A stretch of 64,000 bases of DNA from contig NZ_SKBR01000002.1 in assembly GCF_013450295.1 (NCBI RefSeq), forward strand, positions 1,326,501 through 1,390,500, in the 5' to 3' direction. Made by a program: the position numbers and the translations under genes. This DNA is from Streptomyces sp. AJS327 (GTDB taxonomy: Bacteria; Actinomycetota; Actinomycetes; Streptomycetales; Streptomycetaceae). The notes under the pieces are model-generated. The model ran no database searches. It had not been told where the DNA came from and saw only the letters and a program-made list of their open reading frames with translations. The first letter of the stretch is position 1. Each line of letters opens with the position of its first letter. Below, piece after piece: positions 1 through 64,000 of the stretch.

Positions 1-495
1 GAAGTACGGCCGGAACACGCCCCGTGGCGCGGAGGGGTGGCGTGTGGCTAACACCGGGGCCGGGTGGGAACGGTGGAGGTTCTCGCCGGGGATCCGGATG
101 GGAAAGGGCTTTTCGTGAACCCGTCGCGGGGAACGGGCCGCGCCTCCCGCGCTGTCCTGGGTGTCGTGGGAAGGGTCGGGAAGGGGGCGGGCCGGACCCC
201 AAAACCCCTGGCGCACACTGCGGTTACCCTCGCGTCGTACCTGGTCAGGGTCGGTGCTTGAGAGGGGAAACCGTTGCCGCGAAGCCGGTTGGCCGGAGTG
301 CCGCCGTGGACGGGTGTGGGGTGAAGGCGGGTGACCGGCCGCCGCTTCACAAACTCCGGCCGTGTTCCCGTGCTGCCGTGGTGTGGTGTCGAACACCCAC
401 CATGGTGGACGGCCTATTTGTCGGCTGGAATTGACGTGCGAGCCATTGTTACCCGATGATGCTGGGCATACCAGGACGTCGTGTGGAGGGCAGTC
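1..495. other. No gene seen upstream of lsr2
   Basis: I see no convincing reading frame here. The open frames on both strands are Pro/Gly/Arg-rich, have no ribosome binding site and lack normal codon periodicity. The last 65 bases hold the probable lsr2 promoter. An end of a gene lying to the left may be missing from the window. Confidence 0.6.
431..460 (+). promoter_or_regulatory. Probable lsr2 promoter
   Basis: TTGACG at 431-436 resembles a housekeeping -35 box. GATGAT at 455-460 matches four of six -10 positions with an 18-base spacer. Transcription would start near 467, giving a leader of about 30 nt with GGAGGG just before the ATG at 496. This is motif reading only. Confidence 0.5.
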
Positions 496-840
496 ATGGC
501 GCAGAAAGTCGTCACCATTGTCACTGACGATCTCACGGGGGAGGAGAGCGAGGACGCCAAGACCGTCCCCTTCTCCGTGGACGGCATTGAGTACGAGATT
601 GACTTGTCGCCCGAGTCCAAGGACTCGCTTTTGGAGGCCCTGGGTCCATTCATTCAGGCGGGTCGGCGCGTCCGGAAGAGCCGTGGCGCGGTCGGGTCCC
701 CGAGGAAGTCCGCCGGACGTCCCCAAACCAACCCGGACACCGCCAAGATCCGGGAATGGGCCAAAGAACAGGGCTACGAGGTGAACGAGCGCGGCCGTAT
801 CCCGGCCGGTATTCAGGACGCCTACGCCAAGGCCCACTGA
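496..840 (+). CDS. lsr2: Lsr2-family nucleoid-associated protein
   Basis: This 114-residue protein matches the full length of actinobacterial Lsr2, the H-NS-like protein that bridges DNA and silences AT-rich and specialised-metabolism genes. The N-terminal half (about 1-60, with the acidic run DDLTGEESED) is the dimerisation region. The basic linker RRVRKSRGA follows, and the C-terminal domain contains the family's RGR minor-groove motif in NERGRIPAG. An in-frame GTG lies five codons upstream, but GGAGGG at 485-490 is correctly spaced only for the ATG at 496. Streptomyces carry two paralogues (Lsr2 and LsrL). No neighbouring gene here shows which one this is. Confidence 0.93.
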   Translation: MAQKVVTIVTDDLTGEESEDAKTVPFSVDGIEYEIDLSPESKDSLLEALGPFIQAGRRVRKSRGAVGSPRKSAGRPQTNPDTAKIREWAKEQGYEVNERGRIPAGIQDAYAKAH

Positions 841-2278
841 TGTCCGTCGCCCGCCGGGCCACCCGCGCGCGGCTCCGTACATTCGGGTAAGTGGGTCGCG
901 GGACGGTCGCAGCCCCGGGCGGTGGGACGGTGTCCCGCACCTCCGTCCCATGCGCCGATACCCAAGGTGGAGCGCGCGCACGCATGACGATCCGCACGGG
1001 ATCGGACCGGGCCCCGGAGAGTGAGCCCGTTCGACGGGGTTTTCCGGTGCTCTGAGGTCCGTCGTTCGCCGGGCCGCCCGGGACAATTCCGGGCGGTAAT
1101 GGCGTCATTCCCGGAAGAGCCCCGTCCCTCGGGGCGTCCCGGTCCCCGGGCCACGCGAGCTGTCGGCCGGTGGGCCACCGTGTTCGCGCGTGGTCTCGGC
1201 CTCGCCGCGCGCCCCGGTGAGGACCTGCCAACCACCGCCGCGAGCACGGGTGTTCGCGGCGGTACCGGTGGTCGGTCCGCCACCGAGCACGGTCGAACTC
1301 CCGCCCTGACGGGCGGTCTCCGAGTTCCTGATCTCCCGTCTCCTGCTCCCGTCACCCGGCCAAGTCGCCCCCGGCGGCGGTCGGATGAGCCCCTGGGGCG
1401 AGCCGGACGTAACGGCGGGAACCGGCCGGTCACCTCTTCCGGGGGCCGTCCACCCGCCCCCGTGTCCGTCGAACTCCCCTCCATGGCACGGAAGTTCACG
1501 CTGACGTGGGCGCCCCGGACGGGGCGGTGCCCGCGGCTCGGCGCGCCCCCGTCCCGGGGTGGCGGCACCCGGTCCGAGTCCGGCTCCGGGGACGGCGTTC
1601 TCGGGTGCCCGGTGCGCCCGGACGCCCGGTGAGAACCGGCTCCCGCGCGGATTCCACGGGATGAGATCCGGGGTACGTCCGCTGGCGCGGGCGCCGTCCG
1701 CGTCGTCATCCCGCCATCCCCGCTCTCTCACGCCGTTCCGGCGTCCTGGTGTGCGGCGCCGTGCCCGGGGCGGGAGGGGGTGCCGGGGCGGGTGGGGAAG
1801 CGGTTGTCGCTTCCGTGGCGAGCGGAACCCCCGGTGAAAACCGACCGGTTGCCCCGCTCTTCGGGACGGCCGGGTCATCCCGCTCCCGGCGGGCCACCCG
1901 CCTCGCCTCGGTCCGTCCCGCCCGCCGGGGTGCCCCGAGCGGGCCGGAGGCGCCCCGGGGTGGGGGAAGGAGGCCGTGAACGACGGACACCGGAGCCGAG
2001 CCGGAACGGCGGACCCCGGTGTGCCGTCCGATCCGGACGGCGCGCATGCCAACTCGCCCCGGACGAGGGGGATATGGCGGGGACGGCTGCCGGTGCGGGG
2101 AGCGTGCCGGGAGGGATACCCGGAGGGGCTGGACCCCCGCGACCGGGTGAACGGCCCGGGGGTGTGGCCTCGCGCACGGCGCTCGGCACGGGGCACCGTA
2201 CCGCTCGGCGGGCGTTCCGTCAGCGTCCCGCGCGTCAGCGGGGCGAGCTGGCGGCGGTGGGGCCGTGCCGCGCGGCGG
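841..2278. other. 1.4-kb stretch without a recognisable gene
   Basis: Open frames exist on both strands, but all encode Pro/Arg/Gly-rich low-complexity strings with no domain, no ribosome binding site and no consistent codon bias. They look like chance openings in very GC-rich DNA. A near-identical 15-mer, CCGGTGARAACCGRC, occurs at about 1626-1640 and 1831-1845. It could be decayed coding sequence, a long regulatory region or a home for non-coding RNA; sequence alone does not decide. Confidence 0.55.
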
Positions 2279-2920
2279 TCAGGCGGGGAGCCGACGGACC
2301 ATCAGCAGGTTGTCGGTCCGGGGGGTGGGCCGGCCCTCGGGGTCGTCCTGTGTGCGCTCGAACTCCTCCGAGCGCAGCACCTCCCACTCGCCGGGGGGCA
2401 GTTCGAGGGCGCCGAGCACCTCGTTCGGGGTGGGGAAGTGCGCGTCCGCGTGGTGGTGCTGGTGGTCCGCCCAGGCGGGGCCGCCGGTGTGCCCGACGAC
2501 CAGCAGGACGCCGCCCGGGGCGGTCGCCGCGGCGGCCCCGCGCAGGATCCGCTCCCGTGGCATATCGCCGTGGTCGTGCAGATAGTGCGCGCTGACCAGG
2601 TCGAAGGTGCCCTCGGGGAAGGTGCTGCCCAGGTCGTGCCGCTGCCAGTCGACCCGCTCGGCCACACCCGCGTCGCTCGCGTGCGCGGCGGCGCGCCGCA
2701 GGGCCACGCCGGAGACGTCGGCGCCGGTGACCCGCCAGCCGCGCTCGGCCAGCCAGATGGCGTCGGCGCCCTCCCCGCAGCCGAGGTCGAGGGCGGTACC
2801 CGGGGTGTACCCCTCCACCGCGCGGACCAAGGCCACGTTGGGGCGGCCGCTCCACATGCGCTCGCTCTCCGCGTAGCGGCTGTCCCAGTGGTCCTCGTGG
2901 CTGACCGCGTCGTCGCTCAT
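2279..2920 (-). CDS. Class I SAM-dependent methyltransferase
   Basis: This is a 213-residue protein with the Rossmann methyltransferase fold. Motif I is LDLGCGEGADA near residue 45, which binds S-adenosylmethionine. A DVSG acidic loop follows, and FDLVSAHYL is the motif IV region. The short N-terminus (HEDHWDSRYAESERMWSG) is typical of the thiopurine/TehB-like subgroup. The start ATG at 2920 follows a good GAGGAGAGG site. The gene is divergent from the XRE-cupin gene at 3129, a pairing suggesting that the regulator controls it. The substrate is unknown. Confidence 0.85.
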   Translation of the reverse strand: MSDDAVSHEDHWDSRYAESERMWSGRPNVALVRAVEGYTPGTALDLGCGEGADAIWLAERGWRVTGADVSGVALRRAAAHASDAGVAERVDWQRHDLGSTFPEGTFDLVSAHYLHDHGDMPRERILRGAAAATAPGGVLLVVGHTGGPAWADHQHHHADAHFPTPNEVLGALELPPGEWEVLRSEEFERTQDDPEGRPTPRTDNLLMVRRLPA

Positions 2921-3128
2921 CGGTGGTTTCCTCTCCTCGTCGGCCGGGACCTCCCGGCGCCGGTGGCCGGACCCGCCGTTCGGTGCGGCGGTGGCTCGGT
3001 GGCCAGCCCGTCCCATCCTGCTCGGGGCCCCCGCTGACCAGTGGGGAGACGCGCGGGGTGGCCGGCCGGCACGGCGGTCCGGGTCGGTCGTCGCTCCGGC
3101 CGTCCGCCGGGGCGTGGGTACGCTGACG

Positions 3129-3776
3129 ATGGTGCGTCCGGGCCCGGACGCCGGCCAAGATCTGTTGCCGGAGTGGCAAACGATGGACGGGGACGAACTC
3201 GCGCGGGCGCTGGCCGTGGTCGGCCCGCGCCTGCGGGCGCTACGGCGCGAGCGGGGCTCCACCCTCGCGCGGCTCGCCGAGCGCACCGGGATCTCGGTCA
3301 GCACCCTCTCCCGGCTGGAGTCCGGACGGCGCAGGCCCACCCTGGAGCTGCTGCTCCCGCTGGCGCGGGCGTACGGCGTGCGGCTGGACGAGCTGGTCGG
3401 CGCACCGGAGACCGGGGACCCGCGCGTCCACCAGCGGCCGGTCACCCGGAACGGCGCGACGCTCGTGCCGCTCACCCGGTACGTCGGCGGGCCGCACGCC
3501 TGCAAGCAGATCCTGCCGCCGGGGTACGGCGGCCCCGGGCACCCGGAACAGCGCGTGCACGAGGGGTACGAGTGGCTGTACGTGCTGTCCGGGCGGCTGC
3601 GGCTGACCCTGGGCGCGCACGATCTGGTGCTGACGGCGGGGGAGGTGGCGGAGTTCGACACCCGCACCCCGCACGGCTTCGCCACCGTGGGGGAGCAACC
3701 GGTGGAGTTCCTCACCCTGTTCGGCCCGCAGGGCGAACGCCCGCAGCTGCGCGCCCGCCCCGCCCGCGAGAGCTGA
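3129..3776 (+). CDS. XRE-family regulator with C-terminal cupin
   Basis: This 215-residue protein has an N-terminal Cro/C1 helix-turn-helix (about residues 30-88, with SVSTLSRLESGRRRPTLELL as recognition region). A small cupin barrel follows (about 115-205), with the family feature HEGYEWLYVLSGRLRLTLG. Such proteins sense a small ligand through the cupin and act on neighbouring genes. I chose ATG 3129 because TACGCT at 3119-3124 lies four bases upstream, as expected for a leaderless transcript. An alternative is the ATG at 3183. It is divergent from the methyltransferase gene, about 208 bases away. Confidence 0.85.
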   Translation: MVRPGPDAGQDLLPEWQTMDGDELARALAVVGPRLRALRRERGSTLARLAERTGISVSTLSRLESGRRRPTLELLLPLARAYGVRLDELVGAPETGDPRVHQRPVTRNGATLVPLTRYVGGPHACKQILPPGYGGPGHPEQRVHEGYEWLYVLSGRLRLTLGAHDLVLTAGEVAEFDTRTPHGFATVGEQPVEFLTLFGPQGERPQLRARPARES

Positions 3777-4225
3777 ACCGGCGCCTTCCGGGGCCGCCGG
3801 GTCCGGACCGCCGCCCGGATCGCCTCGCGTGTGTCAACGCCGTTCGCCGCGAACCGGCCGTGGCCGGGGTGGAGTTCGGTGCCCCGAGCGGATACCCGGG
3901 GTGGGTTCCCGTGCGTGGCCGGGGAGGAGCGGGCCCGGGTCGTGACGTGCTGTCCCTCTCCAGCACGGTGGCCGGGCAGGTCCGTCAGCATCCGTGCCAG
4001 GACGGTGGGTTGGGCAGCGTTCTGGCAGGGATGCCGCCGCGCACGGCGCCGTTCACCAGGGGCGGAGCCGCCGTGGGACGCTTCCGGCGCCGGAGCCGGG
4101 ACGCGCGGGACGGCCGGAAGCGGGCCCGGGACGCCCGGACCGGCCCAGGCGGTATAGCCACCGCCGGGTCCGGGTAACCACCCCACGCCCGGAGATACCG
4201 TACGAGGACAGCACCACCCTGACTC
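3777..4225. other. Intergenic, no gene seen
   Basis: No reading frame here has a ribosome binding site or a recognisable product. The stretch separates the XRE-cupin gene from the thioesterase leader. I could not pick out a convincing promoter for the thioesterase. Confidence 0.5.
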
Positions 4226-4254
4226 AGCCGCCGGTCCGCCACGGACCGGCGGCT
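4226..4254 (+). promoter_or_regulatory. Perfect 13-bp hairpin in thioesterase leader
   Basis: AGCCGCCGGTCCG (4226-4238) and its exact complement CGGACCGGCGGCT (4242-4254) flank a 3-base loop. The stem ends nine bases before the ribosome binding site (AAAGGA, 4263-4268) of the gene at 4278. No T-run follows, so it is not a classical terminator. It could be an attenuator, an mRNA-stabilising stem or an operator. Confidence 0.6.
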
Positions 4255-4277
4255 GGCGCGCGAAAGGAACGAACACC

Positions 4278-5078
4278 GTGAACCCACTCACCGGCCCCGC
4301 GAAGGACTGGTTGCGTCGGCTGAACGCCGGGCGGACCGTCCGGGAACCCGCCGCGCGGTTACTGTGCTTCCCGCACGGCGGCGGATCGGCCAACTACTTC
4401 GCCCCGCTGGCCCGGGAGTTGCCCGCCTCGCTGGACGTCCTGGGCGTGCAGTACCCCGGCCGTCAGGACCGGCGTACGGAGCCCGTGCTGGACGACGTCC
4501 GGGAACTGGCGCGCCGGGTCACGGACGTCCTGGCCGAACAGCCGCCCCAGCCCACGGTGTTCCTCGGGCACAGCCTGGGCGCCTACGTCGCCTTCGAGGT
4601 CATGCACGACCTCCAGCGGCGCTCACTGCCGCTCCCGGCCTGCCTGCTGGTGTCCAGCCAGGGGGCGCCCCGGGCCTGGCGGTGGCGGGAGAGGGCGTAC
4701 GAGCTGAGCGACGAGGTCATCGTCGGCCACGTCCGGCGGATGACGCGGGCCGAGCTGCCGGAGCTGGACGACCCGGAGGTGCTGAGCGTGCTGCTGCCCG
4801 TGCTGCGGGGGGACTTCAAGGCGGCCGACACCTACCAGGCCACCGTGGAACAGCGCCTCTCCTGCCCGATCAGCTGCTACCTCGGCGAGGAGGACGACTA
4901 CGTGCGGCGGCAGGACACGGAGCTGTGGCGCGAGGAGACCACCGGCGAGACCCGGCTGAAGCTCTTCCCCGGCGGTCACTTCTACCTCGACGCGCGCATA
5001 CCCGAGGTGGCGGCGGCGATGACCGCGGACATCGACGAGTTCCTGGAGGCGGCCACCCCCACCGGACACGGTGCCTGA
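4278..5078 (+). CDS. Type II thioesterase (orphan)
   Basis: This is a 266-residue alpha/beta hydrolase of the GrsT/TEII family, which removes wrongly loaded acyl groups from PKS or NRPS carrier proteins. LLCFPHGGGSANYF starts the fold. The nucleophile is Ser99 in GHSLGAYV, the acid is Asp206 or Asp207 in GEEDDY, and the base is His234 in PGGHFYLD. Length is normal for the family. The start is GTG with AAAGGA nine bases upstream. Leu28 is encoded by TTA, so translation should need the bldA tRNA. No PKS or NRPS gene is present in the window, so its partner lies elsewhere or is lost. Confidence 0.88.
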   Translation: MNPLTGPAKDWLRRLNAGRTVREPAARLLCFPHGGGSANYFAPLARELPASLDVLGVQYPGRQDRRTEPVLDDVRELARRVTDVLAEQPPQPTVFLGHSLGAYVAFEVMHDLQRRSLPLPACLLVSSQGAPRAWRWRERAYELSDEVIVGHVRRMTRAELPELDDPEVLSVLLPVLRGDFKAADTYQATVEQRLSCPISCYLGEEDDYVRRQDTELWREETTGETRLKLFPGGHFYLDARIPEVAAAMTADIDEFLEAATPTGHGA

Positions 5079-5081
5079 CCG

Positions 5082-5112
5082 CGCCGGTGGACCCGGAGGG
5101 GGACCACCGGCG
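5082..5112 (+). terminator. Hairpin terminator after thioesterase
   Basis: The perfect inverted repeat CGCCGGTGG (5082-5090) / CCACCGGCG (5104-5112) starts three bases after the stop codon. There is no U-tract, which is usual for Streptomyces terminators. Confidence 0.6.
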
Positions 5113-5381
5113 TCCGGGCGTGGGCCCGCGCCCCAACGGGCGGCGGACCGGCGGGTGTTCGCGGCCGTGGGCCGGGCCCGGACAGTCGGGCGCGGAGGCT
5201 GGGGTGAGGACCGGGGAGCGGCCCCGAACCGGCCCTCCGGCCGGGAGCGCACCATTGATCCCAGCGCACCGCGGTACACGCCGTGGTGGCCGGTGCCCGA
5301 CGGTGGAAGCACCGGTGCCCCGCCCGGGCCATCCGCGCGAGCGGTCCCCGTTCGCCCCTGACCCAACGGGAGTCTGACACT
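5113..5381. other. Intergenic, no gene seen
   Basis: No supported reading frame is present. It should hold the promoter of the small gene at 5382, but I see no clear -35/-10 pair. Confidence 0.5.
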
Positions 5382-5636
5382 GTGTCACCACTGTCCTCAG
5401 CGCCCCCTGCCTCCTCGTCGGCGCCGTCGGCCCCGCCCAACGTCCTGCTGCGCGGCGGGCCGGACCACGTGACCTCCACGAAGCGGGTGCGGTACGTCCC
5501 CGACCCGGAGGCCACCCTCAAGCTGGAGGTCGGCAACACCTACGAGCACTTCGAACCGACGGCGGAGACCGCCGAGCACGAGGGCCGCCCGCTCCGTGTC
5601 CTGCGCTGGACGCGGCGGACCTACGTGGCCGAGTAG
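5382..5636 (+). CDS. DUF5988-like small protein
   Basis: This is an 84-residue protein. After a Ser/Pro/Ala-rich N-terminal tail comes a compact conserved part: NVLLRGGPDHV, KLEVGNTYEHFEPT and RPLRVLRWTRRTYVAE. The pattern with YEHF and a C-terminal arm ending VAE matches what I remember of the Streptomyces family DUF5988, whose function is unknown. GTG 5382 is preferred because GGGAG lies nine bases upstream and the conserved part starts soon after. It follows the thioesterase on the same strand and converges with the membrane protein gene, 22 bases away. Confidence 0.6.
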   Translation: MSPLSSAPPASSSAPSAPPNVLLRGGPDHVTSTKRVRYVPDPEATLKLEVGNTYEHFEPTAETAEHEGRPLRVLRWTRRTYVAE

Positions 5637-5658
5637 CCCCGGCGGACCGGTGCCCGGG

Positions 5659-6528
5659 TCAGGTGGTCCGCTCCGGTGCGCCGTCCCACGGGCCGGTGGG
5701 CCGCGCCGCCCCGCGCAGCGCGGCCACCACCGGCTCGGGGTCGTCGACCCAGAACCGCAGGGTGCCGGCTCGCTCCACGGCGCCCAACGGACGGCGGAAC
5801 TCCACCGGTTCGGCGAGTTCGACGGTGACGTTGGTCTGCCCGGCGACCGCCAGCTCCGCGGTGCCGTCCGCGTCCACCCGCACCAGCCCGCCGCCGCGCG
5901 GGAACCGGCGGTCCAGCCGGACGGCGGTGACGCCCCCCGCCGGCGTCCGGATGTCGACCAGCGCCCCGTACCGCACCCGCAGGGAGCCGTCCGCGCCGAC
6001 CAGGTGCGGCCTGGTCACGCAGGAGGCGTGCAGCCCGAGCGCGAAGAGGACGCCCCAGACGTCCAGCACCAGCACGACTAGGTGCACCGCGGGCCACGGG
6101 ATGAGGTAGGCCAGGGCCACCGTCTCCACCACGGAGACGAGGATCAGCGCGTACATCAGCGCGGACTGCGCCGCGGCGTAGCCGCCGACGGTGTCCCCCG
6201 GACCCGCGCCGTGCGGGGGACGGCGGGTCAGCCACCTCAACTGCGCGCCCAGCAGCGCGAACTCGTGCCGGGCGAGCCGCCGGACGACCGCCGGTACCGC
6301 CGCGTCCAGCGCCCGCGCGGCGGCGGCGCGCGGGACGGTGCCCGACCGCCGCGCGGCGCGGTAGGCCCGCACCACGTCCCACAGGTGCGCCGTGAGCCCG
6401 GCCAGTACCGCGAGCCCGCCCGCGGCCAGCAGGGGCGGGGCCACCGCCACTCCGTTCGCCACGCACAGTAGCAACGTCCACTCGACGAGCAGCAGGGCGC
6501 CGAGCAGCCACACCTTCCACCGGCTCAT
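5659..6528 (-). CDS. Integral membrane protein of unknown function
   Basis: This is a 289-residue protein. Hydrophobic segments near residues 7-24, 29-47, about 122-142 and 146-165 suggest four membrane helices. A basic cytoplasmic loop (VVRAYRAARRSG) lies between the pairs. The C-terminal 120 residues are soluble and beta-rich (SLRVRYGALVDIRTPAGGV...). Its ATG overlaps the stop codon of the MerR gene (ATGA at 6525-6528), so the two are translationally coupled. It is probably the MerR regulator's target. I do not recognise the family. Confidence 0.75.
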   Translation of the reverse strand: MSRWKVWLLGALLLVEWTLLLCVANGVAVAPPLLAAGGLAVLAGLTAHLWDVVRAYRAARRSGTVPRAAAARALDAAVPAVVRRLARHEFALLGAQLRWLTRRPPHGAGPGDTVGGYAAAQSALMYALILVSVVETVALAYLIPWPAVHLVVLVLDVWGVLFALGLHASCVTRPHLVGADGSLRVRYGALVDIRTPAGGVTAVRLDRRFPRGGGLVRVDADGTAELAVAGQTNVTVELAEPVEFRRPLGAVERAGTLRFWVDDPEPVVAALRGAARPTGPWDGAPERTT

Positions 6529-7328
6529 CGCGCGCGCTCCCAGAGCAGTCGCATGGTCCGCCGCAGCACCTCGGCCTGCGCCGGGGTGTGGTGGGCCAGC
6601 AGGGCCTCGGCGAAGGCGCCGCCCGGCACCCCCTCGTCCATCTCCACCGCCGACCGGGCCAGTTCGGGCGCCAGCTCGTCCGGCATCAGCGCGGCGATCG
6701 CGGCGGCGACCTCGGGGATCCGGGGGTCGTCGACCGGGGCCCCGGCCAGTTCGTCGAGGCGCGCGTAGATGTCGTAGGCGGCCCGCATCGCCTCGCTGTC
6801 GGCCCGCAGCGAGGCGAGTAGTTCGGTGAGCCAGGCGTACGACGCCGACTCGGGAGCCGCGTCCAGCAGGGCCAGCACCTCCCGGTCGCGCGCGGCCATG
6901 TGCGGTTCCGCTCCCGGGAGTCGCGCGGAGTACTCGGACATCTCCGTGAAGAGCGCGGTCAGTTCGGGCGAGACGGGGCCCTCGGGTGGCAGGCCACCGG
7001 AGGCGTCGGCGTTCCGCAGCAGTTCCGCGAGCCGCTCCCGGCGCTCGCGGACGCTCCGCTCCTGCCGGGCCAGGTCCTCGTCCAGCTCGGCCAGCACCTC
7101 GTGGGTGTCGCGCCCCTGGTCGTCGGCGAGCACGTCGCGGATCTCGTCCAGGCCCAGGCCGAGTTCGGTCAGCCGTCGGATCCGGACGAGTTCGATGGCG
7201 CCGCGCAGCCCGTACACGCGGTAGCCGTTGGACCGGCGTTCGGGTTCGGGCAGCAGCCCGATCCGGTGGTAGTGGCGCACGGTGCGGGTGGTGACCCCGG
7301 CGAGCGCGGCGAGTTCTCCGATACGCAT
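6525..7328 (-). CDS. MerR-family transcriptional regulator
   Basis: This is a 267-residue protein. The N-terminal winged-helix motif is MRIGELAALAGVTTRTVRHYHRIGLLPEPER, followed by a coiled coil at about 80-110 (dimer helix). The C-terminal helical region of about 150 residues resembles TipAS-like effector domains, but I cannot name a ligand. It has no metal-binding Cys signature. The gene sits 5' in a two-gene operon with the membrane protein. Its own promoter at 7335-7365 has the MerR-type long spacer, so autoregulation by DNA twisting is likely. Confidence 0.88.
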   Translation of the reverse strand: MRIGELAALAGVTTRTVRHYHRIGLLPEPERRSNGYRVYGLRGAIELVRIRRLTELGLGLDEIRDVLADDQGRDTHEVLAELDEDLARQERSVRERRERLAELLRNADASGGLPPEGPVSPELTALFTEMSEYSARLPGAEPHMAARDREVLALLDAAPESASYAWLTELLASLRADSEAMRAAYDIYARLDELAGAPVDDPRIPEVAAAIAALMPDELAPELARSAVEMDEGVPGGAFAEALLAHHTPAQAEVLRRTMRLLWERAR

Positions 7329-7334
7329 GTGATC

Positions 7335-7365
7335 AGTAGAAACGTTGACGTCGCGACAGGGTCAA
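7335..7365 (-). promoter_or_regulatory. MerR-type promoter with embedded operator
   Basis: On the minus strand TTGACC (7360-7365) is the -35 box and TCTACT (7335-7340) the -10 box. They are 19 bases apart, the long spacing typical of MerR-controlled promoters. The inverted repeat TTGAC-N11-GTCAA (7345-7365) overlaps the -35 box and spacer. It begins 17 bases upstream of the merR start. Confidence 0.75.
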
Positions 7366-7621
7366 GGGAGCCCGGAGCGCCGCCGTCCGTCCGCGCCGGG
7401 GCGGGGGGCCCGGCGGGGACGCCGTGGCGGGTTCGCCGGGTGGGCGGGACGGAGGGGCTGGTGGGGGAGGCGGATACCCTGCACCACGAACCGGGGGAGT
7501 CCGGGGCGGCTTCGGCCGGTGCCGGGTGGGGCGGACCCTCCGGCGCGCGGTCCGCCGTCCCGGGCCGTGGCGGGAACCCGCCGCGGGGAGAGGGGGATGA
7601 CCAGCGAGGAGGCGGTGGGCC

Positions 7622-9136
7622 GTGGCGGACAGTGGGGCGCCGGAGTGGGCGGCGCGGGTGGACGGACTGCTGCGGGAGGTGCGGCGCCAGACGTCCCGCG
7701 ACACCGGACCGGACGTCCAGGACGTGCTGAACTGGCTGCACCGGCAGACCGGCGCGCAGCTCGCGGTGGTGGTCCACGACGCGGGCACGGTGGAGTCGGC
7801 CACCCCGGACTTCCCCCACGGGGTGCTGGACCGCCTCACTCCGCTGCTGGCGCGGATGTCCGACGGGCAGCTGGCCGCCGCCGCGACCCCGGCCGGGCCG
7901 CTGCACGTGCGCTGCGAGGCGCTCGGGGCACACGACGCGCGTCCGGTGCTGGTGGTGGTCGGACGGACCGAGCCCACCCCGGACGAGGTGGCGCTGACCT
8001 CGCACGCCGGGACCCTCCTCGCGCTGCTGCGCCAGGCCGGGAACGGTGACCGGGCCTGGCTCGGCTACCAGGACAAGGCGCACCAGGTGCGGTTCGCCGT
8101 GCTGCACGCGCTGATGGCCGGCGATCCGATGCTGGCCCGCCGGATGACGACCGGTGCCGTGCCACGGCTGCTGGAGGCGGACCGGCTCCGGCTCCACCTG
8201 CTGTACTGCCCGCCCGCGCGGGGCAGCGGCATAGCGTGGGCCCACCAGGACACCGCCGGGTACCACGGCCCGGACCTGCTGATGCGGTGCCCCGTCTTCA
8301 AGGACCACCTGATCTGCCTCATCGCCGAGGACGCGGACGGTACCGCCCCGGCCGGCGGGCACGGCCGGGCGCTGCGCCGTCTCGTGCGGGACAACCCCCG
8401 CTACGCGCTGGGGATCAGCGGCGCGCACCCGCTCGGCGGGACGACGGCCGCCTACGTGCAGGCCACCCACGCGCTGGCCGCGGCCCGCGCCGCGCCCGGC
8501 CGTGTCGCCCACTACCACGCCAGGACCCCGCTGGAGGGCGTACTGCCCCGGCAGGGAGCCGTCGAGTGGGCCAGCGAGCTGCTCCGCCCGCTGGCCACGG
8601 CGCCGCGGGCCAGCGCGGACATCACGGGCCTGTCCCTGCGCATGTCCCGGTCGGGGGTGGCCCGGCTGCTCGACCTGAGCCGCAACACCGTCACCGCGCA
8701 CCTCAGACGGGCCGAGCGGGCGCTCGGGCAGGACCTCACGGACGTCCACTCCCGGGCCACCGTCCATCTGGCGCTGGCGATCAGCGAGGCCGGGCCCGCT
8801 TCACTCCCCGACCACCACCGGGCCCCGCCGAGCCTGGACGGGCTGCTGCGCAGCGAACCCGCGGCGGCCTGGGCCCAGACGGTCCTGCGGCCGCTGTGTG
8901 ACCGACATCTCCGCACCCTGCGGGTCTGGATAGACACCAACACCGACGCCCAGCGCGCCGCCGTCCGGCTGGGGGTGAGCCGGAACACCGTCCGTGCCCA
9001 TCTGCGCGCCGTCGAGGCGCTGTTGGGGCTCGACCTGCTGACCACCGGGGCCGGTGTCCACGATGTGGTGTACGCCCTGCGGATCGCTGGCGCCCGCGCT
9101 CCCTGGGCACCGTGCACACCTGGCGCCGCCGATTGA
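7622..9136 (+). CDS. Regulator with two C-terminal HTH motifs (PucR/CdaR-like)
   Basis: This 504-residue protein has an N-terminal sensor-like region of about 330 residues with no named domain that I can assign. Two helix-turn-helix segments follow, LLDLSRNTVTAHLRRAERALG (about 355-375) and LGVSRNTVRAHLRAVEALLG (about 455-475). Their spacing and the LxxDLT-type ends resemble PucR-family DNA-binding domains, present here in duplicate. The GTG start has GAGGAGG nine bases upstream. It is monocistronic and convergent with the next gene. Effector and targets are unknown. Confidence 0.65.
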   Translation: MADSGAPEWAARVDGLLREVRRQTSRDTGPDVQDVLNWLHRQTGAQLAVVVHDAGTVESATPDFPHGVLDRLTPLLARMSDGQLAAAATPAGPLHVRCEALGAHDARPVLVVVGRTEPTPDEVALTSHAGTLLALLRQAGNGDRAWLGYQDKAHQVRFAVLHALMAGDPMLARRMTTGAVPRLLEADRLRLHLLYCPPARGSGIAWAHQDTAGYHGPDLLMRCPVFKDHLICLIAEDADGTAPAGGHGRALRRLVRDNPRYALGISGAHPLGGTTAAYVQATHALAAARAAPGRVAHYHARTPLEGVLPRQGAVEWASELLRPLATAPRASADITGLSLRMSRSGVARLLDLSRNTVTAHLRRAERALGQDLTDVHSRATVHLALAISEAGPASLPDHHRAPPSLDGLLRSEPAAAWAQTVLRPLCDRHLRTLRVWIDTNTDAQRAAVRLGVSRNTVRAHLRAVEALLGLDLLTTGAGVHDVVYALRIAGARAPWAPCTPGAAD

Positions 9137-9147
9137 GCACCGTGCAC
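9107..9147. repeat. 11-bp direct repeat straddling a stop codon
   Basis: GCACCGTGCAC occurs at 9107-9117 and 9137-9147, 30 bases apart, which is close to three helical turns. The first copy lies inside the 3' end of the regulator gene. A palindrome CGTCATGACG follows at 9176-9185. It may be a binding site or chance. Confidence 0.35.
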
Positions 9148-9547
9148 CGTGGCCGGAGCCCCCCGTCTCTTCTAACGTCATGACGAGGGTCGGCGTACCA
9201 GGGGAACGGGGGTTCCCTGTGTGCGCGAGCACGCGGTGCCGGATCGCCGGAGCCGCCGTGCCGCGCGGCACTCCACCGCCGGGGAATCCTCCGCACCGGG
9301 ATCACGGGGCCTGCTGGGCCGGGATCGCCGGGGACGGACGCCCCTCCGGCGCGGACGGGGTGCCGCGTGCCCCCTCCAGCCAACCGCTGTGCGTTCACCG
9401 CTCGTTCGCCGGTCAGCCGGGCGTGGCCGGGGCGCCGCGGCCGCTCTCGTGGAGGCGTCCGGGGAGAGGTCTCTCCCCCCGGCGGGGCACCGCGCGGGCG
9501 CGTCGTCCACCGCCGGGGGACACCCGGGCCGAGGCCGGGCGTGCGGG
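9148..9547. other. Intergenic between convergent genes
   Basis: I see no gene here. The open frames are low-complexity and lack start signals. CGTCATGACG at 9176-9185 is the only notable motif. Confidence 0.5.
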
Positions 9548-9979
9548 TCAGTCGTCGCTGGCGAACCGCCCGTCGTTGGTCTTGCGCAGCCAGCCGCGCT
9601 CGGCGAGCCGCCGCAGCTTGCCGCGCGCCGGTTCGACCACGCGGGGCTCGACGCCCAGGTCGAGGACGACGCACACGTCCTTGGCCATCATCGGCTCCTC
9701 CTCGGACCGCACCGTCTCCCAGATACGCCGGTAGTCGTCCGGCAGTTCGGTGCCGTCCATCTCCGCCTCCCGGTGCGGCACCACGAGGGTCTGCCCCCGC
9801 TCCGCACCGGCCGACGAGCCCGCGCGGGTCTGCGCCGGGACCGGGTCCTCCAGTCTCCGCAACACCTTCTCGGCGACCGCCAGTTCCTCGCGCTCCGCGC
9901 GCGCCTCCTCCAGCTGCCTGGCCAGTTCCTCGACGCGCGCGTCCAGTTCGGCCCTCCGGGCCGCGATGCTCTCCAGCAT
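9548..9979 (-). CDS. Coiled-coil / winged-helix orphan protein
   Basis: This is a 143-residue protein. Residues 1-45 (MLESIAARRAELDARVEELA...) form a strongly heptad-patterned coiled coil rich in Glu and Arg. The C-terminal third (MMAKDVCVVLDLGVEPRVVEPARGKLRRLAERGWLRKTNDGRF) reads as a winged-helix fold. Two ATGs are possible. I prefer 9979 because GAGGG lies six bases upstream, whereas the ATG at 9985 abuts it. Similar small proteins occur in multiple copies in actinomycetes; I know no function. DNA binding as a coiled-coil dimer is an inference. Confidence 0.65.
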   Translation of the reverse strand: MLESIAARRAELDARVEELARQLEEARAEREELAVAEKVLRRLEDPVPAQTRAGSSAGAERGQTLVVPHREAEMDGTELPDDYRRIWETVRSEEEPMMAKDVCVVLDLGVEPRVVEPARGKLRRLAERGWLRKTNDGRFASDD

Positions 9980-10293
9980 CCTCATCCCTCTTCTCGTGCG
10001 GATACCTCGAAATGGATCATAGGGAGCGGGTGGTGCGGACGGTGTGACATCGCCGGAAACCACCCGGAGTCGGCTGGACTTCCGGTACCCGCCGCGCACC
10101 TCCCGCGTCCCCACGGGACGTGGGACGAGCCGCCCGTCCCGACCCACCGCCGGTAACGTTCCCACATCCGGCCCCGGCGGGCTGGCCGGTGCCGCTCGCG
10201 GAGGGTGGCGATCCGAACACCCCGCCGTACGCGGGGTGTCGGGTCCGCCGCCCCGCCGGGTCCCGCCGGCCCTCCCGGACACGAGGCGAACCA
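9980..10293. other. Intergenic, no gene seen
   Basis: The stretch holds the upstream region of the coiled-coil gene. A small hairpin CCCACG-GGA-CGTGGG sits at 10110-10124. No supported reading frame is present. Confidence 0.5.
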
Positions 10294-10327
10294 GCCCGCG
10301 CGGCACGCCGGTTGGCGCCGCGCGGGC
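10294..10327 (-). terminator. Strong hairpin terminator
   Basis: The perfect 11-bp inverted repeat GCCCGCGCGGC (10294-10304) / GCCGCGCGGGC (10317-10327) has a 12-base loop. It lies ten bases past the stop of the minus-strand saccharopine-dehydrogenase-like gene, so it probably ends the osmC-nei operon. Confidence 0.75.
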
Positions 10328-10337
10328 CCGGGGCCGG

Positions 10338-11591
10338 TCAGGCGGGGCCCTCCTCGCGCACGTCGAAGCGGACCCCGGCGCGCACCAGCCGCGCGGTCAG
10401 TGCCTCACCCATCGCGGCGGCCGTGGTGACCTGGCCGGAGGTCTCCGGCAGCCCCCCGTCCAGCGCGAGGCAGAGGGCGGACTCCGCGAGGAACTTGGCG
10501 GTCTCGTCGTACCCCGGATCGCCGCCCGACACCTCGGTGACCACTCGGCGTCCACCGCCCGTGCCGACGAAGCGCGCCGAGAACCAGCTCCGGGCCCGGC
10601 GCGCCGCGTCCGGACCCTCGCCCGGGGCCAGGCGCGACATCAACAGCCGCCGGGTGGAGGGGTGCTGGGCGAGCAGGGCCAGCGTGCCCAACCCCGCGAC
10701 GCCGCCGACCACGGTCGGCAGGTGCCTGACCGCCGCGTAGTGCCGGTAGCGGAAGTCGGGGCCGTAACGTTCCAGCGCGGCCGCCGAACGCCCCACCACA
10801 CGCGGGTCGATGGTCGGCAGCGGCACCGCCCAGTCGCCCTGGTCCGCCCCGCGGCGGATCCGGTCCACCGGGGTGCGCACCGTCCGGCCCGGGGGCCGGG
10901 GGTCGGCCCGCCGCCGCTCCCGCGCGGTGCGCGCCATCCGCCGCCCGCGCGCGAAGGCCAGCAGCGCGCTGGAGAAGGTGCCGCCCGACAGCCCGGCGTT
11001 GGACCGTACGAAGCCGTCGACCCGCAGCGGCACGCCCTCGGGCAGCCGCTCGACGGTGAGGCGGACCCCCAGGTCGTACGGGATCGAGTCGAAGCCGCAG
11101 GAGTGCACCAGCCGCGCCCCGGTGCGGCGGGCCCGTTCGTGGCAGCGGAGGTAGGTCAGGTCCACGAACTCCGGCTCTCCGCTGATGTCCAGGTAGTCCG
11201 TGCCGGTGTCGGCGCACGCCGCGACCAGCGCGTGGCCGTAGCGGATGTACGGGCCCACCGTGGTGGCCACCACCCGTGCGCTGGCCGCGAGTTGACGCAG
11301 CGCGGCGCCGTCGGTGACGTCCGCCTCCAGCAGCGGGAGGTCGGCGAGGGCCGGGTGGGTGGCGGCCAACTCGGAGCGGAGCGCCGCCAGTTTCCGCGCG
11401 TCCCGGCCCGCGAGGGCCCAGCGCAGCCCCGGGGGCGCCTGCCGGGCCAGGTAGTGGGCGGTGAGACGGCCGGTGAACCCCGTGGCGCCGAACAGGACCA
11501 CGTCGTACGGGCGGGTGTTCTCCCGCGCCGCCGTGCCGCCCGGGGGGTGTCCGCCAGGGGCGCCGTCCGCCCGCTCGTTCCGCTCCGGCAC
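10338..11591 (-). CDS. Saccharopine-dehydrogenase-like oxidoreductase (trans-acting enoyl reductase family)
   Basis: This is a 417-residue protein. After a disordered leader comes a Rossmann NAD(P)-binding motif, VVLFGATGFTGRLTAHYLA. Further family marks are VATTVGPYIRYG, TDYLDISGEPEFV and HSCGFDSIPYDLG. Mycobacterial relatives include enzymes acting on lipid intermediates (Rv2953-type), but most homologues are uncharacterised. The GTG at 11591 is chosen because AGGAG lies five bases upstream. It is the last gene of an osmC - nei - this gene operon (62-base gap) and is followed by a strong hairpin. Confidence 0.8.
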   Translation of the reverse strand: MPERNERADGAPGGHPPGGTAARENTRPYDVVLFGATGFTGRLTAHYLARQAPPGLRWALAGRDARKLAALRSELAATHPALADLPLLEADVTDGAALRQLAASARVVATTVGPYIRYGHALVAACADTGTDYLDISGEPEFVDLTYLRCHERARRTGARLVHSCGFDSIPYDLGVRLTVERLPEGVPLRVDGFVRSNAGLSGGTFSSALLAFARGRRMARTARERRRADPRPPGRTVRTPVDRIRRGADQGDWAVPLPTIDPRVVGRSAAALERYGPDFRYRHYAAVRHLPTVVGGVAGLGTLALLAQHPSTRRLLMSRLAPGEGPDAARRARSWFSARFVGTGGGRRVVTEVSGGDPGYDETAKFLAESALCLALDGGLPETSGQVTTAAAMGEALTARLVRAGVRFDVREEGPA

Positions 11592-11653
11592 CGCAACTCC
11601 TCGCTCTCGTCCGCCGCGTCGGGGTGGCCCGGGCGGGGCCCGGGCCACCCCGG

Positions 11654-12520
11654 CTATTTCAGCAGACGCGACATCCGCCGGTCAGCGAGGATGCGGCCAT
11701 CGGTCTGACAGGCCGGGCAGTACTCCAGCGACGAGTCGCGGAACACCACCGACCGGACGGTGTCCCCGCACACCGGGCACTCCTCGCCCGCGCGGCCGTG
11801 CACCCGCATGCGCGCCCGCTTGTGCCCCCTGAGCCGTCCCGCCGCGACCCCGCCCGCCGCGGCCACCGCCTCCCGCAGCACCGCGCCGATCGCCACGTAC
11901 AGCCGGCCGGTCTCCTCCTCGGTCAGCTCGGCGGCCAGCCGGTACGGCGAGAGGCGGGCGGCGTGCAGGATCTCGTCCGAGTAGGCGTTGCCCACCCCGG
12001 CCAGCACGCTCTGGTCGCGCAACAGCCCCTTGACGCGGTGCCGCTGGCCGCGCAGCAGCCCGGCCAGCACCTCGGGAGTGAAGCCGGGGTCCAGCGGGTC
12101 CGGGCCGAGCCGGGCGATCCCCGGCACCTCGTCCGGCCGCCACACGCAGTACACCGCGAGGTCCTTGCGGGGCCCGGCCTCGGTGAGGTCGAAGCCGGTG
12201 CGCGGGGGCTCGGCCAGCTCCAGTCGCAGGGCCAGCGGTCCCCGGCCCGGACGGGGCGGGGTGTCCGGGAGGCGGTCGTGCCAGCGCACCCAGCCCGCCC
12301 GGGCCAGGTGGAGGACCAGACGCGGGCCGTCGCAGGCCAGGTCCAGGAACTTGCCGTGCCGGGCGACGGACGTGACGGTCCGTCCGTCCAGCGCGTCCAG
12401 CGGTGGGTCGTAGGTCTTGAGCACGTTCACCGCGAGCGGCAGCACCCGCGCCACCGGGTGTCCCACCAGCCGGTCCGCCAGGAAGCTCCGCAGGGCCTCG
12501 ACCTCGGGCAGCTCGGGCAT
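11654..12520 (-). CDS. Fpg/Nei-family DNA glycosylase
   Basis: This 288-residue base-excision-repair enzyme removes oxidised bases and cuts the abasic site by beta/delta elimination. MPELPEVE at the N-terminus supplies the catalytic Pro2 and Glu3. VLAGVGNAYSDEILH is the H2TH region. The C-terminal zinc finger has four cysteines, CPVCGD and YCPACQTDGR, with the intercalating Arg in DGR. The ATG follows GGAGGACCAG directly. It lies 24 bases after osmC, which fits an oxidative-damage operon. It is likely a Nei2-type paralogue rather than housekeeping MutM, which normally sits elsewhere. Confidence 0.9.
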   Translation of the reverse strand: MPELPEVEALRSFLADRLVGHPVARVLPLAVNVLKTYDPPLDALDGRTVTSVARHGKFLDLACDGPRLVLHLARAGWVRWHDRLPDTPPRPGRGPLALRLELAEPPRTGFDLTEAGPRKDLAVYCVWRPDEVPGIARLGPDPLDPGFTPEVLAGLLRGQRHRVKGLLRDQSVLAGVGNAYSDEILHAARLSPYRLAAELTEEETGRLYVAIGAVLREAVAAAGGVAAGRLRGHKRARMRVHGRAGEECPVCGDTVRSVVFRDSSLEYCPACQTDGRILADRRMSRLLK

Positions 12521-12544
12521 CTGGTCCTCCCGTCCGCGAGCCGG

Positions 12545-12970
12545 TCAGCCCAGCGACGCCGACAGTGTGATCGGGACGCCGGTGAGCGCCTGGCTGACCG
12601 GACAGTTCACCTTCGCGTCCTCCGCCGCCGAGACGAACGCCGCCTCGTCCAGCCCCGGAACCTCGCCGCGCACCGTCAGCCGCACGCCGGTGATGCCGGT
12701 GCCGGGCTGGAAGGTCACGTCGGCCTGGGTGGTCAGCCGGGAGGGCGGGTTCCCCGCGCCGCTCAGCCCGTTGGACAGCGCCATCGAGAAGCAGCTGGAG
12801 TGGGCCGCGGCGATCAGCTCCTCGGGGCTGGTCTTGCCGTCCGGTTCCTCGGCGCGCGCGGGCCAGGAGACCGGGTGCTCGCCGAGACCGGACGAGTCGA
12901 AGCTCAGCGTCCCCCTCCCCTCGGTCAGCGAGCCGGTCCAGATGGTGTGCGCCGTACGTGTCGTAGCCAT
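12545..12970 (-). CDS. OsmC/Ohr-family peroxiredoxin-like protein
   Basis: This is a 141-residue protein that reduces organic hydroperoxides through two conserved cysteines, here in SSCFSMALS and VNCPVSQALTG. The order TSPEELIAAAHSSCF is the OsmC signature. I use ATG 12970 because GGAGG (12978-12982) lies seven bases upstream; a TTG two codons earlier would touch the ribosome site. It is the first gene of the osmC-nei operon. The motif set matches OsmC better than Ohr. Confidence 0.88.
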   Translation of the reverse strand: MATTRTAHTIWTGSLTEGRGTLSFDSSGLGEHPVSWPARAEEPDGKTSPEELIAAAHSSCFSMALSNGLSGAGNPPSRLTTQADVTFQPGTGITGVRLTVRGEVPGLDEAAFVSAAEDAKVNCPVSQALTGVPITLSASLG

Positions 12971-13140
12971 GGTCAAACCTCCGTAGTGGTAGGTGCCGTG
13001 GCCCGCGACCGCCGTGGTCCGCGCCGCCCGGCGCGGGGTCGCCGGCGGCGCCGGGCCGTACCCGATCCTGCGCCCGCCACCCGCCGGGGCGGGGGCCCGA
13101 CGCGCCGGGGCTGTCAGACCCCCTCGCTACGCTCGCCCAC

Positions 13141-16100
13141 ATGACAGTGGAGCTGATCGGAAGGGAGCACCCCACCGCGCTGCTGCGTGGCGAGACCGCC
13201 CGGGCCGCGGCGAGCCACGGCGGGCTGGTGCTGGTCACGGGGGAGGCGGGGATCGGCAAGACGGCGCTCGTCACCCGGATCGCCGAGGAGGCACGGCGGA
13301 ACGGCTCGCTGGTCGTCGGCGGCGCCTGCTGGGCCTCCGGCAGCGCCCCCGGCTACTGGCCCTGGACCCAGACCGTGCGCGCGCTGCGCCGCGCCGCCAC
13401 CCCCGAGGAGTGGCGGGCCGTCGAGGAGGCCGCCAGCGCCGCTGACCTGGCGGTGCTGCTGGGCGGGGAGCCCGGCACCCCCGCACCGGCGGGTTCCGCG
13501 ACTCCCGCCGGTGCGTCCGGGACGCCCGCCGGGGGCGGCGAAAGCGCACCGGCGGGCTTCCGGCTCTACGACGCGGTGACCACCGCGCTGGTCGCCGCCT
13601 CGCAGCACCGCCCGGTGCTGGTGCTGCTGGAGGACCTGCACTGGGCCGATCCGGAGTCCCTGCGACTGCTGGAGTTCGCCGCCCAGCACACCTGGTTCGA
13701 GCGCCTCCTGCTTGTCGGCACCTACCGGGACGTCGAGGGGGAGGCACCCGGCCACCCGCTGCGCCCGCTGCTGCTTCCGCTCGTCGCGAAGGCCACCACC
13801 CTCACCCTGACGGGGCTGGACGACGCGGGCGCCAGCGCCCTCATCACGCGCACCACCGGCACCCCACCGGAACCGGCGCTCGTCGCGGAGGTCCTGCGGC
13901 GCACCGGCGGCAACCCCTTCTTCATCGAGCAGACGGCCCGGCTGTGGCACAGCGGCGGATCGGTCAGCGCGGTCGCCCCCGGGGTGAGCGAGGCGGTGCG
14001 GCGGCGGCTCTCCCTGCTGCCCGAGCCGGTCGCGGAGCTGCTGGCCACCGCCGCCGTGCTGGGCCGCCGTTTCCACCGGGCGCTGCTCGCCGCCGTCGCG
14101 GGACAGCCGGTGGCCCACGCCGACCGGCTGCTCGACCAGGCCCTCGCGGCCCGCCTGGTGGTGGCCGAGGAGGAGGGCCGCTTCTCCTTCGCGCACGACC
14201 TGGTGCGCGAGGCGCTGCACGACACCCTCGGCTCGGCGGAGGCCCGTGCCCTGCACGCGGCGGCCGTCCGCGCCGTCGTCGGGAACCCGGCGCTCGCCGG
14301 GCGGGTGCTGCCCGCCGAACTCGCGCGCCACGCCCACCTCGCCGGGCCCGCGCTCGACCCCGGGCAGGCCGCCGAACTCCAACTGGCCGCCGCCGAGGAC
14401 GCCGAGGTCCGGTACGCCGTGGAGGAGGCGATCGGGCACCGGCGGCGCGCCCTGGAGCGGATACCGGTCACGGACGTCCGCGCCCGGTTCCGGTACACCG
14501 TGGGGCTGGGCACGGCGCTCCAGTGCAACCGGGAGTGGGAGGAGAGCTGGCGGGTGCTGGGCGAGGCCGTCGAGCTGGCCCGGGGGCTGGACGACGCGGA
14601 GCCGCTGGCCCGCGCCGCCCTCACGCTCTACGGCGGCGGATACACCGGCTCCCAGGGGAAGTTGGTCGCCGACCTCATCGGTGAGGCGCACGAGGCCCTG
14701 GCGCCCGGGGAGCCCACCGGCCACGGCGGTCCGGAGCCGCCGGGCGGGCGCGCCCCGCACGTCCTGGCCGAGGAGCTGAGCGAACACCTCACCGCCGTCG
14801 CCCGTGGCGGGCTGGACGACGAGATGCTCAGCTTCGGCCTCTCCACCCGGCACGACCTCATCTGGGGCCCGGGCACCGCCGCCGAACGGCAGGCGCTCAC
14901 CGAGGAGATCCTCACCGTCGCCCGCCGCTCCGGCGACCAGAGCATGGCGATGTACGCCTCCGCGCTGCGCTGGGTGGCGCTGCTGGAGCAGGACGACCCG
15001 CGCTATCTGCACCAGCTGGACGAACAGGTCGCGCTCGCCCGGCGGTTGAACGTCCCCCGGCTGACGGTGATGGCCGACGCCGACCGCACGCTGGTCGACG
15101 CCCACCGGGGCGAGGTCGGCCGGGTCGCCCGGCTGCTGGAGGGCATCCCCGAACTGACCGGGGAGCGGCGGCGGCTCTGGGACAGCGTGGCCGGGCTGCA
15201 CATCCGGTGGTCGCTGGCGCTGCTGCGCGGGGAGGAGGGACGGGCCGAGGAACTACTCGGACCGCTCACCGCCGCGGGGCATCCGGCGACGGGCCTGCTG
15301 GGCGCGCTCTGCGCCGCGCACCGGGGGGACGCCGCCGTGGCGGTCGGGTACCTCCGTGGGGAGTACGCCCGGCACGAGCGGCCCGAGCGCCAACTACCGC
15401 GCGCGGTGGTGCCGTTGTGGCTGCGTTTCCAGGCCGAGGCCGCGGTGCTCTCCGGCGAGGAGGACCTGCTGGCCCGGGCCCGGGACGACCTCGCGCCGTA
15501 CGCGCGCGAGTGGTGTGTCTCCTTCTACGGCTGTGACATCGGCGGTCCCGTCGTCCTCTGGCTGGCCCAGCTGGACGCGGCGCTGGACCGCGTCGACGCC
15601 GCGGTCGAGGGGTTCGGCGCGGCGCTCGCCGCGGCCGACCGGCTGTGCCTGCACGCCTGGTCGGCGGAGGCCCGCGTCGGTCTCGCGCACGTGCTGCGTG
15701 AGCGGGGTCTCCCCGGTGACCGGGAGCGAAGCGAGGCGCTGTACGCCGAAGTGGAGCGTGTGGCGGGGGAGATGGGCATGGTGCGGCTTGCCGGGCGGGC
15801 GCGGGCGGCGCTCCGCGCCGGGGCCCCGTGGCCGGTCGCCGCTTCCGGCCCCGCCCAACCCGGGCTGTCGGCAGCGGAGTTCGAGCCGCCTGGGACGCTA
15901 CCCGGACCGCGCGTGGCTGACCCCGGGCCGCACGCGGCCCAACCCGAGCCGTCCGCCGCCGAGTTCCGCCGGGAGGGCGCGGTCTGGGCGCTGCGTTTCG
16001 CGGGACGGCTGGCACATCTGCCGGACGCCAAGGGGCTGCGGGACCTGCGGACCCTGCTCGCCCATCCCGGCAGTGAGATCCCGGCGGCGACCCTGCTGGC

Positions 16101-16509
16101 GGCCGGTGGGGGACCCGGGGAGGCGGAGGCCGTGGAGGCGCACCGGTTGGGGGGCGACGCCCTGCTCGACGAGCGGGCGAAGGCCGCCTACCGGGAACGC
16201 CTCCAGCGGCTCGACGAGGAGATCGACCGGGCGGTGGAGCGCGGCGCCGACACTCGCGCGGCCGAGCTGGACGAGGAACGCGCCGCGCTGCTCGCCCAGT
16301 TGCGGGAGGCCGCCGGGCTGGCCGGACGGACCCGCAGGCTGGGCGACCAGGCCGAGCGGGCCCGGAAGACGGTCACCGCCCGGATCCGGGACACCCTGCG
16401 CAAGCTGGCCGGGAGTCACCCGGAACTCGCCGCGCACCTGCGGGAGTCCGTCACCACCGGCACCTCCTGCCGGTACCAGCCGGAGCGGCGGGTCTCCTGG
16501 CGGCTGTGA
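13141..16509 (+). CDS. Large AAA (STAND-type) signalling ATPase
   Basis: This is a 1122-residue protein. The N-terminal ATPase has Walker A GEAGIGKT at residues 34-41 and Walker B VLLEDLHWAD around Glu164-Asp165. GYWPWTQTVRAL and NPFFIEQTARL are typical of the LuxR/MalT-like AAA_16 group. A long helical-repeat (TPR-like) middle follows. The C-terminal 170 residues (AKGLRDLRTLLAHPG ... CRYQP) are not a LuxR helix-turn-helix. They form a separate conserved module found at the end of many actinobacterial ATPases of this type. The start appears leaderless: TACGCT at 13128-13133 is seven bases before ATG. It converges with the drrB-like gene. Confidence 0.82.
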   Translation: MTVELIGREHPTALLRGETARAAASHGGLVLVTGEAGIGKTALVTRIAEEARRNGSLVVGGACWASGSAPGYWPWTQTVRALRRAATPEEWRAVEEAASAADLAVLLGGEPGTPAPAGSATPAGASGTPAGGGESAPAGFRLYDAVTTALVAASQHRPVLVLLEDLHWADPESLRLLEFAAQHTWFERLLLVGTYRDVEGEAPGHPLRPLLLPLVAKATTLTLTGLDDAGASALITRTTGTPPEPALVAEVLRRTGGNPFFIEQTARLWHSGGSVSAVAPGVSEAVRRRLSLLPEPVAELLATAAVLGRRFHRALLAAVAGQPVAHADRLLDQALAARLVVAEEEGRFSFAHDLVREALHDTLGSAEARALHAAAVRAVVGNPALAGRVLPAELARHAHLAGPALDPGQAAELQLAAAEDAEVRYAVEEAIGHRRRALERIPVTDVRARFRYTVGLGTALQCNREWEESWRVLGEAVELARGLDDAEPLARAALTLYGGGYTGSQGKLVADLIGEAHEALAPGEPTGHGGPEPPGGRAPHVLAEELSEHLTAVARGGLDDEMLSFGLSTRHDLIWGPGTAAERQALTEEILTVARRSGDQSMAMYASALRWVALLEQDDPRYLHQLDEQVALARRLNVPRLTVMADADRTLVDAHRGEVGRVARLLEGIPELTGERRRLWDSVAGLHIRWSLALLRGEEGRAEELLGPLTAAGHPATGLLGALCAAHRGDAAVAVGYLRGEYARHERPERQLPRAVVPLWLRFQAEAAVLSGEEDLLARARDDLAPYAREWCVSFYGCDIGGPVVLWLAQLDAALDRVDAAVEGFGAALAAADRLCLHAWSAEARVGLAHVLRERGLPGDRERSEALYAEVERVAGEMGMVRLAGRARAALRAGAPWPVAASGPAQPGLSAAEFEPPGTLPGPRVADPGPHAAQPEPSAAEFRREGAVWALRFAGRLAHLPDAKGLRDLRTLLAHPGSEIPAATLLAAGGGPGEAEAVEAHRLGGDALLDERAKAAYRERLQRLDEEIDRAVERGADTRAAELDEERAALLAQLREAAGLAGRTRRLGDQAERARKTVTARIRDTLRKLAGSHPELAAHLRESVTTGTSCRYQPERRVSWRL

Positions 16510-16527
16510 CGGCTCCGCCTCTCCGGC

Positions 16528-17385
16528 TCACTTCCGGTTGTACAGCCGCATGGTGAGGCTGCCGAAGACCGCGATCAGCACCGCGCCCGAGCCGAGCGTC
16601 CAGGTGATCTCCCCGCCGTTGACCGTGCCGTCCATCGCGTCCCGCACCGCCGCCACCAGGTGGGCGATGGGGTTGACGTCGACGAACACCTGGAGCCAGC
16701 CGGGCATCGTCTCCGGCTCCACCAGGATGTTGCTGAGGAAGGTCATCGGGAAGAGCACCATCATGCTGACGCCCATCACCGACTTCTCGGACCGCATCAG
16801 CAGCCCCACCATCGTCCATATCCAGGAGAAGGCGAAGGAGAAGACGATCAGCAGGGCGATCCCGCCGGTCACGCCGAGCACTCCGCCGGCGGGGCGGAAG
16901 CCGAGTACCAGGCCGAGGACGAGGATCACCACGGACGCCGTCAGGTAGCGGACGGCGTCGGCGAGCAGGTAGCCGACCATCGGCGCCGGACGCCAGATCG
17001 ACAGGGTCCGGAAACGGTCGAAGACGCCCTTCTCGATATCGGTGTTGACCGACATGCCGGTGTACATGGTGGTCATCACCACGCTCATCACCATGATCCC
17101 GGGCAGCAGGTACTGGAGGTAGTCACCGGTCGATCCGGCGAGCGCCCCGCCGAACAGGTAGGTGAACATCAGCGTCATCATGACCGGGAACGCCGTGACG
17201 TCGAACAGCTGCTCCGGCACGTGCTTGATCTTCAGCATGGCCCGCCAGCCGAAACTGATCGAGGCGGTCAACGCGCTGGGGCGGGGCGGCCGTTCGGTCG
17301 TCAGCAGCAGGGCGGCCAGCTGCTCGTCCCGGACCGGGGCCAGCTCCTCGTCGGCCCGCTCCGGCGTGGTCGCGGTGGTGCTCAT
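16528..17385 (-). CDS. ABC-2 transporter permease, DrrB-like
   Basis: This is a 285-residue membrane subunit of a drug or lipid exporter. Six hydrophobic segments are visible, with the ABC-2 family stretch MVLFPMTFLSNILVEPETMPGWLQ near the end (about residues 212-236). The N-terminal 40 residues are cytosolic and acidic. GAAGGG lies nine bases upstream of the ATG. The start is five bases after the ATPase gene's stop, so both subunits are made together. The substrate cannot be read from the sequence. Confidence 0.88.
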   Translation of the reverse strand: MSTTATTPERADEELAPVRDEQLAALLLTTERPPRPSALTASISFGWRAMLKIKHVPEQLFDVTAFPVMMTLMFTYLFGGALAGSTGDYLQYLLPGIMVMSVVMTTMYTGMSVNTDIEKGVFDRFRTLSIWRPAPMVGYLLADAVRYLTASVVILVLGLVLGFRPAGGVLGVTGGIALLIVFSFAFSWIWTMVGLLMRSEKSVMGVSMMVLFPMTFLSNILVEPETMPGWLQVFVDVNPIAHLVAAVRDAMDGTVNGGEITWTLGSGAVLIAVFGSLTMRLYNRK

Positions 17386-17390
17386 GGTCG

Positions 17391-18413
17391 TCAGCCCTTC
17401 GTGGTGGTGGTGATGGCCGGTTCGGGGGAGGCCGCGGCGGCGGGCCGGGCGGTGAGCGCGAGGAACACCTCGTCCAGGCTCGGCTGGCCCAGCGAGAAGT
17501 CGTCCACGACGATGCCGTGGTCCGCGAGGAGGGAGAGGGCCCGGGCGGCGCTCCGCGCGGCACCGTCCGCGCTCGCCGCGTCGCCCACCCGAGCGGTGAG
17601 GGCCAGCGGGTCCGAGTCCAACCGCACCTCCGTGGCCAGCTGTTCGGTGAGCAGCCGCCGGGCCTCCGGGCGCTGGGCGGTGTCCCGCAGCCGGACGTGC
17701 ACGGAGCCCGCGCCGACCGAGGACTTCAGCTCGCCCGGGGTGCCCTCCGCGATCACCTTCCCGGCGTCGATCACGGCGATCCGGTCGGCCAGCTGGTCGG
17801 CCTCGTCCAGGTACTGGGTGGTGAGCAGCACGGTGGTGCCGTGCGCGCGCACCGCGCGCACGATGTCCCACACCTGGTTGCGGCTGCGCGGGTCGAGCCC
17901 GGTGGTGGGCTCGTCCAGGAACAGCAGGTCGGGGGTGTTGAGGATGCTCGCGGCGATGTCGATCCGCCGCCGCATCCCGCCCGAGTAGTTCTTTACCTGG
18001 CGCCCCGACGCCTCCTCCAGGCCGAAGGCCGCGAGCAGGTCGGCCGCCCGCTCGCGGGCCCGGGCCCACGAGTGCCCGAGCAGCCTGCCGAGCAGGACGA
18101 GGTTCTCGGTGCCGGTCAGGTCCTCGTCCAGCGAGGCGTACTGGCCGGTCAGACTGACCCGGGCGCGTACCGCGTCGGCCTCCCGGTGGACGTCGTGCCC
18201 GAACACCAGGGCCTGGCCGCCGTCCGGGCGCAGCAGGGTGGCGAGCATCCGCACCGCCGTGGTCTTGCCCGCGCCGTTCGGCCCCAGCACCCCGTAGACC
18301 GAACCGGCCGGCACGGTCAGGTCGACGCCGTCGACGGCGCGCTTCTCACCGAAGACCTTGACCAGGCCGGTGGTCTCGATGGCGAGTTCGCCCGGTGGTT
18401 CTGTGCGTGTCAT
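17391..18413 (-). CDS. ABC transporter ATPase, DrrA-like
   Basis: This is a 340-residue ATPase. Walker A is GPNGAGKTT, the signature is YSGGMRRR, Walker B is [12 protein letters not shown], and the H-loop is replaced by TTQYLDEAD, as usual in DrrA-type exporters. The C-terminal extension (about 235-340) ends [16 protein letters not shown], the DrrA C-terminal motif needed for pairing with DrrB. The ATG at 18413 follows AGAAGAG. It lies upstream of the permease gene, and the FMN reductase gene 110 bases upstream may share the transcript. It gives resistance or export of an unknown hydrophobic compound. Confidence 0.9.
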
Positions 18414-18523
18414 CTCTTCTCTTCCCAGGTTCGGAGCCGTACCGGCGGGCACGGCTCGGTGGTTCGGCGGGCCGCCGGTGGCGCGGCCCGGTGGTGGCGC
18501 GGTGCGGTTCCGGCGCACCGGGG

Positions 18524-19084
18524 TCACGACGGGTAGTGGCGGAGCGCCCGAGCGTCCCGCAGGGCCAGGCCCCACCAGGTGAGCTGGTCGAGCAGGGCCC
18601 CGGCCCGCCGTTCGCCCAGCGGGCCGGGCAGTGGGCTCTCCAGCAGGTCGTGGCCGACCTCGTCGCGCAGTGTCACGGTGTGCAACTCCGAGAAGACGAC
18701 GCGGAGTTGGTCGACAGCGCGACCGCCGGTGCCGCCACTGCCGTACGAGACGAAGCCGACCGGCTTGGCCCGCCACTCGTCGTACGCGCAGTCGATCGCC
18801 TGCTTCAGCGCGGCCGGGAAGCCGCGGTTGTACTCCGGGGTGACCACCACGAAGCCCTCCGCCGCCGCGACGCGTGCGGAGAACGCGCTCATCGGCCCGG
18901 TCGCCGTCCGGGGAAGCCGCGCGGGCAGGCCGGCGTCGCGGAGGTCCACCACCTCGGGCGCCAACTCGCGCCGTTCACCGGCGCGTTCCGTGAACCATCC
19001 GGCGACCGCGCCCCCGGCCCGCCCCTCGCGGGTACTGCCGACGAGGACCGCGACCCGCAGGGGCCCGTCCGACCACTCGCGCAT
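18524..19084 (-). CDS. NADPH-dependent FMN reductase
   Basis: This is a 186-residue flavodoxin-like protein. [16 protein letters not shown] binds the FMN phosphate, and [26 protein letters not shown] is the family's central motif. [16 protein letters not shown] completes the flavin site. GGAGGG seven bases upstream supports the ATG at 19084 over a GTG farther upstream. It lies directly ahead of the DrrAB-like exporter on the same strand. Two GTTGGCCAAC palindromes lie 197-235 bases upstream of its start. Confidence 0.88.
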
Positions 19085-19280
19085 ACCGGCTCCCTCCACC
19101 GTCGCTACGCGCCGGCTCCGGACCGGCGCGCTCACCCGGCAGGCGCGAGACGTGATCCGGCGGTCGCTGGATTCCGTCTCGCACCCGTCTGGCGCGCCGT
19201 CTCGCGGACCGCCCGCACCGCGCGGGGAAGCACCGGAGACGCGACGGCCCGGGTGTCAACGGACATGCCGACGGCGGCGA

Positions 19281-19319
19281 GTTGGCCAACCGCACCGGGG
19301 GGCACAGGGGTTGGCCAAC
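19281..19319. repeat. Twin GTTGGCCAAC palindromes
   Basis: The perfect 10-bp palindrome GTTGGCCAAC occurs at 19281-19290 and 19310-19319. It extends to GTTGGCCAACCGC in both copies, with centres 29 bases apart. It sits in the gap upstream of the FMN reductase-DrrAB set and downstream of the membrane gene at 19412. Such a pair suggests two operator sites for one regulator, with no regulator gene next to it. Confidence 0.55.
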
Positions 19320-19411
19320 CGCCGTGCGGAGCACGGGAAGTGCGCGGCGGCCGCCCCGTGCGGGAGGGGACGGCGGGCGTGACGGGGCGGCTGAGGACCG
19401 AACGAAGGGGC

Positions 19412-20239
19412 TCAGGCGCGGAGTTGGGAGAGGTGGTGCACCGCGGCCTGGGCGAGGGCGATCCGGCGGTCGAGACGGTCGGCGTTCCACCGGTAGCTGT
19501 TGCGGGCGTAGCGGTAGACGAGACCGGGCCGGGCGAACGGACGGCCCCGCGGGCGCCACACCTTGCGCTGCGGACAGCCCCAGACGTTCAGGCCGATACC
19601 GCCACCGCCGAAGGTAACCAGCATGATCACCAGGGAGACGAGGAAGAAGAGCACCCACAGCGGCAGGAGCAGCAGAAAGGCGAGCCACCCGGGCCAGGTG
19701 CCCTTGTACCCGGTGACCGGCGGGGAGCCGTCCGGGAACTCGATCATCCAGGTGGCGCGGCCGCTGCGCGGCGAGCGCCCCCGGTGGAACCGGCACAGCG
19801 GCTCGTCCCGCTCGTCGACCACGGTGAAGTGCCGGGGCTCGCCCTTCGGCAGCCGTTCCGGATGGACCCGGCAGAGCACCGGCCGTTCGCTCCCGCCCGG
19901 GGCGTCGCGGCTGGCCGGGTCGTGCAGGGCCAGCACCGGGTGGCCCTCGTGGGTGCGGGCGTGCGCGCGGGTGCGCTCCTCCACCTCGGCGACGGTGGTG
20001 GGGCCGGACGCCCGGCGCGTCCCGGCCGAGCCACCGGGCGGGGCGCCCGTGACGGGCGAACCGTTCAGCGTGGGGGAGGAGCCGGGGTCGAGGAAGCTGC
20101 CCGGTCTCTCCAGCCGTATGTGGGCCGTGGCCATCTCCGAGCGGTGCTCCCCCTCGGGCAGCACCATGAAGCAGTCGCCCTCCGGCCACAGTCCGGAGTG
20201 CGCCCCGGAGGCGCCGTCGAACTCGATGGTGAAGTCCAT
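19412..20239 (-). CDS. Membrane-anchored protein of unknown function
   Basis: This is a 275-residue protein. The N-terminal 170 residues are soluble and predicted beta-rich (MDFTIEFDG..., GDCFMVLPEGEHRSEMATAHIRL). A long hydrophobic stretch WLAFLLLLPLWVLFFLVSLVIM begins near residue 184 and should span the membrane. The basic C-terminal tail contains YRYARNSYRWNADRLDRRIALAQ. The ATG has GGGAG ten bases upstream. Divergent from the GH25 gene. I do not recognise the family. Confidence 0.7.
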   Translation of the reverse strand: MDFTIEFDGASGAHSGLWPEGDCFMVLPEGEHRSEMATAHIRLERPGSFLDPGSSPTLNGSPVTGAPPGGSAGTRRASGPTTVAEVEERTRAHARTHEGHPVLALHDPASRDAPGGSERPVLCRVHPERLPKGEPRHFTVVDERDEPLCRFHRGRSPRSGRATWMIEFPDGSPPVTGYKGTWPGWLAFLLLLPLWVLFFLVSLVIMLVTFGGGGIGLNVWGCPQRKVWRPRGRPFARPGLVYRYARNSYRWNADRLDRRIALAQAAVHHLSQLRA

Positions 20240-20267
20240 CCGTGTCTACTCCCGTCCCGCTGGCGGT

Positions 20268-20277
20268 TGTTCGAACA
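20268..20277. promoter_or_regulatory. Palindrome TGTTCGAACA upstream of membrane gene
   Basis: This perfect 10-bp palindrome sits 29 bases upstream of the start at 20239. It shares the GTTCGAAC core letters with SOS-like boxes but lacks the spacing of the actinobacterial LexA site. It may be an operator for another factor. Confidence 0.35.
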
Positions 20278-20430
20278 TCGGCCGTGGCCCGCGCAGATTG
20301 TGCCAACTCGGGGCGGTGTGGGCGAGGGGGCCGGGCGTTCGCCCCCGCACTCCGGGGTACGGGGTCCCGGCGCCGGGTATCGGACCCTCAGAGGGTGCTG
20401 ACGGGGGCAGAGAAAGGTGGCACACACAGC

Positions 20431-20976
20431 ATGATCAAGGGCATCGACGTCTCCTCGTACCAGCCGACGGACTACAGCACGAAGGGGATGGACTTCGTCT
20501 TCATCAAGATCACGGAGGGCACCTCGTACACCAACCCCAAGTGGGTGGAGCAGCGCAAGACCGCCAGGGACGCCGGACTGGTCACCGGCTTCTACCACTT
20601 CGGCCGCTCGGGCAGCGTCACGAAGCAGGCGGACTACTTCCTCTCCAAGATCAACCTGAAGGCGGGTGACATGCTCGTCCTGGACTGGGAGGACACCGCC
20701 GTCACCAACGCGGAGAAGGACCGGTGGATCAAGTACGTGCAGGAGAAGCGCCCCCAGCACCGGGTGCTGCTCTACTGCAACACCAACTTCTGGCTGAACC
20801 ACGACACCACCTCCTTCGCCGGAGACGGGCTGTGGATAGCGCACTACAACGGCAAGCCGGGCAATCCCGGCATCAAACACCCGTGGCGATTCCACCAGTA
20901 CACGGACAGCCCGATCGACACCAACCTGGCGCGGTTCGACAGCCGCGCCGCGCTGCGCGAGTGGGCGGGCGGCTGA
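20431..20976 (+). CDS. GH25 (Chalaropsis-type) lysozyme-like muramidase
   Basis: This is a 181-residue glycoside hydrolase family 25 domain with nothing added. GIDVSSYQ gives the first catalytic-site Asp (Asp6), and VLDWED gives the Asp85-x-Glu87 pair; Glu87 is the likely acid. FVFIKITEGTSYTNP and GFYHFGR are family strands. The start ATG has AAAGGTGG upstream. There is no signal peptide or membrane anchor, unlike the usual Streptomyces cellosyl enzymes. It resembles phage endolysins or proteins exported by a contractile or non-classical route. A GGGCGG-CTGA-CCGCCC hairpin overlaps the stop codon. Confidence 0.85.
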   Translation: MIKGIDVSSYQPTDYSTKGMDFVFIKITEGTSYTNPKWVEQRKTARDAGLVTGFYHFGRSGSVTKQADYFLSKINLKAGDMLVLDWEDTAVTNAEKDRWIKYVQEKRPQHRVLLYCNTNFWLNHDTTSFAGDGLWIAHYNGKPGNPGIKHPWRFHQYTDSPIDTNLARFDSRAALREWAGG

Positions 20977-21048
20977 CCGCCCCGGACGGACGGGCGGAGG
21001 CGCGGGGTGCGCGGACGACGCCGGCCACGGGCGGATAACCTCCCGGAC

Positions 21049-21549
21049 ATGCCCGACGCCAACACCGCCTCCCCGGCCCCCGGTACGGCCACGACGGACC
21101 CTCCGCCCTCCCGCACGCCCGGTTCCCCCGAGCCCCCGGCGGCCGCCCGGCCCACCGCCTCCGCAGCGCACACCCCGCCGCGCGCGAGGCCGCGAGGAGA
21201 GCGGGAGGGAGCCGGGGGACCGGAGGGAGCCGGGGAGCCGGACGGGCCGGGCGAGCCCCAGGAGCCGGGCCCCCTGGGCGAGTTCCGGCGGCGGCTCACA
21301 CCGCGTCAGGCGCGCCGGGTACGGGCGGTGCTCTCCGCGGCGGTCATGGTCGTCGTGGCGGTGGCGATGGTGGCGCGGCTGCGGGCCACCCCGTCCGTGC
21401 TGACCGTCGGGTTCTACGGGGGCGCGCTGGTGCTCTCCGGGACCGCCGTCTCGCTCAGCAGACGGGGCCGTACCCGGGTGGCGACGGCGGTGCTGTTCCT
21501 GGGCTTCACCCTGGTCGCCGCCGCCGAACTGGTCACCCCCGCCGCGTAG
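21049..21549 (+). CDS. Small membrane protein with disordered N-terminus
   Basis: This is a 166-residue protein. The first 85 residues are Pro/Gly/Ala/Glu-rich and probably disordered. RRLTPRQARRVRAVL precedes three hydrophobic segments: AVMVVVAVAMVARL, VLTVGFYGGALVLSGTAVSL and VATAVLFLGFTLVAAAEL. The ATG at 21049 is seven bases after TAACCT (21036-21041), suggesting a leaderless message; a start farther upstream is less likely. Similar three-helix small proteins are common and unassigned in Streptomyces. Confidence 0.65.
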   Translation: MPDANTASPAPGTATTDPPPSRTPGSPEPPAAARPTASAAHTPPRARPRGEREGAGGPEGAGEPDGPGEPQEPGPLGEFRRRLTPRQARRVRAVLSAAVMVVVAVAMVARLRATPSVLTVGFYGGALVLSGTAVSLSRRGRTRVATAVLFLGFTLVAAAELVTPAA

Positions 21550-21678
21550 CTGGTGTTGGCTGGTCCCCCCCCGTCCCCCGGTTCCGCGGTCCGGGCGGGA
21601 CCGGGCCACGGCGGGTCCGGCGCCCGAGGCGCCACCGTGACCAGCGGTGATCCCCAGGGCCCGCCGTACACTGCGGAC

Positions 21679-22317
21679 ATGACCCACGACGTGCCGCAGA
21701 CCAGGGCCTCGGACAGTGAGCGCGAGGAGATCGCCGAGCTCCTGCGGACGGCCGTCGAGGACGGCCGGCTGGACGCCGGGGAGTTCCGGGACCGTCTGGA
21801 CACCGCCTACGCCGCGCGGACCCGGGGCGAACTGGACGCCCTGGTGGGTGACCTGTCCCCGGCCAGCGCCAGCGCGCCGTCCGCGCCGGTGGCGGACGCC
21901 GACCCCCCACACCCCACGTCCGGGCGGTCGTCGGGCTTCGGCCTCGGTCTGTTCGGCGGCTTCAGCCGACGCGGCGGCTGGACGGTCCCCCAGGTCTTCA
22001 CCGGCGTCGCGCTGATGGGCGGCGGCCTCATCGACCTCCGGGACGCCCGGCACACCCGGGGCGAGGTCCGCGTCCGCTGCGTCGCCCTCTGCGGCGGGAT
22101 CGAGGTACTGGTGCCCCCGCGGGCCGAGTTGCGGGTGCGCGGTGTCGGTGTCATGGGGGGCTTCGGCACCAGCCAGGAGGGAACGCCCGAGCCCGGCGCC
22201 CCGTGCGTCGTGGTGACCGGCCTCGCGCTCTGGGGCGGGGTCAGCGTGCGGCGCAAGGCGCGCCGGGACGACGCCGCCCGGCTCGACGGCGCCGACAATG
22301 AACGCCCCGCGGCCTGA
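21679..22317 (+). CDS. DUF1707 protein with LiaF-like C-terminal domain
   Basis: This is a 212-residue protein. Residues 9-60 are the DUF1707 helical domain (RASDSEREEIAELLRTAVEDG, LDTAYAARTRGELDALVGDL). A Gly/Phe-rich linker leads to a beta-helix-like repeat (VRVRCVALCGGIEVLVPPRAELRVRGVGVMGGF), characteristic of the LiaF/cell-wall-stress C-terminal domain. TACACT at 21667-21672 is six bases before ATG, so the mRNA is probably leaderless. Membrane-stress sensing is inferred from the family; no LiaRS-like partner lies nearby. Confidence 0.8.
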   Translation: MTHDVPQTRASDSEREEIAELLRTAVEDGRLDAGEFRDRLDTAYAARTRGELDALVGDLSPASASAPSAPVADADPPHPTSGRSSGFGLGLFGGFSRRGGWTVPQVFTGVALMGGGLIDLRDARHTRGEVRVRCVALCGGIEVLVPPRAELRVRGVGVMGGFGTSQEGTPEPGAPCVVVTGLALWGGVSVRRKARRDDAARLDGADNERPAA

Positions 22318-22339
22318 CCCCGGTTCCGGCGATCCGGGG
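22318..22339. terminator. Hairpin between convergent genes
   Basis: CCCCGG (22318-22323) and CCGGGG (22334-22339) form a stem starting immediately after the DUF1707 stop. It can serve both convergent genes. Confidence 0.45.
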
Positions 22340-22362
22340 CCACGCCCGCGAGGCGGCGCCGG

Positions 22363-23778
22363 TCAGCCCGCCCGCTCCCAGCGGGCGGGGTCCGCGCCGT
22401 AACTCCCCGGCGGCCTCGGCCAGTCGGTGGGACCGCCCGTGAAACCCACCGGGGGCCGCGCGTACCGCAGACGGCCCGACGGACTGTCCCGCTCCGCGAG
22501 CCGCTCCTCCGGGCCGTCCGCCGGAACGGCCGGGCCCGGGGCCGGAGTCGAGGGACGGGGAAGCTCCGCCGTCAGCCAGTGCGCGGTGCGGGCCAGCGTG
22601 GCCCGCACCAGACGGGAACCGCTGCTCCCCGTCCGCTGCTCGGTGAGCGAACGCAGCACCCCGGCGGCCAGCAGATAGCCCGTCGCGTGGTCCAGCGCCT
22701 GGGCGGGCAGCGCGCCCGGCTCGCCGCTCTCCGGGTCGGCCTGGAGCTCGGCGATACCGGTGGCCGCCTGGACGAGACTGTCGAAACCGCGTCGCCGGTG
22801 CCAGGGCCCGCCGCACCCCCAGGCGCCCAACTGGCCCACGACCAGGCCCGGTCTGCGGTCGGCGAGCGACTCCGGCGCCAGACCGAAGCGGTCCAGCGCC
22901 CCGGGTCGGTAGCCGGTGAGTACCACGTGCGCGGAGGACAGCAGCTCCTCGAAGACCGCCTGGTCCCGGCGGCGGGTCAGGTCGAGCAGCGCCGAACGCT
23001 TCCCGGCGCCCAACGCGAGGTGCAGCTGCGGGAGTTCGGGGAGGTGTGGGGGATCGACGCGCAGCACCTCGGCGCCGAACAGCGCCAGCACCTGCCCGGT
23101 GAGCGGACCGGCGATGACCCGGGTGAGGTCCAGCACCCGCAGCCCGGCCAGTCCGCCCGGCCCTCCGGACCCGGTCAGCTCCGGAGGCGCCGCGCCGTCC
23201 AGGCGGCCGAGCGTGAGCAGGCCACGGTCGCGGACGGCGGCGGCCTGCTCGTGCGCGGCCCACGCGCGCTCCGAGCGGACGGCGACGGCCAGCCCCCCGG
23301 CGGCGCTCACGGTCTCCTCCACCTCCAGGGCCTTGCGCCCGGCCAGCGCTCCCGCCAGCCCCTCCGGCCCCGCCCCGGCGGGCAGTCCGAGCGCCCGGAA
23401 CAGCCGCTCGCGGTGGTGCGGATACTGGGCGTGGGTACGCACCCAGCCGTCGGCGGCGGGCCAGAACCGGGACAGCGGATGCCAGTTCCGCGGGGCCTCG
23501 CCGTCGATCCGCAGCAGCCGCTCGCCGGCGAACGCCGCGGCCACGGCGGCGTCGTCCACGGTCACCTCGGGCAGGCCGGTCGTTCCGGCCCGCGCGCAGG
23601 AGAACTCGGCCGCGGCGAGGGAGCAGGCGGCGACGCTGGCGGCGGCCACCTCGTCGACCGGGAGGCGGGCGGGCAGCAGCCCCGGGCGGCGCCGCCGGGA
23701 GACCCGCCCGAGCAGTGCCGGGTCCCCGCCGAGGGCGTCCCACGCACCGGCGACCGCGGGGGGCGAAGTGTGTTCCAT
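22363..23778 (-). CDS. Class III (CaiB/BaiF) CoA-transferase family protein
   Basis: This is a 471-residue protein. The C-terminal half carries the family core: LRVLDLTRVIAGPLTGQVLALFGAEVLRVDPP, DLTRRRDQAVFEELLSSAHVVLTGYRPGALDRFG and VVGQLGAWGCGGPW. The N-terminal 210 residues resemble the second, more divergent half of fused family members. The acidic catalytic Asp seen in active formyl-CoA transferases is not obvious in the GFDSLVQAATGI region, where Asp is present. CACAAT lies six bases before the ATG (leaderless). Substrate unknown. Confidence 0.8.
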   Translation of the reverse strand: MEHTSPPAVAGAWDALGGDPALLGRVSRRRRPGLLPARLPVDEVAAASVAACSLAAAEFSCARAGTTGLPEVTVDDAAVAAAFAGERLLRIDGEAPRNWHPLSRFWPAADGWVRTHAQYPHHRERLFRALGLPAGAGPEGLAGALAGRKALEVEETVSAAGGLAVAVRSERAWAAHEQAAAVRDRGLLTLGRLDGAAPPELTGSGGPGGLAGLRVLDLTRVIAGPLTGQVLALFGAEVLRVDPPHLPELPQLHLALGAGKRSALLDLTRRRDQAVFEELLSSAHVVLTGYRPGALDRFGLAPESLADRRPGLVVGQLGAWGCGGPWHRRRGFDSLVQAATGIAELQADPESGEPGALPAQALDHATGYLLAAGVLRSLTEQRTGSSGSRLVRATLARTAHWLTAELPRPSTPAPGPAVPADGPEERLAERDSPSGRLRYARPPVGFTGGPTDWPRPPGSYGADPARWERAG

Positions 23779-24107
23779 CGGGCAATTGTGACACCGAGGC
23801 TCCCGCGCTCCGCACCGGCGCGCGTCCCGCGGCAGGCCGCTTCCGGCCCGGCCGGGCCGGCGGACGCGGGGAGTTCGGCGGACCGCGCCCGCCACCGGGG
23901 CCACAGCCCGGGAGTTGACGCCGTCCCCGCCGCCCGGGCGGGCGCCGCCACCCTGGCTGGGCCCAACCGCGCCTAGCCCGCCAGGAGTTCGGCCCCCCGG
24001 AACCGCGTCACCCGGAGCGCCCGGGCGTCCGGTGGGCCCGGGGCCGCCGAGGTCCGCGGGACGGCGGCGGGTAGCGTGGCACGGCGACGAACGGAGCACG
24101 GATACCC

Positions 24108-24806
24108 ATGAGACGGCGGCCCGGACACTGGGAGCGGCCAGCGGTCGTCACCGGCGAGGCGGAGGCCCTGGCGGAACAGGAGCGGCTGCGCTCCCAGGTG
24201 GACCCACGGGACGCGGCGCCGCCGCCCGGAACCTCCGGCACCCTGATCGCGGGGCTCGACGTGGCCTACGACGACGCCCGGGACACCGTCGCCGCGGCCG
24301 TGGTGCTGCTCGCAGCCGACACCCTGGAGACGGTCGAGGAGCGCACCGCTACCGGGCGGGTCACGTTCCCCTACGTCCCGGGACTGCTCGCCTTCCGGGA
24401 GATCCCCGCCCTGCTCGACGCGTTGGAGGCGCTGAACCACCCTCCCGACCTGCTGGTCTGCGACGGCTACGGGCTCGCCCACCCCCGCCGGTTCGGCCTC
24501 GCCAGCCACCTCGGCGTCCTCACCGGACTGCCCGCGCTGGGCGTCGCGAAGAACCCGTTCGTCTTCACCCACGGGCCGGTCGGGCCCCTGCGCGGGGACA
24601 GCGCGCCACTGCTGGACGGCGCCGAGGAGGTCGGGCGGGCGCTGCGCACCCGGGAGGGGGTCCGCCCGGTGTACGTCTCCGTCGGCCACCGGACGAGCCT
24701 GGCGACGGCCTGCGCCCACACCCTGCGCCTCACGCCGCGCTTCCGGCTCCCGGAGACCACCCGGCGGGCCGACGCGCTGTGCCGCGCCGCTCTCCGGCGG
24801 GCCTGA
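24108..24806 (+). CDS. nfi: Endonuclease V
   Basis: This is a 232-residue enzyme that cuts DNA (or RNA) next to deaminated adenine (hypoxanthine). The metal-binding acids sit in GLDVAYDD (Asp51) and VCDGYGLAHPRRFG (Asp119), and the wedge and active-site motifs GVAKNPFVF and PVYVSVGHR are present. Length matches bacterial Nfi. It is monocistronic, with TAGCGT upstream at 24073-24078 as a possible -10 and a GGAG site before the ATG. It converges with the aldolase gene. Confidence 0.92.
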   Translation: MRRRPGHWERPAVVTGEAEALAEQERLRSQVDPRDAAPPPGTSGTLIAGLDVAYDDARDTVAAAVVLLAADTLETVEERTATGRVTFPYVPGLLAFREIPALLDALEALNHPPDLLVCDGYGLAHPRRFGLASHLGVLTGLPALGVAKNPFVFTHGPVGPLRGDSAPLLDGAEEVGRALRTREGVRPVYVSVGHRTSLATACAHTLRLTPRFRLPETTRRADALCRAALRRA

Positions 24807-24813
24807 CCGCCGG
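24794..24813 (+). terminator. Hairpin overlapping nfi stop
   Basis: CCGGCGG (24794-24800) pairs with CCGCCGG (24807-24813) across a 6-base loop that includes the stop codon. It is short and without a U-run. Confidence 0.4.
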
Positions 24814-24885
24814 TCCCGTCCCGCGCGCCCGTGCGCGAACGGGCCATCCCCGGGCCGTCCTCCGCTCCCCGGGCCGTGGCTCAGG

Positions 24886-25755
24886 TCAGGAGCGGGGCGC
24901 CGGCCGGGCGGGGTGCCCGGCGGGGGAGGCCAGCAACTCCAGCAGCCGCGCGGCCTCCTGGGCCACCGCCTCCCTGGCCGGGCCGACGGAGCGGCGCGAG
25001 TCGACAAGGTCCGGGTCAGCCGCCAGGACGCGGCGCAACTCCCCGGTGAAGACGGAGGCCAGGTGCGTCGAGATATTGATCTTCGTCATCCCGGCCGCGA
25101 TCGCCCGGCGCAGCTCCTCGTCCGGCACCCCCGAGGAACCGTGCAGCACCAGCGGCACCGGCAGCCGGTCACGCAGCGCCCCGATCAGCTCCTTGTCCAA
25201 CACCGAGGTCCGCTCGCGCATCGCGTGTGAGGAGCCGACCGCGACCGCCAGCGCGTCCACCCCGGTGGCCGCGACGAAGGCGGCGGCCTCCTCCGGGTCG
25301 GTGCGCGCGCCCGGCGCGTGTACCCCGTCCTTCCCGCCGACCTCGCCCAACTCGGCCTCCACGAAGGCGCCCCGCTCCCGGCACCAGGCGGTGAGTTCGG
25401 CGGTGACCTCGACGTTCTCCGCGTACGGCAGCGCGGAGGCGTCCACCATCACCGAACGCGCCCCCGCCGCCACCCCCGCGCGCACCAGCTCCGGGTCGGT
25501 GACGTGGTCCAGGTGCACCGCGACGTCCGCGCTCGCCCCCTCGGCCAGCGCCAGCGAGGCCCGGGTGAGAGGCAGCGGACCGCCGTGGTAGCGCACGCAG
25601 TTCTCGCTGATCTGGAGGATCACCGGCAGACCGGTGCGCTCGGCGGCCCACACCAGCGCCTCCGCCGTCTCCAGGTGGAGGACGTTGAACGCGGCGGCTC
25701 CGGTCCGCGCGGCGTACGCGGGGCCGACGATCCCCTCGGTGGACACCAGCGGCAT
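24886..25755 (-). CDS. Class II fructose/tagatose-bisphosphate aldolase family
   Basis: This is a 289-residue zinc aldolase. HLDH at residues 81-84 supplies zinc and catalytic residues. AFNVLHLETAEALVWAAER is the N-terminal strand-helix, VPLVLHGSSGVPDEELRRAI is the phosphate-binding loop with a zinc His, and GMTKINISTHLASVF completes the site. It sits 28 bases downstream of a SIS-domain sugar-phosphate gene. That pairing is typical of the amino-sugar or galactitol pathways (AgaY/GatY plus AgaS), so tagatose-bisphosphate cleavage is more likely than glycolytic Fba. No transporter or kinase lies next to the pair. Confidence 0.85.
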   Translation of the reverse strand: MPLVSTEGIVGPAYAARTGAAAFNVLHLETAEALVWAAERTGLPVILQISENCVRYHGGPLPLTRASLALAEGASADVAVHLDHVTDPELVRAGVAAGARSVMVDASALPYAENVEVTAELTAWCRERGAFVEAELGEVGGKDGVHAPGARTDPEEAAAFVAATGVDALAVAVGSSHAMRERTSVLDKELIGALRDRLPVPLVLHGSSGVPDEELRRAIAAGMTKINISTHLASVFTGELRRVLAADPDLVDSRRSVGPAREAVAQEAARLLELLASPAGHPARPAPRS

Positions 25756-25783
25756 GCCGTCAACTCCCCGCCGCTCGGACTGG

Positions 25784-26701
25784 TCAGGACTGGTCGAGCA
25801 GGACGGAACGGGTCAGGCCCCGCGGGTTGTCCGGGTCGAGCCCCCGGGCCCGCGCCCGCTCCAGCGCGACGCGCTGCGCCAGCACCAGCTCGGCCAGCGG
25901 ATCCCGGGCGTGCTGGACGAACTCCGCGCCGCTGCCCGCGACCTGGTCCGCCAGACCCTCCGGCGGCTCCCCCAGCATCCAGGCGACCCGGCCGGGCGCG
26001 GCGATGGACACCGGGCCGTGCCGGTACTCCATCGCCGGGTAGGACTCCGTCCAACTCTGGGCGGCCTCCCGCATCTTGAGCGCGGCCTCGTGCGCCAGGC
26101 CGACCGTCCAGCCCCGGCCGAGGAAGGTGAACTGCTCGGCGTCCAGCCAGCTCCGCTCGACCGGCGCGGTGAGCGCGGCCTCCGCGTCCGCGACGGCGGC
26201 GGAGAGGTCCTCGCCCAGGTGCGCGCGGAACAGCGCCAGCGCGGTGGTGGCGAAACGCGTCTGCACCACGGACCGTTCGTCGGCGAAGGGCAGGCCGACC
26301 GTGGCGTCGGAGAGCGCGAGCGCGGGGGTGTCCTGGGCGCCGAGCACGGTGACCGTGGGCACCCGCCCGGCGGCCGACTCCAGCACCCGCAGGACCTCCG
26401 TGGTGGTGCCGGAGCGGGTGATCGCGACGAGCGCGTCGTACCCCCGGGCGGGGTCCAGCGCGGGATCCGCCTCGGAAGCGGCGTAGGCGTCCGTGACGCC
26501 GTGTCCGGCCCGCTCCCGCAGTACCGCGTACGACTGGGCCATGAACCAGGAGGTGCCGCAGCCGACCACCGCGACCCGGGCGCCGGGCGCCGGCAGCGGG
26601 TTCGGGGCGGCGGCGAGACGGGCGGCCTCCCGCCAGGTCGCGGGCTGGCTGTGCAGCTCCCGCTCCATGAAGACGGACTCGCTGACCACGGACTCGTTCA
26701 C
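25784..26701 (-). CDS. SIS-domain sugar isomerase/deaminase (AgaS/GlmS-like)
   Basis: This is a 305-residue protein with two SIS domains, binding phosphosugars. VAVVGCGTSWFMAQSYAVLRER and ITRSGTTTEVLRVLES form the first site. EQFTFLGRGWTVGLAHEAALKMREAAQSWTESYPAMEYRHGP forms the second, closely matching the isomerase half of GlmS without its glutaminase domain. The GTG start has GGAAGGG eight bases upstream. Its position before the aldolase points to galactosamine- or glucosamine-6-phosphate conversion (AgaS-like). Confidence 0.82.
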   Translation of the reverse strand: MNESVVSESVFMERELHSQPATWREAARLAAAPNPLPAPGARVAVVGCGTSWFMAQSYAVLRERAGHGVTDAYAASEADPALDPARGYDALVAITRSGTTTEVLRVLESAAGRVPTVTVLGAQDTPALALSDATVGLPFADERSVVQTRFATTALALFRAHLGEDLSAAVADAEAALTAPVERSWLDAEQFTFLGRGWTVGLAHEAALKMREAAQSWTESYPAMEYRHGPVSIAAPGRVAWMLGEPPEGLADQVAGSGAEFVQHARDPLAELVLAQRVALERARARGLDPDNPRGLTRSVLLDQS

Positions 26702-26989
26702 GGGGACACCCTTCCGCCGGACGGCAGGTCGTGCGGACCCGGCGGCGGAGCGACCGCCCCGCGCCCCGGCAACTCTACGCAGGCCACGCTCCGTTGGTCC
26801 ATCCGCCCACCTGTGGCGGCGCGGTTCCGCGCCAGCGTCCGGACCCCGTCGGCGAGCCGGGCCGGAAGGCCGCCGGAGTCCGGCCACGGGCGCCGGGCGC
26901 CCGTGGCCGCTCCGTCCGCGCGGGAGTTCACCGCCCGTTCGGCACGCGGTGGCCGGCCGGGCGGTGGTGTCCCCGCGGACGCGCGGTGC

Positions 26990-27427
26990 TCACCTGGTGA
27001 TGTGCAGGACCGGATAGATCTTCCGGTTCGACATCCACCGGGTGTGCCCCTTCTTCACGTCCCCCCTGCCGCAGGCCTTCAGGGTCAGGTAGGTCTCGCC
27101 CGGCTTGCTGTCCGGCGCGCTGCGGGCCCGGCCGATCGCGCAGCCGTGGTTGTGCCGGGTGTCGCGCACCCGCATGTCCATGCGGACCAGCGTGTGCCGT
27201 CCGTGCTTCTTGTAGCAGTGCTTGTACGCGAGGCTGCCGCCCCGTTTGTCGATCTTGCGCTCCTTGGTGCAGTGGATCTTGCCGTGCCCGTGGCCCGGGT
27301 CGTGTCCGCCGTCTCCGGGGACACCGCCGGGCGCCGCGGCGCCCGCCGGGGTACCGAAGGCCAGGGCGGCGCCCAGCAGGGCCGAGGTGGCGGCCAGCGT
27401 CACGCGGGTCTTCCTCGCCTGTAACAC
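26990..27427 (-). CDS. Small secreted protein with TTA second codon
   Basis: This is a 145-residue protein. MLQARKTRVTLAATSALLGAALAFGTPAGAAAP is a clear Sec signal peptide with an AxA site, leaving a basic mature domain of about 113 residues. It has four cysteines (KIHC, YKHC, NHGC, LKAC), probably two disulfides, and a His/Lys-rich character. The start is GTG followed directly by TTA, so expression should depend on the bldA tRNA. GAGAGG lies ten bases upstream. A tandem 9-bp repeat stands just upstream. I do not recognise the family; a role in development or as an extracellular inhibitor would be guesswork. Confidence 0.75.
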   Translation of the reverse strand: MLQARKTRVTLAATSALLGAALAFGTPAGAAAPGGVPGDGGHDPGHGHGKIHCTKERKIDKRGGSLAYKHCYKKHGRHTLVRMDMRVRDTRHNHGCAIGRARSAPDSKPGETYLTLKACGRGDVKKGHTRWMSNRKIYPVLHITR

Positions 27428-27450
27428 GCGCTCGTTTCCTCTCAGTCAGG

Positions 27451-27486
27451 TATCTCGGGTCTCTCAGGTCTCTCGGGTATCTCGGG
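27451..27486. repeat. Four tandem 9-bp repeats upstream of secreted-protein gene
   Basis: The units read TATCTCGGG, TCTCTCAGG, TCTCTCGGG and TATCTCGGG (27451-27486), 24-60 bases upstream of the start at 27427. They occupy the promoter or leader region and could be repeated binding sites or a slippage-prone tract. Confidence 0.65.
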
Positions 27487-28230
27487 ACCGGACGGCGCCG
27501 GTTGCCCCGTCCGGGATGAGGAGGTGCCCGCGACACACCGACGCGGCGCGCCGGACCCGGGGGCACCGGGTGTGCGCGATGGCTCCCCGCTCCCCGCCGG
27601 TGCCCTTCCACGCGCCCCCAACGGCCCCCCGCGACGGCCGGGTTGGCTGCGGCGGACGGTCAGCGGTGGGGGACGAGAGGGCGGACGCCGCCGGGGCGAT
27701 GGCTGTTCCCGGACGGTGCTGACGGTGCTGACCAGGCGGTTCGGGAGTCGCGGTGGCGTTGGGGTGGCCGGGGCGCGGTGCGGCGCGCCGCCGCGGGCCA
27801 GCGGCGCCCCCGGCGGGGGAACACCGCTCGCGGGCCGCCGCGTTGACCGGTGCGCGGGTGAACCCCCGCCTCGCCGTTGGCGGTGCGGGCGCGCGGTGGG
27901 CGGTACGCCGGAGCGTTGGGCCGGGCGCCGTCCGCCGGGGCGCTTCCGGGGGCGTGCCCGGACCCGGAACCCACGTCCGGGCTCGCTTCGTGCCCACTCC
28001 CGGGGCCCGTTCCGTCGCGGCCCGCTGCCCGCCGCGTCCGCGCCGGCTCATCCGTGTCCGTCCGGACCCGACCGAGGTGGACTGGGACGGCGGAGGGCGA
28101 CCGGGGGCGACCGGGGGTGACTGGTGATGGCTGGGAGTGACTGGGCCGACTGGGGCGGCTGGAGCGAGAGGGGGCGGTCGCCGGGGCCGGGAGGGTGTGG
28201 CGCAGGACACCGTTCCGGAGCGTGCGGCCG
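27487..28230. other. Long intergenic stretch, no gene seen
   Basis: Open frames here are Pro/Arg/Gly-rich on both strands without start signals. A degenerate GACCGGGGG/GACTGGG-type repetition runs from about 28085 to 28165. I can support nothing functional. Confidence 0.5.
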
Positions 28231-28243
28231 TTGTCCACAGGGC

Positions 28244-28299
28244 TTGTGGAATGGGGAGGCCCTTCATAGCATCCCCGGTGTTACATCAGTTGTGTCACA
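28244..28299 (+). promoter_or_regulatory. Promoter and operator of the beta-oxidation genes
   Basis: TTGTGG (28244-28249) and TAGCAT (28267-28272) are 17 bases apart and fit -35/-10 boxes; transcription would start near 28279. TCCACA-GGGCT-TGTGGA (28234-28250) overlaps the -35 box. Two TGTNACA palindromes, TGTTACA (28279-28285) and TGTCACA (28293-28299), sit right at the start site and suggest a repressor site that blocks transcription. The ATG is at 28314. Confidence 0.55.
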
Positions 28300-28313
28300 C
28301 GGCTGGGGGCCCG

Positions 28314-29462
28314 ATGGCGGAGCAGGCGAAGGGGAGCGGACCGCTTGAGGGGGTGCGGGTGGTCGAGCTGGCCGGTATCGGTCCTGGCCCGTTCGCCGCG
28401 ATGCACCTCGCGGATCTCGGTGCCGACGTGGTGCGGGTGGACCGCCCCGGGGGCAACGTGCTGGCCGTCGCCCCCGAGTCGGACGTCACCAACCGCAACA
28501 AGCGCTCCGTCGTCCTCGACCTGAAGGACGAGCGGGGGCTGGCCGCCGCACTCGACCTCGCCGGGCGCGCCGACGTCCTGATCGAGGGCTACCGGCCGGG
28601 GGTCGCCGAGCGGCTGGGGATCGGCCCCGAGGTCTGCCTGGCCCGCAACTCCCGCCTGGTGTACGGGCGGATGACCGGCTGGGGCCAGGAGGGTCCCCTC
28701 GCGCACACCGCCGGACACGACATCGGGTACGTCGCCGTGACCGGGGCGCTCGGCATGGTCGGCCAGCCCGGGGAGCCGCCCGCCGTCCCGGCCAACCTGC
28801 TCGGGGACTACGCGGGCGGCGCGCTCTACCTCGTCATCGGGGTGCTCGCGGCTCTCCAGCACGCCCGCTCGGAGGGCGGCGCCGGACAGGTGGTGGACGC
28901 CGCCATCGTCGACGGCACCAGCCACCTCAGTGCGATGATCCACGGCCTGTTGGCCGCCGGGGCCTGGCAGGACCGCCGGGCCGCCAATCTGCTGGACGGC
29001 GGCGCCCCCTTCTACGCCAGCTACCGCACCTCCGACGGCGGCTACATGGCCGTCGGGGCGCTGGAACCCCGGTTCTACGAGGAGTTCGTCCGGCTGCTCG
29101 GGCTGAGCGCGCCGCCCGACCGCTCCGACCCGGCGGCCTGGGAGGAGCTGCGCTCCGCGATAGCCGAGCGGTTCGCCAGCCGCACCCGCGCCGAGTGGAC
29201 GGCGGTCTTCGAGGGGTCCGACGCCTGCGTCGCGCCGGTACTCTCCCTGCGGGAGGCCCCCGGGCACCCGCATCTGGCCGCGCGGGGCAGCTTCGTCGAG
29301 CACGAGGGGCTGGTCCAGCCCGCCCCGGCTCCCCGCTTCTCGGCGACCCCGGGCGCGGTGCGGCGCCCGCCCGCCAGACCGGGGGACGGCGCCGCCGAGG
29401 TCGCCGCCGACTGGGGGCTGCCCTCCCTCGCGGGGGACGACGCGGGCGGCCAGACCCCCTGA
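28314..29462 (+). CDS. Alpha-methylacyl-CoA racemase (CaiB/BaiF family)
   Basis: This is a 382-residue class III CoA-transferase fold protein. LEGVRVVELAGIGPGPFAAMHLADLGADVVRVDRP opens the family. AHTAGHDIGYVAVTGALGM carries the racemase His and the GHDI motif of Mcr/Amacr, and QVVDAAIVDG and GGYMAVGALEPRFYEEF follow. It inverts the 2-methyl centre of branched acyl-CoAs so that they can enter beta-oxidation. It is the first gene of a block with acyl-CoA dehydrogenase, thiolase and FadB on the same strand. A longer open frame upstream lacks a good start. Confidence 0.87.
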   Translation: MAEQAKGSGPLEGVRVVELAGIGPGPFAAMHLADLGADVVRVDRPGGNVLAVAPESDVTNRNKRSVVLDLKDERGLAAALDLAGRADVLIEGYRPGVAERLGIGPEVCLARNSRLVYGRMTGWGQEGPLAHTAGHDIGYVAVTGALGMVGQPGEPPAVPANLLGDYAGGALYLVIGVLAALQHARSEGGAGQVVDAAIVDGTSHLSAMIHGLLAAGAWQDRRAANLLDGGAPFYASYRTSDGGYMAVGALEPRFYEEFVRLLGLSAPPDRSDPAAWEELRSAIAERFASRTRAEWTAVFEGSDACVAPVLSLREAPGHPHLAARGSFVEHEGLVQPAPAPRFSATPGAVRRPPARPGDGAAEVAADWGLPSLAGDDAGGQTP

Positions 29463-29550
29463 GCCCGTCCCGTCCCCCGCGCCCGTGGGCGTGCCGCGCG
29501 CCCGGCGCGGCGGGGTCCGCACCAACAGCCAGCCCGAAGGAGAGCCGACC

Positions 29551-30693
29551 ATGCAGCGCCAGATCTTCACCGAGGACCACGAGGCGTTCCGCCAGACCGT
29601 GCGGACCTTCCTCGCCAAGGAGGTCGAGCCGTACCACGAGCAGTGGGAGCGGGACGGCGTCGTCCCCCGCGAGGTGTGGCGGGCGGCGGGCCGGCAGGGG
29701 CTGCTGGGGCTCGCAGTGCCCGAGGAGTACGGCGGCGGGGGCGAGTCCGACTACCGCTACGCGGCCGTGCTGTCCGAGGAGTTCGCGCGGGCCGGGGCCT
29801 CCGGTCTCGCGCTGCCGCTGCACAACGACATCATCGGCCCCTACCTGACGTCGCTCGGTACCGAGGAGCAGAAGAGCCGCTGGCTGCCCGGCTTCTGCTC
29901 GGGTGAGCTGATCACCGCGATCGCGATGACCGAGCCGGGCGCGGGCTCCGACCTCCAGGGCATCAGCACCAGGGCGGAGGACCGGGGCGACCACTGGCTG
30001 CTCAACGGCTCCAAGACCTTCATCTCCAACGGCGTCCTCGCCGACCTGGTGGTCGTGGTCGCCCGGACCACCCCGGAGGGCGGCGCGAAGGGGCTCTCGC
30101 TGCTGGTCGTGGAGCGCGGGATGGAGGGCTTCGAGCGTGGCCGCAACCTCGATAAGGTGGGCCAGAAGGCGCAGGACACCGCCGAACTGTTCTTCAACGA
30201 CGTGCGGGTCCCCAAGGAGAACCTGCTCGGTGAGCTGAACGGCGCGTTCGTCCACCTGATGACGCACCTCGCGCAGGAGCGGCTGAGCATCGCGGTCTCC
30301 GCCATCGCCACCGCCGAGTACCTGGTGGAGATCACCACCGAGTACGTCAGGCAGCGGGAGGCGTTCGGCCGCCCGCTCGCCAAGCTCCAGCACGTCCGCT
30401 TCGAGATCGCGGAGCTGGCCACCGAGTGCGCCGTCACCCGGGCGTTCCTGGACCGCTGTATCGAGGAGCACGACCGGGGCGAACTGGACCCCCCGCACGC
30501 CTCGATGGCCAAGTGGTGGGCCACCGAGCTCCAGAAGCGCGTCGCCGACCGCTGCCTCCAACTACACGGCGGCTACGGCTACATGAGCGAGTACCGGGTC
30601 GCCAGGGCCTACACCGACGGCCGCATCCTGACCATCTACGGCGGCACCACCGAGATCATGAAGGAGATCATCGGCCGCTCCCTCCTCTCCTGA
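29551..30693 (+). CDS. Acyl-CoA dehydrogenase, long-chain (LCAD-like) type
   Basis: This is a 380-residue FAD enzyme that makes the trans-2 double bond of acyl-CoAs. AIAMTEPGAGSDLQGI and SKTFISNG are FAD/substrate loops, and QREAFGRPLAKLQ and LQLHGGYGYMSEY are family signatures. The usual C-terminal catalytic Glu (YEGT) is Gly here (IYGGTTEIMKEI), as in LCAD. The base is then probably Glu256 in ATAEYLVE, on the preceding helix. GAAGGAGA precedes the ATG. It lies 88 bases after the racemase gene. Confidence 0.92.
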   Translation: MQRQIFTEDHEAFRQTVRTFLAKEVEPYHEQWERDGVVPREVWRAAGRQGLLGLAVPEEYGGGGESDYRYAAVLSEEFARAGASGLALPLHNDIIGPYLTSLGTEEQKSRWLPGFCSGELITAIAMTEPGAGSDLQGISTRAEDRGDHWLLNGSKTFISNGVLADLVVVVARTTPEGGAKGLSLLVVERGMEGFERGRNLDKVGQKAQDTAELFFNDVRVPKENLLGELNGAFVHLMTHLAQERLSIAVSAIATAEYLVEITTEYVRQREAFGRPLAKLQHVRFEIAELATECAVTRAFLDRCIEEHDRGELDPPHASMAKWWATELQKRVADRCLQLHGGYGYMSEYRVARAYTDGRILTIYGGTTEIMKEIIGRSLLS

Positions 30694-30815
30694 CGCCGCC
30701 CCGGCCCACCCCGCGTACCGGGTGGGGCCCGGCGCGGTCCCGGCGCCGCCGTGTCCCGGCCGTCACCGACTCCCGCAGCCTCCCTTCCGCACTCCCGCTC
30801 TGAAAGGCAGTACAC

Positions 30816-32030
30816 GTGAGCACCGAAGCCTTCGTCTACGAAGCCATCCGCACCCCGCGCGGGCGCGGCAAGGCCAACGGGTCCCTGCACGGCACCAAGC
30901 CCATCGACCTGGTGGTCGGCCTGGTACACGAGCTGCGGCGCCGTCTCCCCGGGCTCGACCCGGCCGCCATCGACGACCTCGTCCTGGGCGTGGTGAGCCC
31001 GGTGGGCGACCAGGGGTCCGATATCGCGAAGATCGCCGCGATCGCGTCGGGGCTGCCCGACACCGTCGCCGGGGTACAGGAGAACCGCTTCTGTGCCTCC
31101 GGGCTGGAGGCCGTCAACCTCGCGGCGGCGAAGGTCCGTTCCGGCTGGGAGGACCTGGTGGTGGCGGGCGGTGTCGAGGCCATGTCGCGGGTCCCGATGG
31201 GTACCGACGGCGGCGCCTGGCACATGGACCCGATGACCAGCTTCGAGACCGGCTTCGTGCCGCAGGGCATCGGCGCCGACCTGATCGCCACGCTCGGCGG
31301 CTTCTCCCGCCGGGACGTCGACGAGTACGCGGCCCGCTCCCAGGAGCTGGCCGCCGGGGCGTGGAAGGAGGGCCGGTTCGACCGCTCCGTCGTGCCGGTC
31401 ACCGACCGCTCCGGGCTCACCGTCCTCGACCGGGACGAGCACCTGCGGCCCGGCACCACCGCCGACTCGCTCGCCGCCCTCAAGCCGTCCTTCGCCACCA
31501 TCGGGGACCTGGGCGGCTTCGACGCGGTCGCGCTCCAGCGCTACCACTGGGTGGAGGCCATCGACCACGTCCACCACGCGGGCAACTCCTCCGGCATCGT
31601 GGACGGCGCCGCCCTCGTGGCGGTCGGCAACGGGGCGGTGGGCGAGCGGTACGGCCTCACCCCGCGCGCCCGGATCGTCTCCGCCGCGGTCTCCGGCGCC
31701 GACCCGACCATCATGCTCACCGGCCCGGCACCCGCCACCCGCAAGGCCCTCGCCAAGGCGGGACTGGAGATCGGGGACATCGACCTGGTCGAGATCAACG
31801 AGGCGTTCGCCGCCGTGGTGCTGCGCTTCGTCGAGGACATGGAACTGCCGCTGGAGAAGGTCAACGTGAACGGTGGCGCCATCGCGCTGGGGCACCCGCT
31901 GGGCGCCACCGGGGCCATGATCCTCGGCACCCTCGTGGACGAACTGGAGCGGCGCGACCAGCGGTACGGGCTGGCGACGCTGTGCGTCGGCGGAGGGATG
32001 GGGATCGCCACCGTCGTCGAGCGGCTGTAA
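30816..32030 (+). CDS. fadA: Acetyl-CoA acyltransferase (thiolase, FadA-like)
   Basis: This 404-residue thiolase performs the last step of beta-oxidation. The nucleophile is Cys93 in [35 protein letters not shown] (catalytic His) and [10 protein letters not shown] (second Cys) complete the active site. The GTG start has GAAAGG upstream. It is followed after 138 bases by the FadB-like gene; both subunits of a trifunctional complex are thus encoded side by side. Confidence 0.92.
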
Positions 32031-32168
32031 CGCCCGCCCCGCCGACGCGGACCCGCCACCCCGGCGGGCCGCGTCCGCCGCGCCGGGGCCGGAGCGAGCA
32101 GCCCGGCAGCCCGGCCCCCTCCTTCCGGGGCTGTGCCCCGTACCGCAGACTGATGGAGAGAACGAGAC

Positions 32169-34352
32169 ATGGCTGAGTCCACCGAGTCCACCACGATCCG
32201 CTGGGACCGGGACGCCGACGGCATCGTCACCCTGACCCTGGACGACCCCGGCCAGTCGGCCAACACCATGAACGCGGCGTTCAAGACCTCGCTCACCGCG
32301 ATCGCCGACCGTCTGGAAGCCGAGCGGGACAGCGTGCGGGGGGTCATCGTCACCTCCGCCAAGAAGACCTTCTTCGCCGGGGGAGACCTGCGCGAACTGA
32401 TCCAGATCCAGCCCGAGGACGCCCAGCGGGCCTTCGAGCTGGGCATGGGCATCAAGCGGGACCTGCGCCGCGTCGAGACGCTGGGCGTGCCGGTCGTCGC
32501 CGCGATCAACGGCGCGGCGCTCGGCGGCGGTCTGGAGATCGCCCTCGCCTGCCACCACCGGGTCGCGGTCGACGCGCCGGGCGCGAAGATCGGTGTTCCC
32601 GAGGCCACCCTCGGACTGCTCCCCGCCGCGGGGGGCGTCACGCGGACGGTGCGCATGCTGGGCGTCGCCGACGCGCTGCTGAAGGTGCTGCTGGAGGGCA
32701 AGCAGTACTTCCCCGCCAAGGCCCGGGAGATCGGCCTGGTGGACGAGGTGGTGGACACCGAGGAGGCGATGCTCGCCGCCGCGCGGGCCTTCATCGAGGC
32801 GAACCCCCAGTCCCAGCAGCCCTGGGACGTCAAGGGGTACAAGATCCCCGGCGGTACCCCGACGCACCCGAAGTTCGCCGCCAACCTGCCCGCGTTCCCC
32901 GCCAACCTGCGGAAGCAGACCGCGGGCGCCCCTTACCCGGCTCAGCGCAACATCCTCGCCGCGGCCGTGGAGGGCTCGCAGGTCGACTTCGAGACCGCGC
33001 AGGTCATCGAGGGGCGGTACTTCGTGGAGCTGGTCACCGGCCAGATCTCCAAGAACATGATCCAGGCGTTCTTCTTCGACCTCCAGGCCGTCAACGCGGG
33101 CCGCAGCCGCCCGCGGGGCCCCGAGCACCGCGAGGTGCGCCGGGTGGCGGTGCTCGGCGCCGGGATGATGGGCGCCGGGATCGCCTACTCCTGCGCGAAG
33201 GTCGGTATCGAGGTCGTGCTGAAGGACGTCACCCCGGAGGCGGCCGAGAAGGGGAAGGCGTACTCCGAGGGGCTGCTCGCGAAGGCTCTCTCCCGCGGCC
33301 GCACCACCGAGGCCAAGCGGGACGCCCTGCTGGCACGCATCACGCCCACCGCGGACCCGGGCGACCTCGCGGGCTGCGACGCGGTCATCGAGGCCGTCTT
33401 CGAGGACCCCGCGCTCAAGCACAAGGTGTTCCAGGAGATCCAGGACGTGGTGGCGCCGGACGCGCTGCTCTGCTCCAACACCTCGACCCTGCCCATCACC
33501 ACGCTCGCCGAGGGCGTCACCCGGGACACGGACTTCGTCGGACTGCACTTCTTCTCCCCGGTCGACAAGATGCCGCTGGTGGAGATCATCCGTGGTGAGC
33601 GGACCGGGGACGAGGCGCTGGCCCGCGCCTTCGACCTGGTGCGGCAGATCAGGAAGACCCCGATCGTGGTCAACGACTCGCGGGGCTTCTTCACCTCGCG
33701 CGTCATCGGGCACTTCATGAACGAGGGGGTGGCGCTGCTGGGCGAGGGCGTCCCCGCGGCCTCGATCGAGCAGGCCGCCGCCCAGGCGGGCTACCCGGCC
33801 AAGGTGCTCTCGCTGATGGACGAGCTGACTCTCACCCTGCCGCGGAAGATCCGGCAGGAGACCAGGCAGGCCCTGCTCGCCGAGGGCGTCGACTACCCCG
33901 ACCACCCGGCGGACGCGATCATCGACCGCATGATCGACGAGTTCGGGCGCACCGGCCGCAGTGGTGGCGCCGGGTTCTACGACTACGACGAGACCGGCCA
34001 GCGCGCCGGGCTCTGGCCGGGGCTGCGCGAGCACTTCGGGAGCGCGGGCGGTGAGCTGCCGTCGCTGCGCGACATGCGCGAGCGGATGCTCTTCAGCGAG
34101 GCCCTGGACACCGTCCGGCTCTTCGAGGAGGGCGTGCTGACCTCGGTGGCGGACGCCAACATCGGCTCCATCATGGGCATCGGCTTCCCCGCCTGGACCG
34201 GTGGCGTGATCCAGTACATCAACGGCTACGAGGGCGGGCCGGCCGGTTTCGTGGACCGTGCCCGGGAACTCCAGGAGCGCTACGGCGACCGCTTCGCGGT
34301 GCCCACGCTCCTCGCCGAGAAGGCCGCCCGGGGCGAGACCTTCAGCGACTGA
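32169..34352 (+). CDS. fadB: Multifunctional enoyl-CoA hydratase / 3-hydroxyacyl-CoA dehydrogenase
   Basis: This is a 727-residue fusion. Residues 10-200 are the hydratase/isomerase domain (AALGGGLEIALACHHRVA and GVPEATLGLLPAAGG with the two catalytic Glu). Residues 325-505 are the NAD-binding dehydrogenase domain (VAVLGAGMMGAGIAYSCAKVG; catalytic His in FVGLHFFSPVDKMPLVEI). Two C-terminal helical domains follow. Its partner is the thiolase upstream. Its last 11 bases overlap the end of the convergent merR gene. Confidence 0.93.
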   Translation: MAESTESTTIRWDRDADGIVTLTLDDPGQSANTMNAAFKTSLTAIADRLEAERDSVRGVIVTSAKKTFFAGGDLRELIQIQPEDAQRAFELGMGIKRDLRRVETLGVPVVAAINGAALGGGLEIALACHHRVAVDAPGAKIGVPEATLGLLPAAGGVTRTVRMLGVADALLKVLLEGKQYFPAKAREIGLVDEVVDTEEAMLAAARAFIEANPQSQQPWDVKGYKIPGGTPTHPKFAANLPAFPANLRKQTAGAPYPAQRNILAAAVEGSQVDFETAQVIEGRYFVELVTGQISKNMIQAFFFDLQAVNAGRSRPRGPEHREVRRVAVLGAGMMGAGIAYSCAKVGIEVVLKDVTPEAAEKGKAYSEGLLAKALSRGRTTEAKRDALLARITPTADPGDLAGCDAVIEAVFEDPALKHKVFQEIQDVVAPDALLCSNTSTLPITTLAEGVTRDTDFVGLHFFSPVDKMPLVEIIRGERTGDEALARAFDLVRQIRKTPIVVNDSRGFFTSRVIGHFMNEGVALLGEGVPAASIEQAAAQAGYPAKVLSLMDELTLTLPRKIRQETRQALLAEGVDYPDHPADAIIDRMIDEFGRTGRSGGAGFYDYDETGQRAGLWPGLREHFGSAGGELPSLRDMRERMLFSEALDTVRLFEEGVLTSVADANIGSIMGIGFPAWTGGVIQYINGYEGGPAGFVDRARELQERYGDRFAVPTLLAEKAARGETFSD

Positions 34353-35190
34353 CGGGGTCCGGCTCGGCCGGGTCAGCGGAGGGCCGTGGGGCGCGCTCCT
34401 TGGGGAACGCGTCCCGCAGCTCCTCCTTCATCGACCGCTGGAACGCGGTGACCAGCGCCTGCATCACCATCGGCTGCATATGGGCGGAGAGCGACCGCAT
34501 CTCCGCCACCCGCTCCGGGTCCGCCTCCCGCTCCCGGTAGGGCATCCACACCTCGTCCCGGAAGAGCCTGCTCAGCTCCCGGGCGGTGGAACGGCTGTGC
34601 TCCAGCACCACCTCGCGCGCGGCGAGGATGACCTCCTGGGAGAGGGGCACGTCCAGCAGCCGCACGCCGAGGTGCAGCAGCCCGGGGTCGACCCGGAAGA
34701 CCGAGGGATCCTCGGTGCTCTCCAGCACGGTCATCGCCGCGAGCCGCCGCAGGTCCTCGTCGGTCAGCTCGCGGCCGACGCGCCGCTCCAGCTGCTCGCG
34801 GGTCGCCTCGTCCACCGTGTCCGGCATCCAGGAGGCGACGACGGCCCGGTGGATGGCGAGGTCATGGGCGCTGATGTCGTCCGGCAGGTGCTGGAGGTAG
34901 CGCTCGATGGCCGCCAGGGTCATGCCCTGGTGCTGGAGTTCTTCTATCAGCGCGAGCCGGGAGAGGTGCTCCGGGCCGTAGTGGCCGACCCGGCGCGGGC
35001 CGATGGCCGGGGGCGGCAGCAGCCCGCGCGTGCTGTAGAAGCGGATGGTGCGCACGGTGACCCCGGCGCGGGCGGCGAGCTGGTCGACGGTGAGCTGGTC
35101 GGCCTGGGGCGCGGCGGAGCCCTCCGGCGCGTCCGGGGAGTGCCGCTCCTGCCGCCGCCGGTGGCCGCGCGGTCCGTCCTGCTGGTCCAT
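34342..35190 (-). CDS. MerR-family transcriptional regulator
   Basis: This is a 282-residue protein. A 30-residue basic leader precedes LTVDQLAARAGVTVRTIRFYSTRGLLPPP, the MerR winged helix. HQGMTLAAIERYLQHL is followed by a long helical C-terminal region (about 110-265) without Cys ligands. The last codons overlap the fadB end on the other strand. Its upstream region has three 14-bp tandem repeats and an ACAGTATTGCTGT inverted repeat. Proximity suggests, but does not show, that it governs the fatty-acid block. Confidence 0.85.
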   Translation of the reverse strand: MDQQDGPRGHRRRQERHSPDAPEGSAAPQADQLTVDQLAARAGVTVRTIRFYSTRGLLPPPAIGPRRVGHYGPEHLSRLALIEELQHQGMTLAAIERYLQHLPDDISAHDLAIHRAVVASWMPDTVDEATREQLERRVGRELTDEDLRRLAAMTVLESTEDPSVFRVDPGLLHLGVRLLDVPLSQEVILAAREVVLEHSRSTARELSRLFRDEVWMPYREREADPERVAEMRSLSAHMQPMVMQALVTAFQRSMKEELRDAFPKERAPRPSADPAEPDPVSR

Positions 35191-35252
35191 CTGCGGTGCC
35201 TCTCTCGCGGACGTGCGCCGGTCGTCTGCAACAGTATTGCTGTCTCACCATT

Positions 35253-35294
35253 CTTGTACCGCACCTCTTGTACCGCACCTCTTGTACTGCACTA
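35253..35294. repeat. Three tandem 14-bp repeats upstream of merR
   Basis: CTTGTACCGCACCT is repeated exactly at 35253-35266 and 35267-35280, and once more with two changes at 35281-35294 (CTTGTACTGCACTA). The block ends 63 bases upstream of the regulator start. On the minus strand AATACT at about 35235-35240 could be a -10 box, putting the repeats at about -45 and beyond, an activator-like position. The rest of the gap to 35541 shows no gene. Confidence 0.7.
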
Positions 35295-35541
35295 CCCGGG
35301 CGGGACGGAACCCACGGCCCGCTTCTCGGGAAGCCGCCGGCCGGGCCCGGGCCGGGCTCGTCCCGATCCGCGCGCCGCGTCCGGCCCTGGCCAGCGCACC
35401 GCGTCCGGCCGAGCTGACCCTCCCCGCTCCGGCCAGCGCCCACCCCCGCCCGGCCGGGAGCGCCCGCCCCGGCGGGCCGTCCACCGCCGGGCGGCGGGGG
35501 ACGCGGAGAGCCCGGGCGCCGGGCGGCCCGCCGGGTCCATC

Positions 35542-36699
35542 ATGGGAAGCGTGAACGCACACCCCGATCGCCCTGATCGCCCCGGGCCGCCCGCCGCCGG
35601 GCGGGGCGGAGCGCGTGGACGCTCCGGGGCGTCCGCCCTGTCCGGACGTCGCGCGCCCGGCACGCCCCCGGCTCCACCTGCGACGGGGAGCCCGGAGAGC
35701 CCGCCCCCTTCGGACACCCCGGACACCGTCGCTGGCGCCGCCGGGCCGGAGGCCCCCGGAACCGGGGCCGGGCCCGGCACCACGGCGGCCGGGCCCGCCG
35801 GACCCTCCACGCCGTCCGGGTCTGCCGGGCGCGGTGCCGCGCGGCGCCGCGCCGATCCGGAGCCGCCACCGCCCGGGGGGATGCTCTGGGAGGTGGCGGG
35901 GGAGGTCCGGTCGCTGCTGATGCTGCCCGCCGCGCTGACCATGCAGGTCGCGCACCCGGCCGTCGGCGCCGGGGTGGACACGTACTCGGTCTTTCGCACC
36001 GACCCGTGGGGGCGCGGTGAACGCTCGCTCGCCAGCCTGCAACTCTGGGTCTACGGGGGGCAGGAGGGGATCGAGGAGGGGCGGCGGCTGCGGCGGCTGC
36101 ACCGCTCGATCCAGGGCACGGACACCCGGGGACGCCCGTACCACGCGCTGCGTCCGGACGCCTACGCCTGGGTGCACGCGACCGGCTTCCCGGTGTACCA
36201 GCACGGCCGCCGCTACCTCGGCGGCCGCCCCTACACCGACGCGGAGGAACGCGCGCTGTACGCGGAATGGCTGCGCGTGGGCCGGGTGCTGGGCATCAAC
36301 GACCGCGATCTGCCGCCCACGCTGGAGGAGTTCTGGCCGTACTACGAGCGCGTGCTGTCGGAGGAACTCGAAGCGACGCGCGTGGTGCGGGAGTTGACCG
36401 CCGTCGACACCCGGGTGCCCCCGCCGGACCGGGGCCCGCGCGCGCTGCGCCTGCTGCTGCGGGTGCTGTGGCCGGTGCTCATCCCGGGGCTGGCCCGGTT
36501 CCGCGCCTTCGTCACCGTGGGCCTGATGCCGCCGGGTGCCCGGAAGGCGATCGGACTGCCCTGGAGCGCGCGCCAGGAGCGGCGCCTGCGCCGTCTCGGG
36601 CGGGTGGTGGCGGCGCTGGTGCCGCTCCTCCCGGAGCGGCTGCGCTTCCTGCCGCGCGCCCGGGCCGCGCGGGCCGCCCACCGCGCCGGACGGATCTGA
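35542..36699 (+). CDS. MpaB-like oxygenase (DUF2236 family)
   Basis: This is a 385-residue protein. About 110 residues of Pro/Gly/Ala-rich disordered sequence precede the domain, which starts MLWEVAGEVRSLLMLPAALTMQVAHPAVGAGV. His-rich positions (QVAHPAV, WVHATGFPVYQHGRR, RSIQGTDTRGRPYHAL) match the latex-clearing/MpaB group of haem oxygenases. The start is uncertain: ATG 35542 and GTG 35551 are close together, and ATG 35881 would give only the domain. Substrate unknown. Confidence 0.75.
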   Translation: MGSVNAHPDRPDRPGPPAAGRGGARGRSGASALSGRRAPGTPPAPPATGSPESPPPSDTPDTVAGAAGPEAPGTGAGPGTTAAGPAGPSTPSGSAGRGAARRRADPEPPPPGGMLWEVAGEVRSLLMLPAALTMQVAHPAVGAGVDTYSVFRTDPWGRGERSLASLQLWVYGGQEGIEEGRRLRRLHRSIQGTDTRGRPYHALRPDAYAWVHATGFPVYQHGRRYLGGRPYTDAEERALYAEWLRVGRVLGINDRDLPPTLEEFWPYYERVLSEELEATRVVRELTAVDTRVPPPDRGPRALRLLLRVLWPVLIPGLARFRAFVTVGLMPPGARKAIGLPWSARQERRLRRLGRVVAALVPLLPERLRFLPRARAARAAHRAGRI

Positions 36700-36801
36700 G
36701 GCGGGGCCCGCGCGGCGGCGGTCGATAACGGCCGTCGCCAGGACTATCCGGAATCTCCGCCGCCGGGGGCGAGGCGGTGCGCACGCGGGGATACTCGGTT
36801 C

Positions 36802-37827
36802 ATGCATGACGAGTACGCGACCTTCGGCCTGACCCGGGCGACGCGGACGGGCGGTGTCCTGCCCGGTGGAGTCCTGCGCTCACACCGGGAGTTCCTGGAC
36901 TTCGTGGTGGACGGACGGCCCCTGCTCCTGAGACTCGACGACGTGGACGCCATCTCCCCGCTCGCCGCCGACCTCGGCCCGACCGTCTTCACCGCGCACG
37001 TGCGGCGGCTGCTGCTGGACGCGGCGCCGCCGCTCGCCGGAGGGCGCTACGTGGTGTACGGCTGCCCGGAGTGCGAGGGGCTGGACTGCGGCGCGGTCAC
37101 CGCCGTGATCGAGCGGGAGGACGAACACACCATCGTCTGGCGGGACTTCGCCTGGCAGACGGACGAGACGGCCGACCTGGAACGGAACGGCTACCCGGGT
37201 GTCGGCCCCTTCCGCTTCCGCGTCGAGGAGTACCGCGCCCAGCTGGAGCGGCTGCTCACCGAGGGCGAGGCGGAGGCGGCCCCCCGGCGGGTGCTGCTGG
37301 TGGGCCGCCGGGCGTCGGTGCTGAACCGCACGGCCAACGCCCTGCGGCAGATCGGGGTCAGCGCGGAGATCTCCCACGAGGCCCCGGTCGGCGCCTCCCC
37401 GGACGAACTGCGAAGCTACGGCGCGGTGTTGGTCGGACGCGGCCTCGCGGAGGACGAACGGACCGCCATCCGTGGCGCGTTCGAGGCCGCGGGGGCCCGC
37501 GCCGCGTACGTGGAGGGGCTGGCCCCGGTCATCCCGGTACTGGTGGCCCAGACAGAACAGGCCCTGGACCACGGGGAGTCGGGGCAGCGGCAGCTCGCCG
37601 GTCTGGAGGTGACCCGGGAGGCGGTGACGGTCACCACGGACGTCGCCTGCCGGGTGCAGCTGACCGTCTACCGTCTGGACCGCCTCTACCGCACCCGGGC
37701 CCGCGAACTGTGCGACGCCCAACTGGAGCCCGGACGGCACCGGTTGGACCTGGACGGCGGGCGCGGCGGCGCGTACGTGGTCGCGCGGGCGCCCAGCAGG
37801 GTGCTGGTCGCCGCGGTACCGGACTGA
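36802..37827 (+). CDS. Conserved actinobacterial protein, function unknown
   Basis: This is a 341-residue soluble protein. The first half (HREFLDFVVDGRPLLLRLDDVDAISPLAADL, YVVYGCPECEGLDCGAVTAVIER) has a CxxC plus a further Cys that could hold a metal. The second half (RRVLLVGRRASVLNRTANALRQIGVSAEIS) looks like a Rossmann-type dinucleotide or receiver-like fold, followed by LAPVIPVLVAQTEQAL. GATACT at 36790-36795 is six bases before ATG (leaderless). I do not recognise a characterised homologue. Confidence 0.7.
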   Translation: MHDEYATFGLTRATRTGGVLPGGVLRSHREFLDFVVDGRPLLLRLDDVDAISPLAADLGPTVFTAHVRRLLLDAAPPLAGGRYVVYGCPECEGLDCGAVTAVIEREDEHTIVWRDFAWQTDETADLERNGYPGVGPFRFRVEEYRAQLERLLTEGEAEAAPRRVLLVGRRASVLNRTANALRQIGVSAEISHEAPVGASPDELRSYGAVLVGRGLAEDERTAIRGAFEAAGARAAYVEGLAPVIPVLVAQTEQALDHGESGQRQLAGLEVTREAVTVTTDVACRVQLTVYRLDRLYRTRARELCDAQLEPGRHRLDLDGGRGGAYVVARAPSRVLVAAVPD

Positions 37828-37854
37828 CCGCCCGGCCGCCCGCCCGCCGGGGGC

Positions 37855-39468
37855 TCACAGCTCGTCGGGGTCGACGGCGCGCAGCTCGCCGTCCAGCCGC
37901 AGCCAGCGCGTGATCCCGATGTCCCGCAGGAACGGCAGGTCGTGGCTGACCACCAGCAGCGCCCCCTGGTAGGAGGCGAGCGCGCTGGCCAGCCTCCGTA
38001 CCCCGGACAGGTCGAGGTTGTTGGTCGGCTCGTCCAGCAGCAGGAGCTGCGGGGCCGGTTCGGCGAGCAGCAGCGCCGCGAGCGTCGCGCGCAGCCGCTC
38101 CCCGCCGGACAGCGTGCCCGCGGGCTGGCTGGCCCGCCGCCCCCGGAACAGGAAGCGGGCCAGCTGCGCCCGGATCCGCTCGTCACCCGCCTCGGGTGCC
38201 AGCCGCGCCACGTTCTCCAGCAGCGACCGCTCGTCGTCCAGCACGTCCAGCCGCTGGGGGAGCGCCCGCAGTGGCACGTGCACAGCCAGCTCACCGGACA
38301 CGACGGGCAGTTCGCCGGTCAGTGTCCGCAACAGGGTGGTCTTTCCCGAGCCGTTGGCACCGGTGAGCGCGATCCGTTCCGGTCCGTGCGCCGTCAGGTT
38401 CAGCGGACCGCCGTGCCGGGTCTCCACCTCCCGCAGGGTCAGCACCCCCCGGCCGCGCGGCACCACGGTGCCCGGCAGCGCGACGGTGATCTCGTCGTCG
38501 TCCCTGACCTGTTCGGCGGCCTCGTCCAGCCGTTCTCTCGCCTCCTCCAACCGACGCTCGTGCGTGGCCTGTTGCTTCCCGGCGGTGACCTGTGCGTCGC
38601 GCTTGCGCTGGTTCAGCACGAGTCTGGAGGCCCGCCGTTCCGCGTGTGCCCGCTCCCCGTACCGGCGTGCACGGGCCTGCCTGGTCCGCGACTCCTCCAA
38701 CTCCCGGCGCTGACGCCGGACATCCGCCTCAGCGGTGCGCACCGCCGCCTCGGCGTTGTCCTGTTCGGCCGCGACGGCCTCCTCCCAGGCGTCGTATCCG
38801 CCGCCGTACCAGCGGACCGCGCCGTCCCGGAGTTCGGCGATCTGGTCGACGCCGCCCAGCAGTTCACGGTCGTGGCTGACGACGACCAGCGTCCCCCGCC
38901 AGGTCCGTACCGCCTCGTAGAGCCGGTGCCGAGCCGACCGGTCGAGGTTGTTGGTCGGCTCGTCCAGCAGCAGGACGTCGGGGCGCCGCAACAGCAGGGC
39001 GGCGAGCCGCAGCAGCACCGCCTCGCCGCCGGACAGCCGGTCCACGCCGTGGTCCAGCCCGACGTGTCCCAGGCCGAGTTGGCCGAGGACGGCGGCGGCC
39101 CGCTCCTCGATGTCCCAGTCGTCCCCGAGCGCCTGGAAGTTGGCCTCGGTCGCGGCCCCGGCCTCGATGGCGTGCAGCGCGCGGCGGCGTTCCGCGACTC
39201 CCAGCACCTCGTCGACGCGTGGCGCGCCGGGCGGGGAGGCGTCCTGCGGCAGATAGCCCAGCTCGCCCGCCACCCGGACGCTGCCGGACGTGGGGGTCAG
39301 CTCCCCGGCGGCCAGCCGCAACAGGGTGGACTTTCCGGTGCCGTTGGCGCCGATCAGCCCGGTGCGCCCGGGCCCGGTGGTGAGGTCCAGCTCGCGCAGG
39401 ACCGGAGTGCCGTCCGGCAGGTCGTAGCTGAGGCGGGTGCAGACGAGGGCGGTGGTGGGGGTGTTCAT
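37855..39468 (-). CDS. ABC-F family ATPase (antibiotic-resistance type)
   Basis: This is a 537-residue protein with two ATPase domains and no membrane part. Walker A motifs are GANGTGKST and GANGSGKTT; signatures are LSGGEAVLLRL and LSGGERLRATL; Walker B motifs are LLLDEPTNNLD in both. The interdomain linker (about residues 220-320) is a long charged coiled coil, as needed to reach the ribosomal exit site in ribosome-protection ABC-F proteins. GGGAG precedes the ATG. It is divergent from a nitroreductase with an unusually long, 412-base shared upstream region. The drug is unknown. Confidence 0.88.
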   Translation of the reverse strand: MNTPTTALVCTRLSYDLPDGTPVLRELDLTTGPGRTGLIGANGTGKSTLLRLAAGELTPTSGSVRVAGELGYLPQDASPPGAPRVDEVLGVAERRRALHAIEAGAATEANFQALGDDWDIEERAAAVLGQLGLGHVGLDHGVDRLSGGEAVLLRLAALLLRRPDVLLLDEPTNNLDRSARHRLYEAVRTWRGTLVVVSHDRELLGGVDQIAELRDGAVRWYGGGYDAWEEAVAAEQDNAEAAVRTAEADVRRQRRELEESRTRQARARRYGERAHAERRASRLVLNQRKRDAQVTAGKQQATHERRLEEARERLDEAAEQVRDDDEITVALPGTVVPRGRGVLTLREVETRHGGPLNLTAHGPERIALTGANGSGKTTLLRTLTGELPVVSGELAVHVPLRALPQRLDVLDDERSLLENVARLAPEAGDERIRAQLARFLFRGRRASQPAGTLSGGERLRATLAALLLAEPAPQLLLLDEPTNNLDLSGVRRLASALASYQGALLVVSHDLPFLRDIGITRWLRLDGELRAVDPDEL

Positions 39469-39710
39469 GGGTCTCCCGGGAGGCTTCACGGTGGCGCGTC
39501 GGGACGCGTCCACGCGGTGGGTGATGAGCGGCGGCGGAAGACACCCGGCCGTGCGGCGGACGGCCCGCCCCGGAGTGGGGCCCGGCCCACCCCGCACGGT
39601 GACCGCGACACCCACGGCGGTCCCGGCCCCGCACGGATCCGGAGAAACCGGACCGGAGGGAGCCGCGCGGACGGCGGGGAGGGGAAGCGGGGAGCGAAGG
39701 GAGGCTCGGC

Positions 39711-39761
39711 TCACGTCCGAGGGCGCACGCGTGGCCGCGACGGCACACGGTGTCTCAGCAC
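39711..39761 (-). other. Possible Arg-rich leader peptide upstream of ABC-F gene
   Basis: A short frame GTG...TGA encodes MLRHRVPSRPRVRPRT. It begins inside the stem-loop GGTG-TCTCAG-CACC and lies about 240 bases upstream of the ABC-F start. ABC-F genes are often controlled by ribosome stalling on such leaders. There is AGGAGAGG upstream, but at 17 bases, too far for a normal start. Speculative. Otherwise the gap 39469-39880 shows only an AGTCTTTTTCCCC tract at about 39840-39852. Confidence 0.2.
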
Positions 39762-39880
39762 CTCAGATGAGCAACGGCCTCTCCTGTCGACGGCAACACG
39801 GCCAGTCGCGGAAGCTACGCGCCCGCCCGCGTCCCGCGCAAGTCTTTTTCCCCGCCCCCGAATGTGCTGTCCTGCTGCCT

Positions 39881-40576
39881 ATGGTCCATACCACAGCCTC
39901 CCAGTCGGACGGGTTCGCCGCGCCACCCCCGCCGCGTACCGTCCCGCTGCGTCCGATGCCGGTCCCCGCCGACGAGGCGGAGGCCCGCGCCCGAGCCTTC
40001 TACGAGGTCATGGAACGCCGCCGCACCGTACGGGACTTCGACGACCGGCCGCTGCCCGACGGGGTCCTGGAGAACGCCGTCCGCACCGCCGCCACCGCGC
40101 CCAGCGGCGCGCACGTCCAGCCGTGGCGGTTCGTCGTCCTGACCGACCCCGAACGGAAACGGCGGCTGCGCGCGGCCGCCGAACGCGAGGAGCGCGCGTT
40201 CTACGGACGGCGCGCGAGCGACGAGTGGCTGGCCGCGCTCGCACCGCTCGGCACCGACGAGCACAAGCCGTTTCTGGAGACCGCGCCCGCCGTGATCGTC
40301 GTTTTCGAGGTCCACCGGGGGCCCCACTCACCCCGGCCCTACTACACCAAGGAGTCGGTGGGGATCGCCGTCGGGTTCCTGCTGGCCGCGCTGCACCAGG
40401 CGGGCCTCGCCACCCTCACCCACACCCCGAGCCCCATGCGGTTCCTCAACGAGGTCTGTGAACGCCCGGCCGAGGAGCGCGGCGCCTATGTCATCCCGGT
40501 CGGCTACCCGGCGCCCGGCGCGCACGTCCCCGACCTGCGGCGGAAGCCGCTGGACGAGGTCATGATCCGGCTCTGA
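39881..40576 (+). CDS. Nitroreductase-family flavoprotein (IYD/BluB-like group)
   Basis: This 231-residue FMN enzyme has MERRRTVRDFDDRPLPDGVLENAVRTAATAPSGAHVQPWRFVVL as its flavin-binding start. SVGIAVGFLLAALHQAGLATLTHTPSPM and YVIPVGYPAP complete the fold. The arginines of RRTVRDF and the PSGAHVQPW loop place it with the iodotyrosine deiodinase/BluB side of the superfamily, but no B12 genes are nearby. The first 40 residues are Pro-rich. The ATG at 39881 is the first sensible start; no strong ribosome site precedes it. Confidence 0.85.
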   Translation: MVHTTASQSDGFAAPPPPRTVPLRPMPVPADEAEARARAFYEVMERRRTVRDFDDRPLPDGVLENAVRTAATAPSGAHVQPWRFVVLTDPERKRRLRAAAEREERAFYGRRASDEWLAALAPLGTDEHKPFLETAPAVIVVFEVHRGPHSPRPYYTKESVGIAVGFLLAALHQAGLATLTHTPSPMRFLNEVCERPAEERGAYVIPVGYPAPGAHVPDLRRKPLDEVMIRL

Positions 40577-40773
40577 CCACAGGCCGCCGCGCGCCGGGGC
40601 CCGGGGCCGGAACGGCGCGAAACCGCCCCGGGCGACCCGGGCCCCGTTGCGCGGCGCCGGTCTCCCGGCGACGCTGCCCCGCGAGGGGGTGTTGAATCCG
40701 TTGACGCCAGTGACACCGGCCGACCCGTCCGCCGCGCCGCCCCACCCGCGCGCTCCGCGCCGGAGGGACTGAG

Positions 40774-40884
40774 GTGCCGGACAGGCCGCCCACCGAGGAG
40801 CGGTGGCTGGTCATCGCCGCCCTCGGTCTGACGACGCTGACCGTCCTCGCCGCCCTGCTCGTCGCCTGGCGGCTGCTGACCTAG
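40774..40884 (+). CDS. 36-residue single-pass membrane protein
   Basis: The frame starts at GTG 40774 with GGAGGG (40762-40767) six bases upstream, an excellent site. It encodes VPDRPPTEERW, a short acidic/Pro head, then a hydrophobic helix LVIAALGLTTLTVLAALLVAW and a tiny RLLT tail. The topology is probably N-out or N-in single pass. It ends four bases before the convergent tex gene. Annotation by length cut-off would miss it. Function unknown. Confidence 0.75.
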   Translation: MPDRPPTEERWLVIAALGLTTLTVLAALLVAWRLLT

Positions 40885-40888
40885 CGGG

Positions 40889-43303
40889 TCACGCCAGACC
40901 AGCGCGCCGCAGCGCCTCCGCCATCTCGCTGTTCGCCGGGGGAGCGGCGCGGCCGGAGCCGCCCCGGCCCTGCGCGCCGCCGCGCTTGCCGCCGCCCTTC
41001 GCGTCCTTGCCGCTCCCCTTCGCGTCCCGGCCGCCCCGGCCCTCGCCCTGCCGCTGCCGTGGGGCGCCGCCCGGACGGCGCTGACCGCCGCGCCCGGAGC
41101 GCTCGCGCCCACCGGATTCGGGCTGGGCCTCGTCGTCCAGCCGGAGGGTGAGCGAGACGCGCTTCCGCGCCTCGTCCACGTCGAGCACCTTCACCCGCAC
41201 GATATCGCCGGGCTTGACCACCTCACGCGGGTCCTTGACGAAGGTCCGGGACATCGCGGAGACGTGTACCAGCCCGTCCTGGTGGACGCCCACGTCGATG
41301 AAGGCGCCGAAGGCGGCGACGTTGGTGACCACCCCCTCCAGAACCATGCCCACCGCGAGGTCGGACAGCTTCTCCACGCCCTCCTTGAACGCGGCGGTGC
41401 GGAACGCCGGGCGCGGGTCACGGCCCGGCTTCTCCAGCTCCCGCAGGATGTCCGTGACGGTCGGCAGGCCGAAGGCGCCGTCCACGAAGTCCTCCGGGCG
41501 CAGCGCGCGCAGCGCCGGGGCGTTCCCGATCAGCGCGGGCACCTCGGTGGCGGCGGCCCGCACGATCGTCCGCACCAGCGGGTACGACTCGGGGTGCACC
41601 GCCGAGGCGTCCAGCGGATCGTCACCACCGCGGATGCGGAGGAAGCCCGCGCACTGCTCGAACGCCTTCGGGCCCAGCCGGGCCACCCCGCGCAGCTCCC
41701 CCCGGTTGGTGAACGGGCCGTTGCCGTCCCGGTGCGCCACGATGTTCTCCGCCAGCATCGGGCCGATACCGGACACCCGGGAGAGCAGCGGGGCGGAGGC
41801 GGTGTTCACGTCCACCCCGACGCCGTTCACGCAGTCCTCCACCACCGCGTCCAGCGAGCGGGAGAGCTTCGTCTCCGCCAGGTCGTGCTGGTACTGGCCG
41901 ACGCCGATCGACTTCGGGTCGATCTTGACCAGCTCGGCCAGCGGGTCCTGGAGCCGCCGCGCGATGGAGACGGCTCCGCGCAGCGAGACGTCCAGCTCCG
42001 GCAGCTCCTGCGAGGCGAAGGCCGAAGCGGAGTAGACCGAGGCCCCGGCCTCCGAGACCATCACCTTGGTCAGCTTCAACTCCGGGACGGCGGCGATGAG
42101 TTCACCGGCCAGCTTGTCCGTCTCCCGGGAGGCGGTGCCGTTGCCCGTCGCGATCAGCTCGACCGAGTGCTCCCGCGCCAGCCGCGCCAGCGTCGCCAGC
42201 GCCTGGTCCCACTGGTGCTGCGGCGCGTGCGGATAGACCGTGTCGGTGGCCGCGACCCGGCCGGTGCCGTCGACCACGGCGACCTTCACCCCGGTCCGCA
42301 GCCCCGGGTCCAGACCCAGCGTCGCGCGGGTCCCGGCGGGCGCCGCCAGCAGCAGGTCCCGCAGGTTCGCGGCGAAGACCTCCACCGCCTCGTCCTCCGC
42401 CGCGGTGCGCAGCCGCAGCCGCACGTCGATCCCGAGGTGCACCAGGATGCGCGTGCGCCACGCCCAGCGCACCGTCTCGGCCAGCCAGGCGTCAGCGGGA
42501 CGGCCCCGGTCGGCGACGCCGAAGCGCCGCGCCACGGCCCGCTCGTAGGCGCTGGGGCCGGACTCCCCGGCGGCCTCCAGCTCCGGCTCCAGGGTGAGGT
42601 CGAGGACCTCCTCCTTCTCACCCCGCAGCATCGCCAGCACCCGGTGCGAGGGCAGCTCTGTGAAGCCCTGCGAGAAGTCGAAGTAGTCCGCGAACTTGGC
42701 GCCCCGCTGCTCCTGCCCCTCGCGGACCTTCGCCACCAGGCCGCCCCGCGACCACATCCGCTCGCGCAGCTCCCCGATCAGGTCGGCGTCCTCGCTGAAC
42801 CGCTCGGCCAGGATCGCCCGGGCCCCCTCCAGCGCGGCGGCGGCGTCCGCGACACCGCGTTCCGCGTCGACGAAGGCACCGGCCGCGGCGGTCGGTTCGA
42901 CCTCCGGGTCGCCGAGCAGCCCCTCGGCCAGCGGCTCCAGCCCGGCCTCCCGCGCGATCTGCGCCTTGGTGCGCCGTTTGGGCTTGTACGGGAGGTAGAT
43001 GTCCTCCAGCCGCGCCTTCGAGTCGGCGGCGTTGATGCGGGCCTCCAGCGCGTCGTCCAGCTTGCCCTGCGACCGCACGGACTCCAGGATCGTCGCGCGC
43101 CGCTCCTCCAACTCCCGCAGGTACCGCAGGCGTTCCTCGACGGTACGCAACTGGGCGTCGTCGAGCAGCTCGGTCGCCTCCTTGCGGTAGCGCGCGATGA
43201 ACGGCACGGTCGACCCGCCGTCCAGCAGCTCTACAGCGGCCCGGATCTGCCGCTCGTGCACGCCGAGCTCCTCGGCGATCCTGCCTTCGATGGTCGTCGT
43301 CAC
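40889..43303 (-). CDS. tex: Tex-family RNA-binding transcription accessory protein
   Basis: This is an 804-residue protein. In order: N-terminal helical domain; YqgF/RNase-H-like domain (about 325-470, LGLDPGLRTGVKVAVVDGTG); helix-hairpin-helix repeats (NTASAPLLSRVSGIGPMLAENIVAHRDGNGPF); and the S1 RNA-binding domain (about 645-715, VGMVLEGVVTNVAAFGAFIDVGVHQDGLVHVSAM). The last 85 residues are a Gly/Arg/Lys-rich tail extending beyond E. coli Tex. The GTG start VTTTIEGRI is preferred over an upstream frame because the family begins there. Confidence 0.93.
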   Translation of the reverse strand: MTTTIEGRIAEELGVHERQIRAAVELLDGGSTVPFIARYRKEATELLDDAQLRTVEERLRYLRELEERRATILESVRSQGKLDDALEARINAADSKARLEDIYLPYKPKRRTKAQIAREAGLEPLAEGLLGDPEVEPTAAAGAFVDAERGVADAAAALEGARAILAERFSEDADLIGELRERMWSRGGLVAKVREGQEQRGAKFADYFDFSQGFTELPSHRVLAMLRGEKEEVLDLTLEPELEAAGESGPSAYERAVARRFGVADRGRPADAWLAETVRWAWRTRILVHLGIDVRLRLRTAAEDEAVEVFAANLRDLLLAAPAGTRATLGLDPGLRTGVKVAVVDGTGRVAATDTVYPHAPQHQWDQALATLARLAREHSVELIATGNGTASRETDKLAGELIAAVPELKLTKVMVSEAGASVYSASAFASQELPELDVSLRGAVSIARRLQDPLAELVKIDPKSIGVGQYQHDLAETKLSRSLDAVVEDCVNGVGVDVNTASAPLLSRVSGIGPMLAENIVAHRDGNGPFTNRGELRGVARLGPKAFEQCAGFLRIRGGDDPLDASAVHPESYPLVRTIVRAAATEVPALIGNAPALRALRPEDFVDGAFGLPTVTDILRELEKPGRDPRPAFRTAAFKEGVEKLSDLAVGMVLEGVVTNVAAFGAFIDVGVHQDGLVHVSAMSRTFVKDPREVVKPGDIVRVKVLDVDEARKRVSLTLRLDDEAQPESGGRERSGRGGQRRPGGAPRQRQGEGRGGRDAKGSGKDAKGGGKRGGAQGRGGSGRAAPPANSEMAEALRRAGLA

Positions 43304-43474
43304 GATGGTTGGTTCCGCCTTCTCGGTGCTGTGTGATCCCGCTGTGCCTGCATTGTCGCAGGCCGTCCCGGACGGTGGGGGGCCAGTGGGCGGGCGGTGA
43401 CGCCGGAGGACGCGGGCACCGGCCGGCTCCCCGCCACCCGCCTCGGCGGACACCCGCGCCGGACGGACCGCCGC

Positions 43475-44338
43475 TCAGCCCTTGCCGAACAGGTCGGGCG
43501 GGAAGGCGCCCGAGGAGATCACGGTCCGCGCGTACCCGCCCGCCAACTCGGTGAGCCGGGCGGTGCCCTCCGCCCCCAGGTGCTGGTACGGGCGGGCGTC
43601 GAGCCGGTCGGTCTCCGCCTCCAGCTCCTTGCGCAGCGCCCCGCCGCGCTCGGTCAGCTCCCCGTCCTCGCCGAGCAGGCCGCGCTCGACGAGCCGCCGC
43701 CGCGCGGCCGTCCAGTCCTGCTGGTTGTGTCCGCGGGTGGCCAGCACCCACGTCGGGGCCATGCCGTGTCCGCTGGAGGTGTGCGTCACCAGGGCCTCCA
43801 GCGGGTCCAGTTCGGCGTGCTGGAGGAGCGCTATGTGCCCGTCGCCGCGGTGCTCGCGCAGCATTGTCGCGGCGTGCCAGAGCGCCAGGTGCGGGGCCTC
43901 CGGCACCGGGAGGTCGGCCTGGGCCGCGTAGAGCGGGCGGCCCGCGCGGTCGCAGCCCTCCGCGGCCCGCAGGGCCAGCCGCGCCGCCTCCGCCATCTCC
44001 GGCGCGGCGACGGCCTCCTCGCCCAGCAGTCGGCGCAGCGTGGCGTCCACGGCCCGGAGGCGCGCGGCGAGCACCGTGTTCGGGGAGGCGAACTCCCAGA
44101 TCTCCGGCACGAACCGGCTCACCAGCGCGTGGTTGAAGTTGTAGAACGCCGCCGTCACCGCGCCCGCGCCGACCGCGCCGAGCGGCGCCGCCCGCAGGGC
44201 GAGGTAGCCGGCCGTCGGGTCCTCCACGCCGTAGGGCGCGAGCTCCTTGCCGCGGTCCGGTGAGAAGTACAGGCAGGAGTGCAGCGCGTTCAGCGCCGTG
44301 TGGCAGCGCCGCCCGGCGCGCTCGGGGAGAGACGTCAT
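43475..44338 (-). CDS. SCO6745-family protein
   Basis: This is a 287-residue, mostly helical soluble protein: RRCHTALNALHSCLYFSPDRGKELAPYGV, AFYNFNHALVSRFVPEIW and WHAATMLREHRGDGHIALLQHAELDPLEALVTHTSSG. A winged-helix-like end (WTAARRRLVERGLLGEDGELTERG) follows. It matches my memory of the SCO6745 family, common in actinobacteria and uncharacterised. The mRNA should be leaderless: TAGCGT stands six bases before ATG 44338. Gene order with idi and zitB to the right agrees with S. coelicolor. Confidence 0.75.
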   Translation of the reverse strand: MTSLPERAGRRCHTALNALHSCLYFSPDRGKELAPYGVEDPTAGYLALRAAPLGAVGAGAVTAAFYNFNHALVSRFVPEIWEFASPNTVLAARLRAVDATLRRLLGEEAVAAPEMAEAARLALRAAEGCDRAGRPLYAAQADLPVPEAPHLALWHAATMLREHRGDGHIALLQHAELDPLEALVTHTSSGHGMAPTWVLATRGHNQQDWTAARRRLVERGLLGEDGELTERGGALRKELEAETDRLDARPYQHLGAEGTARLTELAGGYARTVISSGAFPPDLFGKG

Positions 44339-44441
44339 GCGCCTACGCTAGCGAGCGGCCGACGCCGCGTCCCGGAGTGGGGCGAACGGCGGCCGCCCGC
44401 CCGCTGTTCGCGGCGGGACCGGGCCGGAGCCGGGCGCTGGG

Positions 44442-45203
44442 TCAGGCGGGCCAGGTGAAGCGGGGGGCACGGCGCTCCAGGAAGGCCGTCACCCCCTCGG
44501 TGGCCTCGCCGCTCTCCGTGGCCGTACGCCGCCAGTCGGCGACCCGCTCCGGGTCGGCGCGGCCGTCCACGCACTCCTTGGCCGCCGCCTGGGTCAGACC
44601 GGAGCGCCGGGCGAGCGTCCCGGTGAACTCCGCCACCCGGTCCGCGAGGTGGCCTGCCGGGTGGGTCTCGTCGACCAGCCCGGTGCGCAGGGCCCGCGCG
44701 GCGTCGATCAGTTCGCCGGAGAACAGCAGGTACTTCGCGCTCGCCGGACCCACCAGCCGGGTCAGCCGCCGGGCCGACGGCTCGGGGTAGACGATCCCCA
44801 GCTTCGCCGGGGTGATCCCGAAGGTGGCGTCCTCGGCGGCGAAGCGGAGATCGCAGCCGGCGGCCAGCTGGCAGCCGCCCCCCACGCAGTGCCCGCGCAC
44901 CACCGCGAGGGTGGGGCGGGGGAAGGCGGCCAGGGCCTCCTCCGCCCCGACGGACAGGTTCTGCGACTCGGTGACCGTCTCCCGGAGCGAACCGATGTCC
45001 GCTCCGGCGCAGAAGGTCTCCCCGGCGCCGGTGAGTACCAGCGCGCGCACCGTGGTGTCCCGCGCGAGCCTCTGGAGAAGCTCGGGGAGCTGGCGCCACA
45101 TCCGGGGCGTCATGGCGTTCCGCTTCGCCGGGTTACGGATCGTGACGGTCGCGATCCCGGCGTCCACCGTGGTGCCCAGGGACGGTTCCTCCAGCTGCTC
45201 CAT
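44442..45203 (-). CDS. Enoyl-CoA hydratase/isomerase family protein
   Basis: This 253-residue crotonase-fold enzyme has oxyanion-hole segments AGAETFCAGADIGSL-like (TGAGETFCAGADIG) and RGHCVGGGCQLAAGCDLRFAAEDATFG. In the second catalytic position PAKLGIVYP has Leu/Gly instead of the PE of true hydratases, so isomerase or another crotonase reaction is possible. TACGAT seven bases before the ATG suggests a leaderless message. It lies 103 bases upstream of the SCO6745-like gene but both have their own promoters. Confidence 0.85.
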   Translation of the reverse strand: MEQLEEPSLGTTVDAGIATVTIRNPAKRNAMTPRMWRQLPELLQRLARDTTVRALVLTGAGETFCAGADIGSLRETVTESQNLSVGAEEALAAFPRPTLAVVRGHCVGGGCQLAAGCDLRFAAEDATFGITPAKLGIVYPEPSARRLTRLVGPASAKYLLFSGELIDAARALRTGLVDETHPAGHLADRVAEFTGTLARRSGLTQAAAKECVDGRADPERVADWRRTATESGEATEGVTAFLERRAPRFTWPA

Positions 45204-45250
45204 GGCCAGGATCGTAGTCCGCTCGCGGTCAGGGAGGGACATATCCCCGG

Positions 45251-45381
45251 TGCAAGATCAGTCACAGGACTGACCGGGGCGTAAGTAATCTGTCAATTGC
45301 CTTCGATAAGTGCCGACTTGCAGTCAGCGCTCCGGAATGTCCTCTCCGTGAACCAACACTCGGTGCAAGCACATCTGCAAG
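45251..45381. promoter_or_regulatory. Repeated TGCAAG motifs upstream of HATPase gene
   Basis: TGCAAG occurs at 45251-45256, 45364-45369 and 45376-45381, the last two spaced 12 bases apart. Its reverse CTTGCA is at 45317-45322. The inverted repeat TCAGTC-ACAG-GACTGA sits at 45258-45273. The stretch is noticeably more AT-rich than its surroundings and must hold the promoters of both divergent genes. Confidence 0.45.
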
Positions 45382-45407
45382 AACACCGAGGAGAGCGGGG
45401 TGCGGAG

Positions 45408-45953
45408 ATGACGAGCCGTGGTGGGGACCTCCCCGGAGTGGTGGGCGGTGCCGCCCCGCCTGTGGGCGGACCGGCACCGGCCATGACGCCGCTGCGGGAG
45501 CGCCCCCGGGAGGGTGCGGCTCCCCCTCCGCGCACCGGCGGGGCCTGGCGGTTCACCGCCCCCGCCACCGAGGCGTCCGTGCCCCGGCTCCGGCGCGAGG
45601 TGCGGGACCTGATGCGGCGTCAGCCGGTCGCGCTGACCGAGGATCTCGTGCACTCGGTGCTGCTGATCCTCTCCGAGCTGGTCACCAACGCGGTTCGGCA
45701 CGCGGCGCTGCTCTCGCCCGAGGTGGGGGTCGAGTTCTCGCTGGGCGCCGGGTGGGTGCGGGTCGCCGTCGAGGACGCCCACCCGTACCGGCCCAAGGCG
45801 CTGGCCCCCGAGCCCGGCGGTGAACACCTTGGCGGGCGGGGCCTGTTACTCGTCAAGAGCCTCGCGGCCGAGGTCGGCGGGGCCTGTGACGTGGACCAGA
45901 CGGGCTCGGGCGGGAAGGTCGTCTGGGCGGCGCTGCCCCTCTCCCCGGGGTGA
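45408..45953 (+). CDS. ATP-binding anti-sigma-like protein (HATPase_c)
   Basis: This is a 181-residue protein. A disordered N-terminal third precedes an RsbW-type kinase fold: LILSELVTNAVRHA (N-box), VAVEDAHPYRP (G1-like) and LGGRGLLLVKSLAAEVGG (G2). Many Streptomyces proteins of this type pair with anti-anti-sigma or XRE proteins. None lies next to it. Leu147 is encoded by TTA (45846-45848), so bldA should limit its translation. Start: ATG 45408 follows a GAGAGCGGGG region; ATG 45483 is an alternative. Confidence 0.78.
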   Translation: MTSRGGDLPGVVGGAAPPVGGPAPAMTPLRERPREGAAPPPRTGGAWRFTAPATEASVPRLRREVRDLMRRQPVALTEDLVHSVLLILSELVTNAVRHAALLSPEVGVEFSLGAGWVRVAVEDAHPYRPKALAPEPGGEHLGGRGLLLVKSLAAEVGGACDVDQTGSGGKVVWAALPLSPG

Positions 45954-46006
45954 GGCCGCCCGTGCGCCGGAGGTCCGGGTCGCGCGGGTGGGGGCGGAGC
46001 GCGGAA

Positions 46007-46037
46007 CGCCCCGAGGAACCGGCGGTCCCCCGGGGCG
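46007..46037. terminator. Possible bidirectional hairpin
   Basis: CGCCCCG (46007-46013) and CGGGGCG (46031-46037) can pair across a 17-base loop between the convergent HATPase and idi genes. Weak evidence. Confidence 0.35.
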
Positions 46038-46064
46038 ATGGCGGGTGCGAGCACCGGACGGGCG

Positions 46065-46622
46065 CTACCAGCCCACCCCGCCGGTGATCTCCCGGATCAC
46101 CGGACGGGCCGCGTCCAGCACCGTCATGAACCAGGCCGAGAAGGGGTCCTCGGCGTGCCGTTTCGCCAGCTCCTCGGGGGTCACGAACACCGCGTCGGCC
46201 ACCTCGTCGGGGTCCGGGCGCACCGCCTCCTGCACCAGCCCGACGAACAGGTGGTTGTACTCCTGCTCGACCAGCCCCGAGGCGGGGTCGGGGTGGTTGT
46301 ACCGCACCGTGCCCGCCTCGCAGAGCAGCGCGGGCGCGACTCCCAGCTCCTCGCTGACCCGCCGCGCGGCGGCCAGGAACGGTGGCTCGTCCGGATAGGG
46401 GTGCCCGCAGCAGGTGTTCGACCAGACGCCGGGGGAGTGGTACTTCTCCAGCGCGCGACGCTGGAGCAGCAGTCTGCCCGTGTCGTCGAAGAGGAAGACG
46501 GAGAAGGCGCGGTGCAGCCGACCGGGCGGCTCGTGGGCGGAGAACTTCTCGGCGGTTCCGATCGTCGTCCCGTCCTCGTCGACCAGTTCCAGCATGATCG
46601 GGGCCGCTGAGCTGTTCGCCAT
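46065..46622 (-). CDS. idi: Isopentenyl-diphosphate delta-isomerase, type I
   Basis: This is a 185-residue Nudix-fold isomerase converting IPP to DMAPP. HRAFSVFLFDDTGRLLLQRRA leads to the catalytic Cys in WSNTCCGHPYPDEP (Cys71/72; metal-binding His74). VSEELGV and VEQEYNHLFVG carry the second metal and catalytic Glu. GAAGGA stands five bases before ATG. It supplies isoprenoid precursors that the hpn genes 14 kb to the right use. The gene is monocistronic. Confidence 0.95.
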   Translation of the reverse strand: MANSSAAPIMLELVDEDGTTIGTAEKFSAHEPPGRLHRAFSVFLFDDTGRLLLQRRALEKYHSPGVWSNTCCGHPYPDEPPFLAAARRVSEELGVAPALLCEAGTVRYNHPDPASGLVEQEYNHLFVGLVQEAVRPDPDEVADAVFVTPEELAKRHAEDPFSAWFMTVLDAARPVIREITGGVGW

Positions 46623-47029
46623 GTTCGTCCTTCAATTGGATCTGCCTCGGCCCGCACCAGTGTGCCCCATCGTCAGGACCGCTCGGCCGCACTCACGTCC
46701 CGCGGCCCGAACTCCCCCCGGGCGCTGGGGAGCTGGGGTTGTTCCGGGCCTGCCGCTCCGGTCGGCCGGGGCGCCGTCCGAGGTGGTCGCGCGGGGTGTG
46801 TCCACCGCCCCCGCCGGAGGCCCCGGCGCCGGGTGGACGGCGGCGGCCGGGGCACGCGCGAGCGGCGGGCGCCGCCCCGCGCGCCCCGCGAGCGGGGTTC
46901 CGGTTCGGGGGCTCCCCGGTCTCCCGGCACGCCGCGCGCCCGGGTCCACCGCGGTGTGCGGGGCCCCGGGCGCGGGTGGTGTGCGGGCGGTGCGCCGTCC
47001 GGCGTCACCGCGCCGGTGCCCGCGGCGCC
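46623..47029. other. Intergenic, no gene seen
   Basis: The stretch contains the idi leader at the left and very GC-rich sequence downstream of zitB. Open frames lack starts and look like chance. CAATTGAAGGA at 46630s is the idi ribosome-site region. Confidence 0.5.
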
Positions 47030-47962
47030 TCAGTGGCAGAGCTTCGCCTCGTGCTCCGCGTGTCCCTGGGGTTCCAGCTGGAAGGTGCAGTGCTCCACGT
47101 CGAAGTGGTCGCCGAGGCAGGTGCGCAGTTCGTGCAGCACCCGCTCCTGACCGACCGCGTCCAGTTCCGCGCGGTTGACGACCACGTGTACCGAGAGCAC
47201 CGGGAGGCCGGAGGTGATGGTCCAGACGTGCAGGTCGTGTACGTCCTCGACGCCGGGAACGCCGAGGATGTGCTCCCGCACCTCGGCCGGGTCGACCCCC
47301 TTGGGCGCCGACTCCAGCAGGACGTCCAGTGCCTCCCGTGCCAGCTTCACCGTACGCGGGATGATCATGAAGCCGATGACCAGCGAGGCGATCGGGTCCG
47401 CCGCCTGCCAGCCGGTCATCATGATCACCAGGGCGGAGACCAGGACGGCCACCGAGCCCAGCGCGTCCGCGGCCACCTCCAGGAAGGCCCCGCGCACGTT
47501 CAGGCTCTCCTTCTGGCCCCGCATCAGCAGGCTGAGGGAGACGAGGTTGGCGGCGAGCCCGAGCGCGCCGAACAGCAGGGTGAGTCCGCTCTCGGTCTCC
47601 GTCGGGGTGATGAACCGCTCCACGGCCTCGAAGGCGATGTAGCCGCCGACGCCCAGCAGCAGCAGACAGTTGGCGAGCGCGGCGAGGATCTCCATCCGCG
47701 CGAGCCCGAAGGTGCGCTGGCTGGTGGCCGGGCGGTTGGCGAAGTGGATGGCAAGCAGCGCCATCGTCAGCCCGATGCCGTCGGTCGCCATGTGCCCGGC
47801 GTCGGCCAGCAGCGCCAGCGATCCGCTGAGCGCGCTGCCGACGACCTGGATCACGAGGACGCCGAGCGTGATGCCCAGCGCCACCCGCAGCCGTCCCCGG
47901 TGGACGGCGCCAGCCGTGCCGTGGCTGTGCCCCGAGGCTCCGTGATCGTGCCCTGCCCCCAT
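47030..47962 (-). CDS. zitB: Cation diffusion facilitator, ZitB-like zinc exporter
   Basis: This 310-residue CDF transporter has a His-rich N-terminus (GHDHGASGHSHG). Six membrane helices follow, with zinc-site motifs LLADAGHMATDG in helix 2 and EVAADALGSVAVL in helix 5 (HxxxD / DxxxD type). The C-terminal cytosolic domain (VPGVEDVHDLHVWTITSG) binds regulatory zinc. GGGAGG stands six bases before ATG. Its promoter region carries a Zur-box-like sequence. In S. coelicolor, zitB (SCO6751, also beside idi) is activated by Zur at high zinc. Confidence 0.9.
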   Translation of the reverse strand: MGAGHDHGASGHSHGTAGAVHRGRLRVALGITLGVLVIQVVGSALSGSLALLADAGHMATDGIGLTMALLAIHFANRPATSQRTFGLARMEILAALANCLLLLGVGGYIAFEAVERFITPTETESGLTLLFGALGLAANLVSLSLLMRGQKESLNVRGAFLEVAADALGSVAVLVSALVIMMTGWQAADPIASLVIGFMIIPRTVKLAREALDVLLESAPKGVDPAEVREHILGVPGVEDVHDLHVWTITSGLPVLSVHVVVNRAELDAVGQERVLHELRTCLGDHFDVEHCTFQLEPQGHAEHEAKLCH

Positions 47963-48028
47963 GTGCTGCCTCCCGCTCAGAAACCGTTCTCGCGCCGGAC
48001 GGACCGCTCCAGTGAACTACGGGGTGGG

Positions 48029-48063
48029 GGTATATGGCAACGCGACGCTGAACACCGTTGTCA
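48029..48063 (-). promoter_or_regulatory. zitB promoter with Zur-box-like site
   Basis: TGACAACGGTGTTCA (minus strand, 48049-48063) follows the actinobacterial Zur pattern TGA-n-AA-...-TT-CA with a 15-bp partial dyad. TATACC (48029-48034) is a possible -10 box, so the site covers or adjoins the -35 region. A longer dyad ATGGCAACG-N13-CGTTGTCAT (48034-48064, one mismatch) overlaps it. Transcription would start about 60 bases before the ATG. Confidence 0.6.
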
Positions 48064-48069
48064 TTACCC

Positions 48070-48098
48070 CTGACCTGGGATTTTACCGTGCAGGTCAG
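48070..48098. promoter_or_regulatory. Perfect 8-bp inverted repeat upstream of Zur-like site
   Basis: CTGACCTG (48070-48077) and CAGGTCAG (48091-48098) flank a 13-base spacer containing GATTTTA. It starts six bases upstream of the dyad that holds the Zur-like site. It may be a second regulator site or extend Zur loading. Confidence 0.5.
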
Positions 48099-48283
48099 AG
48101 CGGCGGAGGGGTCCGGTGGCGGGTCCGCGGGCGGGGTGTCGCGCCTTCGCGGAAGGATCAGTTCCGGGGTGCGCGAGGGAGCGCGAGTCCCGTTCCGGTG
48201 GCCGGGCGCCCCGCCCCGATCCACCGGGCGAAATCGGAGGAGATGGTGGGAAACGGCCGGAGTGGCTCGAAGTGGCGACTCTC

Positions 48284-48317
48284 CTGGCAGTGCGAGAGAA
48301 CTGGCAGTGGGAGAGAA
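48284..48317. repeat. Two tandem 17-bp repeats
   Basis: CTGGCAGTGCGAGAGAA (48284-48300) is followed directly by CTGGCAGTGGGAGAGAA (48301-48317), one mismatch. It lies in the otherwise empty gap between zitB and the end of galE (48099-48463), where I see no gene. Confidence 0.6.
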
Positions 48318-48463
48318 ACGGGGCGGCGGGGGAGAGTGTGAGGGCGCCGGGTCGCGTGGCGGGAGACCAGCGGCGGGAGGCCGCCGGGCGCGCGACGCGG
48401 GAGGCGACCGGCGCTCGTGCGGCGGGCGGGACAAACGGCGTGGTCATCACGCGGGCGGGCGAG

Positions 48464-48487
48464 GGGCCCGGGCGGGACGGCCCGGGC
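48464..48487 (-). terminator. Hairpin terminator after galE
   Basis: The perfect 9-bp stem GGCCCGGGC (48464-48472) / GCCCGGGCC (48479-48487) has a 6-base loop and starts six bases beyond the galE stop. Confidence 0.7.
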
Positions 48488-48493
48488 CGCGGC

Positions 48494-49471
48494 TCAGCGG
48501 TGGCGGCCCAGTGCCCGCCAGCCCTCCCAGGCGGAGGAGACCATGTCCGGCAGCGTGTGGCGGGGCGTCCACTCCAGTCGCGTCGACGCCCGCTGGACGG
48601 AGGCCACCACCCTGGCCGGGTCGCCGGGACGACGCGCCACGACCTCGGCGGCGGGCTCCCGGATCCCGGTGACCTCGGCGACCAGGTCGGCCATCTCGCG
48701 GACCGAGGCCCCCTCCCCGGTGCCGATGTTGACCGTCAGGTCACCGCCCGAGCCGTCCGGCGCGAGCGCGCCCGCCGCCGCGACGTGGGCGTCGGCCAGG
48801 TCCTGGACGTGGATGTAGTCCCGCACGCCGGTGCCGTCCGGCGTCGGGTAGTCGTCGCCGAAGATCCGCGGGGCCTCGCCCCGGCTCAGCGCCTCGAAGA
48901 ACATCGGGATGATGTTGGCCGCGCCGGTGTCCGCCAGCTGGGGCCGGGCCGCGCCCGCCACGTTGAAGTACCGCAGGCAGGAGGTGGACACCCCGTGCGC
49001 CCGGCCGGTGGCGCGAACCAGCCACTCGCCCGCGAGCTTGGTCTCGCCGTAGGGGTTGATCGGCAGGCACGGGGTCTCCTCGGTGACGAGGTCCACGTCC
49101 GGCATGCCGTAGACGGCGGCGGAGGAGGAGAGGACGAAGCGCCGCACCCCGGCCGCCACGACGGCCTCCAGCAGGACCGTCAGCCCGTGCACGTTCTCCC
49201 GGTAGTAGCGCAGCGGCTGCTCGACCGACTCCCCGACCTGCTTCCGCGCCGCGAGGTGGATCACCCCGTCGACCCCGTGCTCCCGGATCGTGCGCGCGAC
49301 CAGGTCGCCGTCCAACGTCGAGCCCCGCACCAGCGGCACCTCCGCGGGCAGCCGCGCGGCCACCCCGGTGGAGAGGTCGTCCAGCACGACCAGTGGTTCA
49401 CCGGCCCGCCTCATGGCCTCCACCACGTGTGCGCCGATATAGCCCGCCCCGCCTGTGATCAACCACGTCAT
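48494..49471 (-). CDS. galE: UDP-glucose 4-epimerase
   Basis: This is a 325-residue extended short-chain dehydrogenase. The NAD motif is TGGAGYIGAHVVEAM, the catalytic Ser is in LSSSAAVYG and the Tyr-x3-Lys is in NPYGETKL. RYFNVAGA, IPMFF and DYIHVQDLADAH are GalE signatures. It interconverts UDP-glucose and UDP-galactose for envelope sugars. TAGGCT six bases before the ATG suggests a leaderless message. It is divergent from the seven-gene envelope operon, so it may supply sugar nucleotides to it. Confidence 0.9.
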   Translation of the reverse strand: MTWLITGGAGYIGAHVVEAMRRAGEPLVVLDDLSTGVAARLPAEVPLVRGSTLDGDLVARTIREHGVDGVIHLAARKQVGESVEQPLRYYRENVHGLTVLLEAVVAAGVRRFVLSSSAAVYGMPDVDLVTEETPCLPINPYGETKLAGEWLVRATGRAHGVSTSCLRYFNVAGAARPQLADTGAANIIPMFFEALSRGEAPRIFGDDYPTPDGTGVRDYIHVQDLADAHVAAAGALAPDGSGGDLTVNIGTGEGASVREMADLVAEVTGIREPAAEVVARRPGDPARVVASVQRASTRLEWTPRHTLPDMVSSAWEGWRALGRHR

Positions 49472-50110
49472 GGCGGCAGCCTACCGGGGGCGCGCACCGT
49501 TCCCCGGGCCGTACGGCCCCGGCGGAGGAACCCGCTCCGCGCCCGCCGGGGACCCCCGGTACGGGCCGGGCCCGCGTGGCCGTCGTCGGCCCGGGTCCCG
49601 CGGCCGGTCGGAGACGGCGCCGACGGTGAGCAGGGCGAGGGTGGCCGGACGCCGGAACGGAGACGGTCGGGCGGAGCGAGAGCCGCGACGGCGGAGACAG
49701 CGGCACGGGCCGAGGGAGGTGAGAGAGGTGGAGGCCGTGGAGGGGGATGGAACCAGCCAACGACCAACGACCGGAAACCGCCGTCCGCACGGCCCCGCTG
49801 GCCGGTTCCGTGGCCCGCGGGCGCCCGAGTTCCGGCTGTCCCCACCGCCCGTGGCCGGTCGCGGTGTCCCCGGTCGGAGCGCGGTTTGTGCCAGGGGCGG
49901 TGTTCGACCATGCTGTGCGCCGACGGAGCGGCGTCGGGCCCGTGAACTCCTGGTGAAACGCCGCACCGGGGATCGGATAGCCTCTGCCGACGTGCCGCGC
50001 CCCCCGCCGGGGCGGTGGCGCGCCGTGCCCGGCCGCCTGGCCGCCCGTGGCCCGGAGCCGCGGGGCTCGGGCCCCGCACGGAGATTCCAGCAGCCAAGGA
50101 GTGAGTTCGT
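49472..50110. other. 639-base divergent upstream region
   Basis: No supported gene is present. TAGCCT at 49978-49983 is a possible -10 box for the plus-strand operon, giving a leader of about 120 nt. A GTG at 49992 would be leaderless from it but is in another frame than the first operon gene and encodes only Pro/Arg-rich sequence. The strong site AAGGAG at 50096-50101 ends the stretch. Confidence 0.5.
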
Positions 50111-52000
50111 CTGTCGACCGCCATCCTCACCGGTCCACCGGTCGCCGGGGCGCCGCTGGAGGGCGACCTGCGGTCGCTCGGCTTCGCCGTGCGCGTGGCC
50201 GAGGACAGCGCCGGGGTCGCGGCGGAGCTGGCCGCGCTGCCCCCGGACGAGCGCGTGGCCCTCGTCGACCCGCGCTTCGTGGGACACCTCCAGTCCCTCC
50301 GACTCGCCCTGACCGACCCCCGGTTCGCCGCGGGGGCGGTGCCCGGCGCGCTCGCCGTCCGCGCTGACGCGCGGGGCGGTCTGTCCCGCGCCGTCGCGCG
50401 GGAGACGTCGCCCGCGGCGAGCGCAGCACCGGTCCACCCCGCCGACCCGGCGGCCCGCTCCGACCGCGGTGACGACGGCCCCGCCGGGCGTCCCGGCGGC
50501 GCGGGCGACTGCCTGCCGGACCGCTGGGCCGCCGACCTGGAGGCCGGGGGCGTCCCGGTGCACCGGCCCGAACTCGGCGTGCTGGTCGGCCGGGTGCCCT
50601 CCGGAGGCGCCGAACGCGAGGCCGCGGTCGCGGCGGTCGCGGCCGTCGACGACGAGGCCGTCCGGCTCCGGTCCGCGGTCAAACAGCGGGACGGCTTCTT
50701 CACCACCTTCTGCGTCAGCCCCTACTCCCGCTACCTCGCGCGCTGGTGCGCCCGGCGCGGCCTCACCCCGAACCAGGTCACCACGGCCTCGCTGATCACC
50801 GCGCTGATCGCGGCGGCTTGCGCGGCCAGCGGGGAGCGGGCCGGGTTCGTCGCCGCCGGCGTGCTGCTGCTCGCCTCCTTCGTGCTGGACGCGACGGACG
50901 GGCAGCTCGCCCGCTACGACCTCCAGTACTCCACCCTCGGCGCCTGGCTGGACGCCACCTTCGACCGGGCCAAGGAGTACGCCTACTACGCGGGCCTGGC
51001 GCTCGGCGCCGCCCGGGGCGGGGACGACGTCTGGGCGCTCGCGCTGGGCGCGATGGTGCTCCAGACCGTCCGGCACGTCGTCGACTTCTCCTTCACCGAG
51101 GCGAACCACGACGCCAGCGCCAACACCAGCCCCACGGCGGCCCTTTCGGGCCGGCTGGACAGCGTCGGCTGGACGATCTGGGTCCGCCGCATGATCGTGC
51201 TGCCGATCGGCGAACGCTGGGCGCTGATCGCCGTGCTGACCGCGGTGACCACCCCGCGCGTCACCCTCGTCGTCCTGCTGGCCGGTTGTGCGCTGGCGGC
51301 CTGCTACACCACCGCGGGCCGGGTCCTGCGCTCACTGACCCGGCGTGCGGCGCGCACCGACCGCGCCGCCCAGGCCCTCGGCGACCTCGCGGACTCCGGT
51401 CCGCTCGCCGAGGTGGCGGCCCGGGCGCTGCGCGGGGTGCGGCTGCCCCAGTTCGGGCCGCCCGCCGTCGCGTTCGTGGCCTCGGCGGGGCTGACGGCGC
51501 TCGCGCTGTGGGGCCCGCTGGGCAGCCCCTGGCTCTGCGTCGCGGCGCTCGGCTACGCGCTGCTGTCCGGACTGGCCGTCGCCCGCCCGCTGAAGGGCCC
51601 GCTCGACTGGCTGGCCCCACCCTTCTTCCGGGCCGCCGAGTACTGCGCGATCCTGGCGCTCGCGGCCCGCTCCGAGGTGGACGGGGCGCTGCCGGCGGCC
51701 TTCGGGCTGGTGGCCGCCGTCGCCTACCATCACTACGACACGGTCTACCGCATTCGCGGCGGTACCGGTTCGCCTCCGCGCCGCCTGGTGCGGGCGATCG
51801 GGGGGCACGAAGGACGGACCCTGCTCGTGACGGTCGCCGCCGCCAGCTGGCTGGGCGGCGACAGTCCGCGATCGGGATTCACCCTCGCGCTGGCCGCGCT
51901 GGCCGTGGTCATCGCGGCCGTGGTGCTCGCAGAGAGCATCCGATTCTGGGTGTCATCGCACGCACCCGCCGTACACGACGAAACTGGAGAACCCGCATGA
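50111..52000 (+). CDS. DUF5941-like protein with CDP-alcohol phosphotransferase domain; CTG start
   Basis: This is a 629-residue protein. The N-terminal 190 residues (STAILTGPPVAGAPLEGDLRSLGF...) resemble a degenerate nucleotidyltransferase-type region. Next is an integral CDP-alcohol phosphotransferase domain with an intact D260-x2-D-G-x2-A-R-x8-G-x3-D281-x3-D285 motif, then more membrane helices. The frame opens just after TGA at 50102. The only early start is CTG at 50111, nine bases after AAGGAG; the first GTG (50189) would cut off conserved-looking sequence. It should join an alcohol phosphate from a CDP-alcohol to an acceptor at the membrane. Confidence 0.75.
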   Translation: MSTAILTGPPVAGAPLEGDLRSLGFAVRVAEDSAGVAAELAALPPDERVALVDPRFVGHLQSLRLALTDPRFAAGAVPGALAVRADARGGLSRAVARETSPAASAAPVHPADPAARSDRGDDGPAGRPGGAGDCLPDRWAADLEAGGVPVHRPELGVLVGRVPSGGAEREAAVAAVAAVDDEAVRLRSAVKQRDGFFTTFCVSPYSRYLARWCARRGLTPNQVTTASLITALIAAACAASGERAGFVAAGVLLLASFVLDATDGQLARYDLQYSTLGAWLDATFDRAKEYAYYAGLALGAARGGDDVWALALGAMVLQTVRHVVDFSFTEANHDASANTSPTAALSGRLDSVGWTIWVRRMIVLPIGERWALIAVLTAVTTPRVTLVVLLAGCALAACYTTAGRVLRSLTRRAARTDRAAQALGDLADSGPLAEVAARALRGVRLPQFGPPAVAFVASAGLTALALWGPLGSPWLCVAALGYALLSGLAVARPLKGPLDWLAPPFFRAAEYCAILALAARSEVDGALPAAFGLVAAVAYHHYDTVYRIRGGTGSPPRRLVRAIGGHEGRTLLVTVAAASWLGGDSPRSGFTLALAALAVVIAAVVLAESIRFWVSSHAPAVHDETGEPA

Positions 52001-52749
52001 TCGGCCTCGTTCTCGCGGCCGGCGCCGGCCGGCGTCTGCGCCCCTACACCGACACGCTCCCCAAGGCCCTGGTGCCCGTGGGGCCGGAGGGGGACGGCGA
52101 AGCCAAGACTGTCCTCGACCTGACCCTCGCCAACTTCGCGGAGGTCGGCCTGAGCGAGGTCGCCATCGTGGTCGGGTACCGCAAGGAGGCCGTCTACGAG
52201 CGCAAGGCGGCGCTGGAGGAGAAGTACGGCCTGGCGATCACCCTGATCGACAACGACAAGGCCGAGGAGTGGAACAACGCCTACTCCCTGTGGTGCGCGC
52301 GGGACGCCATCAAGCACGGCGTGATCCTCGCCAACGGTGACACCGTCCACCCGCCCTCCGTCGAGCGGACGCTGCTGGCGGCGCGCGGTGACGACCGGCG
52401 GATCATCCTGGCGCTGGACACCGTCAAGGACCTGGCCGACGAGGAGATGAAGGTCGTCGTCGACCCGGAGAAGGGCGTCCGCCGCATCACCAAGCTGATG
52501 GACCCGGCCGAGGCCACCGGCGAGTACATCGGGGTCACCCTCATCGAGGGCGAGGCCGCCGACGACCTCGCCGACGCGCTGCGCGCCACCTTCGAGCGCG
52601 ACCCCGACCTCTACTACGAGGACGGCTACCAGGAGTTGGTGAACCGCGGCCTCAGGATCGACACCGCGTCCATCGGGGACGTCCGCTGGGTCGAGATCGA
52701 CAACCACGACGATCTCGCCAAGGGCCGGGAGATCGCATGCCAGTACTGA
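51997..52749 (+). CDS. Nucleotidyltransferase (phosphoalcohol cytidylyltransferase-like)
   Basis: This is a 250-residue protein with the sugar-nucleotidyltransferase fold. LVLAAGAGRRLRPYTDTLPKALVPVG binds the NTP. NAYSLWCARDAI and LANGDTVHPPS carry the metal Asp, and WVEIDNHDDLAKG is the C-terminal motif shared with phosphocholine and inositol-phosphate cytidylyltransferases. ATGA overlap with the preceding gene. Next to two CDP-alcohol phosphotransferases it most likely makes their CDP-activated substrate; CTP use is inference. Confidence 0.85.
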   Translation: MIGLVLAAGAGRRLRPYTDTLPKALVPVGPEGDGEAKTVLDLTLANFAEVGLSEVAIVVGYRKEAVYERKAALEEKYGLAITLIDNDKAEEWNNAYSLWCARDAIKHGVILANGDTVHPPSVERTLLAARGDDRRIILALDTVKDLADEEMKVVVDPEKGVRRITKLMDPAEATGEYIGVTLIEGEAADDLADALRATFERDPDLYYEDGYQELVNRGLRIDTASIGDVRWVEIDNHDDLAKGREIACQY

Positions 52750-53798
52750 CCCGCCTCATCCCGTCCCCCGTCGTCGTCGACATCCGCGCCGGCGCCCTGG
52801 ACGGCCTGGCGGGCCTGCTGGCCGACCAGCGGATCTCCGCGAAGGGCAAGCTCGCCCTCGCGATCAGCGGCGGCTCGGGCGCCGGGCTGCGCGAGCGGTT
52901 CGCGCCGGAGCTGCCCAACGCCGACTGGTACGAGGTCGGCGGCGGCACCATCGACGACGCCATCAAGCTCGCCGACGCTATGAAGTCCGGCCGCTACGAC
53001 GCGGTGGTCGGGCTCGGCGGCGGCAAGATCATCGACTGCGCGAAGTTCGCCGCCGCCCGCATCGGCCTGCCACTGGTCGCCGTCGCGACGAACCTGTCGC
53101 ACGACGGCCTCTGCTCGCCCGTCGCCACCCTGGACAACGACGCCGGGCGCGGCTCCTACGGCGTGCCCAACCCGATCGCGGTCGTGATCGACCTGGATGT
53201 CATCCGCGAGGCACCGCCCCGCTTCGTCCGTTCCGGTATCGGGGACGCGGTCTCCAACATCTCCGCCGTCCGGGACTGGGAGCTGGGACACGAGGTACGC
53301 GGCGAGGACATCGACGGCCTGGCCGCCGCGATGGCCCGGCAGGCCGGCGAGGCCGTGCTCCGGCACCCCGGCTGCACCGGCGACGACGGGTTCCTCCAGG
53401 TGCTCGCCGAAGGCCTGGTGCTCACCGGCATCTCGATGTCGGTGGCGGGCGACAGCCGTCCGGCCTCCGGCGCCTGCCACGAGATCAACCACGCCTTCGA
53501 CCTGCTGCACCCCCGGCGCGCCGCGAGCCACGGTGAACAGTGCGGTCTGGGCGCCGCGTTCGCCACCCACCTGCGGGGCGACGCGGAGACCGCCGGGCTG
53601 ATGGCGCAGGTGCTGCGGCGCCACGGGCTGCCGGTGCTCCCCTCCGAGATCGGCTTCAGCGAGGACGAGTTCGTGGAGGTCGTCGCCTACGCGCCGCAGA
53701 CCCGTCCCGGGCGGTACACCATCCTGGAGCACCTCGACCTGTCCACCGACCAGATCAGGGACGCGTACGCCGACTATGCACAAGCCATCGGTAGCTGA
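52737..53798 (+). CDS. Glycerol-1-phosphate-dehydrogenase-like enzyme (EgsA/AraM group)
   Basis: This is a 353-residue member of the iron-containing alcohol dehydrogenase superfamily. EVGGGTIDDAIKLADAM and VGLGGGKIIDCAKFAA bind NAD(P)H. VATNLSHDGLCSPVATL, SGACHEINHAFDLL and ASHGEQCGLG supply the Asp/His/His metal ligands. These are the marks of sn-glycerol-1-phosphate dehydrogenases, which reduce dihydroxyacetone phosphate with the stereochemistry used in archaeal lipids. The 13-base overlap with the gene before it shows tight coupling. The exact substrate is unproven. Confidence 0.75.
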   Translation: MPVLTRLIPSPVVVDIRAGALDGLAGLLADQRISAKGKLALAISGGSGAGLRERFAPELPNADWYEVGGGTIDDAIKLADAMKSGRYDAVVGLGGGKIIDCAKFAAARIGLPLVAVATNLSHDGLCSPVATLDNDAGRGSYGVPNPIAVVIDLDVIREAPPRFVRSGIGDAVSNISAVRDWELGHEVRGEDIDGLAAAMARQAGEAVLRHPGCTGDDGFLQVLAEGLVLTGISMSVAGDSRPASGACHEINHAFDLLHPRRAASHGEQCGLGAAFATHLRGDAETAGLMAQVLRRHGLPVLPSEIGFSEDEFVEVVAYAPQTRPGRYTILEHLDLSTDQIRDAYADYAQAIGS

Positions 53799-54561
53799 AC
53801 TCCGCCCGGTCGTCCACCCGGAGGGTGTGAAGGACCGCCGCAGCGGTGAGCACTGGGCCGGGCGGCTCTACATGCGGGAACTGTCGCTGCGCGTCGACCC
53901 GTACCTGGTGAACACCAGGATCACGCCCAACCAGCTCACCTACGCGATGGTGGTGGCGGGCGTGCTGGCCGGGGCGGCGCTGCTGGTGCCGGGCCTGACC
54001 GGGGCGCTGCTGGGCGCGTTGCTCATCCAGCTCTACCTGCTGCTGGACTGTGTGGACGGCGAGGTGGCCCGCTGGCGCGGCCAGACCTCGATCACCGGGG
54101 TCTACCTCGACCGGGTGGGCCACTACCTGTCCGAGGCGGCGCTGCTGGTGGGCTTCGGGATCCGGGCCGCCGACGTCTTCCACACGGAGGGCGCCAGCAC
54201 CCAGTGGATGTGGGCGTTCCTGGGGACGGTCGCCGCGCTCGGCGCGATCCTGATCAAGGCCGAGACGGACCTGGTCGACGTGGCCAGGGCGCGTAGCGGG
54301 CGGCCCACAGTCCAGGACGAGGCGGCCGTACCGCGCTCCTCCGGGCTGGCGCTGGCCCGCCGGGCGGCGGCGGCGCTCAAGTTCCACCGGCTGGTCGGTG
54401 GGGTGGAGGCGTCGCTGCTGATCCTGGTGGTCGCGGTGCTGGACCTGATCGGCGGCGACCTCTTCTTCACCCGGCTCGGCGTGGCGGTGCTGGCGGCCAT
54501 CGCGGTGCTCCAGACCCTGCTGCACCTGGTGTCCATCCTGGCTTCCAGCAGGCTCAAGTGA
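53776..54561 (+). CDS. CDP-alcohol phosphotransferase with Asp-to-His change
   Basis: This is a 261-residue protein with about six membrane helices. The motif reads D91-C-V-D94-G-E-V-A-R99, Gly108, Asp112 and then His116 where the fourth catalytic Asp belongs. The soluble N-terminus (VVHPEGVKDRRSGEHWAGRLYMRELSLRVDPYLV) is typical of inositol- or glycerol-phosphate transferring members. It overlaps the dehydrogenase gene by 23 bases. The changed residue may alter chemistry or acceptor use compared with the first gene's domain. Confidence 0.83.
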   Translation: MHKPSVAELRPVVHPEGVKDRRSGEHWAGRLYMRELSLRVDPYLVNTRITPNQLTYAMVVAGVLAGAALLVPGLTGALLGALLIQLYLLLDCVDGEVARWRGQTSITGVYLDRVGHYLSEAALLVGFGIRAADVFHTEGASTQWMWAFLGTVAALGAILIKAETDLVDVARARSGRPTVQDEAAVPRSSGLALARRAAAALKFHRLVGGVEASLLILVVAVLDLIGGDLFFTRLGVAVLAAIAVLQTLLHLVSILASSRLK

Positions 54562-55460
54562 CCACCGGCGGCGGGGAGTTCCGGCCGCTCCGGCTGGGCG
54601 CCGTGGTGATCACCATGGGCGATCGCCCGCGGGAACTCCGGGCGCTGCTGGACTCGGTGGCCCGGCAGCACGGCGATCCGGTCGAGGTGGCCGTGGTCGG
54701 GAACGGCGCTCCGCTGCCCGCGCTGCCCGAGGGCGTGCGGGCGGTGGAGCTGCCGGAGAACCTCGGCATCCCGGGCGGCCGGAACGTCGGCATCGAGGCG
54801 TTCGGCCCCGCCGGCTCCGAGGTGGACGTCCTGCTCTTCCTGGACGACGACGGGCTGCTGCCGGAGCCGGGGACGGCGGAGCTGGTCCGGGAGGCGTTCG
54901 CCGCCGACCCGGGGCTCGGCATCGTCAGCTTCCGGATCGCCGATCCGGAGACCGGCGAGACACAGCGCCGCCACGTTCCCCGGCTGCGCGCCTCCGACCC
55001 GCACCGCTCCTCGCGGGTGACGACCTTCCTGGGCGGCGCCAGCGCGGCCCGTACCGCGGTCTTCGCCCAGGTGGGCGGGTTGCCCGAGGAGTTCTTCTAC
55101 GCGCACGAGGAGACGGACCTCGCCTGGCGGGCGCTGGACGCCGGGTGGTCGATCGACTACCGCGCGGATATGGTGCTGCACCACCCCACCACCGAGCCCA
55201 GCCGGCACGCGGTGTACCACCGGCTGGTGGCCCGGAACCGGGTCTGGCTGGCCCGGCGTAACCTCCCGCTCCCGCTGGTACCGCTCTACGTCGGTGTCTG
55301 GCTGCTGCTCACCCTGGCGCGGCGGCCGTCCCGGGCCGCGCTCCGTGCCTGGTGGGGCGGTTTCCGCGAGGGCTGGAGGGTGCCGTGCGGTCCCCGCAGG
55401 CCGATGCGGTGGCGTACGGTATGGCGGTTGACCCGACTGGGTCGCCCTCCCGTGATCTGA
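54558..55460 (+). CDS. GT2-family glycosyltransferase
   Basis: This is a 300-residue protein with a GT-A fold. GAVVITMGDRPRELRALLDSV begins the nucleotide site, ENLGIPGGRNVGIEAFG is typical of rhamnosyl/galactofuranosyl-type GT2, LLFLDDDG is the DxD metal motif, and FFYAHEETDLAWRALDAGW is the catalytic ED region. The C-terminus has one hydrophobic patch (LVPLYVGVWLLLTLA) that may anchor it. GTG overlaps the previous stop by four bases. It probably adds a sugar to the operon's product. Confidence 0.87.
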   Translation: MTTGGGEFRPLRLGAVVITMGDRPRELRALLDSVARQHGDPVEVAVVGNGAPLPALPEGVRAVELPENLGIPGGRNVGIEAFGPAGSEVDVLLFLDDDGLLPEPGTAELVREAFAADPGLGIVSFRIADPETGETQRRHVPRLRASDPHRSSRVTTFLGGASAARTAVFAQVGGLPEEFFYAHEETDLAWRALDAGWSIDYRADMVLHHPTTEPSRHAVYHRLVARNRVWLARRNLPLPLVPLYVGVWLLLTLARRPSRAALRAWWGGFREGWRVPCGPRRPMRWRTVWRLTRLGRPPVI

Positions 55461-55526
55461 GAAGCTCGGGTCTGAGAGCATCGGCCTCCAGGCCCACTGC
55501 GCAGTGTGAGGACGAAAGTTTCCAAC

Positions 55527-56465
55527 GTGAGCGAGACAACCCACGATCGCGTGGCCGGTGTGACGCCCCCACCGTCGCCGGACGACCGGCTGTCCCCGGC
55601 CGAACTCGCGGCCAAGTACGGTCTCTCGGTGAGTGGAGCCCGCCCCTCACTGCCGCAGTACGTGCGGCAGCTGTGGGAGCGGCGGTTCTTCATCCTGGCG
55701 TTCTCCCGGGCCAAGCTGACGGCGCAGTACAGCAAGGCGAAGCTGGGCCAGCTCTGGCAGGTGGCCACCCCGCTGCTGAACGCGCTGGTGTTCTTCTTCA
55801 TCTTCGGTCTGCTGCTCGGTGGCCGGGGTGGCATGAAGAATGACGAGTACATCCCCTTCCTGGTCACCGGGGTCTTCCTGTTCACCTTCACCCAGCAGTC
55901 GGTGATGTCCGGGGTGCGGGCGATCTCCGGGAACCTGGGGCTGGTGCGGGCGCTGCACTTCCCGCGCGCCTCGCTGCCGATCTCGTTCGCCCTCCAGCAG
56001 CTCCAGCAGCTGCTCTACTCGATGATCGTGCTGCTGGTGGTGCTGCTCGGCTTCGGGCACTTCCCGACCTGGGCGTGGCTGCTGATCGTGCCGACGCTCG
56101 CCCTCCAGCTGGTGTTCAACGCGGGTATCTGCCTGACCATGGCCCGGCTGGGCAGCAAGACCCCGGACCTCGCGCAGCTGATGCCCTTCATCATGCGGAC
56201 CTGGATGTACGCGTCCGGCGTGATGTTCCCGCTGGACTACATGCTGCGGAAGCGGGCGGGCGCCCCTGAGTGGGTGGTGAACCTGGCCGAGGCGAACCCG
56301 ATCTCGGTCTACATGCAGATCATGCGGTACGCGCTGGTCGACGGGCCACACCACACCGCGCTTCCGGGGCACGTCTGGGGGCTGGCCGTGGGCTGGGCGG
56401 TGCTGTTCGGTATCGGGGGGTTCATTTTCTTCTGGAAGGCGGAGGAGCGGTATGGCCGTGGCTGA
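55527..56465 (+). CDS. ABC-2 polysaccharide/teichoic-acid exporter permease (TagG/Wzm-like)
   Basis: This is a 312-residue membrane protein. The cytosolic N-terminus is followed by RDLKxRY-like AFSRAKLTAQYSKAKLGQLWQVATPLLNALVFFFIF, which is typical of TagG/Wzm. Six membrane segments are present, with NPISVYMQIMRYAL near the end. Two GTG starts are possible (55506 and 55527). I prefer 55527 because the sequence from VSETTHD onward looks native, though its ribosome site (AGGA, 14 bases upstream) is poor. It is 66 bases after the glycosyltransferase and overlaps the ATPase gene. Confidence 0.88.
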   Translation: MSETTHDRVAGVTPPPSPDDRLSPAELAAKYGLSVSGARPSLPQYVRQLWERRFFILAFSRAKLTAQYSKAKLGQLWQVATPLLNALVFFFIFGLLLGGRGGMKNDEYIPFLVTGVFLFTFTQQSVMSGVRAISGNLGLVRALHFPRASLPISFALQQLQQLLYSMIVLLVVLLGFGHFPTWAWLLIVPTLALQLVFNAGICLTMARLGSKTPDLAQLMPFIMRTWMYASGVMFPLDYMLRKRAGAPEWVVNLAEANPISVYMQIMRYALVDGPHHTALPGHVWGLAVGWAVLFGIGGFIFFWKAEERYGRG

Positions 56466-57294
56466 GGACACCGAGCGGAACGACCAGGCCGCCGCCCCGC
56501 TCCCGCCCGCGGCCCCCTCGCCCGAGGCGGAGGCGGGCTGGGTCCCGACCGTCATCGCGGAGAACCTGCACATCGTCTACCGGGTGTACGGCGGATCGAA
56601 GGGCAAGGGCAGCGCGACGGCGGCGCTCAACCGCATCGTCCGGCGCCGTCCGGGCGCCGGGGTGCGCGAGGTGCACGCGGTGCGCGGGGTCAGCTTCACC
56701 GCGTACCGGGGGCAGGCGATCGGCCTCATCGGCACCAACGGTTCCGGCAAGTCGACGCTGCTGAAGGCGATCGCGGGGCTGCTGCCCGCCGAGAGCGGGC
56801 ACGTCTACTCGGACGGTCAGCCCTCGCTGCTCGGCGTCAACGCGGCGATGATGAACGACCTCACCGGTGAGCGGAACGTGGTGCTGGGCGGGCTCGCGAT
56901 GGGGATGACGCGCGAGCAGATCCGGGAGCGCTACCAGGGGATCGTCGACTTCTCCGGCATCAACGAGAAGGGTGACTTCATCACCCTGCCGATGCGGACG
57001 TACTCCTCGGGGATGTCCGCGCGGCTGCGTTTCTCGATCGCGGCGGCGAAGGACCACGACGTGCTGATGATCGACGAGGCGCTGGCGACCGGGGACAAGA
57101 AGTTCCAGAAGCGCTCGGAGGCGCGCATCCGGGAGCTGCGTGAGGAGGCCGGGACGGTCTTCCTGGTGAGCCACAACAACAAGAGCATACGAGACACCTG
57201 CGACCGGGTGCTCTGGCTGGAGAAGGGCGAACTCGTCCAGGACGGGCCCACCAACGAGGTGCTCAAGGAGTACGAGAAGTTCACCTCGAAGTGA
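56452..57294 (+). CDS. ABC exporter ATPase (TagH/Wzt-like)
   Basis: This is a 280-residue ATPase. After a Pro/Ala-rich tail, VIAENLHIVYRVYGGSKGKG opens the fold. Walker A is GTNGSGKST, the signature is the YSSGMSARLRFS variant typical of TagH/Wzt exporters, and Walker B is VLMIDEALATGDKKF. There is no C-terminal carbohydrate-binding domain, so the exporter is of the TagH short type. It overlaps the permease gene by 14 bases and is the last gene of the operon, followed by a strong terminator. Confidence 0.92.
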   Translation: MAVAEDTERNDQAAAPLPPAAPSPEAEAGWVPTVIAENLHIVYRVYGGSKGKGSATAALNRIVRRRPGAGVREVHAVRGVSFTAYRGQAIGLIGTNGSGKSTLLKAIAGLLPAESGHVYSDGQPSLLGVNAAMMNDLTGERNVVLGGLAMGMTREQIRERYQGIVDFSGINEKGDFITLPMRTYSSGMSARLRFSIAAAKDHDVLMIDEALATGDKKFQKRSEARIRELREEAGTVFLVSHNNKSIRDTCDRVLWLEKGELVQDGPTNEVLKEYEKFTSK

Positions 57295-57314
57295 CCGGCC
57301 ACCCGCCCCACGCG

Positions 57315-57351
57315 CGCTGAGGCCCCCCGCCAGGGGCGGGCGGCCTCAGCG
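57315..57351. terminator. Strong bidirectional hairpin terminator
   Basis: CGCTGAGGCC (57315-57324) pairs perfectly with GGCCTCAGCG (57342-57351). An inner CCCGCC/GGCGGG stem extends it to 16 base pairs with one mismatch and a 3-base loop. It lies between the convergent ATPase and MMPL genes. Confidence 0.85.
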
Positions 57352-57389
57352 TTCCCTGGAACGGCGCGGGCCGGGGTGGCCGGGCGGGT

Positions 57390-59630
57390 TCAGACCCCGG
57401 CCGGGGTGCGCTCCCGTCCGCCGCCTCCGTGGGCGCCCTCCGGGTCGCCCGCGCCGACGTCCCGTCCGCTCTCGTCCAGCCCGACCGCGGCGTGCAGGGC
57501 GCGCAGCGGTCGTGGCGCGTACCAGGCCGCGCGGCCCAGCAGCCGCATCGCGGCGGGAACCAGCACGCCCCGCACCGCCACCGCGTCGATGAGGATGGCG
57601 AGGCCGCTGCCGACGCCGAACATCTGGAGGAAGCTGACCTGGCTGGTGCCGAAGGCGAAGAAGCTGACGGCCAGCAGCCCGGCGGCCATCGTCACGATGC
57701 GTCCGGTGCGGGAGAGTCCGCCGGTGACGGCGGTGGCGCTGTCGGCGCCCGCGTCGTGCAGCTCCTTGATCCGGCTGGTGACGAACACCTCGTAGTCCAT
57801 GGACAGTCCGAAGACGATGCAGAACATCAGGACCGTCATCGAGGTGTCCATCGGCGTCGGCGTGAAGCCGAGCAGCGAGGACAGATGGCCCTCCTGGAAG
57901 ATCCACACCATCGCGCCGACCGAGGCCGTGAGGCTGACGGTGTTCAGCACCAGCGCGCGCAGCGGCTGGACGACGCTTCCGGTGAAGAGGAAGAGCAGCG
58001 CGAAGGTGGTGACCACCACCAGCGCGACAGCCGCGGGGAGCCGGTCACCGATCGACCGCTTGGAGTCGACGAGTTCGGCCGCCCGGCCGCCGACCAGGGT
58101 CTCCGCCCCGCCGGGCCCGTCCAGCCCGCGCACCTCGCGGACCAGGTCCTGCGCGGCGGGGGAGGAGGGGTCGGCCTTCGGGAGGACCGTGAGGCGGTGG
58201 GCGTCGCCGCGCGGGGCGTGGTCGGCCGGGGCGGGCCCGTCGACGGCGCGGCCGTCCCGGTAGCCGCCGGCCGCGGACTGGACCAGGCCGGCGCCGTCGA
58301 GGCGGGACAGCGCCGCCGCGTACCGCGCGACCTCCCGTTCCCCGGCCGGGCCGGTGGCGACGATCTGGAGCGCGTCGGCCGCGTTGCCGGGGAAGTCCCG
58401 CCGGGTCTCGGTGGCCACCTGGCGACTCTCGGCCTTCTCCGGCAGTACCCGCTCGTCGGGGATGCCGAAGGAGGCGCCGAGCAGCGGGCTCGCCGCGAGC
58501 AGCAGGACGGCGAGCACCGGGAGCGCGGTGAGCGCGGGGCGGCGCATCACGGTGGCGGCGAGCCGTCCCCAGAAGGGCGCGTCGGCGCGGCGTACCGCCC
58601 GGGCCCAGGGCAGCCGCCCGCTGTTGACGCGGTGCCCGAGCACCACCAGCAGCGCCGGGATGACGAGCAGCGCGGCGAGCGCGGCGACGGCCACCACCCC
58701 GATTCCGGCGTACGCGAAGGAGCGCAGGAAGAACTGTGGGAACAGGAGGAGAGCGGCGAGCGCGGCCATCACGGTGGCGGCTGAGAAGGCGATGGTGCGC
58801 CCGGCGGTGGTGACCGTGGTGCGCAGCGCCTCCGGTATCTCGTCGCCCTCCGTGAGCCGTTCGCGGAACCGGCTGACCAGCAGCAGCCCGTAGTCGATGC
58901 CCAGGCCGAGCCCGAGAGCGGTGGTCAGGTTGATCGCGAAGACCGACACGTCGGTGACGCTGCCGAGCAGGTACAGCTCGGCGAAGGTGCCGGCGATCGC
59001 GATGAGCCCGATGGCGAGCGGCAGCAGCGCGGCGACCACGCTGCCGAACGCGATCACCAGGAGGACCAGCGTGACGGGCACCGCGATGGACTCGGCGACC
59101 AGCAGGTCGGTGGAGACCTGGGTGCCGATGTCGTTGCCGAGCGCGGCGCTCCCTCCCGCCCGCACGGTGAGCGGGCCGCGTTCGCCCGTCCAGGCGTCCA
59201 CCACCTTTCTGGCGTGCTCCTCGACGGCGTCGGGGTCGCCCTCGACGTGGGCGAGGACCAGCGCCTTGTTCCCGTCCCGGGAGGTGAGCCCGGGGGCCGA
59301 GGTGTCCCAGTGGGAGACGACGCGGGACAGCCGCGGCTCCTCGCGGAGTCCGGCGGTCAGCTCGCGGCCCGCGGTGCGGGCGGCGGGCGAGTCGAGCGCG
59401 GTCCCCGGTTCGGTGGTGACGAGCAGGACGAGGTTCTGCTCGCCCCCGAACCGTTCCTCGATGACCTCCCTGGCCTGGCTGGACGGTGCGGACGGGTCCT
59501 CGAACCCGCCGTTCTTGAGCGTGCCGAAGGCCCCGGCGCCGACGGCGCCCATGGCCGCCACCGCGAGCACGGTGAGCAACAGGAGCGCGCGGGCCCGGCG
59601 CAGGGCGAGGTCGGCGATGCGTGCTAACAC
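57390..59630 (-). CDS. MMPL-family (RND) transporter with TTA second codon
   Basis: This is a 746-residue exporter with two repeats of membrane helices, each with a large outer loop. The first repeat has AINLTTALGLGLGIDYGLLLVSRFRERL and the second FCIVFGLSMDYEVFVTSRIKELHD; the GIDY and SMDY motifs form the proton path in MmpL proteins. GTG 59630 follows GGGGAG at six bases, and codon 2 is TTA, so translation needs the bldA tRNA. It is divergent from a TetR gene with two shared operators. The cargo is probably a lipid or hydrophobic drug. Confidence 0.92.
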   Translation of the reverse strand: MLARIADLALRRARALLLLTVLAVAAMGAVGAGAFGTLKNGGFEDPSAPSSQAREVIEERFGGEQNLVLLVTTEPGTALDSPAARTAGRELTAGLREEPRLSRVVSHWDTSAPGLTSRDGNKALVLAHVEGDPDAVEEHARKVVDAWTGERGPLTVRAGGSAALGNDIGTQVSTDLLVAESIAVPVTLVLLVIAFGSVVAALLPLAIGLIAIAGTFAELYLLGSVTDVSVFAINLTTALGLGLGIDYGLLLVSRFRERLTEGDEIPEALRTTVTTAGRTIAFSAATVMAALAALLLFPQFFLRSFAYAGIGVVAVAALAALLVIPALLVVLGHRVNSGRLPWARAVRRADAPFWGRLAATVMRRPALTALPVLAVLLLAASPLLGASFGIPDERVLPEKAESRQVATETRRDFPGNAADALQIVATGPAGEREVARYAAALSRLDGAGLVQSAAGGYRDGRAVDGPAPADHAPRGDAHRLTVLPKADPSSPAAQDLVREVRGLDGPGGAETLVGGRAAELVDSKRSIGDRLPAAVALVVVTTFALLFLFTGSVVQPLRALVLNTVSLTASVGAMVWIFQEGHLSSLLGFTPTPMDTSMTVLMFCIVFGLSMDYEVFVTSRIKELHDAGADSATAVTGGLSRTGRIVTMAAGLLAVSFFAFGTSQVSFLQMFGVGSGLAILIDAVAVRGVLVPAAMRLLGRAAWYAPRPLRALHAAVGLDESGRDVGAGDPEGAHGGGGRERTPAGV

Positions 59631-59662
59631 GGAGATCTCCCCAAGTACTGTGCCGCCGCCTG

Positions 59663-59715
59663 ATGTTGACGGCGTAAACATAGACGGTGGCACTCGATGT
59701 TTATGCTGTCAACAT
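59663..59715. promoter_or_regulatory. Two 19-bp TetR operators
   Basis: Each 19-mer is a near-palindrome of the form ATGTTkAyrsyGTmAACAT: 59663-59681 and 59697-59715. The two 20-base arms GATGTTGACGGCGTAAACAT and ATGTTTATGCTGTCAACATC are also inverted copies of each other (18 of 20). TATGCT at 59702-59707 inside the right operator can be the tetR -10 box. The left operator lies 33 bases upstream of the MMPL start. Confidence 0.85.
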
Positions 59716-59731
59716 CGGGCAGGATGAGGGG

Positions 59732-60391
59732 ATGGACGGTGCGGGCGGCTACGCGAGGGCACACCCCGGCAAGGGCGGGTACCACCACGGCGACCTGCGG
59801 AACGCCTTGCTGGAGGCCGCCACCCAGCTCGCCCGGGACGGCGGCCCGGAGGCCGTGGTGCTGCGGGCGGTGGCGCGCCGGGTGGGGGTCTCACCCACCG
59901 CCGCCTACCGGCACTTCTCCAGTCAGGCCGACCTGCTGGACGCGCTGAAGGATCGCAGTCAGCGGCGGCTCGCCGAGGCCATGGAGCGCGCCGCCGAGGG
60001 GGCGCCCGAGGCGCTGCCGCCCGGGGAGCGGATGCGGGCCATCGGGCGCGGCTACCTCCGTTTCGCGCTCGCCGAACCGGGCCTCTATCGGGTCTGCTTC
60101 TGCCGCACCCGGCCCGACCGGGGAGCGGGGGAGGAGTGTCCCGACGTGGAGCGGGGGCAGTGGATGCACCGCTCCTTCCAGATCCTGGTCGAGGCGCTGG
60201 ACGCCATCGAGGCGTCCGGGTGTATGCGCCCCGGGGTGCGGGAGGGTGCGGAGACCGCGGCCTGGGCCGCCGTGCACGGACTGGCGATGCTGCTGCTGGA
60301 CGGCCAGCTCACCGGCCTGGGGGAGCGGGAGCGGGACGCGCTCGTGGACCGCTGTGTGGACGCCGTGGTCGCCGGGCTCGTCGTGCCCTGA
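59732..60391 (+). CDS. TetR-family repressor
   Basis: This is a 219-residue protein. Residues 16-64 form the helix-turn-helix domain (GGYHHGDLRNALLEAATQLARDG, LRAVARRVGVSPTAAYRHFSSQADLLDAL). The C-terminal ligand domain starts with a GRGYLRFALAEPGLYRVCF segment, matching the TetR_C_33/WHG group. The ATG has AGGA seven bases upstream; an earlier frame start is unlikely because it would lie inside the operator. It almost certainly represses itself and the divergent MMPL gene. Confidence 0.92.
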   Translation: MDGAGGYARAHPGKGGYHHGDLRNALLEAATQLARDGGPEAVVLRAVARRVGVSPTAAYRHFSSQADLLDALKDRSQRRLAEAMERAAEGAPEALPPGERMRAIGRGYLRFALAEPGLYRVCFCRTRPDRGAGEECPDVERGQWMHRSFQILVEALDAIEASGCMRPGVREGAETAAWAAVHGLAMLLLDGQLTGLGERERDALVDRCVDAVVAGLVVP

Positions 60392-60506
60392 GCCGTCCGA
60401 TGTCGCCCGGCTCTCCGCGCTTCTGGGTGGCCGGGGCCGGGGTCCGGGCGCGCGGGACCGCTCCCTGGTGCGGGGTCACCCGGCGGCGTGTCCGGAATAG
60501 GGTGTT

Positions 60507-60534
60507 TTGGGGTATAGGTGTAGAAACGTAGATG
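60507..60534 (+). promoter_or_regulatory. Possible hopanoid operon promoter
   Basis: TTGGGG (60507-60512) and TAGATG (60529-60534) are 16 bases apart within a markedly AT-rich island (60496-60540). Transcription would start near 60541, 22 bases before hpnC. Other -10-like words (TATAGG, TAGAAA) lie in the spacer, so the choice is uncertain. Confidence 0.4.
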
Positions 60535-60562
60535 TGACGGATACGGTCCCGGGCGGCAGACG

Positions 60563-61471
60563 GTGAGCGCGGTGGACGCGCACTCCCGCGCGGTGCTCGC
60601 CAAGGCGCACCGGGAGAACTTCCCCGTCGCCCCCCGCTTCCTGCCCCGCCAGTGGCGCGCCGACCTGATGGCCGTCTACGGCTACGCCCGGCTCGTCGAC
60701 GACATCGGCGACGGCGACCTCGCCCCCGGCGGCCGGGACGCCACCCTCCTCGGGCTCGACCCCCGTCAGGCCGCCGACCCGCTCGTCCTCCTCGACGCCT
60801 TCGAGGCCGACCTGCGCCGGGTGTTCGCGCCCTCGGCCGACGCCGGACCCGGCCCGCCCCGGCATCCGCTGCTCGCCGCGCTGGTGCCGACCGTCCGCCG
60901 GAACGCGCTGGACCCCGCCCCCTTCGTGGCGCTGATCGACGCCAACCGGCAAGACCAGAAGGTCCGGCGCTACGAGACCTTCCACGACCTCACGGGCTAC
61001 TGCGAGCTGTCGGCCAACCCCGTCGGACGGCTCGTGCTGGCCATCACCGGGACCGGCGGCGAGGAGCGGATCCGCCGCTCGGACGCGGTCTGCACCGGCC
61101 TCCAGATCGTCGAGCACCTCCAGGACGTGGCGGAGGACCTGCGCCGGGACCGGGTGTACCTGCCCGCCGAGGACCTGCGGCGCTTCCGGGTGTCCGAACG
61201 GGACCTCGGACAGCCCACCGCGAACGCCTCCGTCCGCGCCCTGATCGCCTACGAGGCGGAGCGGGCCCTGCGCCTGCTCGACGAGGGGGCCCGGCTGGCC
61301 CACGACGTCACCGGCCGCCTCCGGCTGCTGCTCGCCGGGTTCACCGGGGGCGGCCGGGCCGCCGTCCGGGCCATCCGGGACGCCCGGTTCGACGTGCTGC
61401 CCGGCGCTCCGCGCCCCACGCGCCGCGGGGTGCTGCGCGAGACGGCGGCGATCCTGCGCGGAGAGGGGTGA
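60563..61471 (+). CDS. hpnC: HpnC-type squalene synthase subunit (hydroxysqualene synthase)
   Basis: This is a 302-residue all-helical prenyl synthase. Aspartate-rich motifs LVDDIGD (Asp46, Asp47, Asp50) and QDVAEDL (Asp188, Asp192) bind the diphosphate. RENFPVAPRFLPRQWRADLMAVYGYARLVDD is typical of HpnC. In the HpnCDE route it turns presqualene diphosphate into hydroxysqualene. The GTG start is 22 bases after the proposed transcription start and has a weak GGGCGG site. hpnD follows three bases later. Confidence 0.92.
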   Translation: MSAVDAHSRAVLAKAHRENFPVAPRFLPRQWRADLMAVYGYARLVDDIGDGDLAPGGRDATLLGLDPRQAADPLVLLDAFEADLRRVFAPSADAGPGPPRHPLLAALVPTVRRNALDPAPFVALIDANRQDQKVRRYETFHDLTGYCELSANPVGRLVLAITGTGGEERIRRSDAVCTGLQIVEHLQDVAEDLRRDRVYLPAEDLRRFRVSERDLGQPTANASVRALIAYEAERALRLLDEGARLAHDVTGRLRLLLAGFTGGGRAAVRAIRDARFDVLPGAPRPTRRGVLRETAAILRGEG

Positions 61472-61474
61472 ACC

Positions 61475-62440
61475 GTGCTCGCGACCCGGTCCGTCTCGCC
61501 GTCCTCGCCGCCCGTGGTGGCCGCCTACCGGTACTGCGAGGTGGTGACCGGGCAGCAGGCGCGGAACTTCGCCTACGGCATCCGGCTGCTGCCCCCCGCC
61601 AAGCGCCGCGCGGTCTCCGCCCTCTACGCCTTCTCGCGGCGCGTCGACGACGTCGGGGACGGCCCCCTCCCCACCGAGGTCAAACAGCGAAGGCTGGACG
61701 AGAACCGCGTCCTCCTCGCCCGCCTGCGGGAGGGGGCGATCGCCGAGGACGACACCGACCCGGTCGCCGTCGCGCTCCACGACGCCACCACCCGCTTCCC
61801 CATCCCCCTCGACGGCCTGGACGAACTCGTCGACGGCGTCTCGATGGACGTGGCCGGGCGCCGCTACGGCACCTGGGAGGAGCTGCGGGACTACTGTCGC
61901 TGCGTCGCGGGGGCCGTCGGCCGGCTGACTCTCGGGGTCTTCGGGACGCCGCCGGGCGCACTGGGTGCCGAGCACGCCCCCCACTACGCCGACACCCTGG
62001 GGCTGGCCCTCCAACTCACCAATATCCTCCGGGACATCAGGGAAGACGCTGAGCACGATCGCACCTACCTACCAGCGGAGGACCTTGAGAAGTTTGGCTT
62101 CCCCGGCGGCATCCCCTGCTTCCCGCCCCCGTCTGGCCGGTTCCCCACCGGCCCCGGGGCGGACGCCGACTTCGCCGGGCTGGTCCGCTTCGAGGCGCGG
62201 CGCGCCCGGTCCCTGTTCACCGAGGGCCTGCGGCTCCTGCCGATGCTGGACCGGCGCTCGGGCGCCTGCGTCGCCGCCATGGCGGGGATCTACCAGCGCC
62301 TGCTGGGGCGCGTCGAGGCCGACCCGGAGGCCGTGCTGCGCGGCCGGGTGTCGCTCTCCGCGCCGGAGAAGATCTACGTCGCCGCCCGCGGGCTCGCCCG
62401 TACTGACGCGCGCAGGGTGGCCAGGGCGGACGTCCCATGA
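61475..62440 (+). CDS. hpnD: HpnD-type presqualene diphosphate synthase
   Basis: This is a 321-residue prenyl synthase joining two farnesyl diphosphates to presqualene diphosphate. Motif 1 is RRVDDVGD (Asp58, Asp59, Asp62), motif 2 NILRDIREDAEHDR (Asp187, Asp191), and YCEVVTGQQARNFAYGIRLLPP and YLPAEDLEKFG are family hallmarks. GAGAGGGG lies six bases before GTG. It is encoded between hpnC and hpnE in the same operon. Confidence 0.94.
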   Translation: MLATRSVSPSSPPVVAAYRYCEVVTGQQARNFAYGIRLLPPAKRRAVSALYAFSRRVDDVGDGPLPTEVKQRRLDENRVLLARLREGAIAEDDTDPVAVALHDATTRFPIPLDGLDELVDGVSMDVAGRRYGTWEELRDYCRCVAGAVGRLTLGVFGTPPGALGAEHAPHYADTLGLALQLTNILRDIREDAEHDRTYLPAEDLEKFGFPGGIPCFPPPSGRFPTGPGADADFAGLVRFEARRARSLFTEGLRLLPMLDRRSGACVAAMAGIYQRLLGRVEADPEAVLRGRVSLSAPEKIYVAARGLARTDARRVARADVP

Positions 62441-62456
62441 CGGCGCGGAGCCCCGC

Positions 62457-63896
62457 GTGACGGCCCGTGCCATCCCCGGCCCCAGCACCGCGGGCGGGGG
62501 CGTGGTGGTCGTCGGCGGTGGCCTCGCGGGCGCGGCCGCCGCCCTCCGGCTGGCGGACGCCGGGGTCCGGGTGACCCTCGTCGAGGCGAGGCCCCGCCTG
62601 GGCGGACTGGTCTTCTCCTTCGAACGCCGTTCCCCAGCCGGGGAGTTGACGGTCGACAACGGACAGCACGTGTACCTGCGCTGCTGCTCGGCCTACCGCT
62701 GGCTGCTCCAGCGGATCGGCGCCTCCGGCCTCGCCCCGATCCAGCCCCGGCTGGACGTCCCGGTGCTCGACGCGGCCCGGGGCCGGATGAGCCACCTGCG
62801 GCGCACCGCCCTGCCGGTCCCGCTGCACCTGGCCCCCGGGCTCGCCCGCTACCGGCACCTGACGTTCGCGGAACGGATCGCGGCCGGGCGCGCCGCGCTC
62901 GCGCTGCGCCGCCTCGACCCGGCCGATCCCACGCTGGACGAGGTGGACTTCGGCAGCTGGCTGCGGAGAGCGGGACAGTCCCCCCGCGCGGTGGAGGCGC
63001 TGTGGGACCTGGTCGGGGTCGCGACGCTCAACGCCCCCGCCCCCCGCGCCTCGCTGGCCCTGGCCGCGATGGTCTTCCGGACCGGCCTGCTGTCCACGCC
63101 CGACGCCGCCGACATCGGGTGGGCCCGGGTCCCGCTCGGCGAGATCCACCACACCCGCACCCGCGCGGCGCTCGACCGCGCGGGCGTGCGGACGCTGCTG
63201 CCCGCCAGGGTCCGCGAGATCGTCCCCGGCGAACGGGGCGGCTGGGTGGTCGCGGTGGAGCGCGGACGGACACTGACGGAGCACGTCGCCGCCGGGGCGG
63301 TCGTGCTCGCGGTACCCCCGCGTCCCGCGCACGACCTGCTGCCGCCCGGCGCGCTCTCCGCCCCCGAACGGCTGCTGCGTCTCGACACCGAACCCATCCT
63401 CAATCTTCACGTGATCTACGACCGGCCCGTGCTCCGCGGGCCGTTCCTGGCCGCGCTCGGCAGCCCCGTCCAGTGGGTCTTCGACCGCACGGAACCCTCC
63501 GGAACACGGGGCCCCGGGCAGTATCTGGCGGTCTCCCAGTCCGTCGCGGCGGGGGAGATCGACGAGCCGGTGGCGACGCTCCGACGGCGTTACCTCCCCG
63601 AACTGGAACGGCTGTTCCCGGCCGCGCGCGGCGCGCGGGTCCGCGACTTCTTCGTCACCCGGGAACGGACGGCCACCTTCGCCCCGATTCCGGGGGTCGC
63701 GAGGCTTCGGCCGGGGGCGCGCACGGGGGTCCCCGGTGTCTACCTCGCGGGCGCGTGGACCGATACTGGCTGGCCAGCAACGATGGAGAGCGCCGTGCGC
63801 AGCGGAGCGACCGCCGCGCGGGAGGCACTGATCGCGCTGGGCCGTCCGTATGACAAGGATCCGATGCCAGGCACGGAAGGAAGGACGGTGGCATGA
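62457..63896 (+). CDS. hpnE: HpnE-type squalene-associated FAD-dependent desaturase
   Basis: This is a 479-residue flavoprotein of the phytoene-desaturase/amine-oxidase group. VVVVGGGLAGAAAALRLADAGVRVTLVEARPRLGG binds FAD. NGQHVYLRCCSAYRWLLQRIG and GVYLAGAWTDTGWPATMESAVRSG are family motifs. In the HpnCDE route it reduces hydroxysqualene to squalene. GTG 62457 has GGAG six bases upstream, after a 16-base gap from hpnD. Its stop overlaps the next start (ATGA). Confidence 0.92.
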   Translation: MTARAIPGPSTAGGGVVVVGGGLAGAAAALRLADAGVRVTLVEARPRLGGLVFSFERRSPAGELTVDNGQHVYLRCCSAYRWLLQRIGASGLAPIQPRLDVPVLDAARGRMSHLRRTALPVPLHLAPGLARYRHLTFAERIAAGRAALALRRLDPADPTLDEVDFGSWLRRAGQSPRAVEALWDLVGVATLNAPAPRASLALAAMVFRTGLLSTPDAADIGWARVPLGEIHHTRTRAALDRAGVRTLLPARVREIVPGERGGWVVAVERGRTLTEHVAAGAVVLAVPPRPAHDLLPPGALSAPERLLRLDTEPILNLHVIYDRPVLRGPFLAALGSPVQWVFDRTEPSGTRGPGQYLAVSQSVAAGEIDEPVATLRRRYLPELERLFPAARGARVRDFFVTRERTATFAPIPGVARLRPGARTGVPGVYLAGAWTDTGWPATMESAVRSGATAAREALIALGRPYDKDPMPGTEGRTVA

Positions 63897-64000
63897 GCGC
63901 CACGCATCTCACCAGCTCAGCCAGTTCAGGAATGTCCGACGGCACCGTCAGCGACAATCGCAGAGGAGACCCCGTGACCCCGGCGAACCAGCGCACCCTG
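63893..64000 (+). CDS. Partial gene, probable polyprenyl synthetase of the hopanoid operon
   Basis: Only 36 codons are in the window, MSATHLTSSASSGMSDGTVS then a GTG at 63974 (VTPANQRTL). Two starts are possible: ATG 63893 overlaps the hpnE stop and has GGAAGGAAGG upstream, while GTG 63974 has AGGAG five bases before it. In S. coelicolor the next gene is a polyprenyl diphosphate synthase (SCO6763, from memory). The visible residues do not prove that. Confidence 0.6.
   Translation, partial: MSATHLTSSASSGMSDGTVSDNRRGDPVTPANQRTL

Follow-up and report, generated by a model that had tools for sequence, protein, structure and literature searches.

A conserved seven-gene operon of Streptomyces with a predicted sn-glycerol-1-phosphate step and a possible role in making an envelope glycopolymer

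Introduction

The wall teichoic acid pathway of Bacillus (TagD, TagB/TagF, TagGH) combines a CDP-glycerol donor with a TagGH-type exporter. A different CDP-glycerol is made in Streptococcus pneumoniae 23F, where Gtp1-3 form a CDP-2-glycerol pathway with a cytidylyltransferase and a reductase; the locus described here is predicted to use the same kind of enzyme pair to yield an unusual CDP-glycerol, with a different product and other genes. Further relatives are the Archaeoglobus proteins IPCT-DIPPS and AF2299, which combine a cytidylyltransferase-like part with a CDP-alcohol phosphotransferase and act on soluble CDP-alcohols, and the sn-glycerol-1-phosphate (G1P) dehydrogenases of the archaeal EgsA and Bacillus AraM type.

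The lipoteichoic acid (LTA) of Streptomyces is described as a poly(glycerol phosphate) similar to their wall teichoic acid (WTA), and the same account reports no clear LtaS orthologue in the actinobacterial genomes sequenced by then (PMC3196553). A Streptomyces synteny region with the same content as the operon analysed here (CDP-alcohol transferase, GT2, crtB, tagH, tagG, araM and sugar-phosphate nucleotidyltransferase) was presented in 2026 as teichoic-acid-associated, with gene duplications; the passages of that paper describing the region give no pathway, enantiomer or test (PMC13118837). The gene-order synteny has been known since 2026, while those passages report no function for the region.

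Results

We analysed a window of 64,000 nucleotides from Streptomyces sp. AJS327 (contig NZ_SKBR01000002.1). The initial annotation had described a seven-gene overlapping operon in this window, and we confirmed this description: all seven ORFs lie on the plus strand and the named domains are present.

50111 to 57294, plus strand: operon A-G, seven co-directional ORFs with five overlaps and one 45-base gap
50111 to 52000, plus strand: gene A, CDP-alcohol phosphotransferase domain and C-terminal DUF5941 (PF01066+DUF5941), CTG start
51997 to 52749, plus strand: gene B, NTP-transferase-family nucleotidyltransferase (NTP_transferase domain), proposed CTP:sn-glycerol-1-phosphate cytidylyltransferase
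52737 to 53798, plus strand: gene C, predicted EgsA/AraM-type sn-glycerol-1-phosphate dehydrogenase (Fe-ADH_2 / G1P-dehydrogenase-like domain)
53776 to 54561, plus strand: gene D, CDP-alcohol phosphotransferase fold (PF01066), fourth motif Asp replaced
54558 to 55460, plus strand: gene E, GT2 glycosyltransferase (GT2 domain)
55506 to 56465, plus strand: gene F, ABC-2 permease of TagG/Wzm type (ABC2_membrane)
56452 to 57294, plus strand: gene G, ABC ATPase of TagH/Wzt type, best named family TagH
48494 to 49471, minus strand: galE, divergent neighbour, not constant, probably no part of the operon

From A/B to F/G, the junctions in the window measure -4, -13, -23, -4, +45 and -14 bases. Among Streptomyces loci with both genes recovered, the A/B junction is -4 in 78/78, B/C is -13 in 80/80, C/D is -23 in 79/80 and D/E is -4 in 65/80, and F and G overlap in 70/70; E/F is a gap, the eight commonest values of which (45-98 bases) account for 51/77 loci. 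The A-G order is intact in 76 of 80 Streptomyces loci, and in the remaining four the contig stops before the final gene or the final two, with nothing else missing; given these two observations, the arrangement is not due to chance. The full gene order also occurs in one distant genome, and a five-gene core is present in Nonomuraea and other families, so the conservation check proposed in the initial annotation places the gene set beyond close relatives. The most conserved unit of the operon is the B-C pair. A scan for operon promoters returned no promoter-like site, and a terminator scan was uninformative, with three terminator-like sites within gene F against 1.2 expected. Literature searches returned no paper on DUF5941, and, for the presumed locus tags SCO6752-6757 used as gene names, one paper whose listing points to an unrelated topic.

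The best solved relatives of gene C are the G1P dehydrogenases (G1PDH) 4rgq (1.5e-42) and 4rfl (1.6e-42). The third, 3ce9, is labelled glycerol dehydrogenase (2.2e-40) and is followed by two more G1PDH; other glycerol dehydrogenases match only from 3.6e-16 (1kq3). NCBIfam scores are 230 bits for G1PDH, under the equivalog cut-off of 413 bits (NF002022), versus 86 bits for glycerol dehydrogenase. These comparisons place gene C nearer G1PDH than the glycerol dehydrogenases. Residues D170 (98/99 rows), H248 and H265 (99/99 rows each) are kept and align with residues of solved G1PDH that we take to be the metal ligands (Asp and two His). Gene C thus shares its family and the aligned ligand positions with archaeal EgsA and Bacillus AraM, but differs from them in being paired with a nucleotidyltransferase, in its score under the equivalog cut-off, and in the absence of any prenyl-ether-lipid gene among the operon's seven.

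For gene B, the best PDB match is a CTP:phosphocholine cytidylyltransferase (8.1e-13), followed by 4jd0 and 6pd1, which are presumably small phospho-alcohol or phosphonate cytidylyltransferases. Gene B aligns over nearly its full length with 4jd0, which we take to be an IPCT-type NTase. Its top NCBIfam match, however, is a sugar nucleotidyltransferase, UTP--glucose-1-phosphate uridylyltransferase (62 of 400 bits). We inspected 20 (G046 included) of the 30 non-Streptomyces genomes with C at E<=2e-40, and in 16 of them C is immediately preceded by an NTase gene of the same orientation; of the other four loci, one has the NTase 4 kb upstream, two have it in a non-adjacent position, and one is at a contig edge. 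Second B-C copies or remnants occur in four genomes at a single site beside rplU-obg. Two of these lie ~4-6 kb from PF04464 (TagF-type) genes; in G421, B is broken and the stretch examined holds no PF04464, and in G398 the copy is interrupted by the contig end. The initial annotation had proposed a flow from G1P to CDP-glycerol, and this logic is supported by the likeness of C to G1PDH, by that of B to CTP:phosphocholine cytidylyltransferase, and by the two genes travelling together. The B-C pair most likely makes CDP-1-glycerol from DHAP via sn-glycerol-1-phosphate.

Two CDP-alcohol phosphotransferases had been annotated; both domains are present and the motif of A is full, but D is without the catalytic-base Asp. 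Gene A comprises an N-terminal alpha/beta domain, the phosphotransferase domain with the motif DATDGQLARYDLQYSTLGAWLDATFD, and the C-terminal DUF5941 membrane domain. Within DxxDGxxAR(x8)GxxxDxxxD, seven positions are kept in 87/87 rows and the Ala in 86/87. In gene D, none of the 89 rows has the fourth motif Asp: 71 carry Ala and 18 carry His, the window and 7/7 distant rows being among those with His. The other seven motif residues are invariant (89/89). Replacing the catalytic-base Asp with Asn nearly abolishes a PIP synthase (PMC4634129). Lacking this residue, gene D may not work as a standard phosphotransferase. Its closest solved fold is AF2299, which accommodates CDP-glycerol (PMC4634129), and the top fold match of gene A is IPCT-DIPPS. 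The archaeal two-domain folds match the whole gene A model with low TM-scores (0.28-0.30 of query, top five). Unlike in Archaeoglobus, the functions here are divided among separate genes B, A and D, D is without the fourth Asp, and A bears DUF5941.

The CTG start of gene A at 50111 is supported by comparison of 72 loci in which the N-terminus was located by pattern: 68 begin with CTG and 4 with TTG, and by a loose criterion AGG, GGA or GAG stands a few bases 5' of the start in 72/72. We also considered whether DUF5941 might be a decayed second CDP-alcohol phosphotransferase and whether the N-terminal domain of A might descend from B. Both ideas were rejected, the first because the resemblance spans 12 residues with a profile probability of 0.4%, the second because the sequences show no similarity (0.2%).

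The best named family of gene F is a galactan-export permease. Gene G is by far the strongest TagH-type match of the genome (183 bits, the next being 66), under the NCBIfam TagH equivalog cut-off of 320 bits. The suggestion that the divergent galE feeds the pathway is weak, since galE is present in just 52/75 loci where visible, and we dropped it as a pathway gene.

We surveyed 61 Streptomyces genomes for teichoic acid genes. The initial annotation had set the locus apart by its lack of tarF/tagF polymerases. This is correct for the operon, as none of the seven genes encodes a TagF-type polymerase, but PF04464 is found elsewhere in 57/61 Streptomyces (56 strong), and the missing gene is instead TagD: no match to TIGR01518 above cut-off was found in any of the 61 genomes, the weak matches in 43/61 reach 70 of 165 bits at best, and the window's genome gave none. 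B and C are present in 61/61, including the four genomes without a PF04464 match. In Streptomyces sp. AJS327, one strong PF04464 gene lies on another contig; PF04464 proteins are encoded within or beside parts of the cluster in G386, G204 and G121, adjoining the B-C pair in G121. A second-type IspD homologue is present in 31/61 Streptomyces, including the window's genome; read by eye in two genomes, it is a fused protein of 478-499 aa, possibly one that makes CDP-ribitol. Some PF04464 enzymes may therefore use CDP-ribitol, which weakens the case for a general dependence of Streptomyces PF04464 genes on B-C. A strong PF04464 gene is present in 29/30 Streptomyces without the second-type IspD.

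We also sampled 396 genomes across the phylum, using thresholds of E<=2e-40 for C (so as to include G335, at 2.0e-40), E<=1e-40 for PF04464 and at least 97 bits for TagD; genome lists for the co-occurrence and IspD counts were compiled by hand. C and TagD never occurred together in one genome of this sample. Of the 30 genomes with PF04464, 17 have C (12 of them Streptomyces), 6 have TagD and 7 have neither. With Streptomyces left out, PF04464 is present in 5/30 C genomes versus 13/354 others (p=0.0086, uncorrected for kinship), a modest association. PF04464 is missing at E<=1e-40 from the remaining 25 C genomes, among them every one of the 15 from family f9, so the B-C pair must serve something else there.

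Discussion

From gene order, domains, motifs, conservation, pairing and co-occurrence, we infer a route whose substrates and products are all predictions. Gene C would convert DHAP to sn-glycerol-1-phosphate, and gene B would join this to CMP from CTP, giving CDP-1-glycerol. Gene A, which resembles archaeal enzymes acting on soluble CDP-alcohols, would transfer phosphoglycerol from CDP-1-glycerol to an acceptor in the membrane, for instance diacylglycerol or a glycolipid, with gene D helping A or taking another acceptor; gene E would attach a sugar, and F-G (TagGH) would flip the product outward. We give an even chance to the proposal that the product assembled and exported by this operon is an envelope glycopolymer of glycerol phosphate, or the lipid anchor of one, derived from the sn-glycerol-1-phosphate enantiomer. 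The predicted CDP-glycerol donor, the TagGH-type exporter and the TagF-type genes in most of the Streptomyces genomes surveyed recall the Bacillus wall teichoic acid pathway. By contrast with that pathway, a nucleotidyltransferase unrelated to TagD and a G1P dehydrogenase stand in place of TagD, the opposite enantiomer is predicted, CDP-alcohol phosphotransferases are part of the operon, and TagA-type PF03808 is found in just 13/61 Streptomyces.

CDP-1-glycerol from B-C is probably a substrate, too, for the TagF-type polymerases that many Streptomyces genomes encode at other loci. A broader and more tentative proposal, to which we lend about one part belief to two of doubt, is that Streptomyces and related actinomycetes build the poly(glycerol phosphate) of both WTA and LTA from this CDP-1-glycerol, so that their WTA would be the mirror image of that of Bacillus and one cytosolic pathway would serve both polymers, replacing TagD and LtaS; gene D would be a base-less phosphotransferase fold with a different acceptor. 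If B-C supplies CDP-1-glycerol, its presence in all surveyed Streptomyces offers a genetically testable answer to how poly(glycerol phosphate) is made without LtaS and TagD. Gene B would then represent a new cytidylyltransferase specificity, and bacteria would use G1P for something besides ether lipids.

The operon could instead make a membrane phosphoglycolipid and no polymer, with CDP-1-glycerol and diacylglycerol giving a phosphatidylglycerol-type lipid by a Kennedy-type route, to be glycosylated by E and flipped by F-G. The lack of a polymerase among the seven genes, the two membrane CDP-alcohol phosphotransferases and the retention of B and C in genomes without PF04464 are consistent with such a lipid, as is the sn-1 configuration that glycerol phosphate already shows in ordinary phosphatidylglycerol (PMC7086022). 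However, the exporter is polymer-like in the best families of both G and F, and the nearest folds, AF2299 and AfDIPPS, process no lipids (PMC4634129); we consider this reading rather unlikely.

It is improbable that gene B makes CDP-inositol or another CDP-polyol, with A-D forming a glycero-phospho-inositol-type diester for which the glycerol-1-phosphate from C is the acceptor. The best NCBIfam models (archaetidylinositol-phosphate synthase for A, DIPP-synthase for D), the IPCT-DIPPS fold match of A and the alignment of B with the presumed IPCT-type 4jd0 point this way, but the family scores are far under their cut-offs (42-66 bits versus 170-580), B-C pairing holds across families, and the pair adjoins a PF04464 gene in G121.

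Least probable is a role of C in supplying an isoprenoid ether lipid of archaeal type (prenylglyceryl phosphate), which A, B and D would modify: descriptions of Bacillus AraM link it to an archaea-type ether lipid (PMC5059525, PMC8262930) and the operon has isoprenoid-side neighbours in Streptomyces, but prenylglyceryl-phosphate synthase is absent from the seven genes, and tblastn of eleven non-Streptomyces loci (L047-L057) found idi only in L053 and hpnC or hpnD in none. In Streptomyces, the operon lies between idi and the hopanoid genes, with idi upstream in 74/74 assessable loci and hpnC downstream in 65/65.

Conservation of the operon in and beyond Streptomyces

The operon encodes a CDP-alcohol phosphotransferase with DUF5941 (A), a nucleotidyltransferase (B), an EgsA/AraM-type sn-glycerol-1-phosphate (G1P) dehydrogenase-like protein (C), a second CDP-alcohol phosphotransferase fold (D), a GT2 glycosyltransferase (E), a TagG-like permease (F) and a TagH-like ATPase (G).

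50111-57294, + strand: operon A to G, seven genes

Successive junctions in the window measure -4, -13, -23, -4, +45 and -14 bases. Across Streptomyces loci the overlaps are conserved. The comparison covers the 80 named loci whose gene C is closest to that of the window, 79 of them from Streptomyces and one from a Streptomycetaceae bacterium; the set was selected by likeness to C and is not a random draw from the genus. The A-to-G order is kept in 76 of the 80; in the remaining four, the contig stops before the final one or two genes. Where the N-terminus of A was located, the codon at 50111-50113 is CTG in 68 of 72 Streptomyces loci and TTG in four; CTG is probably the start codon. Among Streptomyces loci of sufficient length, idi lies upstream in 74/74 and hpnC downstream in 65/65; galE is present in 52 of the 75 able to show it. 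In an even sample of 61 Streptomyces genomes, B and C were each found in all 61. An MmpL-type transporter gene (57390-59693) separates the operon from hpnC in the window; of the 65 Streptomyces loci that could be assessed, 10 have such a gene there. In Streptomyces fungicidicus (locus L200), the operon, idi and hopanoid genes lie on a 927 kb record named plasmid p1, possibly a chromosome arm.

The initial annotation had proposed a search for the seven-gene order across actinobacteria, and the order does extend beyond close relatives. It is complete in genome G338, and A-B-C-D-E occurs in Nonomuraea gerenzanensis, which belongs to a different taxonomic order (the 11.85 Mb sequence is labelled a plasmid in its database entry). 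A to E were also found in G183, and in G086 and G317 with tagGH some kilobases away; G386 has the order B-C-D-A-E, and G045 has B to E plus tagGH, with A not found. Nonomuraea apart, these genomes, G338 included, represent other families, mostly outside the class of the window. In G108 the cluster is split in two parts on one contig. In G204 the gene after B-C encodes a CDP-alcohol phosphotransferase of a different kind, with A, tagGH and a TagF-type gene elsewhere.

The B-C pair and its second copies

From the 30 non-Streptomyces genomes of the phylum sample with C at E<=2e-40 we inspected 20 loci. In 16 of these, C is immediately preceded by a nucleotidyltransferase gene in the same orientation; in one locus that gene is 4 kb upstream, in two it is non-adjacent, and one locus meets a contig edge. 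Judged by eye, these nucleotidyltransferases fall into three sequence types. The G121 pair is next to genes for a TagF-type glycerophosphotransferase (PF04464) and a glycerophosphodiesterase.

A second C (E<=1e-30) was found in 2/61 Streptomyces, with one further case, G334, in the phylum sample. Four second copies or remnants in Streptomyces share one site, adjoining rplU and obg (both identified by eye):

L195:1-1421, second copy or remnant of B-C
L196:2812-4610, second copy or remnant of B-C
L064:7391-8449, second copy or remnant of B-C
L198:7878-8619, second copy or remnant of B-C

G398 and G414 have B-C (B cut by the contig end), G334 has C alone, with B not found, and G421 has a broken B. 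PF04464 genes lie ~4-6 kb from the copies in G334 and G414; none was found within the stretch examined around the G421 remnant, and the G398 contig ends just beyond obg. In G107 an IspD-type gene directly adjoins obg and a PF04464 gene follows some kilobases further, which suggests that CDP-polyol modules are exchangeable.

Predicted activities of the operon products

The nearest solved structures to C are G1P dehydrogenases (1.5e-42), followed by 3ce9, a chain labelled glycerol dehydrogenase (2.2e-40); the remaining glycerol dehydrogenases begin at 3.6e-16. C scores under the NCBIfam G1PDH equivalog cut-off. Aligned with the solved enzyme, Asp170 is present in 98/99 rows and His248 and His265 in 99/99. 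Among solved structures, B is closest to CTP:phosphocholine cytidylyltransferase (8.1e-13); next come 4jd0 (7.3e-9) and 6pd1 (1.2e-5), whose substrates we take to be inositol-1-phosphate and 2-aminoethylphosphonate, respectively. The top NCBIfam match of B is UTP--glucose-1-phosphate uridylyltransferase, far under cut-off, and NCBI labels a B orthologue 'phosphocholine cytidylyltransferase family protein'. An alignment in PMC5059525 includes a Streptomyces G1PDH.

The CDP-alcohol phosphotransferase motif of A is complete, and its model (mean pLDDT 81.2) matches IPCT-DIPPS and AF2299 at low TM-score. In D, seven motif residues are kept in 89/89 rows, with the fourth motif Asp replaced by Ala in 71 and His in 18 (His in 7/7 distant rows). 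AF2299 is the best fold match to the D model (mean pLDDT 76.5). According to PMC4634129, the fourth Asp is the likely catalytic base, and its replacement by Asn nearly abolishes a PIP synthase. The same paper describes AF2299 as able to accommodate CDP-glycerol and as not processing lipids. The invariant donor site and lost base suggest that D is an active enzyme with different acceptor chemistry; it could also be a pseudo-enzyme. Gene G encodes the top TagH-type ATPase of the genome (183 bits versus 66 for the next).

Supply of CDP-glycerol

PF04464 occurs in 57/61 Streptomyces (56 strong, G425 weak), and PF03808 (TagA type) in 13/61. TagD, the classical CDP-glycerol synthase, was over cut-off in 0/61, with weak matches in 43 (best 70 of 165 bits). 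A second-type IspD homologue (145-165 bits) is present in 31/61. In the two genomes examined (the window's and G107) it is longer (478-499 residues), appears by eye to be a fused cytidylyltransferase, and is possibly a CDP-ribitol synthase:

L211:4090-5526, long IspD-type protein
L212:10628-12127, long IspD-type protein

Of the 30 Streptomyces genomes without second-type IspD, 29 have a strong PF04464 gene, and for these B is the sole candidate CDP-polyol synthase found.

With thresholds of E<=2e-40 for C, E<=1e-40 for PF04464 and at least 97 bits for TagD, C and TagD never occur in the same genome of the phylum sample (n=396). Its 30 PF04464 genomes comprise 17 with C (12 Streptomyces), six with TagD and seven with neither. 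With Streptomyces left out, PF04464 is present in 5/30 C genomes versus 13/354 others (p=0.0086, genome kinship ignored). The other 25 lack PF04464 at E<=1e-40, 15 of them from one family (f9), and four Streptomyces genomes without a PF04464 match retain B and C.

A model for the pathway

In the simplest model, with chemistry and chirality inferred throughout, C would reduce DHAP to G1P, B would convert G1P to CDP-1-glycerol, A and perhaps D would transfer phosphoglycerol from it onto a membrane acceptor, E would glycosylate the membrane product and F-G would export it. CDP-1-glycerol would also supply TagF-type polymerases. The main points against this model are the lost Asp of D, the four Streptomyces genomes with B and C and the 25 non-Streptomyces genomes with C that lack PF04464, and the CDP-ribitol alternative. 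Given these, a glycolipid as the operon product is a serious rival.

Among the papers listed by searches on the operon and its parts, none gives it a tested function, and no paper came up for DUF5941. PMC13118837 was the only paper found for CDP-alcohol phosphatidyltransferase, G1P dehydrogenase and ABC transporter together; this study, which covers 929 Streptomyces genomes, counts genes from the same synteny region among those linked to teichoic acid biosynthesis. Passages of PMC3196553 describe S. hygroscopicus lipoteichoic acid (LTA) as poly(glycerol phosphate) similar to its own wall teichoic acid (WTA), with S. coelicolor LTA apparently similar and no LTA-like polymer detected in S. verticillus; they report no clear LtaS orthologues in actinobacteria and put forward a shared, unproved WTA/LTA pathway. 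PMC7086022 assigns Gro3P to WTA and Gro1P to LTA, distinguishable by GlpQ, and PMC8262930 judges two enantiomeric precursors together unlikely in A. pleuropneumoniae.

Two distant actinobacterial genomes have sulfotransferase genes inside or next to clusters related to this one (L049:5925-7031; L051:7622-8653 and 11449-12573), a hint that the product is sulfated there.
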